In this document: positions 1 to 31,112 of the stretch, in pieces
How positions within the stretch are numbered: position 1 is the stretch's first letter
Layout of the letters: the number at the start of each line of letters is the position of its first letter
Virus record (IMG/VR): IMGVR_UViG_3300025695_000064
Location: 1 to 31,112 of that record
Source: a virus
Reading direction: 5' to 3' (one strand)
Length of the DNA stretch: 31,112 bases
Notes under the pieces: model-generated
The model's database searches: none
Seen by the model: only the letters and a program-made list of their open reading frames with translations
Told to the model about the DNA's origin: nothing
Translations under genes and position numbers: made by a program

Positions 1-158
1 CCGGAAACCTACTTGCTTTCTTCCACGTATATAATTTGCGAAGCGGTGAAGGTGCGCAAGAAGAAGCTAAAGAGTTTGCAGCTTTACTAAAAGAAAGTAT
101 TGAACCAGAGTTTCCTATCTCTTGGGAAGCTTTAGAAAAAAGAATAAATAAAAATTAA
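1..158 (+). CDS. thyX: Thymidylate synthase ThyX, C-terminal fragment
   Basis: Partial gene entering from the left edge; the reading frame starts at base 3 and ends with TAA at 156-158, leaving 51 visible residues. ThyX makes dTMP from dUMP using FAD and methylenetetrahydrofolate. The fragment matches my memory of the end of the ThyX fold: an Asn-Leu-rich helix, then the LR..…AQ.E segment (here LRSGEGAQEE), whose arginine helps bind dUMP, then an acidic helix and a closing P-x-(S/T)-W-E-A motif (here PISWEAL). The RHRxxS signature would lie outside the window. It sits 11 bases upstream of nrdB, a neighbour that fits dNTP supply for phage replication. The call rests on a short C-terminal match only; the nearest alternative is an unrelated metabolic protein. 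Confidence 0.72.
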   Translation, partial: GNLLAFFHVYNLRSGEGAQEEAKEFAALLKESIEPEFPISWEALEKRINKN

Positions 159-169
159 GGTATTAAATA

Positions 170-1120
170 ATGAGTCTCTTAGAAACAAACACAGCATATA
201 AGCCTTTTAAATATCCTTGGGCAGTAGAGAAAGCAGTAGAACATGAACACCTTCACTGGGGGGAATGGGAAGCTAAGCTACAAGATGATGTTGCTCAATG
301 GAAAAGTGATAAGCTAACGATAGAAGAAAAGAATCACATCACACAGATACTACGTCTCTTTACTCAATCAGATGTAGCGGTAGGTACAAACTATATTGAA
401 CACTACTTACCTAAGTTTAAGAACAATGAGATACGAGCAATGCTTGCTTCATTTGCTAATCGTGAGTTCGTCCATCAACGCAGTTACGCTCTATTGAATG
501 ATACTCTTGGTTTACCTGAGAGTGAGTTCTCTGCGTTTACCGACGTAGAAGAAATGAAAGATAAACTAGAATTTATGGCTAACATAGACACAAGCAGTTA
601 CTCAGGCTTAGCGTTAGCCGTAGCACGTTCATCTATCAACGAAGGTATGTCTTTGTTCTCAGCGTTTGTTATGCTGATTAACTACACACGCTTCGGTAAG
701 ATGCGAGGCATGGGTGAGATTGTTCAGTGGAGTATCCGCGATGAAACACTACACTGTGAAGGTATGACTAAACTATTCCGAGAGTTTTGTGCTGAGCATC
801 CACGCATTGTGAACGATGAATTTAAAGCACACATCTATGGTATGGTACGTGAGGCAGTATCATTAGAAGATAAAGTAATCGACTTAGCTTATCGCATGGG
901 AGACATAAAAGGATTGCAAGCTAAGGAAGTAAAAGAATATATTCGTTACATTGCAGATAGACGTTTAATTCAATTAGGTCTTAGAGGTAACTACGCTATT
1001 AAAGATAATCCTTTACCATGGTTAGAAGCACTTATCTCTACTACATCTCATGATAACTTTTTTGAAACAACAGTAACAGAGTACAACAGCAATGGCTTAT
1101 CGGGTTCTTGGGGGTGGTAA
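170..1120 (+). CDS. nrdB: Class I ribonucleotide reductase, small (beta) subunit
   Basis: A 316-residue NrdB/R2 protein. It carries the metal cofactor and radical that the large subunit needs to reduce ribonucleotides to deoxyribonucleotides in the cytoplasm. Ligand positions can be matched to E. coli R2 by spacing: Asp68, Glu99 and His102 (REFVHQRSY), Glu158 (INEGM), and Glu192/His195 (RDETLH). The 31-residue Asp68-Glu99 and 34-residue Glu158-Glu192 intervals equal those in E. coli. Tyr106, four residues after His102, occupies the radical-tyrosine position, so a standard tyrosyl-radical enzyme is expected. The tail ends in a Gly/Ser/Trp-rich peptide suited to docking on the alpha subunit. 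The protein is shorter than bacterial R2 (about 375), as usual in phages. The large subunit is not in the window. The ATG at 170 follows TAAGG about 12 bases upstream. Confidence 0.95.
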   Translation: MSLLETNTAYKPFKYPWAVEKAVEHEHLHWGEWEAKLQDDVAQWKSDKLTIEEKNHITQILRLFTQSDVAVGTNYIEHYLPKFKNNEIRAMLASFANREFVHQRSYALLNDTLGLPESEFSAFTDVEEMKDKLEFMANIDTSSYSGLALAVARSSINEGMSLFSAFVMLINYTRFGKMRGMGEIVQWSIRDETLHCEGMTKLFREFCAEHPRIVNDEFKAHIYGMVREAVSLEDKVIDLAYRMGDIKGLQAKEVKEYIRYIADRRLIQLGLRGNYAIKDNPLPWLEALISTTSHDNFFETTVTEYNSNGLSGSWGW

Positions 1121-1341
1121 TGAAGGAATCAAAACTGTGTGGGTTTAGTATTCTAATTGATAAGAAAGGTAATCTTATTACAGAAGAATCCACAATAAAT
1201 GAATCAGACATTAACAATCTTTCAATGAAGGAAAATGAAAAACAATTAATTAAGTCTGTACTACGTACATTCAATAGAAAATCTGCTGAACTACATTCAG
1301 AGATTGAATCAGAATTACATGCAGTACTTACTCTACATTAG
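1120..1341 (+). CDS. Small hypothetical protein coupled to nrdB
   Basis: A 73-residue protein that I do not recognise. The ATG at 1120 shares one base with the nrdB stop (TAATG), which suggests translational coupling; this is preferred to an in-frame TTG at 1108 inside nrdB. The sequence is charged, with a short beta-like N-terminus (LCGFSILIDKKGN) and a helical Lys/Glu/Ser-rich remainder. There is one cysteine near the N-terminus, no membrane segment and no metal motif. It is the last gene before the convergent terminator. Position after nrdB might suggest a role in nucleotide metabolism, but glutaredoxin is unlikely because there is no CxxC. Function unknown. Confidence 0.6.
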   Translation: MKESKLCGFSILIDKKGNLITEESTINESDINNLSMKENEKQLIKSVLRTFNRKSAELHSEIESELHAVLTLH

Positions 1342-1354
1342 ATTCTAAGAGACT

Positions 1355-1395
1355 AAAAAGCCCCTAAAGATTTCAATACCTTTAGGGGCTTTTTT
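1355..1395. terminator. Bidirectional intrinsic terminator between convergent operons
   Basis: A perfect 15-bp inverted repeat, AAAAAGCCCCTAAAG at 1355-1369 and its complement at 1380-1394, with a 10-base loop. The A-rich and T-rich flanks give a U-tract in both directions. It lies between the end of the nrdB operon (+) and the end of the late operon (-), and it overlaps the stop codon of the last minus-strand gene at 1394-1396. Confidence 0.88.
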
Positions 1396-1648
1396 ATGCA
1401 CGTTTCTTAGCAGTCTTCTTTGCAATCTTCTTTGGTTGCGCAGAGTGTTGCTTTCCGGCTTTAGTATCCTTTCGCTTCTTCGCTGAGGTTGCTGCATACT
1501 CTGCATTACTTAGAGAGTCTATAGCTTTCTTAGGAAGATAGCGTTCGCCTGTAGCATCTGGACCTTGAGTAGAAGGCTTACCACTCTTAGTAGTCCAACG
1601 TTGGCGCGTCCATTTCTTTAAAGATTTCTGTGAGTCTTGTAATGCCAT
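1394..1648 (-). CDS. Small highly basic protein, possibly DNA-binding
   Basis: An 84-residue protein with 18 lysines and 5 arginines. The N-terminal part has a WTRQRWTTKSGKPSTQG segment followed by ATGERYLPKKAI. The C-terminus is a Lys/Ala tail (KKIAKKTAKKRA) like those of histone H1-type proteins. I remember similar short proteins in marine phages and large DNA viruses, all of unknown function. It is the distal gene of the late operon, with its stop inside the terminator hairpin. Its ATG shares one base with the stop of the upstream gene (TAATG). Nucleic-acid binding is an inference from charge alone; packaging into virions is equally open. Confidence 0.72.
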   Translation of the reverse strand: MALQDSQKSLKKWTRQRWTTKSGKPSTQGPDATGERYLPKKAIDSLSNAEYAATSAKKRKDTKAGKQHSAQPKKIAKKTAKKRA

Positions 1649-1842
1649 TAGTCTTTATAGCCTCCACCCTTTGCTTTGTATTGCTTAGCAAGCATCTGAG
1701 CTTTACGTGCTGACCATTGACCGGGGCTTCCCCCTTTACCGCCTGCCTTTATTTTCTCAAATAGGTTCTTGCGCATAGTAGGCTTAGTGTAATTGCCTGC
1801 TTCATTAACGGTTGAACCTTTAGAGTATCTGGCGCGTGGCAT
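1648..1842 (-). CDS. Small conserved basic phage protein
   Basis: A 64-residue basic protein. The visible pattern is an N-terminal ARYSKGSTVNEAGNYTKP block, then a helical RKNLFEKIKAGGKGG, then PGQWSARKAQMLAKQYKAKGGGYKD. I recall near-identical small proteins annotated as hypothetical in marine phages, so it is probably a genuine conserved family, but I know no function. There is no membrane segment and no cysteine. It lies between two other tiny genes, with 2 bases before it and a one-base TAATG overlap after it, so co-translation is likely. Confidence 0.7.
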   Translation of the reverse strand: MPRARYSKGSTVNEAGNYTKPTMRKNLFEKIKAGGKGGSPGQWSARKAQMLAKQYKAKGGGYKD

Positions 1843-1844
1843 AC

Positions 1845-2015
1845 TTAGTAGCCTTCTTTACCGCGTGAACTAGAATCTTTGTTGCCCTTACACATAGACA
1901 TTTCTAATTCTTGTACAGAGTTTTTAGAAACTTTACCGCCAGACATATAGCCCATGCGTTTCTTTTTCATCATACCGCCATACATTTTTTTAGTTCTTGA
2001 ATTACATTTAGACAT
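1845..2015 (-). CDS. Small Lys/Met/Gly-rich hypothetical protein
   Basis: A 56-residue protein. The ATG at 2015 is chosen because AAAAGGAAAC lies just upstream; an in-frame GTG at 2039 would add eight residues without a comparable binding site. The N-terminal half is unusually rich in Lys, Met and Gly (KKMYGGMMKKKRMGYMSGGKV). The C-terminal half is Ser/Lys-rich with a second cysteine. The MSGGKV segment matches a GGxV motif that recurs in larger virion proteins of this window. No known domain is recognised. It belongs to the run of tiny basic genes after the lysozyme. Confidence 0.55.
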   Translation of the reverse strand: MSKCNSRTKKMYGGMMKKKRMGYMSGGKVSKNSVQELEMSMCKGNKDSSSRGKEGY

Positions 2016-2032
2016 AGTGTTTCCTTTTGGGT

Positions 2033-2323
2033 TTACCACTTAACTTTACACGCCCAGTATTGAGCGCCGAGTTTGCTCTTCTTTTCATCACACTTATGAC
2101 GCGCACGAAAAGAGCTTCTACGCGCACGTTCTTTTTCGCTGTTAGGACTATTGCCCTCACCTCGAACTCCTTGCTGACCAAAGCGTACAAGCTTATACTC
2201 GTCTCCTTCTTTAGCCATTACAACATGAGATTTACTTGGATGCTTAGGAGTGCGCTTAGGTTTGTTCACTCCTTCTAATCCAAGTTCTTTCATTTTATTT
2301 TTTACTCTTTCAGGTATTGCCAT
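2033..2323 (-). CDS. Small conserved basic protein (RFGQQG...ARH...W family)
   Basis: A 96-residue protein starting at the ATG at 2323, which has GGAG six bases upstream; an in-frame TTG at 2341 is rejected. Visible elements are an N-terminal helix (PERVKNKMKELG), a basic TPKHPSKSH segment, a beta-like KLVRFGQQGVRG, then ARRSSFRARHKC and a C-terminal AQYWACKVKW. I remember this layout (FG turn, RH, terminal W) from small hypothetical proteins of marine phages, and it loosely resembles short proteins of giant viruses. His81, Cys83 and Cys98 could bind metal, though this is speculative. It overlaps the end of the lysozyme gene by 14 bases, and its ribosome binding site lies inside that gene. 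Confidence 0.72.
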   Translation of the reverse strand: MAIPERVKNKMKELGLEGVNKPKRTPKHPSKSHVVMAKEGDEYKLVRFGQQGVRGEGNSPNSEKERARRSSFRARHKCDEKKSKLGAQYWACKVKW

Positions 2324-2738
2324 AGTAGTCTCCAGTTTCAATCATGTATGCAACCTCTTTAGCTCTATGTCCTACCTGACGCGCCCAACGGCTGTCTAAG
2401 AACTCTAAAGATGCTTGCTTGTAGTTTGCTTGACTCATAGCTTCTAATGCTTTTACAAAGCCTCTCAGACGCGTTAAGCCTAGATTAAAACAAAGATTAA
2501 TCATAGCTTCTTGTCTAACCTTATCCAAGGATGTAAACCAATCAAAAGCAGAATCTAACTCTTCTATTATACGCTTAATGTCATTCAGAAGTAAGTAGTC
2601 AATCTCTTCCTCAGATAAACCAATACCTGAATCAGAAATATTTCTACCTACCCCAATGGTTTCGTAACCCATGCTACATTTATAAACATGGTTACGAACA
2701 CCTTCATGAATTTTTAAAGTTTCAATCAACTTATCCAA
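2310..2738 (-). CDS. Endolysin, T4-type lysozyme (glycoside hydrolase 24)
   Basis: A 142-residue muramidase that cleaves the MurNAc-GlcNAc bond of peptidoglycan at lysis. The catalytic pattern is E-x8-(D/C)-x5-T: Glu12 in IHEG, Cys21 in YKCSMGYETIG, and Thr27. Where T4 lysozyme has Asp20 this enzyme has cysteine, as in phage P1 Lyz. The C-terminal half aligns by eye with T4 lysozyme (INLCFNLG, SRWARQ..HRAKEV, TGDYY). There is no signal peptide or signal-anchor helix, so a holin should be needed to release it. No ATG is available: the start is TTG at 2738, four bases after the stop of the 2071-residue gene, with AAAGG upstream. It is slightly shorter than T4 lysozyme (164). Confidence 0.92.
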   Translation of the reverse strand: MDKLIETLKIHEGVRNHVYKCSMGYETIGVGRNISDSGIGLSEEEIDYLLLNDIKRIIEELDSAFDWFTSLDKVRQEAMINLCFNLGLTRLRGFVKALEAMSQANYKQASLEFLDSRWARQVGHRAKEVAYMIETGDYYGNT

Positions 2739-2741
2739 GAC

Positions 2742-5700
2742 TTATACCTTTAGCTTCTGATTTATTTGAAGTTTATCAGGGTCTGTAATAGAGTTCTTTT
2801 CAATTAAGTCTTTTAAATCTACGCCTACTTTCTCAGCAATCTTACTAAGACTATCGCCCTTCTGAACAATATACTCTGTAGTATCACCTATCTTACGTAA
2901 ACCACTTTCAACTTCTTGAGAATCTATCTTACCTAAATTCAATGTAACCTTAGCTCCAGTTCCGGGTGCGCTTCCTAAGTTCTTTGCAATTACATTGCGC
3001 ATCCAATGGTATGCTCCTTTATCTTCTTTGATTGCTTCTACTGCATCCTTTAAGAAGTTAACCCCTCTATATACTCCAGTAGCATCATTGAAGTCATACT
3101 CATCTTCTACTATTACATTGCCGTCATCATCTACATTGAAACGCGCACGTCCGATTAAAGTCTTCATGCTGTATAGAGGCTCAGCTACACCACCGAATAC
3201 TTTCTCAGCAGCATTATCAGCATTGTCTCTAATGTTTGCTGTCTTTTCTTTGTCGTACTTAAAGTCTCCTTGTAAGTCTGACTGTGCGCTTGCGCCCTTC
3301 TCAACGTTTAAGTAATCTTCATATGTGATATAGTCTCTTCCTTCACGCATCGCTTGCATTACTGTTGCGCGTAGAGCTTCTTTTTCTTTATTATTTAGAA
3401 TACTTTCATCAATATCAGGCTTCATGCTTTGAGGTAAGAAAGAAGTAGCAACATCCCGTACTATCCCTTGTACGTTTGCAGGAACAAGAGAATCAAAGAA
3501 TCCGTCTGGTCTTTCTTCTTTCTGTTCAACTACAATAGGAGCTTCTTTTTCTTCAGGCATTCTTACAGGCTCTGGCGCAGCTTCTTCTTGTTGTTCTTGC
3601 ACCGGATTAAACTTAAGCTTTTGTCCTGCGTATATTTTATCTGCGTCTTCAATTGCATTAAGCTTTTGAAGTTCTTCAACAGTAGTATTATTTCTTTCTG
3701 CAATAGAACTTAAAGTATCTCCTGATTGAATAACATAACCGCCTTCAAAGAATGCGCTACGCTCTCCTTCATCTCTAAGATTAAAGTTAGAGAAAGATTT
3801 AAACTGCTGAGGTTCAAAAAGAATATAAGAATACTCTTCTTCATTAGGCATTGAACGTTCTTTAACATTTTTATATTTAATAGAATCAAAGCCTAGTGAT
3901 TTTAACCACTCTCTAAACTCAACATTAATCTGAGCTTTAATTACATCCTGTTTAAAATCAAGTAAACGTTTATCAAAACCATCATCAAAAGATTCAGCTT
4001 GTAATTCAAGTAAAGTACTTTGTAAGTTGTTTACTTTATCTAAACCTTTTTTAATTTCAGAAAGACTCTTGCCTGCTTGCTCTGCAATGTCATCTTCAAT
4101 AAAATGCATTAAGTCTATTGAGTCATCCTGTCCCATAAACATAATATCTTCAGCTTCAAAAGTATTAAACTGCGAAACAACATCTTCGTCTTCTAAGACT
4201 AGAGGCTTCTTAATATCAATATAACCTTTAGTAATAGAAACAGGAGCATCACTAGATTGTATCTCAGAAAATAATCTATCATACTCTGACTTAGCTACTG
4301 TTGATTGACCTGCAATCTGTGAGAACTTATCAGCATCGGCAGCCAATAAAGCCATCTGTGCTGCTTGACCTTCTGTTCCAACATGTACACCTATCTCTCT
4401 TGGCAATGCAAATGCAATATCATAGTCTAAGTCTTGGTATTCGCTAACCGCACGATAGACAGGGACTTTAACCGCAGAATCTTTTGTAAATTCTTTTGGA
4501 GAAATAAGAGTACTTTCTTCTGCTAACTCCTCAAACATATCTGAAGGTTTAGTAGATGATGGGAATGTATTTAATATACGCTCCAAAGAATCTTTAAGTC
4601 TTGCATCTTCTTCTATTTCTTTTAGGTAACGACTAGCATAAGCATCTACACCTTCTGGAGAAAGTAGTTTACCCTCATCCTTTTTAGATAATTCATTTTT
4701 AATATAATCATAAACAGAAGTATCTTTATTTTTAGGAGTAACTGCCTCTGGTCTATGTCCACCAAGCTTAGCATAAGCATCGCGTAACTCACTCATAGCA
4801 TTGATTGTATCAAAAGAAATACCTAAATCAGGGTCTATTTCTTCTTCAAGTTCTTGGCGCAATGCATTGGCTTGTATCTGTTGCTCAGAGAATCCTTTAG
4901 ATTTTAAGAAAGCATCATAGTCTTCTGTGTCTACTAGCTCAGCAGTTTTTTTAGAGTGTTGTATATCTGCAAAGTCAGTAACAATTAAAGATTCTAAATA
5001 CTCTTCCATCTCCATATCATCAGGAACATCAAGCATATCTCCATCAAGTGTACGCTCATATGTTTCTTCTATTGCTAATTCTAAAGCTTCATCATCTTCA
5101 AAGCCTTGGATTTTATTAGCTGTGCGTGTAACAACATCAGGACTAAACACATTACCAGTAGCGTCATCAATAACTTTAGCTAAACCAGTAACGGCTTTAC
5201 CTACAAAACCGCCAACAGCGAACTGCTGTCGAGATGCCTGCATGTTATACGGTAAGCCTGTCATTTTATCTATGCGTGTAGATGGGTCTAAAGGTGCTTG
5301 AGGTACAGGTAAGTCTACCTTACCGCCTTCAAAAAAGTTTTCTCTTCCGTAGTTGCTTGGAAACTGTGGCGTGAGTTTCTTTTTAAGTTTTTTATCTGTC
5401 TTCTTTAAAAACTTTCTGTAGTTATCCATAGCATCTTCACCAAGAACTAGCTTACCTGCAGCATAGCCCGGTACTTTTTGACCTACGGTTTCAACAACAG
5501 AACTATTCATTAGCTTACTGACGTCTCCGCCAACAACACCTAAGAATGCAAGAGGTGCAGTAGCATAACTCTGAGAGTACATCGCTGTATCTCTAGCCCT
5601 TTCAACTAAGTCAAAGAATAAACCATTACCGCCCCAACGCTTAATAGCATCCCAGTTAGGGTTCTCGGCTTCTTCACTTTCGCCGTTAGTTCTTATGTAG

Positions 5701-8700
5701 TTAATTCCTCGCGCTGCTGCTGTGATAAGCATACCATTCATTATAATTGGAACAGCTTGCTTCTTATCTTTAGATACAGTCTTAGCCATATTCTTCAATA
5801 CAGTATTTGTAAATGCGGCAGGATAAGACATCAGTTGGAACAACCAAGCAGACTTTGGATTACTCATCCATTTAGATTTTAACCCAGAAGTAGATGTTGT
5901 TTGGAGTATTACTTCATTGGTAAAGCGCGTAGCACCGCCGAGTATTTCTTCATAGAAAGCATCCTCTGTTTTTGCACCGCCCTTAAACCAATTTACCGCT
6001 TTATCTACATCAATACCTAGCTCTAGCAACTCATCTATTTGTTTCTTAGAGCGACTTGTTGTGCCTGCTTTTGCACCTAGCTCTGCTAGTTCTTTTATAT
6101 TTTCATGAATTAGATTTTTACCAGAATAAAAAGAAGTTGCTTGTGCAAACTTTGTCCACTGGTCTAAGAGAGTTACCTTAAAGAAAGCATTACTTGCTTT
6201 TTGCATTCCTTCTGTGGCTAACTCTTCGCCTGATAATCTATTATCCATCTGAGCTAATCCCTGCTCAATAGCAATACCATGGCGGTTCATTTCGCGCCAA
6301 GCTTCTTCTGTAGTCATTCCAAACTTATCAATTAAGTCTTGATGCCCACGCTTAAATACTCTCTTAAAGCTTAGTTCAGTCGCTGCCCCAAAACCTTTAA
6401 CAGAGTTTTGAACACCACCCTTGGTTATGTTTAACATTACCTCAGTTAAAGACGAAAGCGTAGCGAGTGGAAGATAAGCTAATCTATTCATTAAACCATA
6501 AGCATCTACGCCTATAGCTAATTTCCCTGTGAATCCTTCAAGCTCTTCCCCAGTTTGTGAGCGGTAAACATCTAACAAACGTTCTTGTTCTACTTTACTA
6601 AGAGGAGTTCCTCGACTTTCTAATACTTCTTTATTGATTCGTGCAATATATTTTTTATTAAATCCTTTTATATCACGAACACCGAAGGTTTGTACCTTAG
6701 CTAATGAACGAGAAGCCTGTGTAACATATTGCTGCATGCTAAGAACAACATCATCATTAATAAACTTAATGAATTCTGCTTCGTTTTCACTGGTAATATT
6801 ATTAAAGGTACGCTTAGCAGAAAAGAAATGTCCACCTGTTCCGGCGTCAATCTGATTCTTTTTATTCAACATTCCTGCTACAATTTGCTGAGCGTCTTCA
6901 ATGCTTTTAGCTTCTTTATGCTTAACTAACAGTGCGGCAAACTCATCTTGATTTCTTTCAAGTGCGTTTCTATTCCACATACGAGGAACATAGTCTTCAA
7001 GCTTATGTTTAATTATTCCTGCATCTTTTAAAGCAGTACCCATTTCTGAGTATAGTTCTTTAATTCTAAGCGCTGCAGCATTAACTGCTTTTGATTCTGT
7101 TTTAATTCCACGTAAGGCATTGTTCAAAGAAGTATTTACTGCAGAATCAAGAGTACCATCCATTCGATTCTTAGCAATTTCTTCTACACTGACTTTAAAT
7201 TTCTCAAAGTAATTACCTTGAATTATCTGTTGATTCTCAAAAAAGTCTTTAGCAACAGCCCCTGCTTCTTTTGTTTTCTGTTTAAAGCCTTGTGCAAACT
7301 CATGAGCAAACAAACCTTGTAGTTTCTTAGCCGTAGGAGACATATCAACATAAGGAGAGAAAGAACCTGCAGCTTTACCTACGCTCTTTGCGGTAGCTTC
7401 GCTAAACAAGATTTTCATTTTGTGTGCAAAGTTAGCTCTAGGGTTAGGAGTTTGAGAAGCTACAATTGCAGCATGCTCAACCTCTTCCATTGTTGCCTTG
7501 CCTCCACCTACAGCTTTTACAGCTGATTGCACAGCAGGGCTTTCAACAATAGCCTCAGGAGTTTCTACATCTAAATCATCAATAATTTTAGGATTATAAA
7601 TAACATCATCTATTACAGGAGTTTCAATACCTGCTTTACTTAGAGCAACCTGCTCAGATTCAGAAGGAGTCTCTCCCTTAAGTAGTTTTAAACGTCCTTG
7701 TTCGATGCGTGATAACTCTGCTTCAGCTTTAGCGGCTTCTTCATGCGCATCTATTTTTGATTGTAGTGCATCTAACTTGTTTTGTTTTTCTTGTAATGCT
7801 TCTTTCTTTGCTGCTCTGCCTTTAGTTCCTTTTTTATTTACAACTAAGGGGCTTTTCTCTAAGGCTTCTTTTTCATCTAATAGATTTAGATACTCATCTC
7901 TTTTAAGTTTATTTCCTGAGGCAGAAGTAAGTGTAGAAAGATAATCAACATCACCCTCCACAGTAACAGTATCATCTTTAGGTGTAAAAGTTTTAACAGA
8001 CTTACGCGCTGACTCTGCGCCCTTAGCTTCTGCACGTTCTGCAGCTCGTCTCTGTTGTCGAGATGTAAATAAAGCTTCTGATTTTGCAAGCTCTTCTTCA
8101 GGAACACTAGCAGTAGCTGTAGGCGAAGTCTCATCAAGAGCATTGACTGCTTTACGTGTTGAAAGATTGTTTAATAATTTAGTTGCGCCTGCACCTGCTA
8201 CAGCAGATAACCCTGTAACAGCAGCGGTTTGTAATGGATTGTATTCTTCTCTTTCATCTAAAGATATTTCTAAACCTTGTGAAGATAAATCACTTAGTCC
8301 ACCAAAAACTCCGGTGTAAGCACCTGCAGTCTTAGCATTACTTGTAGTTAATACACCTCCTGCTTTTGTTAATGCTTGCTTAAGAGCTTCTCTTGCGCCT
8401 GCTTTTACCGTTGTAGTGCCTGCCGCAGCTGTACCGCCTGAAAAAATAGTAGCAGCTACAGTAGCAATTGTTTCTGGGTTAACAATAACATCAGTACCAT
8501 AGTCTGCAAAAGCATTAAGATACTCTCCAACGCCTGTTACTTCAGCATCTGCAAACTTAGAACGAAGTTTACGATAAGCTTCTTTTACATCTTCAGGAGC
8601 ATCTGAAACCATCATTGCACGATTAAACATTGTACCTATGCGGATGTTCTCATCTCGTAAAAACTCAACAGGGTCGGTATCGCCTGTAGTAGAAAAATCC

Positions 8701-8957
8701 AATAGTCCAGAAAGAGATTCATTTTCATTCATATATCCAATTACTTTTTCAAAGTTTTGAATATTCTCTTCGTCGTTTCTAAAATCAGTTACTGTTTGTG
8801 GCTTTACTCTTTTTAATTCTGCAAGATAGTCATCTGAGATTTCTATTTCAGGTTTAGTTTCTTTTTTCTCAAAGGTCTGTAGTTTATTGGGCGCATCTTT
8901 AAATGTAACAGATGCAAGCTCTTTTTGAAATTGGTCTAAATCTAATTCATAAGCCAT
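2742..8957 (-). CDS. Giant multidomain virion protein with LysM and ADP-ribosyltransferase-like modules
   Basis: A 2071-residue protein, probably packaged in the virion and ejected, of the polyvalent/large internal virion type. The order I see is as follows. An acidic N-terminus is followed by a segment (about 140-265) typical of large phage virion proteins, with Ala/Gly-rich hydrophobic helices. A Lys/Glu/Ala coiled-coil stretch covers about 290-430, and a long helical core about 500-1200 includes YVPRMWNRNAL. Three xxGGxV junctions lie near 1207, 1245 and 1733. A module at about 1495-1725 resembles ADP-ribosyltransferases of polyvalent proteins (VYRAVS, GVHVGT..QAA, LFEPQQFKSFSN). A LysM domain spans about 1738-1783, then comes a linker and a DG..V.DEYDFN region near 1960, and a second LysM at about 2028-2071. 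LysM binds peptidoglycan. I see no transglycosylase motif. GAGGAGG precedes the ATG at 8957. Confidence 0.85.
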   Translation of the reverse strand: MAYELDLDQFQKELASVTFKDAPNKLQTFEKKETKPEIEISDDYLAELKRVKPQTVTDFRNDEENIQNFEKVIGYMNENESLSGLLDFSTTGDTDPVEFLRDENIRIGTMFNRAMMVSDAPEDVKEAYRKLRSKFADAEVTGVGEYLNAFADYGTDVIVNPETIATVAATIFSGGTAAAGTTTVKAGAREALKQALTKAGGVLTTSNAKTAGAYTGVFGGLSDLSSQGLEISLDEREEYNPLQTAAVTGLSAVAGAGATKLLNNLSTRKAVNALDETSPTATASVPEEELAKSEALFTSRQQRRAAERAEAKGAESARKSVKTFTPKDDTVTVEGDVDYLSTLTSASGNKLKRDEYLNLLDEKEALEKSPLVVNKKGTKGRAAKKEALQEKQNKLDALQSKIDAHEEAAKAEAELSRIEQGRLKLLKGETPSESEQVALSKAGIETPVIDDVIYNPKIIDDLDVETPEAIVESPAVQSAVKAVGGGKATMEEVEHAAIVASQTPNPRANFAHKMKILFSEATAKSVGKAAGSFSPYVDMSPTAKKLQGLFAHEFAQGFKQKTKEAGAVAKDFFENQQIIQGNYFEKFKVSVEEIAKNRMDGTLDSAVNTSLNNALRGIKTESKAVNAAALRIKELYSEMGTALKDAGIIKHKLEDYVPRMWNRNALERNQDEFAALLVKHKEAKSIEDAQQIVAGMLNKKNQIDAGTGGHFFSAKRTFNNITSENEAEFIKFINDDVVLSMQQYVTQASRSLAKVQTFGVRDIKGFNKKYIARINKEVLESRGTPLSKVEQERLLDVYRSQTGEELEGFTGKLAIGVDAYGLMNRLAYLPLATLSSLTEVMLNITKGGVQNSVKGFGAATELSFKRVFKRGHQDLIDKFGMTTEEAWREMNRHGIAIEQGLAQMDNRLSGEELATEGMQKASNAFFKVTLLDQWTKFAQATSFYSGKNLIHENIKELAELGAKAGTTSRSKKQIDELLELGIDVDKAVNWFKGGAKTEDAFYEEILGGATRFTNEVILQTTSTSGLKSKWMSNPKSAWLFQLMSYPAAFTNTVLKNMAKTVSKDKKQAVPIIMNGMLITAAARGINYIRTNGESEEAENPNWDAIKRWGGNGLFFDLVERARDTAMYSQSYATAPLAFLGVVGGDVSKLMNSSVVETVGQKVPGYAAGKLVLGEDAMDNYRKFLKKTDKKLKKKLTPQFPSNYGRENFFEGGKVDLPVPQAPLDPSTRIDKMTGLPYNMQASRQQFAVGGFVGKAVTGLAKVIDDATGNVFSPDVVTRTANKIQGFEDDEALELAIEETYERTLDGDMLDVPDDMEMEEYLESLIVTDFADIQHSKKTAELVDTEDYDAFLKSKGFSEQQIQANALRQELEEEIDPDLGISFDTINAMSELRDAYAKLGGHRPEAVTPKNKDTSVYDYIKNELSKKDEGKLLSPEGVDAYASRYLKEIEEDARLKDSLERILNTFPSSTKPSDMFEELAEESTLISPKEFTKDSAVKVPVYRAVSEYQDLDYDIAFALPREIGVHVGTEGQAAQMALLAADADKFSQIAGQSTVAKSEYDRLFSEIQSSDAPVSITKGYIDIKKPLVLEDEDVVSQFNTFEAEDIMFMGQDDSIDLMHFIEDDIAEQAGKSLSEIKKGLDKVNNLQSTLLELQAESFDDGFDKRLLDFKQDVIKAQINVEFREWLKSLGFDSIKYKNVKERSMPNEEEYSYILFEPQQFKSFSNFNLRDEGERSAFFEGGYVIQSGDTLSSIAERNNTTVEELQKLNAIEDADKIYAGQKLKFNPVQEQQEEAAPEPVRMPEEKEAPIVVEQKEERPDGFFDSLVPANVQGIVRDVATSFLPQSMKPDIDESILNNKEKEALRATVMQAMREGRDYITYEDYLNVEKGASAQSDLQGDFKYDKEKTANIRDNADNAAEKVFGGVAEPLYSMKTLIGRARFNVDDDGNVIVEDEYDFNDATGVYRGVNFLKDAVEAIKEDKGAYHWMRNVIAKNLGSAPGTGAKVTLNLGKIDSQEVESGLRKIGDTTEYIVQKGDSLSKIAEKVGVDLKDLIEKNSITDPDKLQINQKLKV

Positions 8958-8960
8958 TAA

Positions 8961-10502
8961 CTATCGTCCTCCTCTACGCATATCACGAGCTGTTAGCGGT
9001 GATTTATTTTTGTCTTTGTCATTTTCAAGGGGCTGAGGTTTTAAGTTATGCTTATTTAAGTAGTAATCTGTAACTGACATATTACCTGCTCTTGTAGGTA
9101 CAAGTTTAGATTTACTAAGAATGCGATAGTCTTCCATCCATTCTAATGCTGCAGTTTTTTGCGCTCTTGTTAGACTATCAAAGTTTCTTTCAAATTCTTC
9201 TGACTGTACTAAGCCTGCAACAAACTGAGCATTTTGTTTATTGTCTAAATCAAACACACCTTCTTTATAAAAGTCTTCTAATGCTGCAAGTGTAAGCACA
9301 GCACTAAACCCACTTTCTGTTTGAACAAGATTAAAGCCTTTTTCTTTTGTTTCGTATGTAAGCCCTATTTTTTTAGCTGCAAGAGGGATGCCTATTTCTT
9401 CTGAAAATCCAAAACGAGTTTTTAAATCATCGTTCACTAAACCTACTGCACCGTAGATTCCTTTTCTTATATTATCTAAAAGTTGTTTGTTAGCAGGACT
9501 ATCTTCATCTATGTTACCTAAACGCGCCTCATATATACTTTCTAGGTTATCTTTTGTAGAATCATCTGCAAACTCATTTACTAGGGTTTGGACTTGATAC
9601 GCTCTATCAACACCTGATGCTAATATTCTCTGGTCAAAACTTCTACTTGTGTCTGTATCTGAAAGAGGATTACCCTTTAAGTCAGTAGTCATTATTAACT
9701 CTCCGTTTTTCATATGGAGAATTGCGGTTTCTGTTACTTGTTCACCGTCGCTATTTGTACGAGTTACATTCTGTACTTTTTGTGTAGGAGGCGTATCTCT
9801 TAACTCTTGAGACTTAAACATTTTAGAAAGAGATAAAGAAACATTTGCATTTTTAGTCTGCTTAAACGCTTCATCAAAAGCATTAATTTGCTCAGCAGTT
9901 TTTAAATAACCCAACTCCTTTATAGCCTCTGCATCATTAGCTTCTGTGTCGCCTTCAAATAGAGTAGTTATTTCTCTACTTAGCTTACCACTAAGAGTTG
10001 TAGGATTTTGTTTTCTTAAAAACTTTTCGTATGTATCTGAACTTAAAGCGCCTTCGCTTTTAAATTTTTCACTTGCTTCTAAAAGCTGCTTATGTTGAGT
10101 CTGTAATTCTCTTGCCCGAGTTTGCGCCCAAGCTCCTTGAAGTCTTTTAACTTGACCGGGGTCTTTTCCTGTTAGGTATTGTTGAACAAAAGGTTGAGAC
10201 TCAGCTAAGGCTTGGTCTGTCCAATAGTTCTCATAACCGCCTTCATATGTCTCAGCTTGTTTTTGTCTTTGTTGAGTTTGTTCTAAGGTAGAGTATGCAT
10301 TCTTAAACGCTAATCTTTCTTGCAGTGTTTTCTCATTATTCATGAATTTAGTTGCTTGGCTTTCTAAATAAGCATTACCTATTTTACCAATCAACTTCCC
10401 TGCCATTCCTGCATACAGAGCATTACGCTGACGCTTTTCGTTTTCTTTAGTACGCTGACGCGCAGCCGTTAATAGACTTTCACCTACATTTTCAATACCC
10501 AT
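8961..10502 (-). CDS. Putative internal virion (ejection) protein
   Basis: A 513-residue, mostly helical, charged protein that I do not recognise as a named family. The N-terminus (about 5-55) has a basic amphipathic helix and a short Ala/Gly-rich hydrophobic helix (NALYAGMAGKLIGKIGNAYLE). A Gln/Glu/Lys-rich coiled-coil-like region follows to about 170. The C-terminal part is mixed, ending in basic LTARDMRRGGR. Its place between the 2071-residue protein and the 191-residue protein, in a run of large genes downstream of the fibres, is where podoviruses keep internal core proteins. The ATG shares one base with the upstream stop (TAATG). The ejection role is inferred from context and composition only. 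Confidence 0.65.
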   Translation of the reverse strand: MGIENVGESLLTAARQRTKENEKRQRNALYAGMAGKLIGKIGNAYLESQATKFMNNEKTLQERLAFKNAYSTLEQTQQRQKQAETYEGGYENYWTDQALAESQPFVQQYLTGKDPGQVKRLQGAWAQTRARELQTQHKQLLEASEKFKSEGALSSDTYEKFLRKQNPTTLSGKLSREITTLFEGDTEANDAEAIKELGYLKTAEQINAFDEAFKQTKNANVSLSLSKMFKSQELRDTPPTQKVQNVTRTNSDGEQVTETAILHMKNGELIMTTDLKGNPLSDTDTSRSFDQRILASGVDRAYQVQTLVNEFADDSTKDNLESIYEARLGNIDEDSPANKQLLDNIRKGIYGAVGLVNDDLKTRFGFSEEIGIPLAAKKIGLTYETKEKGFNLVQTESGFSAVLTLAALEDFYKEGVFDLDNKQNAQFVAGLVQSEEFERNFDSLTRAQKTAALEWMEDYRILSKSKLVPTRAGNMSVTDYYLNKHNLKPQPLENDKDKNKSPLTARDMRRGGR

Positions 10503-11077
10503 TATTCAACTGCTCCTTCTAGCTCTTCTGTTTCTGGCGGAGAAAGTAAGCTAGGCGCTTCAAAGTCTGGCAAAGCTTCAATCTTTTTTTGCATTTCTGG
10601 ATTAATAACATCTGATGGGATAGGTGCTTTTCCTTGAGATGCTTTTCTCATTTTTGCTAATTTTTCTTTTTCAAAGTTAACGCCTAATATTTTCTCGTCT
10701 TCAATAGCGTCTTCTTCTTCTCCATGATATATAACAGGGTCGATGTCTGCACGTTCAGCAAGCGCTAAGAACATATACGCAATAGGCTCAGCAAGAAGAA
10801 CCATCAAATCAGGAGTCCATTTTCCTTCAGTAAAGCCTTTAAACAATATACCTTGAACTAAATCCATAATAGGTACACCATCTGCAAGCGCAGTCATAGA
10901 AGTTATATAACGCTTTTCATCTAAGAGACGTCCAAAGATATATTCAGATGCCTCATAAATATCTGTAAACTCAGGAGGCTTCTCATAGGGCGCAGGATTA
11001 TCTGGGTCTGTTGTTAAACTCTGACCCGGAATTGGTCTGCCTTTAGATGTCATTACTTTTAAAAGTTCGTTGTCCAT
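10502..11077 (-). CDS. Conserved phage structural protein of unknown function
   Basis: A 191-residue acidic protein. The N-terminal half has a pattern I recall from hypothetical virion proteins of marine phages: PIPGQSLT near residue 16, PAPYEKPPEFTD near 28, a helix with EASEYIF, GVPIMDLVQGILFKGF, then GKWTPDLMVLLAEPIAYMFLALAERADID. The last stretch is hydrophobic enough to form a buried or membrane-associated helix. The C-terminal 60 residues are charged and Pro/Glu-rich. GAGG precedes the ATG. It lies in the ejection-protein block, and its stop overlaps the next ATG by one base. Exact role unknown. Confidence 0.7.
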   Translation of the reverse strand: MDNELLKVMTSKGRPIPGQSLTTDPDNPAPYEKPPEFTDIYEASEYIFGRLLDEKRYITSMTALADGVPIMDLVQGILFKGFTEGKWTPDLMVLLAEPIAYMFLALAERADIDPVIYHGEEEDAIEDEKILGVNFEKEKLAKMRKASQGKAPIPSDVINPEMQKKIEALPDFEAPSLLSPPETEELEGAVE

Positions 11078-11079
11078 TA

Positions 11080-12126
11080 TTAAATACCTCGCTTAGCAGC
11101 TTCAGCTTTATAAGTGTTATAGATGTAAGCATTAGCACCATAAGGAGCAGCAGACATATCAGAATAGTTTTCTTGATAATACTTAGTAAAATCTAAAGAA
11201 GGTGCAGACTGTACAGTAGGTGCAGCATCAATACTAGGCACATAAGTACTATAAGAATTATATACAGGTGTTGGAGTTTCTACGCCTGCCGCTGAATATA
11301 GTTCTTGTTTAGCACGTTGTTTAACAGCACCTTCTGCAGACTCTGCTATTGTGTTAGGAAGGTCTTCTAGTTTTCCAACTACTGCCTCACCTGCTTTTTC
11401 AGGAAGAGTCTTAATAGCTTCTATTCCTCGGTCTAATAACGAAGGAGTAGGCTTAGGTATTTCTAAAGCATCCATGTCAGGCGCGTTGAAAAAGGATTTC
11501 TCAGGAGTAGCTACAGAAAGTTCTGGAAGATTAGTGCCGGGCATACTAGGAGTGCCTACGCTTAACTGACTTTCTATATTTGAGGCAACGCCTTCAGTTG
11601 TAAGCTCTGTAGGGACTTCTGGACCTTTTGCAAGAGTATCTAATGTTTTTGCTGAAACAGCCTCAGTAGTTGTATTGAATACACTTCCATCAAAAAGCTG
11701 ACCTACTTTAGTACCAACACTATCAAAAGTCATTCCGGCTGTATCAAACCCAATAGACTTAGCTAAACCACCTAACTCTAGTTTATTTAGTGTAGCTCCG
11801 CCAACTTCTTTTAATACTCCAGTAACCCCATCTGTAATGTTGCTGAAAACTTTCCCTGCTTCGCTTCCAAACTTAATGGCTGTCTGCATCACTTTCCCTG
11901 CTGCATTTATAATCGTAGAGCCTACTCCTGTATACGCCGCCATTCCTCCGGCAAGCTGACTAAACATTGTGCCTATTCCCGGCATCAATAAAGATAATCC
12001 TATCTGTCCAACAATACCAATCTTACCCATGAACTTGCCAAATCCTTTGACAGTCGATTTAATTTTTTTACCAATAGACTTTAGACCTGTTCTAAAACCT
12101 TTAGCTATCTTAGAAAGAATACCCAT
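11080..12126 (-). CDS. Putative internal virion protein with hydrophobic N-terminal region
   Basis: A 348-residue protein. The first 35 residues are strongly basic and amphipathic, with repeated Gly-Lys pairs (KIAKGFRTGLKSIGKKIKST). A hydrophobic, glycine-rich stretch at about 36-75 (IGIVGQIGLSLLMPGIG and AGGMAAYTGVG) could insert into or cross a membrane. The middle is Gly/Thr/Val-rich, and the C-terminus is Tyr/Ala/Pro-rich, ending in a helix (NAYIYNTYKAEAAKRG). The combination of basic amphipathic and hydrophobic segments in the ejection-protein region suggests a part in forming the DNA channel across the cell envelope, but no family match supports this. A strong GGAGG site, located in the last codons of the upstream gene, precedes the ATG at 12126. 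Confidence 0.65.
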   Translation of the reverse strand: MGILSKIAKGFRTGLKSIGKKIKSTVKGFGKFMGKIGIVGQIGLSLLMPGIGTMFSQLAGGMAAYTGVGSTIINAAGKVMQTAIKFGSEAGKVFSNITDGVTGVLKEVGGATLNKLELGGLAKSIGFDTAGMTFDSVGTKVGQLFDGSVFNTTTEAVSAKTLDTLAKGPEVPTELTTEGVASNIESQLSVGTPSMPGTNLPELSVATPEKSFFNAPDMDALEIPKPTPSLLDRGIEAIKTLPEKAGEAVVGKLEDLPNTIAESAEGAVKQRAKQELYSAAGVETPTPVYNSYSTYVPSIDAAPTVQSAPSLDFTKYYQENYSDMSAAPYGANAYIYNTYKAEAAKRGI

Positions 12127-12129
12127 TAT

Positions 12130-15126
12130 TTAACCTCCAAAAAAGATTTCATCAATCATAGTTACAACAGATTGTGTACTTGTGCCTGCGTTCTTTGCCG
12201 CAGCAGCTTCATTACCAATAGCAGTAGCATACAATTGAGTTTTACGAGTTTGCTCATTCTCATAACTTTGTCGAACATAAGCAGCTTCATCTCTTAATTC
12301 TTGAGCTAAGAGTTGCATTTCAGCTGCGCTTAAGTTAGCTGCATTTGCAGCATTCTGTCTATTGGCAGCATTCTGGGCAGCAGTATTAACAGTGTTCACC
12401 TGTCTTTGCCATGCAACATCTGCTTGCTCTATAGCTTGTTGGTTAGCAACATTAAATTGATTACGCTGTTGTTCTAAATCAGCATTAAACATATTTAACT
12501 TTTGTTCCATCTCTGCATTAGCCATAGAAACTTGAGTAGCATTTTGTGCGTTTTGCGCCGCTGCTCTATTTGCTTCTGCAGCATTAAACTGCGCTAAAGC
12601 ATTTTGTTGTGTAGCATTGTATTGACTTACTTGCACAGAAAGGTTTTTATTAAACTGGTCTGCTTGTTGTTGGTTAGCCGCATTAAACTGACGAGCTGCA
12701 TTCTCAGCCGCTTGATTTGATAGCATTGTTTGTTGCTGTTGTTGTTGATTCAATACTGTCATTTGCTGTTCGTTGCTTAAGTTTTGCATATCCATTTCTA
12801 AGAATGCTTGAGCATTTTGAACTGCAATACGTTCTTGCGCGTTAAGGTTAGCAATATCCATACTTGCTTGTGCTGTAGCGTTTTGTAAGATTGCTTGCTG
12901 TTCAGCATTAAAATCTTCAATAGCCATTGTTTGCATAAACTTAGAGTTAGCTAGTTCAACTTGCTGAGCTGCATCGAACTTTGCCATATCTATATTAGCA
13001 ACTGTTTGAGCGTTAACAACTGCACGTTGTTGGTCAGCATTTAACTGCGCTCTATTCATCTCACCTGCAATCTGTGCTTGAAGAAGATTTGTTTCCATCT
13101 TCGCGTTTAAGTTTGCAAGTTCTGTTTGCTGTGCGGCGTTTAAGTTATCTGCACTTGCATTGTTCAATGCTGTCAAATTTGCAAGACGCATCTGCTGTTC
13201 GTTATCTAAGTTTGCAAGGTCCATCTGCTGTTTAAATGCAGCATTCTTAGCAAGAAAATCTGCCGCAACATTCATCTCAGCTAAACGTCTTTGGTTCTCA
13301 GCACTCATGTTTTCAGAATTAACACGCGCCTCAATCTCTAAGTTAGCAAGTTCTGTCTGCTGTTCATTCCCTAGATTCTGTGAGTTTGTTTCTTGTTGCA
13401 TCAATGCATTTGTGCGCGAAGCTTCTTGACGATTCTGAAGATTAGCAAGTTCCATATTTTGCGTTACATCTACAGTCTTCATTCCTGATTCTTGTTCAAA
13501 CTGAGACTGCAAGACTTTCATCTGCTGAGACATTTGAGCTGTCTGAGATGCAGCATCTTGGCGATTAGCTAAGTTCTGTAAACGTAACTGCATAGAGTTA
13601 GTCGCTTGCGTTATATTAGCTTGTTGTTGATTAGACAAGTTCTGAGACGAACGAGCTTGTAACGCTTGTGCATTGCTTTGCGCCATTGGTAATGCTGATT
13701 GAATAATACTATTAAACAATGCATCACGACCAACGGAAGATGCAGAAAGACCTCGCATTGCCATTTGCTGATTAACTGAATCAACAGCTGCTCTTGCCCA
13801 TGTAGGAATCTTTCCGTCTTCTAGACCACCTAGTAATGATTCCATCTGAGAAGAAACAAGCGCTTCAGAAGGAAGAGCCGCAATAGCTGCACGTACTTCA
13901 ACAGGCTTAGTGTCTAACTGTGCTGTTACAGTTGCAGGGTCTTCTACAATTGTAACGGCAACATCTTCAGGAATTGCACCTACTTCTGCAAGCATAGAAG
14001 CAGCAGCACCTTTAGCTGCCTCACCTTTAACAGGTCTAGCCTTAGCAGCTTCATAGCCAACAGTACCGATAATCTGAGTTGCGGTAGCATCATCAGCTGC
14101 AGTACCTGTAATTGCTTCACGTTGTTTTGCTTCAATCTCAGGGGTTTCAGCTACCTCTGCGATTTTTCCTGTAACTTCATCTACAAAGGCATCAGCAGAA
14201 ATATCATAATCTACTGTGCCTGCCATAGCTGCTTGTTCAGCCGCAGTGTCTCTTTCAGCTTTTGTAGCAAGATTAGTTAACTGACCTTCTTCTATGCTTG
14301 CAAGAGATTTGTCTGAAACTGTTCCGGTTACTGCTGTGCCGGGAGCTGCTCCTGTAGTCTTAACTGCATCTACTGTTACAGCATCTACACTTTCAGGTGC
14401 ATCTACAGTAGCTGCTTCTCCTACTTGCTGTGCAGTAGTTTGAGTTGCTTCAGCTTTAGTTGTTGCTTCTACATCTGTTCCTTCTAGAGTATATACTTTT
14501 GAAGCAGGTACGCTATCAGCTGAAATTTCTTCTACCTCTACATCATTAGTTTGAGTTTTAAGCTCTTCAAGACGTGCTTCTTTTTCTGCTAGTTCTTCTG
14601 CACTTAAACGCGGAGCGTCTGAATCTTTGTTAGCATTTTCTGACAGTTGAGTAAATAAACCACCTCTATTGCCTCCTCCGCCTCCAGTACTTCCAGATAC
14701 AGTCGAACCGCCTCCTCGTGCGCCTCCGTCACCGGGTAAGCCTTGACGTCCTAAAGGATTAATTCTATCGTCGTCTTCGTATTCTACTACTCTTTGGTCG
14801 CCTGCCATCGGCTCTTCTCCATTCGTGTTGTTGGTTGTCGTAGTGTCTTTAACACCCGGTCCGCCTGCGTCTGGGTCTTTAGTTCCGGGTGTTGTAGGTG
14901 TTTTACTACCACCACCTGTTTCTACGCCGCCAACGCCTGATTGTTTTGTGGTTGAGTTAGAAGGTTCTACAGTAGGAGCTTGAGCTTTTCTACTGTCTGT
15001 TGGAGTCTTAGGCGCTTGTTTTGTTGCTTGACGTCCTGTGGTGCGTGGTTCATTAAACACTTCTTCTTCTGCTCCACCTCTAAGCGCAACACCACCTGTT
15101 CGTCTTTGTATTCTTTTTCTACTCAT
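12130..15126 (-). CDS. Large virion protein with Gln/Asn/Ala-rich 22-residue repeats
   Basis: A 998-residue protein in three parts. Residues 1-170 are low-complexity and probably disordered, with Thr/Pro/Gly-rich runs including Gly-rich stretches. Residues about 170-460 are acidic and Ala/Thr/Val-rich with no cysteines. A conserved-looking helix-turn block follows at about 440-490 (PTWARAAVDSVNQQMAMRGLSASS), which I remember from other marine phage virion proteins. Residues about 490-975 are a very long predicted helix rich in Gln, Asn, Ala and Leu, with a regular 22/33-residue repeat at 586-805. The protein sits between the small virion protein at 15138 and the ejection-type proteins, so an elongated internal or tail-associated structure is likely. 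A stretched coiled coil is my inference. Start context is weak (TAGGT). Confidence 0.75.
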   Translation of the reverse strand: MSRKRIQRRTGGVALRGGAEEEVFNEPRTTGRQATKQAPKTPTDSRKAQAPTVEPSNSTTKQSGVGGVETGGGSKTPTTPGTKDPDAGGPGVKDTTTTNNTNGEEPMAGDQRVVEYEDDDRINPLGRQGLPGDGGARGGGSTVSGSTGGGGGNRGGLFTQLSENANKDSDAPRLSAEELAEKEARLEELKTQTNDVEVEEISADSVPASKVYTLEGTDVEATTKAEATQTTAQQVGEAATVDAPESVDAVTVDAVKTTGAAPGTAVTGTVSDKSLASIEEGQLTNLATKAERDTAAEQAAMAGTVDYDISADAFVDEVTGKIAEVAETPEIEAKQREAITGTAADDATATQIIGTVGYEAAKARPVKGEAAKGAAASMLAEVGAIPEDVAVTIVEDPATVTAQLDTKPVEVRAAIAALPSEALVSSQMESLLGGLEDGKIPTWARAAVDSVNQQMAMRGLSASSVGRDALFNSIIQSALPMAQSNAQALQARSSQNLSNQQQANITQATNSMQLRLQNLANRQDAASQTAQMSQQMKVLQSQFEQESGMKTVDVTQNMELANLQNRQEASRTNALMQQETNSQNLGNEQQTELANLEIEARVNSENMSAENQRRLAEMNVAADFLAKNAAFKQQMDLANLDNEQQMRLANLTALNNASADNLNAAQQTELANLNAKMETNLLQAQIAGEMNRAQLNADQQRAVVNAQTVANIDMAKFDAAQQVELANSKFMQTMAIEDFNAEQQAILQNATAQASMDIANLNAQERIAVQNAQAFLEMDMQNLSNEQQMTVLNQQQQQQTMLSNQAAENAARQFNAANQQQADQFNKNLSVQVSQYNATQQNALAQFNAAEANRAAAQNAQNATQVSMANAEMEQKLNMFNADLEQQRNQFNVANQQAIEQADVAWQRQVNTVNTAAQNAANRQNAANAANLSAAEMQLLAQELRDEAAYVRQSYENEQTRKTQLYATAIGNEAAAAKNAGTSTQSVVTMIDEIFFGG
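12712..13371 (-). repeat. 22/33-residue repeats of the N-x-(E/A/D)-Q-Q type encoded in the 998-residue protein
   Basis: Residues 586-805 form tandem units that begin with a degenerate N/D-x-x-Q-Q anchor followed by E-L-A-N-L or similar. Unit starts fall at residues 586, 608, 641, 663, 696, 718, 740, 762 and 784. Spacings are therefore 22, 33, 22, 33, 22, 22, 22 and 22, all multiples of 11. The units are divergent in DNA sequence, so this is a protein-level repeat rather than a recent DNA duplication. Confidence 0.85.
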
Positions 15127-15137
15127 TTATTCTATAC

Positions 15138-15488
15138 CTATATATTCTGTACAATGTTGTTATATTCAATCACTGAAACAAGAATAGAAAAATTAGAACC
15201 TGTTTCTCCTCGAGCTTGGATTTTATCTCCTGCATTCATTATGATAAATTCATTTGCACCGCCACCAATTTGAAAAAAGTCTGTAGCGTTAATTTGATAG
15301 CCTTGAAGGATTGTTAGTGTTGCATCATTTGTAGAATCATAATAATCTACTTCAATTGTTTTGTTGTTGCTTGAATCGGGATTAGTAATAAACAGTAAAC
15401 ACCATTCAGTTCTAATTCCTTCAGGAACAGTATAGATATCTGTTAGTACATCTGCTGTTAATGATTTTGCAAAAGTTTTCTTTATCAT
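15138..15488 (-). CDS. Small beta-rich virion protein
   Basis: A 116-residue protein with alternating hydrophobic residues typical of a beta sandwich. Key segments are TDIYTVPEG near 16, FITNPDSSNNKTIEVDYYD near 34, a GYQINATDFFQIGGG turn, and NAGDKIQARGE followed by SVIEYNN near the end. The layout (YT.P, N..S.N, AGD, SV.E) closely parallels the 105-residue protein at 22085-22402, and I recall both types as hypothetical structural proteins in marine phages. It probably decorates the head or tail. Its ATGA start overlaps the holin stop by four bases. Placement beside the holin looks incidental to its function. Confidence 0.65.
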   Translation of the reverse strand: MIKKTFAKSLTADVLTDIYTVPEGIRTEWCLLFITNPDSSNNKTIEVDYYDSTNDATLTILQGYQINATDFFQIGGGANEFIIMNAGDKIQARGETGSNFSILVSVIEYNNIVQNI

Positions 15489-15862
15489 TTCTCTCTCGCT
15501 ACGCCTTTAAGTTTCTCCACGGTACGCATACCGCCAAGACCAAGTAATCCCATTAATACAGGCATTAACACATCAGCATTAACTGCAGGCATTTCGTACC
15601 AAATATCTAATATGGGATGAAGTAACACATTGTACAAAAGACCTACCGCACATATCCACATAATCGCCGGGCGTCCGCCTGCAACGAATAGAGACTTATG
15701 TGCTGCTTGTACTTTGTTTACGTCGATTTGTGCAATTGCGTTTTCATGTGCCTGACGCTCAGCAAGTGTAGCTATTTCGTGGGCAAGTTTGTTACGCTCA
15801 TCGGCGTTGGGAATAAACTTATCAAGAAGAGGGGCAATAGAACTTACAAGTAAATTAAGCAT
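15485..15862 (-). CDS. Holin of the GTA/three-helix family
   Basis: A 125-residue membrane protein resembling the holin family found in gene transfer agents (Holin_3TMs). The signature is clear: FVAGGRPAIMWICAVG at about 59-74, LLGLGGMRTVEK at about 106-117, and a closing GVAR. Hydrophobic segments lie at about 1-15, 66-85 and 97-112, with a charged helix between the first two (DERNKLAHEIATLAERQAHE). Holins accumulate in the inner membrane and open it at a set time, releasing the cytoplasmic endolysin; the lysozyme at 2310-2738 is the probable partner. The ATG shares one base with the stop of the XhlA-like gene (TAATG), so the two are probably translated together. Confidence 0.88.
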   Translation of the reverse strand: MLNLLVSSIAPLLDKFIPNADERNKLAHEIATLAERQAHENAIAQIDVNKVQAAHKSLFVAGGRPAIMWICAVGLLYNVLLHPILDIWYEMPAVNADVLMPVLMGLLGLGGMRTVEKLKGVAREK

Positions 15863-16140
15863 TAAGCTACTCCACTACGCACAACCCAAACAAGAAGACT
15901 AACGCCGCCGCCAACAAACAACCAAAATAGTTTATCAGCAAACTTAACTGCTCCATGGTTTGTACGCGCAACATCTGCAATATTGTCTGTATCTTCTTCG
16001 AGTTTCTCTACGCGTTGTTCAACACGGTCAAGACGCATATTAGAAGCAAGGATTTTCTCTTCCACTCGTGCAATCTGAGTAACAGCATCTGTAAGCTTGT
16101 CAATCTTTTGCTCTAGTCTATCAAATCTACTGCTATCCAT
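15862..16140 (-). CDS. XhlA-like coiled-coil membrane protein, lysis accessory
   Basis: A 92-residue protein. Residues 1-60 form a heptad-patterned coiled coil (FDRLEQKIDKLTDAV, MRLDRVEQRVEKLEED), followed by a single C-terminal membrane helix at about 71-87 (LFWLFVGGGVSLLVWVV) and a short tail. This layout is that of XhlA and similar small phage proteins encoded next to holins, which probably modulate membrane disruption. The gene directly precedes the holin with a one-base overlap. It is the first gene after the predicted promoter at 16199-16227, and AAGGG lies about 11 bases before the ATG. Antiholin or half of a spanin-like system are alternatives; there is no lipobox. Confidence 0.75.
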   Translation of the reverse strand: MDSSRFDRLEQKIDKLTDAVTQIARVEEKILASNMRLDRVEQRVEKLEEDTDNIADVARTNHGAVKFADKLFWLFVGGGVSLLVWVVRSGVA

Positions 16141-16198
16141 TTTATATTACACCCTTGTTCATTGTTCTTTGTTGTTGCTTATAAACAAGAATAAAAAT

Positions 16199-16227
16199 AT
16201 TCTAACATATTTTTCAATAGTTGTAAA
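16199..16227 (-). promoter_or_regulatory. Sigma70-type promoter with extended -10, upstream of the XhlA-like and holin genes
   Basis: On the minus strand, a TTTACA -35 box (16222-16227) lies 17 bases from a TAGAAT -10 box (16199-16204). Each matches consensus at five of six positions, and TG one base before the -10 gives an extended -10. The expected start is near 16190, inside the 111-base AT-rich gap at 16141-16251. An inverted repeat, AGAATA-4-TATTCT at 16188-16203, overlaps the -10 box and start site and could be an operator. Nothing else is seen in this gap apart from A/T runs. Confidence 0.6.
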
Positions 16228-16251
16228 TACTTTTATTCTGTTTTTTTTTAT

Positions 16252-16440
16252 TTATTTTTCTTTTAATGATGTTGTTGTAACAATACGTAATAAAACAATA
16301 CATACTGCTATTATGCTGCCAACAATACCTTGCGCTAAAGGGCTTAATTCAAAACTACCTATAAGCCCCTGCCACACCGATAAAACCGCTAAAGCTAAAG
16401 AGAACCAAATGGTTTTAGATTTAAATGCTTTGTTAATCAT
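16252..16440 (-). CDS. Small two-helix membrane protein, possible second holin
   Basis: A 62-residue protein with hydrophobic helices at about 11-28 (IWFSLALAVLSVWQGLIG) and 34-53 (PLAQGIVGSIIAVCIVLLR). It has a basic N-terminus (KAFKSKT) and a short polar tail (TTTSLKEK). The KSKTIWF start and LR.VTT end recall small phage proteins sometimes annotated as putative holins. It lies next to the XhlA-like and holin genes but upstream of the predicted promoter, so it is transcribed with the fibre genes. It may be a pinholin, an antiholin or an unrelated membrane protein; the sequence does not decide. Confidence 0.62.
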   Translation of the reverse strand: MINKAFKSKTIWFSLALAVLSVWQGLIGSFELSPLAQGIVGSIIAVCIVLLRIVTTTSLKEK

Positions 16441-16481
16441 TACTTATTTCCTTGATTGAAATTAAAATTTATTAAAACAAA

Positions 16482-17012
16482 CTACCAAACTAATACAGGC
16501 AGTTCGCTTATAAGTTCATCCAGAGTAGGCTTTGTTCTGTTTCCGGCTTGAAAATCCCCTAGCACTTGATAGCATTTAGCCCATACATCACCACGCCATT
16601 TAAGCGCTGCTGTACCCTCTGCTTGGAATGGGTTAGGCGCACCTGCATAACTACATGCTGAAACAATATCAGAGTAACCTCTAGTAGCTACTGTATCATT
16701 CATATAATTCTCTACTGCTCGCTCGTACTCATTTGTTAGCGTCTGTAGTGCTAATGCTTTTTCTTCATCATTGCGAGCTAACACTTGCCAAGTTTGAGTC
16801 CATACGCCATTAACCTGAGAGAATCCATTACTTTTAACTATCTCTGTTAATTCATTGCATGATGGCTTATCTGCCACTATGCACGGGTATACGTCATATT
16901 CAGCTAAAGTTGATTCACTAATATTCTTCGGGAAAGAAGTATTAGGGTTATCTTTACGGAGTGTGCCGATTGTGTAAGTCTTGGCTTGACCGTTTGTAAC
17001 TTTAATATACAT
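16482..17012 (-). CDS. Tail fibre-associated protein, possible assembly chaperone
   Basis: A 176-residue protein. The N-terminal part (YIKVTNGQAKTYTIGTLRKDNP…SFPKNIS…YDVYPCI) has a short beta-rich pattern like that of small proteins encoded after phage fibres. The C-terminal part has a recurring layout: GYSDIVSACSYAGAPNPFQAEG, then ALKWRGDVWAKCYQVL, then KPTLDELISELP. I recall this arrangement in fibre-assembly or fibre-adjacent proteins of many tailed phages. Four cysteines are present. It follows the LamG adhesin gene by ten bases, which supports a link to fibre folding or attachment. It could instead be a structural piece; no enzymatic motif is seen. Confidence 0.6.
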   Translation of the reverse strand: MYIKVTNGQAKTYTIGTLRKDNPNTSFPKNISESTLAEYDVYPCIVADKPSCNELTEIVKSNGFSQVNGVWTQTWQVLARNDEEKALALQTLTNEYERAVENYMNDTVATRGYSDIVSACSYAGAPNPFQAEGTAALKWRGDVWAKCYQVLGDFQAGNRTKPTLDELISELPVLVW

Positions 17013-17022
17013 GTTTGTTTCC

Positions 17023-18423
17023 TTAATCTATTACTATTGTAATGCCGATATTGTAATCGCTTCCACTGGTATCAAACGCAGTGTAAAAACCACCTAGATT
17101 TTCTGTTGAGCCATGAGAATAATGCACAAATGCCGACATTATAGTTCCGCCATTACCACTAACGCCATAAGTGTCAAAATCTAGACCAGTGTAGCCCTGT
17201 GGGTTTCTATTTAGGGTCGCAATATCATCATCTAGAAAGCCAAGTGCAAGTACTAATTCACCGTTATTTGAAGCGGTCATAGTAGGTAGTGGTGTCGGTA
17301 TTGGGTCGCCACTGCTGTTTAAAGCATCATCAATAAACTTAAATGAGTTGTGACCCCTGATTACAAACCAATTTACTATCCCACTACCATCAGACCAGCC
17401 AAAACTACTTAGTGACTGAGTATCTCCACCTGTAGCTACCTTAGTATAAACACCTGCGCTGAGAGTAAATGAACTTCTATAATAGAACCTCTGAGTCCAT
17501 CCAGACGGGGTTGACTGTGAAGCTGAGTCAGCACCTAAAAACGCTACAAGTAAATCACCTGCCAAAGCACCCTCAAACTCAATTGTACCAGTGGATGTTG
17601 TACCATGCGATACAATCAAGGGAGCGTCTGGAGTCACGGATATTGATTCACTACCTACTGAGATTGTCCCAGTGGTTGTAAAGTCATTGCCGTTAGCTGA
17701 TTGGTCAGTACCTATATCTGATGTTTGAATATTTCTGAAACCAAAATTACCAACGTTTGAGTAAAATGTTGAATTAACTTGTGGCTCAAGTCTAGGGGAT
17801 ATTGTTCCATCCGAGTTAAAAGTATAAAATGACTCTGGTGGTTCAATATTATAATCACTAAAATCAATATAGTAACTATCGCCTATATTTACATTTGATA
17901 TTCTACCTGAAAATGTGTGATTTGCTTCATTAGGGCTATAAATATAGCACCCTAGCCCTATGTCATATCCGCTAATACCTATACTATTAAAGCTACTAAA
18001 CTGAGTCCCATAGCTTGGTAAATCTATCGGTTTTCCGTTAACATACATGGTTACATTTTTATTTGAGCCTGTGTGGTTAGAGACCATGACGTGATACCAT
18101 TGACCTGTCGATATTACGCCAGTGGCGGTTTGAAAGAAAGCCCACTCGCTTCCAGTTCTATTTACCGCTAGAACTAAACGACCATCTACGTCTGTTCTAA
18201 ACCCCATTCTTGGGTCAGTAGCAGAGCCATTTGATGAGCTAAGAATGTAGTTAGTTTCGGTTAAGTCATCAACATAAATCCATGCGCTAAACAAAAAGCT
18301 AGAATCAGAGTTATTGGCTGACTGCGTAAATGATAGGTAGTTATTCTGAGAGAACTCAGCCGTAACATCGCCTGATAAAGCCTCATCACTTTGCTTGGAT
18401 AGCAACGCCTTTGATAATTTCAT
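17023..18423 (-). CDS. Adhesin/tail fibre with LamG (concanavalin A-like) domain
   Basis: A 466-residue protein. Residues about 28-190 have the Laminin-G/ConA-like jelly-roll pattern: FSAWIYVDD near 45, a Asp-rich strand turn, GQWYHVMVSNHTGSNKN near 107, MYVNGKPIDLP, and FSGRISNVNIGD near 170. Such domains bind glycans. A linker with SFYTFNSDGTISPRLEP leads to a second beta-rich region at about 245-466 (GTTSTGTIEFEGALAGDLLVAFLG). The protein probably binds a surface polysaccharide of the host. The first 20 residues are a short helix (KALLSKQSDEALSG) that may dock it to a fibre. It is one of at least four adhesin-type proteins here. The ATG shares one base with the upstream stop (TAATG). Confidence 0.75.
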   Translation of the reverse strand: MKLSKALLSKQSDEALSGDVTAEFSQNNYLSFTQSANNSDSSFLFSAWIYVDDLTETNYILSSSNGSATDPRMGFRTDVDGRLVLAVNRTGSEWAFFQTATGVISTGQWYHVMVSNHTGSNKNVTMYVNGKPIDLPSYGTQFSSFNSIGISGYDIGLGCYIYSPNEANHTFSGRISNVNIGDSYYIDFSDYNIEPPESFYTFNSDGTISPRLEPQVNSTFYSNVGNFGFRNIQTSDIGTDQSANGNDFTTTGTISVGSESISVTPDAPLIVSHGTTSTGTIEFEGALAGDLLVAFLGADSASQSTPSGWTQRFYYRSSFTLSAGVYTKVATGGDTQSLSSFGWSDGSGIVNWFVIRGHNSFKFIDDALNSSGDPIPTPLPTMTASNNGELVLALGFLDDDIATLNRNPQGYTGLDFDTYGVSGNGGTIMSAFVHYSHGSTENLGGFYTAFDTSGSDYNIGITIVID

Positions 18424-19187
18424 TACGCCACACTCCCGATATACGCCCCATATAAAGTAGAGCCAACTTTCCAGAATACCAGTGCATCTGTAGCTGTAAG
18501 TGTTGGAGCTTCACCTCCTATCCATGTCATAGTCGGGTAGGTAACTGTATAAGTATCGCCACCTGATAGCATTAACACAATGCTCTCGCCAGTAGCTAAA
18601 CTATCTGTGAATGTAGTGTTAGCTGACATTGTTTTAGACTGAGTGTTACCGTTAGCAGGGTCTAAGGCAGTACCTGTAAGTGTATATACAGTGTCTATGT
18701 AATTATTAGCAGTCACTGCACCTTCTACAGTAAGACTCTCAGAACTACTAGACCACACCATCTTTGCAGTCGTGCCAGTGTCTTCAAAAAATTGTACGTC
18801 GCCGTTGTCTTCTATACGTAATCTTTTAGTACCCCCTGTAGCAATGTCTAGTTTTTTAGCCACACTACCTGTAGATGTACTATCAATCTGGTTACGACCA
18901 CCCCCATCATCATTAAGCATTGCTATTTTATTGGTAGCTCCCCCGAACTCACCTGTAACACTAAACGTAGAGCCAGTGTTAACCGTCAAACCATCCGCAG
19001 TCACTGTGCCTAACGTAACATTATCATCAGGCTGAACAGCTGAATCAGCTAAAGTACCTTGAGCCGCTGTTGCATACTCTGAAGGGTTTATTGTAAGCGC
19101 CGCAATCTGCGCACTAACTTCTGCGTCTGTAGCTAAGCCATCTGTATCACTTGCTAAGCCTGCTAAGTCTCTTGCTTTAGAAGTCAT
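18423..19187 (-). CDS. Tail fibre protein
   Basis: A 254-residue beta-rich protein. The N-terminus (MTSKARDLAGLASDTDG) is a form I recall at the start of many marine phage fibres. Residues 55-95 have strands of the GTVTADGLTVNTGSTFSVTG type, and 105-150 show the TGSVAKKLDIATGGTKRLRIEDNGDVQFFED spacer typical of trimeric fibres, broken here for clarity into its Gly-Asn-Gly turns. The last 90 residues form a compact domain (SKTMSANTTFTDSLATG, LYGAYIGSVA) that may be a small receptor-binding or capping head. It lies between the 86-residue protein and the LamG adhesin, and its stop shares one base with the adhesin ATG. It is probably a homotrimer. Confidence 0.7.
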   Translation of the reverse strand: MTSKARDLAGLASDTDGLATDAEVSAQIAALTINPSEYATAAQGTLADSAVQPDDNVTLGTVTADGLTVNTGSTFSVTGEFGGATNKIAMLNDDGGGRNQIDSTSTGSVAKKLDIATGGTKRLRIEDNGDVQFFEDTGTTAKMVWSSSSESLTVEGAVTANNYIDTVYTLTGTALDPANGNTQSKTMSANTTFTDSLATGESIVLMLSGGDTYTVTYPTMTWIGGEAPTLTATDALVFWKVGSTLYGAYIGSVA

Positions 19188-19188
19188 A

Positions 19189-19449
19189 TTATTCTCCTAA
19201 GGTCTGTGAAGCCTGTGCGCTAGTGTAAGCGTCTTTCATTTCTTGTGTGAACACTGCGTTTGCTATAGCCGTTACTTCGGCTGACTCGGCTGTAAGGTCG
19301 TCTGTAGGACTAACTACGTGACGGTGATAAGAACTTGATAGCTCTGTACCATCTTCGATGATTGCTGTCTTTGTGCGTACTTGTAAGACTGACCAGTCGC
19401 CTGTATTGACTACTTCGATTTTATCTTGTGTTACTTTCTTTTCTAACAT
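19189..19449 (-). CDS. Small fibre-region protein of unknown function
   Basis: An 86-residue acidic protein. The ATG at 19449 is preferred because GAGGAAAC lies eight bases upstream; an in-frame GTG at 19485 would add twelve polar residues. The N-terminal part is beta-like (DKIEVVNTGDWSVLQVRTKTAIIEDG), the middle has SSSYHRHVVSP, and the end is a helix (EVTAIANAVFTQEMKDAYTSAQ). It has no cysteines. It may be a fibre chaperone or connector, given its place between two fibre genes, but I know no family for it. Confidence 0.6.
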   Translation of the reverse strand: MLEKKVTQDKIEVVNTGDWSVLQVRTKTAIIEDGTELSSSYHRHVVSPTDDLTAESAEVTAIANAVFTQEMKDAYTSAQASQTLGE

Positions 19450-19497
19450 TTGTGTTTCCTCGTTTTGTCTGTTCCTAGAATCCACTAGGAGTATGAG

Positions 19498-20823
19498 TTA
19501 TGCGTTTGTTTCGTAAGTTAATGAAAAATGAACATATCCATTAGCCGTTATAGGCAGAGCAGAAAAAGTTGCACTATTTCCAATTGCTCTAAAATATAAA
19601 ATACTTCCTGCCGCTACAGCAGTAGGGGCTGTGTAAGCTGAACTAGGAAATACTACAGCGCTTGTGTAAATACCTGTAGCTGAAACACGTGCGACTGTAA
19701 AAGGTAAACTAAACTGAGTTGAACCACCTGTAGAGTCAGCCTGTAAATCGACCTCTATAGTTACTAGATTCCCTATTTTTGTATAATTGAAAGTAGAAGC
19801 TCCAGTCCAGTTACCAGAAGGAGTAAAAGTCCCCTCCTCATAATCGTCCAACTTATTAGCACTACCTGTGCCACCTAGATAAATGCCTTTGCCAGACGAC
19901 ATTAATAGACCTGCGTCTGTAAACTCTGCGGTATTTACTCCTTTTGGATAAATTTTTACTGTTCCGCTACCATAGCCGTATAATAAAAGACCATCACCAG
20001 AACCTAATCCTGCTGATTGCTCACCGATAAACACCGAGCCAGTACCATTCTTACTAAGAATCAAGTCACCGCCATTAGTGTCATCAATAACAACTTTAGA
20101 CACCTTTGCCTCGCCTGATAGATATAGGTCTTTGAAGCGAAAAGCTGACGCACCTATATCATTAGTTCCATCAGTTCTTGTAGAGCCAACGCCAGTAGGG
20201 TTTATCGCAGTACCGTTAAACATGATACCACCGCCACCTGCACCTGAATATCCTATATAAGGAACACCATTGAAACTACCAATCGACCCAACTGTTGTGC
20301 CGTCTTTAAAGAATGATGCAATGTCTCCATCAGTAGATAAACGCTCTGCAATAATAGGCGCACCACTAGTCCTTGAAATATAAGCTCTACCGTCATTCCA
20401 TAAAGTTGTGCCTGCTGTGCCAAGGTTTGTTGTAGTCTTACCAACCAACACATTCTCATTACTATCTATTGTAATCGCTGTGCTTGTAGCATTGTCATCA
20501 ATACCAGTAGAAGTAAAAGCTGTTTTCGTGGCGTACTTTACATCTGCTTCAGATTTTGTGTAGCCGTCTGAAAGTCCACGCGGCGTGTAAGTAACAATCT
20601 CAACATTATCATTGAGCGAAGCGCCAACACTAAGCGTTACTGTGACGCCATCATCCGCCGTATAATCTGTACCATCTATTAGCTTAACGCCATTTAAATA
20701 GACGTCTACATAGCCGAGCGTATAGCCGCCTACAGGGTTAAAAGCTGTTTGCCCATCTGTTGCGGTGAATGTTGTTGTTAGTCTTTGTGATTCAACGCCC
20801 GGAGCGTTACCAAGATATGCCAT
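19498..20823 (-). CDS. Tail fibre protein with phage-fibre N-terminal domain
   Basis: A 441-residue fibre. It begins with MAYLGNAP, a motif shared with the neighbouring S74 fibre (MSYIGNSP). Residues about 17-85 form a beta domain seen in many marine phage fibres (FTATDGQTAF, GYVDVYLNGVKLIDGTDYTADDG). A long shaft follows with Gly-Asn turns and DGTNDIGASAFRFKDLYLSG. After YEEGTFTP at about residue 330 comes a C-terminal beta-sandwich head of about 105 residues (FNYTKIGNLVTIEVDLQADS…SLPFTV), probably the receptor-binding tip. There is no chaperone domain at the end, unlike the neighbouring fibre. It probably assembles as a trimer. Confidence 0.78.
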   Translation of the reverse strand: MAYLGNAPGVESQRLTTTFTATDGQTAFNPVGGYTLGYVDVYLNGVKLIDGTDYTADDGVTVTLSVGASLNDNVEIVTYTPRGLSDGYTKSEADVKYATKTAFTSTGIDDNATSTAITIDSNENVLVGKTTTNLGTAGTTLWNDGRAYISRTSGAPIIAERLSTDGDIASFFKDGTTVGSIGSFNGVPYIGYSGAGGGGIMFNGTAINPTGVGSTRTDGTNDIGASAFRFKDLYLSGEAKVSKVVIDDTNGGDLILSKNGTGSVFIGEQSAGLGSGDGLLLYGYGSGTVKIYPKGVNTAEFTDAGLLMSSGKGIYLGGTGSANKLDDYEEGTFTPSGNWTGASTFNYTKIGNLVTIEVDLQADSTGGSTQFSLPFTVARVSATGIYTSAVVFPSSAYTAPTAVAAGSILYFRAIGNSATFSALPITANGYVHFSLTYETNA

Positions 20824-20826
20824 GTT

Positions 20827-22083
20827 CTATGCTCCTGTATTTTCTAGCGTTTCAATTCGTGTTTTAAGACTTTCAATTATTTCTTGTTGGTCTTGGATAG
20901 CTTTAATACATAAAGATACCATGTTAGCGTATGCAAGTGCATCAGGTTCGTTATCTTCGTTATACTCAACAAATTCTGTAAGACCTGCATCGTGAACTTC
21001 TTCTGCGATAAGACCGCCAAAGACAGTATCTCCATCATTAATTCCACGATACGTCACTGGACGCAAAGCCATAACTTCAGTTAAACCATGCTGTGCGTCT
21101 TGCACATCTGTCTTGTATCTTAAAGATGATGTTGAGCGATATATTTCACCACTAGAGGAAATACCTAAATTTGCACCTGCCGCAGAGTTATTAGCATAAG
21201 TACCTACGCTAAACATTCTACCAGCTACTGATAATGATTGAGTTATTGAGGGACTATTATCCGTCCCAACCAAAAGATTACCATTAGTAGCAACTCTAAC
21301 TTTTTCTGAACCGCTAATTCGAAAGAGCGTTTCTGAACAATCAAAATTTATCTGCCTGTGAGCGTTACTTGCTCGGTCATAGGATAACAATGTTACTCGA
21401 TTATTTGATGTTTCAGGAATAAATTCTAATCCTGCACCGCTTGAATCAGACACAACAAGTTTATAGTTAGGGTTTGAAGTTCCTATGCCAAAATTTCCCG
21501 AGCTGTCTATTCTAGCTCGTTCTGTGCCGTTAGTATTAAAAATAGTATTTGAGCCAGATAATATGTATCCATTTGCGGAGTCCATATTAAAGTAGCTATT
21601 AGTTACGCCATCTAGAGTCAAATAGGCATTGGTGTCATTTGCTTGCTTTATACCTACGTCGCCTGCTGAGCCTATGCGCATGCGTTCTGTGCCGTTAGTT
21701 ACAAAAGAAAGATTATTCTGTGCTTTTAGTGTAGTTAAAGACGTGCCTGTAGCATATAAGCCCGCATCGTAACTGCCGTTGCCACTGAAAAAGTATCCCG
21801 ATGTATTATCGGTAAAGTAATTACCTGTGCCTACGTAAGCATTTCCTGTTACAGTTAACTTCTGGCTAGGACTAGCCGTGCCAATCCCTACATTACTATT
21901 AGCTACCAAACTTGTAAACGTCCCTGCCGCCGCAGAACTCGCACCAATAATTGTGCCGTCTATTGAACCACTATTAATGTCGATGTTTGTAAGCGTAGCT
22001 AAGTCAATAGATTCAATTGAACCATCAACTATATTACCGCCTGTAATCGCCCCTTGTGTTGGGCTATTGCCTATGTAACTCAT
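20827..22083 (-). CDS. Tail fibre with C-terminal S74 intramolecular chaperone
   Basis: A 418-residue fibre. The N-terminus starts MSYIGNSPTQGAI, followed by a GSIDGTIIGASSAAAGTFTSL spacer. A shaft has repeated GTERMRIGSAGDVGI- and GTERARIDSSGNFGIG-type units. The last 100 residues (from about 317) form a Peptidase_S74 chaperone domain: SSLRYKTDV, LRPVTYRG, VFGGLIAEEV and a C-terminal coiled coil (QQEIIESLKTRIETLEN). Ser319 and Lys324, five residues apart in the S-x-x-R-x-K motif, fit the catalytic dyad that cleaves the chaperone off after trimer folding. The mature fibre would then lose about 100 residues. The gene lies four bases from the next fibre. Confidence 0.88.
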   Translation of the reverse strand: MSYIGNSPTQGAITGGNIVDGSIESIDLATLTNIDINSGSIDGTIIGASSAAAGTFTSLVANSNVGIGTASPSQKLTVTGNAYVGTGNYFTDNTSGYFFSGNGSYDAGLYATGTSLTTLKAQNNLSFVTNGTERMRIGSAGDVGIKQANDTNAYLTLDGVTNSYFNMDSANGYILSGSNTIFNTNGTERARIDSSGNFGIGTSNPNYKLVVSDSSGAGLEFIPETSNNRVTLLSYDRASNAHRQINFDCSETLFRISGSEKVRVATNGNLLVGTDNSPSITQSLSVAGRMFSVGTYANNSAAGANLGISSSGEIYRSTSSLRYKTDVQDAQHGLTEVMALRPVTYRGINDGDTVFGGLIAEEVHDAGLTEFVEYNEDNEPDALAYANMVSLCIKAIQDQQEIIESLKTRIETLENTGA

Positions 22084-22084
22084 A

Positions 22085-22402
22085 TTATGCTACCTCTAGG
22101 ACGCTCAATAATACATCTACTGTTCCAGACGCCGAAACTTTAACGGTATCTGCCGCTTCTACTACAACTTTTTGGTCTCCGCCTACAGGCACTAAAGCAC
22201 CGCCCGGCAAAATAGTCGCATCCTTAATTAAGAATACAGACGTAGAACCATCATCTAATTTTACTGAACAAGTAATATTTGACGCCGTGGTGTTCGCTAC
22301 TGTCATTCCGATGATTGTTGTTTGTGTTGCACTCGGACCTGTGTATACTGTTGTTTCTGTTGTTACACCCGATGAAGGATAACTTTTAAACGTGTTCGCC
22401 AT
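22085..22402 (-). CDS. Small beta-rich virion protein
   Basis: A 105-residue protein with a beta-sandwich pattern: TTVYTGPSATQTTIIGMTVAN near 18, NITCSVKLDDG near 43, ILPGGALVPVGGDQKVVVE near 64, and a final strand ending SVLEVA. I remember this type as a conserved hypothetical structural protein of marine phages. It has the same layout as the 116-residue protein at 15138-15488, which suggests paralogy. It lies between the repeat fibre and the S74 fibre, so it may cap or decorate the tail. AGGAG lies seven bases before the ATG. Confidence 0.68.
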   Translation of the reverse strand: MANTFKSYPSSGVTTETTVYTGPSATQTTIIGMTVANTTASNITCSVKLDDGSTSVFLIKDATILPGGALVPVGGDQKVVVEAADTVKVSASGTVDVLLSVLEVA

Positions 22403-22412
22403 TGCTTTTCTC

Positions 22413-24065
22413 CTAGCCTAATGCGATGGCAAACGCTACTGCTTCAGCGCGCGCCACTTCTATGTTTGTAGTATTAGTTGTAATGTTTGTTTCTGCTGTG
22501 TCTAAACGGCCTTCAACCTCATCAATAGCTGACTGCGTAGTTGTTGCGGTCAGACCACTTGTAGTGTTTGAATACGTTATTTCTGATGCTTCGTTTTGTG
22601 CCGCCGCAACATTATCAACATAAGTCTTAACCGCAAGCGCAGAAGGAACAGTAGTATGCGTACCTGCAACACTATTAATATCTGTGTCTAACACACCAGA
22701 CTTTAAGTTATCTACTTCAAGTTCAGTAATTGTATTCGTGTCTGCACTAATAGACTTGTTCGTTAAAGTCTTAGTGGTAGCTGAATAATAATCATCAACA
22801 GCATCCACACTGACTTGTAGCATTGTGCCACCGTCGTTGTAGACAAAAGAATCTGTGTTCGCAATTGTAATGCTTGATGCTGTAGTGTTACCGTCCATTA
22901 CGTTTAGTTCTGGACTTGTAGCCGTAACCGCAACACCATTCAATGAAAGTGCTGTAGTATTTACAGTTGAAGCGCTTGAAACACCAATTGCAGTTCCATC
23001 AATTGAACCGCCATTAACATCAACACTGTCAGCAATAAGATTATCTATGTTCGCTGTGCCGTCGATGTATAAGTCTTTCCACTGCTGTGTAGCGCTACCA
23101 AGGTCAAACGCGTCATCAGTCTCAGGAATAATGGAGCTGTCGATGTCCGCCGAGAAGCTAACAGTATCTGTAGCCGCATCACCAAAAGTAAGATTACCAT
23201 TGATTGTTGCATCGCCTGTAACCGTAAGGTTTCCACCGATTGTAGTATTGCCAGTAACATCGAGAGTTGTGTTAAGTGTTGTTGCGCCGTCTACATTCAA
23301 AGTAGTATCTAGGTCTGTAGCGCCCTGAACATTTAATGTAGATGCTAATACTGTTGCGCCTGTAACATTTACTGTGCTTCCAAGCGTTGTAGCGCCGTCA
23401 GCATTGAACGTGCTATTCATATCTACAGCGCCGTTAACCGCTAATGTAGAATCAAGAACAACTGAGCCAAAGCCTAATAAGCCTGAATAAAGTATTGTTT
23501 GCCCTGTTACGTTCAGACCACTATTTAATGTAGCTGCGCCTACAACATTTAAAGTTGAGCCTAGCCCTGCTGCACCATCTACATTAAGGGTGCTGTCGAG
23601 GTCTGTAGCGCCTTGAACATTTAGCGTAGAGGATAGTACTGATGCACCTGCGATAGTCGCTGTGCTGTCGATTGTGAGCGTATCAATAGATGCTGTGCCG
23701 TCAATGTACAGGTCTTTAAACTGATTAGATACTGAACCAAGGTCAATATCATTGTTTGTTACCGGAAGTACTGCGCCATCTTGTACGCGTATTTGTTCAA
23801 CCGATGTTCCACTTACATCAACCCAGATACCCCAACGGTCATTTGTGTCATCAATTTCAATTTTATTCTTAAAATCAATAGAGCCAATTACCGGAATGTT
23901 TCCGCCTTGACCTGCTGTTCCGTCGTGTCTGTGACCTGTAGCATTAACATCTGTAGACGAATAGTTAAACGCATTATCTAACTGGTTATATTCATCGTTG
24001 AACAACGCCGCTGTAATGGTATCTCCGTCAATAAACGAAGACTGTCTGCTATACTGTTGAGCCAT
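22413..24065 (-). CDS. Tail fibre / appendage protein with 12-residue beta repeats
   Basis: A 550-residue protein, first of the fibre block after the nozzle. The N-terminus (IDGDTITAALFNDEYNQLDNAF, GHRHDGT near 44) is typical of marine phage fibres that attach to the tail. The DNDIDLGS..QFKDLYIDG-type segment at about 105-130 is repeated at about 320-345. Residues 146-301 are about thirteen 12-residue units of the S-T-L-N-V-x-G-A-T-x-L form, which suggest a regular beta-helix or triple beta-spiral shaft. The C-terminus is a helical region (AVKTYVDNVAAAQNEAS, DEVEGRLDTAETNITTNTTN) that probably trimerises or contacts the next fibre. There is no chaperone domain. It may be the fibre that links the adhesins to the tail. 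Confidence 0.75.
   Translation of the reverse strand: MAQQYSRQSSFIDGDTITAALFNDEYNQLDNAFNYSSTDVNATGHRHDGTAGQGGNIPVIGSIDFKNKIEIDDTNDRWGIWVDVSGTSVEQIRVQDGAVLPVTNNDIDLGSVSNQFKDLYIDGTASIDTLTIDSTATIAGASVLSSTLNVQGATDLDSTLNVDGAAGLGSTLNVVGAATLNSGLNVTGQTILYSGLLGFGSVVLDSTLAVNGAVDMNSTFNADGATTLGSTVNVTGATVLASTLNVQGATDLDTTLNVDGATTLNTTLDVTGNTTIGGNLTVTGDATINGNLTFGDAATDTVSFSADIDSSIIPETDDAFDLGSATQQWKDLYIDGTANIDNLIADSVDVNGGSIDGTAIGVSSASTVNTTALSLNGVAVTATSPELNVMDGNTTASSITIANTDSFVYNDGGTMLQVSVDAVDDYYSATTKTLTNKSISADTNTITELEVDNLKSGVLDTDINSVAGTHTTVPSALAVKTYVDNVAAAQNEASEITYSNTTSGLTATTTQSAIDEVEGRLDTAETNITTNTTNIEVARAEAVAFAIALG
23163..23630 (-). repeat. Thirteen 12-residue beta repeats in the 550-residue fibre
   Basis: Residues 146-301 read as consecutive 36-base units encoding S/T-T-L-N-V-x-G-A-T-x-L-x with small changes. 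Units 1 and 9 are identical in protein (STLNVQGATDLD). DNA similarity between some units is high, so recombination and copy-number change between related phages are plausible. Confidence 0.85.
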
Positions 24066-24070
24066 TAATC

Positions 24071-25675
24071 TTATCTCCTGCCCGAAGGTACGTAATCTAC
24101 ATAAATACCATTAACTGCGAATGGTGCTTTTGAATCATTTGTTTTCAGTCTGAAACTAACTGTGTTACCACTACCTTCGATTGTTTGACGTATCATTGGG
24201 TCGTTTGTCGCGCCAAAGATTGTGACGCCAAAAACAGATAAGCCAAATTCCGCAGGTGACGGAATAGAGTTTAATACATAATCAACAGGCTGTGGAATAA
24301 GAGGGTCTTCATAATCGTAACGTACTCTAAGTGTAGGTTGTACTTCACCTTCGGGAGAAAAAGAAATACGTGCATACTTAATTGTTTTACGTGTGCCAAT
24401 GTCACCAAAGTCTAAGTTCGGTGTACTATATACCGCTTCAATGTTTGCTTCTGCGCCTGCCGGATAGAAGGTATCGCCTGCGTCATGAACATAAACATAG
24501 CCGTCTTTGTCGCCGTGATACTTTCGCTCAACACCCTTATAGTCTAGTGCTGAAATAAAGCTAAGTGCTTGTATACCTAAAGTCTCTGACCACTCAAAAC
24601 CTTGTCCAGTGTAAGTACCGATGATACCTTTTGCAGTATTAAGTGTCTGGTCTGCTTTAGAATAGAAGAGTCTATACTGAGACTTAGAGCGTAATACACC
24701 ACTAGAAATAATATAATCATCTATATTTTGTGCAATAGTACCCACGATTCTTTGTATTTGGCGTGATACTGAGCCTAACTCAACGTCTCCAATTCTTTCT
24801 GTTCCGGCGATAGTACGAATACCATCAGGACTTAAAAACACTAAGTCACCGCCAATCTCTTGAATAGAGTTGCCAGAAAGACAACCTACGTTGTTAGTAA
24901 TTTGTTGTACTTGTAAAGTAGAAGCATCGTTGATGTTAGTAAGAGCGTGTATTGTATTTTCACAAAAAATGTAAAGCGTATTACGGAAAGACTTAATACC
25001 TTTTATTTTATCTGATATACGTATTAAACCTGAACCTGCGCCTTGGAAGTCTCGGTCATCATTTGTTTTAGAATAATAAACAGTGTTAGGCGCATTAATT
25101 TCATCAATAACACAAAGATGTTTGTCGTGATACTCTATGAACTTACCTGCCGCCGGAATTGTTAGTTCTTCATACACAAAAAGACGCGAAGCGCCTGTAC
25201 CGTCTATGTGGAAATGCGCAAGTTTATCTGCGCCTGTTGCAATTGTTAGTGTTCCGTAGGGATTAGTAGCATGGTCGAGCGTAGCGTTTGCTAAAACAAA
25301 CTGTGCTTGTGTTTGATTATTACGCGGTAATTCTGTTTGAGATGATAAGTTTGCTTCTGTTACGCCTGCGTGACCTGTATCATAGTTTATTTGAGTCCAT
25401 GATATGCCATCTTCTGAATAATAAATACCAGTGCCTGAGACAACAACAACACCAAGTGCATAAGGATAAATGCCCCAAATAGAATCAGAGCCTGAAGGAC
25501 GTGTGAAATCGTCTTTACCTAAAAGATGGTAGCCATTTATACGTCTATAGCCACCGTCGGGGTCAACCTCGAAGTTAGTTAACTGAGTTGCAAAACCCGG
25601 CTGACCTAACATTTCTAGTTGATTGAGGTTGGTATTTAAACCACCTTTACAGCTTAAACCAAAAGGCTGAGACAT
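24071..25675 (-). CDS. Tail nozzle / tail tubular protein B-like
   Basis: A 534-residue protein occupying the place of T7 gp12 (nozzle) or P22 gp10. The N-terminus has the common opening GGLNTN followed by NFEVDPDGGYRRINGYH, a Gly-Arg loop that I associate with nozzle proteins of short-tailed phages. The body is beta-rich with repeated blades (LFVYEELTIPAAGKFIEYHDKHLCVI, GIKSFRNTLYIFCENTIHAL, GDLVFLSPDGIRTIAG), fitting a beta-propeller, and the end is a beta-sandwich-like domain. It should form the distal part of the tail through which DNA leaves. It is encoded directly after the adaptor with a one-base TAATG overlap, and just before the fibres. Family assignment is by pattern and gene order. 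Confidence 0.75.
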   Translation of the reverse strand: MSQPFGLSCKGGLNTNLNQLEMLGQPGFATQLTNFEVDPDGGYRRINGYHLLGKDDFTRPSGSDSIWGIYPYALGVVVVSGTGIYYSEDGISWTQINYDTGHAGVTEANLSSQTELPRNNQTQAQFVLANATLDHATNPYGTLTIATGADKLAHFHIDGTGASRLFVYEELTIPAAGKFIEYHDKHLCVIDEINAPNTVYYSKTNDDRDFQGAGSGLIRISDKIKGIKSFRNTLYIFCENTIHALTNINDASTLQVQQITNNVGCLSGNSIQEIGGDLVFLSPDGIRTIAGTERIGDVELGSVSRQIQRIVGTIAQNIDDYIISSGVLRSKSQYRLFYSKADQTLNTAKGIIGTYTGQGFEWSETLGIQALSFISALDYKGVERKYHGDKDGYVYVHDAGDTFYPAGAEANIEAVYSTPNLDFGDIGTRKTIKYARISFSPEGEVQPTLRVRYDYEDPLIPQPVDYVLNSIPSPAEFGLSVFGVTIFGATNDPMIRQTIEGSGNTVSFRLKTNDSKAPFAVNGIYVDYVPSGRR

Positions 25676-26445
25676 TAAACAAACCTCACTCTATCGTCTT
25701 TCATATATGTTGGGCTTGGTTGCATAAGATTAGCTTTCATTAGTTTTAATCCACGCTTGTAATCTTCTAATGCAAATGCTGCCGCTTGAGAATCTTGTTT
25801 GAATTGGTGAATGTAGTAACGCGCTCGTGCAAGTAATACTGGCTTATAAGTAATTGGAATAACACTTTCATCAGAGAAAGAAACCATTTCAGTAGGGAGA
25901 ACATAAGCATAAAAATAAACTTTATACGCTTTATCAGGAATTGGGCTTAAGCCAAACTTGCGGTTATCGGGGCTACGTACTACGCGACGCGGTTCACCAT
26001 ATTGTTGTTCGCTTGCGTCGTCTTCGTTCTCTGAAGAGCGGTAATAATCTTTCCATTCTTCAAGAGTAATAAATCTTAAATTCTTTGAGGTGTATGGCGC
26101 TGATTCGCCGCTAACGCCAATAGTTGTGAGGTAGAAATCATCCCAATCAACATAGCCGTAATCTGTAAGAAGACTATCGCTTGAGGGCTTTAATTCATAC
26201 CAACGCTGTCCTGCAATTGTTTCTATGCTTGTGTTGCCGTAGAACGGGTCTATTTCGCCACTAGATTCTACTGCAAGAAAAGGGAATTGTGGTTCTTCAT
26301 TTACAATGTCGAGGTAGCCGCGGTTAACTGCGTCTTTGACGTGAGCCTGTACACCGACAGCATTATTGAAGTTGGCTGTTGTTAATGATACTTCATTCAT
26401 TTCACGTAGAAGTTCATTAGTTAGTTGTAAGAATGTTGCCGCCAT
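25675..26445 (-). CDS. Tail adaptor / tail tubular protein A-like head completion protein
   Basis: A 256-residue protein. It has an N-terminal helical part (LQLTNELLREMNEV, HVKDAVNRGYLDIVNEEPQFPF) and a beta region with aromatic strands (QRWYELKPSSDS, VDWDDFYL). A middle part has TLEEWKDYYRSSEN and GEPRRVVRSPDNRKFGLSPIPDKAYKVYFYAYVLP. The C-terminus is helical (YKPVLLARARYYIHQFKQD). This pattern, and its place between capsid and nozzle genes, fit the adaptor ring (T7 gp11-like) that closes the portal and holds the tail. It is the first gene after the terminator at 26465-26492, so its expression may depend on read-through or on a promoter I cannot identify. Confidence 0.72.
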   Translation of the reverse strand: MAATFLQLTNELLREMNEVSLTTANFNNAVGVQAHVKDAVNRGYLDIVNEEPQFPFLAVESSGEIDPFYGNTSIETIAGQRWYELKPSSDSLLTDYGYVDWDDFYLTTIGVSGESAPYTSKNLRFITLEEWKDYYRSSENEDDASEQQYGEPRRVVRSPDNRKFGLSPIPDKAYKVYFYAYVLPTEMVSFSDESVIPITYKPVLLARARYYIHQFKQDSQAAAFALEDYKRGLKLMKANLMQPSPTYMKDDRVRFV

Positions 26446-26464
26446 TAATGACCCCTAGTGTGTG

Positions 26465-26492
26465 GAAAATAAAGGAGAGCCGAAGCCCTCCT
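26465..26492 (-). terminator. Intrinsic terminator after the capsid gene, UUCG tetraloop
   Basis: On the minus strand, AGGAGGGC (26485-26492) pairs with GCTCTCCT (26473-26480) around a TTCG loop at 26481-26484, with one G-U pair. The hairpin is followed by TTATTTT. It lies in the 66-base gap between the capsid stop (26512) and the adaptor start (26445), with no other gene in the gap. The position matches that of the T7 terminator after gene 10. Confidence 0.8.
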
Positions 26493-26511
26493 ATATGCTT
26501 GCAGACTATTA

Positions 26512-27495
26512 TTAGTCGATGGTGTAGAATGCACCTACTAATGCTTCTGGGCGTAATACTTTCGCGCCATAAACATGTAGACCACGAACAATGTCACCAA
26601 AGCTGTTAGGGTCACGAACTACTTCAGTAGAAGTAATTGTTTGTGCAGTTGCTACCGCAGACATGTGACCTGCTAACACAAGACCAGTCGCATTAGTTTG
26701 CGCAGGCATGTTGTTAGACTTGTACATGCTGAAGCCACGAAGCTTGCCAGAAGATACTAGACCGTTACGGATAGAACCTTGACCTGCATTGTAGTCAACA
26801 GACAATAACTTAGAGTTAGACTGAGATAACTGCTCATAGAAGTCTGGACCTGCAACAACCCAACGACCTTCTTCTGGAACATTCTCTTCGTCTAATAAAC
26901 GAGCCATACGCGCTAATACGTCTAATGGGTCAGTTTCACCAACACCTAAGTCGATAGAACCTGCACCGTCGTATACGCCTGCAGCTAGTTTAGTAGCAGA
27001 GTCAGCACCTAAAGTGTGGTCTGGAGAAGCAGTAGATAGACCAGCCGCCATTTTAGTTAATACGCCTGAGTCAAACGCATCACGTAAAGAGTAAGCCGCT
27101 GAGCTAGAAGCTACTTCTTTAAAGTTAACGTGAGACATTGAAGTTTCAATATCATCGACGATAAATTTGAAAGCATTCGCAGTATCAACAACAAGAGAAA
27201 TCTCTTGGTCAGTTAGTTTAGTTTGTGTAACATCTTGACCACGCTCATACTGATAAACAGAGATTGTAGGTTCTTTGATGATACGTACACTGTCACCAAA
27301 CGCAGAAATGTCACCTGCATAGTCAGTGTTAGTGATTGCTTCGATTACCGACGCTTTACGGAAGAAGTTTAATACCTTCTTGCTGTATACTGCAGGTAAG
27401 AAGAAAGAGTTAGTTTGACCTGCGACAGAGTTTGCAAAGTTAGCATCTGTATCCGTTGCCGGTTCGAAATATTGGTCAGCTACGTTATTAGCCAT
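26512..27495 (-). CDS. Major capsid protein, HK97 fold
   Basis: A 327-residue protein. The N-terminal region has SFFLPAVYSKKVLNFFRKASVIEAITNTDY, written here in parts: a helix with YSKKVLNFF and then a strand. The FGDSVRIIKEPTISVYQYERG block at about 67-87 is typical of the E-loop and spine region, and QEISLVVDTANAFKFIVDDIE of the following strand and helix. The C-terminal A-domain region has RWVVAGPDFYEQL near 208, GLVSSGKLRGFSMYKSNNMP near 245, and GLHVYGAKVLRPEALVGAF at the end. The length is close to T7 gp10A (345). It should form the icosahedral shell, assembled on the adjacent scaffold. AAAGG lies upstream of the ATG. A terminator follows directly. Confidence 0.88.
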   Translation of the reverse strand: MANNVADQYFEPATDTDANFANSVAGQTNSFFLPAVYSKKVLNFFRKASVIEAITNTDYAGDISAFGDSVRIIKEPTISVYQYERGQDVTQTKLTDQEISLVVDTANAFKFIVDDIETSMSHVNFKEVASSSAAYSLRDAFDSGVLTKMAAGLSTASPDHTLGADSATKLAAGVYDGAGSIDLGVGETDPLDVLARMARLLDEENVPEEGRWVVAGPDFYEQLSQSNSKLLSVDYNAGQGSIRNGLVSSGKLRGFSMYKSNNMPAQTNATGLVLAGHMSAVATAQTITSTEVVRDPNSFGDIVRGLHVYGAKVLRPEALVGAFYTID

Positions 27496-27529
27496 AGTAA
27501 TTTACCTTTTAATTAAATTTAGACAATTG

Positions 27530-28384
27530 TTACCGCACACGACCTTCTTGAATTGCTAAGTCAATGTCTGACTCATACTTTTCAAATTCGTCGATTGATA
27601 GTGCGGCGATTTCCCTTTGAGTCCAAAACTTAGGTTCTTTTGCATCAACACCTGTTGTTTTAGTTGATACAAAGTCTGCTGCATTTTTAGACGTTGTTTG
27701 AGACTTACGCTTCTTAGTTCCACCAATAGCAATGCCTTTTTCCATCTTATAGAAATCAATTGCACGACTAGCTAGGTTTACGTTGTCAGGATTTTTATAA
27801 ATCCAGTTTTGTATTTCTTCTGGTTGTTCTTTAGCCCACTCATGGAAACCTTCATCGCCGCGAATGTCCTCAAAATCTGGGTGACGTTCACGTAATTTAG
27901 TCTCTGCTTCACGTTTAGCAATCATTGCTTCTCGTTCTTCAATCGCTTTAAGCTTTTGTTGAACAGCATTAATTTCTTCTTGTGAACGCATATGAGCTAC
28001 AGTTTCAACAGTCTCGAACAAATCTGGATATTGCTGTCTAAAGTTTTCCAGTTCTTCTGGAGATTTAGGCGGCATATACTGAGGTTCTGCACTTCGAGCT
28101 TTAGCTTGTAGCTCTTGCTCTTTTTGCTTAAACTCAGCAATCTTTTCATCGTAATGTTTCTTCAAGTCGTCGTAACGTTTCTTGTAGTTGGTAGATGCGT
28201 CTGCTTCTTTCTTTTCAGGGGTCGCTTTTTTGCGAGTAGCCTTTGGTCGAGAAGGTTGTTCATCAGCATAAAACAGTGTATCTGCACTTGAAACTTCTTG
28301 GGGAGCATTTTCTTCCTGCCAAGGTTTACGTTCGTTGTACGGATTAGCTGTTACTTCTTGTTGTTCTAATGTTTCGTTAGTCAT
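27530..28384 (-). CDS. Capsid scaffolding protein
   Basis: A 284-residue, charged, helical protein encoded directly before the major capsid protein. The N-terminus is acidic and Gln/Pro-rich. Residues about 45-110 are Lys/Glu-rich with a coiled-coil pattern (YKKRYDDLKKHYDEKIAEFKQ), and about 140-185 is a second coiled coil (NAVQQKLKAIEEREAMIAKREAETK). A Lys/Arg patch (GGTKKRKSQ) and a C-terminal helix-loop-helix with FWTQREIAALSIDEFEKYESD follow. Scaffolds of short-tailed phages guide shell assembly and leave before DNA packaging; the C-terminal helices usually contact coat protein. There is no protease motif, so removal by exit rather than cleavage is likelier. A good AAAGGAATAAG site precedes the ATG. 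Confidence 0.82.
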   Translation of the reverse strand: MTNETLEQQEVTANPYNERKPWQEENAPQEVSSADTLFYADEQPSRPKATRKKATPEKKEADASTNYKKRYDDLKKHYDEKIAEFKQKEQELQAKARSAEPQYMPPKSPEELENFRQQYPDLFETVETVAHMRSQEEINAVQQKLKAIEEREAMIAKREAETKLRERHPDFEDIRGDEGFHEWAKEQPEEIQNWIYKNPDNVNLASRAIDFYKMEKGIAIGGTKKRKSQTTSKNAADFVSTKTTGVDAKEPKFWTQREIAALSIDEFEKYESDIDLAIQEGRVR

Positions 28385-28508
28385 TTCTTATTCCTTTGGG
28401 GCTTGTCTTTCAAGGTAGCTAACACATTGCGCTTTGTATTAGGGTCTTGAATTGATTCAAGGTAGCCGAAGGTTACAGTTTAATAGAGGGCTGACAAGTC
28501 AGGTAGCT
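28385..28508. other. Intergenic region with three AGGTAGC repeats and two palindromes
   Basis: A 124-base gap between the 183-residue gene and the scaffold. AGGTAGC occurs at 28413-28419, 28460-28466 and 28501-28507; the first two are extended to TTCAAGGTAGC. Palindromes CTTGAATTGATTCAAG (28446-28461) and CTGACAAGTCAG (28491-28502) touch two of the repeats. No good sigma70 promoter was found on the minus strand, and there is no open reading frame of note. The only clear element besides the repeats is the scaffold ribosome binding site near 28390. It could hold a regulatory site for capsid genes. Confidence 0.5.
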
Positions 28509-29060
28509 CTATCCCTTTTGGACACTAGGCATACGATTAGCAGCAAGCATAGAGGAATAAACCTCATCTTCTTGTGCGTTGCTTAGTTCCGGTTTCATAG
28601 GCGGCTTAACTTCTCCGCCCATTGCTTTTGGCATACGTGTATCGTACTCACGCTCTGCTTCGTCCATAATGACTTGCAGGGCATCAGCGCCGATAACGTC
28701 TACCGCTTTTTTGGTGAAAACAAATTCACCGTCAGAAAGACGCGCAGGAATCGAATCAGATGTTCCGTCTCCTAGTCCTTCTACTTCACCTGCTCCTGAA
28801 AACTCAGAGGCAGCTAAAACTACTCTATCAAAAAGAACACTAAGCTCATCGTCTTGAGCTAGTTTCTCTTCAATCATATCTATTTCTTCTTCAGATAAAA
28901 TCTCAGACAATACATAATCAACGTGGTCTGCTTCTACTTTCTCATCTGGTTCTTGTGTTTCTAGGACTTCATCTATTTCATCTTCTGGGATATTATCGTA
29001 CGTATCCTCAGGTACACCTTCTACAGGCATTAATAATGTGTCTTTAAATTCATTCTGCAT
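28509..29060 (-). CDS. Virion-associated protein between portal and scaffold, SDGEFV motif
   Basis: A 183-residue strongly acidic protein. The N-terminal 75 residues are Glu/Asp-rich (EDEIDEVLETQEPDEKVEAD, SEEEIDMIEEKL). Residues about 93-130 carry a conserved block I recall from many phage structural proteins: GLGDGTSDSIPARLSDGEFVFTKKAVDVIG, i.e. GDGTSDSIPA followed by LSDGEFV, then a helix. The C-terminal part has AMGGEVKPPMKP, another GGxV motif. It is encoded between the portal-overlapping gene and the scaffold, and the ATG at 29060 lies 11 bases inside the previous gene, so coupling is likely. Its role is unknown; head or connector association is inferred from position. Confidence 0.7.
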   Translation of the reverse strand: MQNEFKDTLLMPVEGVPEDTYDNIPEDEIDEVLETQEPDEKVEADHVDYVLSEILSEEEIDMIEEKLAQDDELSVLFDRVVLAASEFSGAGEVEGLGDGTSDSIPARLSDGEFVFTKKAVDVIGADALQVIMDEAEREYDTRMPKAMGGEVKPPMKPELSNAQEDEVYSSMLAANRMPSVQKG

Positions 29061-29265
29061 TGTTTACGTACTCTTTTAATTTAAGAAGATTATCCACTAA
29101 ACTCACCTTCCCCTGCTTGCGGTACACTTCCAGTTCCGATGTTGCCGTCACCAGTCCCTGTAGCTCCAAGGTTCGGACCTTGTGGAGGTACTCCGTCAGG
29201 GCTTCCCATTGGTCCGGATGGTTGACCAGAGGCTTGAGCTTGTCCGCCAGTTTCTTGTCCAACAT
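29050..29265 (-). CDS. Small protein overprinted on the 3' end of the portal gene
   Basis: A 71-residue helical protein with the layout KPLVNHPDQWEALTEYLHKVRTLELQ, seen as HPDQWEAL then a Leu-rich helix, and a closing helix with VYRKQGKVSLVDNLLKLKEYV. I recall small proteins with the same W-xx-L-xx-YL … QG …LxxL plan encoded after portal genes in other short-tailed phages. It has an ATG at 29265 and overlaps the portal gene by 176 bases in another frame, in the portal's Gly/Gln/Pro-rich tail. It overlaps the next gene by 11 bases. It is probably a virion-assembly or portal-associated factor. Confidence 0.72.
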   Translation of the reverse strand: MLDKKLADKLKPLVNHPDQWEALTEYLHKVRTLELQGLVTATSELEVYRKQGKVSLVDNLLKLKEYVNNAE

Positions 29266-31112
29266 TGTTTTGCATTCCTATAATTTGAGCAGCCATTGCA
29301 GCTTCTTCAGGGTCGTTTAAAATTTCATCAGGGTCTAAGTCTAAGCTATATGCTAGTTCAGAAATCAACTTACTCATCTTAACAAATGGTGCAACCGCAG
29401 GATTCTGAGCTGTTTGCATGAACATTGTTAAGCGTTGGCTTCGTACTTCTTTCTGCATTAGAGAGTTAGTACCCATTGCTTTGATTTCTAAATCGCCATT
29501 TGTTTCTAGCTTGCCTTCGAAGAATTGCATGTTCCACTGGAAATAAGACTGACCAAGAGGACGTAACAAGAAATCATCTAAATTCTTAACCACAGTCTTA
29601 ATGTTTAATGAGGCTGCACCTAAAAGCATTGACATACCTGAAGCGGTTCTTGTCATGCTTTGTACGCCTGTCTGACCATGAGAGTAGCTTGGAATACCTG
29701 TTTGTTCATCAGCTAACTGTCTGAACTTATCGAACATCATCATGTTTTCTTGTGATGTATTCGGGAATTTTAAGCCATGAATACTTTGTCCGGGCATACC
29801 TGCTTGGCGCTTAAAGATTTTACCGGGGTAAATCTCCATGCTTTGACCGCCTGCAAGCATTGTTTCATCCACTTCAAATACAAGTGAACCGCTCATTGCT
29901 AGGTTGTCGATTGCCATACGCGCATGACCATTCATGATTTGTTGGCTGTCATTCATGTTCTCTGCAACACCAATACCAAAGAAGCTATAAGGGTTTCTTT
30001 CGTAAGGAAATGCTTGATACGGAATGCGAGAGGGGGTGAATGGATTGATTACTGCGCGTAACACAAGTCCATTACAGACCCATGCGTTCACCTGCACTTC
30101 ATCTAAATCATCAACATTGTCGGGTAAGTCCATACCTATTTCGCGGCAGTACTCAGCGTCCATCACGCCCCAGTATTCTAGTACTTCAAACTTGCTTGAA
30201 CCAAGGTCTGACATGCGTTGGTCATCTTTTAATTCAAACTCATAATCTTTTTCAACATAGTTCGGACCAAGCATTAAACAGTTGCGTATCTCTTCTTTAT
30301 TGAAGTAAGGCATACGCCCTAATGCTCTTAACTGACTCTTGTTCATCTTGTGGCGGTGAACAATGTATTCGCATTCTTCCATTGTTGTTGCATTCGGGTC
30401 AGGAAAGAAATCCCAAATAGAAACAAACTCAATGCGAGGAACACGTATTTGAATTGGGTTATAGCTACGTGAACCGTCTTCTTCTTTATCCCAATTGTGT
30501 AATGTTTTATTAAAGTTAAATGGACCTTTTACAATACCAGTACCAAACAAAGTAGACTCAAAGATTGCATTACGTAGTTCTGAACCACCATTACTCTCGT
30601 CGATTTGGTCATGGATTAGTTTCTCCATGTTTCGTGCAGCTTGTTTAGCAGGAGAATATTCTGGGATTTGAGGTTCAGGTGAAGTACCTTCCTCAAAATC
30701 TTCAGGGTTTTCTGCAATTAACTTTTCAATGTAGCTGCCTTCGCCGTAAGTTGCTCCGGGCTTCAATACTTTGCCGTCTCCTTCGAACCCTACTTCAAAC
30801 GGATTCTCCGGCTCTGTGGGAGCTTCTTCACCCTCAGGTAGTACGGTAGTAGCATTGCTAGTTTCTATGCCCTGAGAGCCTTCCTTAGAGAGCTTAATGT
30901 ATTCTGCTACACCTTCAGGAATCTCAGTATTAGTAACACCAATTGGAAACTTACCTGTACCAAAGATAACGTCGATTAACTGACCGTAGGCGGCTAATAC
31001 TTTTGTCTTTGTTACTTTAACGAATACACGAGACTTCTCGCTTTCGCGGAACTGTACACTCTTAGGGTAAAGACCACGGAAATTGTGGTAAGCTGTTATC
31101 CAACGCTTCTCA
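29090..31112 (-). CDS. Portal protein (5' end outside the window)
   Basis: The reading frame stays open from the stop at 29090 to the window edge, giving 674 visible residues; the true start lies beyond 31112. A TTG at 30766 is not the start, because the upstream frame continues with portal-like sequence. Features include ITAYHNFRGLYPKSVQF and VFVKVTKTKVLAAYGQLIDVI near the left of the visible part, ESTLFGTGIVKGPF, WDFFPDPNATTMEE, PFTPSRIPYQAFPYERNPYSFFGIG and ADEQTGIPSYSHG…TASGMSMLL. I recognise these from portals of marine short-tailed phages. The twelve-subunit portal sits at one capsid vertex, binds terminase and forms the DNA channel. The last 70 residues are Gly/Gln/Pro/Asn-rich and overlap another gene. 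Terminase should lie upstream, outside the window. Confidence 0.9.
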   Translation of the reverse strand, partial: EKRWITAYHNFRGLYPKSVQFRESEKSRVFVKVTKTKVLAAYGQLIDVIFGTGKFPIGVTNTEIPEGVAEYIKLSKEGSQGIETSNATTVLPEGEEAPTEPENPFEVGFEGDGKVLKPGATYGEGSYIEKLIAENPEDFEEGTSPEPQIPEYSPAKQAARNMEKLIHDQIDESNGGSELRNAIFESTLFGTGIVKGPFNFNKTLHNWDKEEDGSRSYNPIQIRVPRIEFVSIWDFFPDPNATTMEECEYIVHRHKMNKSQLRALGRMPYFNKEEIRNCLMLGPNYVEKDYEFELKDDQRMSDLGSSKFEVLEYWGVMDAEYCREIGMDLPDNVDDLDEVQVNAWVCNGLVLRAVINPFTPSRIPYQAFPYERNPYSFFGIGVAENMNDSQQIMNGHARMAIDNLAMSGSLVFEVDETMLAGGQSMEIYPGKIFKRQAGMPGQSIHGLKFPNTSQENMMMFDKFRQLADEQTGIPSYSHGQTGVQSMTRTASGMSMLLGAASLNIKTVVKNLDDFLLRPLGQSYFQWNMQFFEGKLETNGDLEIKAMGTNSLMQKEVRSQRLTMFMQTAQNPAVAPFVKMSKLISELAYSLDLDPDEILNDPEEAAMAAQIIGMQNNVGQETGGQAQASGQPSGPMGSPDGVPPQGPNLGATGTGDGNIGTGSVPQAGEGEFSG

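Follow-up and report, generated by a model that had tools for sequence, protein, structure and literature searches.

The window analysed here, a 31,112-nucleotide stretch of viral DNA (IMG/VR record IMGVR_UViG_3300025695_000064), encodes a 998-residue protein carrying a long array of 11-residue (hendecad) repeats, and raises the question of what such an array forms, how strictly it is kept, and what it may do for the phage. A previous sequence-only reading had singled out a repeat at 12712-13371 in what it termed a virion protein; these coordinates correspond exactly to residues 586-805 of the 998-residue product, and the virion label would follow from gene context. The gene and the parts of its protein are laid out as follows.

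12130-15126, minus strand: whole gene of the hendecad-rod protein, 998 residues (ORF call and relatives; no Pfam, PHROGs or NCBIfam family).
14227-15126, minus strand: residues 1-300, variable low-complexity N-terminal part (alignment and composition).
13654-13860, minus strand: residues 423-491, conserved N-terminal anchor domain, PxWA...RGLSxSS...LPIA (HMM anchor and near-invariant alignment columns).
12409-13689, minus strand: residues 480-906, hendecad array from anchor P480 to anchor W906 (mod-11 z = 19.6, single phase, length 426, or 8 mod 11).
12712-13371, minus strand: residues 586-805, mid-array stretch picked out by the sequence-only reading (coordinate mapping).
12454-12687, minus strand: residues 814-891, aromatic (F/Y) ladder at hendecad position 5 (array composition).
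12304-12453, minus strand: residues 892-941, conserved C-terminal anchor, with W906 in a W[RQ]R motif, then NTA..N (HMM anchor).

Residues 1-300 are rich in Gly, Thr, Ala and Glu, align mainly as gaps without conservation, and are probably disordered. The N-terminal anchor was found by HMM in 441 frames, and in-phase repeats extend past W906, up to about residue 968. A mean hydropathy of at least 1.0 was reached in only 40% of 227 distinct tails, and we make no claim of a conserved membrane-inserting C terminus.

Searches of Pfam, PHROGs and NCBIfam gave no match to the rod protein, although HMMER bias and composition filters may hide weak matches; PHROGs, including its tape-measure profiles, held no family for the window protein or for 34 relatives, and a PDB profile search with the rod family returned no match up to E = 1. 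By tblastn, relatives were found in 23 phage records, from phages of Pelagibacter, Roseobacter, SAR116 (HMO-2011), Vibrio (CHOED), Aeromonas, Pseudoalteromonas and Rhizobium; scans of viral collections gave several hundred rod-gene loci, and bacterial MAG contigs 11 more. The rod family belongs to the HMO-2011/CHOED-type podophages, which are abundant in the sea, and is uncatalogued. CRP phages are short-tailed (PMC6918029), and phage MQM1 has a capsid of 70.6 nm and a tail of 9.2 nm (PMC10410586); the rod that we measured in MQM1 spans 184 residues.

The 11-residue repeat is real and far above chance, and proved both stronger and longer than had been claimed. Over residues 486-970, the information shared between residue type and position modulo 11 reached z = 19.6 against shuffles, whereas the other moduli between 5 and 24 (all but 11 and 22) gave z about 0 or below in the same test. 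Fourier peaks fall at a period of 2.75 (11/4), with an Asn power of 43 compared with a shuffle maximum of 11.7. Because the Asn phase stays constant from about residue 463 to 968, the array comprises some 44 hendecads in a single register, twice the length reported previously; residues 586-805 do lie inside it, but it covers about residues 480-970. For period 11, no 300-residue stretch of the other window proteins tested exceeded z = 3.2, against a best value of 19.8 in the rod protein. The array units are rich in Asn and Gln. Nine anchor residues had been listed as N/D-x-x-Q-Q sites spaced by 22 or 33, and their spacings are indeed as stated, but only five (641, 663, 696, 718 and 740) fit the motif, the others reading GNEQQ (586), SAENQ (608), NAQER (762) and SNEQQ (784); three unlisted literal matches (793, 837 and 883) fall off register.

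The type of helix packing is indicated by the hydrophobic residues. In an alpha-helix with an 11-residue repeat, one turn corresponds to 11/3 residues. Hydrophobic positions recur every 11 residues, as had been expected, but their power lies at 11/4 and 11/5 and not at 11/3 (3.667), where it was 0.2 in the window protein and 0.00 of the harmonic power over 31 representatives; none was present at 3.5. When the family is plotted on a wheel that advances 98.18 degrees with each residue, with P480 as position 1, two hydrophobic seams stand out, formed by positions 7, 11 and 4 and by positions 5, 9 and 2. Positions 1 and 8 make up a narrow stripe between the seams, consisting mainly of Gln, Ser, Ala or Asn and 1% hydrophobic; in every third of every array these two positions are almost never hydrophobic. 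The face on the opposite side has Asn in 69% of cases at position 6 and charged residues at positions 10 (41%) and 3 (34%). Since there are two seams, each rod helix would be expected to pack against two neighbours.

Several familiar arrangements were rejected on these grounds. A heptad coiled coil disagrees with the missing 3.5 power and with a mod-7 z below 0, and a classical one-stripe hendecad coiled coil disagrees with the zero hydrophobic power at 11/3 across the 31 representatives. The straight or right-handed coiled coil suggested previously is thus right in being non-heptad, but the two hydrophobic seams, where a single one would be expected, speak against its one-stripe or simple trimeric form. 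A helix lying along a membrane, as in synuclein or apolipoproteins, would share the 11-residue period and the long helix; such helices need one continuous apolar face, however, and with a hydrophobic moment of zero at 11/3 we rejected this highly improbable alternative.

Independent indications of a helix come from composition and from structure prediction. Proline is absent from all 367 arrays after the anchor Pro. The AlphaFold model of a short relative (359 residues, 12-sequence alignment) contains one continuous helix of 193 residues (model residues 83-275), with pLDDT of about 80-90 over most of the array and below 65 at its ends. For window residues 380-998 (35 sequences), the model consists of helices only (464-618, 664-714, 720-758 and 763-976), with pLDDT reaching 80 or more around 840-960 alone; in the middle it drops below 50, so the window rod may be disordered there. 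Both models are of single chains, and beta structure was discarded, as neither contains strands. A fold search of the PDB with the short-relative model gave no match, a lone long helix being uninformative for such a search. The long, straight, non-heptad helix envisaged by the sequence-only reading thus agrees with the exact 11-residue period, the proline-free arrays and the short-relative helix, but is less secure in the low-confidence middle of the window protein. For a straight helix its estimate of tens of nanometres is right, as 427 residues at 0.15 nm give about 64 nm; over the family, straight rods of 151-778 residues would measure 23-117 nm. Taken as a whole, the data strongly suggest a rod made of a single unbroken alpha-helix that has two seams for packing.

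How the rod changes in length was determined from the Pro of LPIA (P480 in the window) to the Trp of WRR (W906 in the window). Initially, 276 proteins were measured and showed 11 lengths, all of them 8 mod 11, and in the enlarged HMM-anchored set 365 of 367 rods were exactly 8 mod 11. There are 16 in-register lengths (151, 162, 173, 184, 217, 228, 239, 305, 316, 338, 426, 448, 536, 558, 668 and 778), counting members without the Trp, which were placed by a second motif (T.NTA/W). The repeats diluted a broadened HMM of the C-terminal anchor, which was abandoned for the seed HMM together with this motif; one off-register match at length 626 (L238, with copies L331 and L441) was rejected as a mis-hit of T.NTA/W within the array. 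The two exceptions are L293, with one extra residue seven positions before the Trp, and L327, with a two-residue loss. The segment running from the Trp to the C terminus served as a control: its length in these proteins has 53 distinct values, which cover all 11 mod-11 classes. The 367 sequences do not count independent events because many are close relatives, although linking the 16 lengths needs at least 15 length changes; in one such case (L164), exactly 11 residues have been lost relative to relatives about 90% identical.

Most long forms fall into two series, 228/338/448/558/668/778 and 316/426/536, that advance in steps of 110 residues, or 10 units. Identity at a lag of 110 rises with length, from about 16-28% (228-448 residues) through 33-38% (558-668) to 50-56% (778), and the long rods therefore grew as a cassette of 10 units was duplicated in tandem. 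In the window's relatives with a 426-residue rod, no internal repeat of 110 residues stands out strongly. Rod length showed no correlation with partner-gene sizes or genome length (n = 10 phages).

The length rule, taken by itself and whatever the role of the protein, might be ascribed to neutral repeat dynamics, in which unequal recombination between 33-nucleotide units changes the rod and its exact length has no role. Recombination between DNA repeats would favour unit-sized changes unaided, the 110-residue cassettes with 50-56% identity look like tandem duplications, length jumps between relatives are large, and in TP901-1 a single 11-residue unit can be replaced by alanines (PMC5099701). 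This account has an appreciable chance of being correct, though one well short of even, for other indels occur in just 2 of the 367 rods while the tails of the same proteins have 53 lengths. Because small indels are nearly absent from the rod and the tails vary, the register appears to be under selection even if total length is not: unit recombination accounts for the 11-residue changes, and selection on phase is needed for the absence of others. This phase-locked rule, kept over 16 lengths, is the part of the results most surprising to a specialist.

To place the rod in a functional context, we considered the genes that follow it in the window.

11080-12126, minus strand: 348-residue gene, next after the rod gene (sequence; relatives in 15 loci).
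10502-11077, minus strand: 191-residue 'PIPGQSLT' protein, the most constant partner (CHOED counterpart 37% identical).
8961-10502, minus strand: 513-residue gene placed and sized like a tunnel-type ejection protein, by gene order.
2742-8957, minus strand: 2071-residue giant protein with two LysM domains (domain search), in the position of gp16-type ejection proteins.

The 348-residue protein, whose length differs between phages, is cationic and amphipathic at its N terminus and next to this apolar and rich in Gly, which makes it a candidate membrane-pore partner. Of the 293 loci that offer 2.5 kb or more of sequence, 277 have the 191-residue gene downstream of the rod gene. The 513-residue protein gave no sequence match to its CHOED equivalent. 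The same order recurs in eight phage isolates and in the genome of one environmental phage: rod, variable small gene or genes if any, and then genes for proteins of about 165-190 residues, about 365-650 residues and giant size. By size and order, which apart from the LysM domains are the basis of the assignment, the last three may correspond to an ejection trio.

Such trios are known from T7 (gp14/gp15/gp16, of 196/747/1318 residues) and from DEV (gp73/gp72/gp71, of about 155/521/3398 residues) (PMC8954989, PMC10925440), and the DEV ejection proteins form all-helical tubes about 25-35 A wide (PMC10925440). The rod locus shares with these systems the short-tailed phages and the neighbouring small, medium and giant genes. 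The rod gene differs in being an extra gene upstream of the trio, and no 11-unit rod is described for T7 or DEV in PMC8954989 and PMC10925440; comparison of the rod family with T7 gp14 and gp15 and with N4 gp51 and gp52 gave hhalign probabilities below 1% in all four cases.

Fibre-type genes lie upstream of the rod gene in the same cluster, and the rod could accordingly be the shaft of an external, multi-stranded helical tail fibre or whisker, for which a long proline-free helix with a variable N-terminal domain would be suitable. We regard this reading as unlikely, since two seams with zero 11/3 power are unlike a two- or three-stranded coiled coil and the gene is tied to the block of the 191-residue and giant proteins rather than to the fibre genes; in addition, published descriptions of relatives mention only short tails (PMC6918029, PMC10410586), though thin fibres are easily missed. 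Among the ruler, channel and fibre roles put forward previously, a rod resembling a tape measure or pilot protein fits unit-wise length change and gene order better than a fibre does.

Two known classes of phage protein offer the closest comparisons. Siphophage tape measure proteins gain and lose 11-residue units whole, set tail length and help DNA entry (PMC3271669, PMC5099701), and that of TP901-1 combines membrane-like regions with a role in DNA entry (PMC5099701). Like the rod family, they are largely helical, with tandem 11-residue units changed as whole units and aromatic residues spaced 11 apart. However, seven F/W residues exactly 11 apart (Pattern 1, PMC3271669) were found in none of the 367 members: the longest such run, in the aromatic ladder at position 5, is 6 (193 of 367 members), and the window protein has 2, or 4 if Tyr is counted. 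Rod units are Asn/Gln-rich, keep strictly to one register and include no 18-residue units, unlike those of tape measures; moreover, tape measures measure out a long tail, whereas the rod-family relatives are short-tailed and lack a long tail whose length follows the protein. The second class is represented by phiX174 H, a decameric helical DNA-piloting tube with three hendecads, in which Gln, Asn and Arg line the lumen (PMC7354561; PDB 4JPP). H resembles the rod family in its long helix and its hendecads (QKELTKMQLDN and others in H), and it has the pilot role that is proposed for the rod; in the rod family positions 1 and 8 are Gln-rich. In H, from an ssDNA microvirus, three hendecads give way to heptads, whereas the rod family has 14-70 hendecads, and no sequence relationship was found. 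When the H hendecads were set against the family profile, the best rotation placed Gln on position 1, a weak correspondence with a permutation p of 0.011 if the rotation is fixed (lumen) and 0.11 if it is free.

Our proposal, at a probability of roughly 0.45, is a pilot or ejection function for the protein, with a rod that would act as a modular, tape-measure-like tube or bundle of several helices. The role would follow from gene order and from the parallels with phiX174 H and siphophage tape measures, the rod itself being established. The virion would carry the protein and discharge it along with the DNA. Each helix, contacting two others, would build a bundle, sheet or barrel and not a two- or three-stranded coiled coil, and the aligned helices would form a tube or bundle that turns its narrow uncharged stripe of Gln, Ser and Asn towards the path of the DNA. 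As 11 residues make three whole turns (11 x 98.18 degrees = 3 x 360), a unit can be added without rotating the ends; an added unit would thus lengthen the rod without turning them, while a change of 7 or 18 residues would break the seams. Since straight forms of 426-778 residues would measure 64-117 nm, beyond the periplasm, the long forms must fold back or act otherwise; such rods also about equal or exceed the one measured capsid (70.6 nm, MQM1). A bolder version, put forward as speculation with a modest chance of being right, is that of a tape measure without a tail, in which a digital rod (11-residue steps, 110-residue cassettes) would form an uncharged, amide-lined tube at ejection and the length of the conduit would be set genetically over a roughly fivefold range between relatives.

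The rod may instead remain in the head as an internal core or DNA-organizing protein, bundled or wrapped around the portal or DNA, with no conduit and with its length a matter of packing only. Internal core proteins are standard in podophages, 12 copies of DEV gp72 ring the portal before ejection (PMC10925440), and folding would be expected because the long forms cannot stand straight in a head of 50-70 nm. This possibility seems doubtful to us, as loose packing needs no strict phase-locked length rule and the rod has no loop-tolerant spots at which odd indels gather.

The rod family is an uncharacterized relative, in kind, of the 11-unit helical rods of phages. With 16 natural rod lengths in one register, a length-coded conduit in podophages becomes testable with existing isolates, and the same series can test whether selection keeps the phase of the helix rather than its sequence. 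The proposed pilot or ejection rod would link siphophage tape measures and the phiX174 pilot tube by working principle, if not by descent.

Among the rod gene's neighbours, the most constant is the gene for the 191-aa 'PIPGQSLT' protein, which accompanies the rod gene in 277 of the 293 loci with at least 2.5 kb of downstream sequence and encodes a product without a family in Pfam, PHROGs or NCBIfam. Variability within the putative ejection block is greatest for the 348-aa protein. The genes considered here lie in the window as follows:

2742-8957, minus strand, 2071-aa protein carrying LysM domains, one around residue 1741 and one around residue 2027
10502-11077, minus strand, 191-aa 'PIPGQSLT' protein
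11080-12126, minus strand, 348-aa protein whose N terminus is Lys-rich and amphipathic (MGILSKIAKGFRTGLKSIGKKIKSTVKGFGKF) and gives way to an apolar segment rich in Gly
15485-15862, minus strand, three-TM holin (GTA_holin_3TM)
17023-18423, minus strand, 466-aa protein of the tail region, in which residues 25-146 make up a laminin-G/concanavalin-like lectin domain

Judged by its sequence, the 348-aa protein looks like an ejection protein that is either membrane-active or pore-forming. In the 2071-aa protein, residues 1557-1724 weakly match an ADP-ribosyltransferase of polyvalent proteins (E = 0.002, below the cut-off).

The rod proteins of the SAR116 phage HMO-2011 (phage1322_25; L035:7960-10080) and several relatives carry an extra C-terminal Cys/Trp-rich domain (CWVAREVYG...), which is absent from the rod protein of the window. 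Another family member is named 'huntingtin' in a public phage record (MW202701.1; L040:4996-7587), probably a false annotation arising from its low-complexity sequence.

The holin gene is close to the rod gene, one gene away on its upstream side, with fibre-type genes to one side of the holin gene and the putative ejection block to the other. The lectin-domain protein is a candidate receptor- or glycan-binding part.
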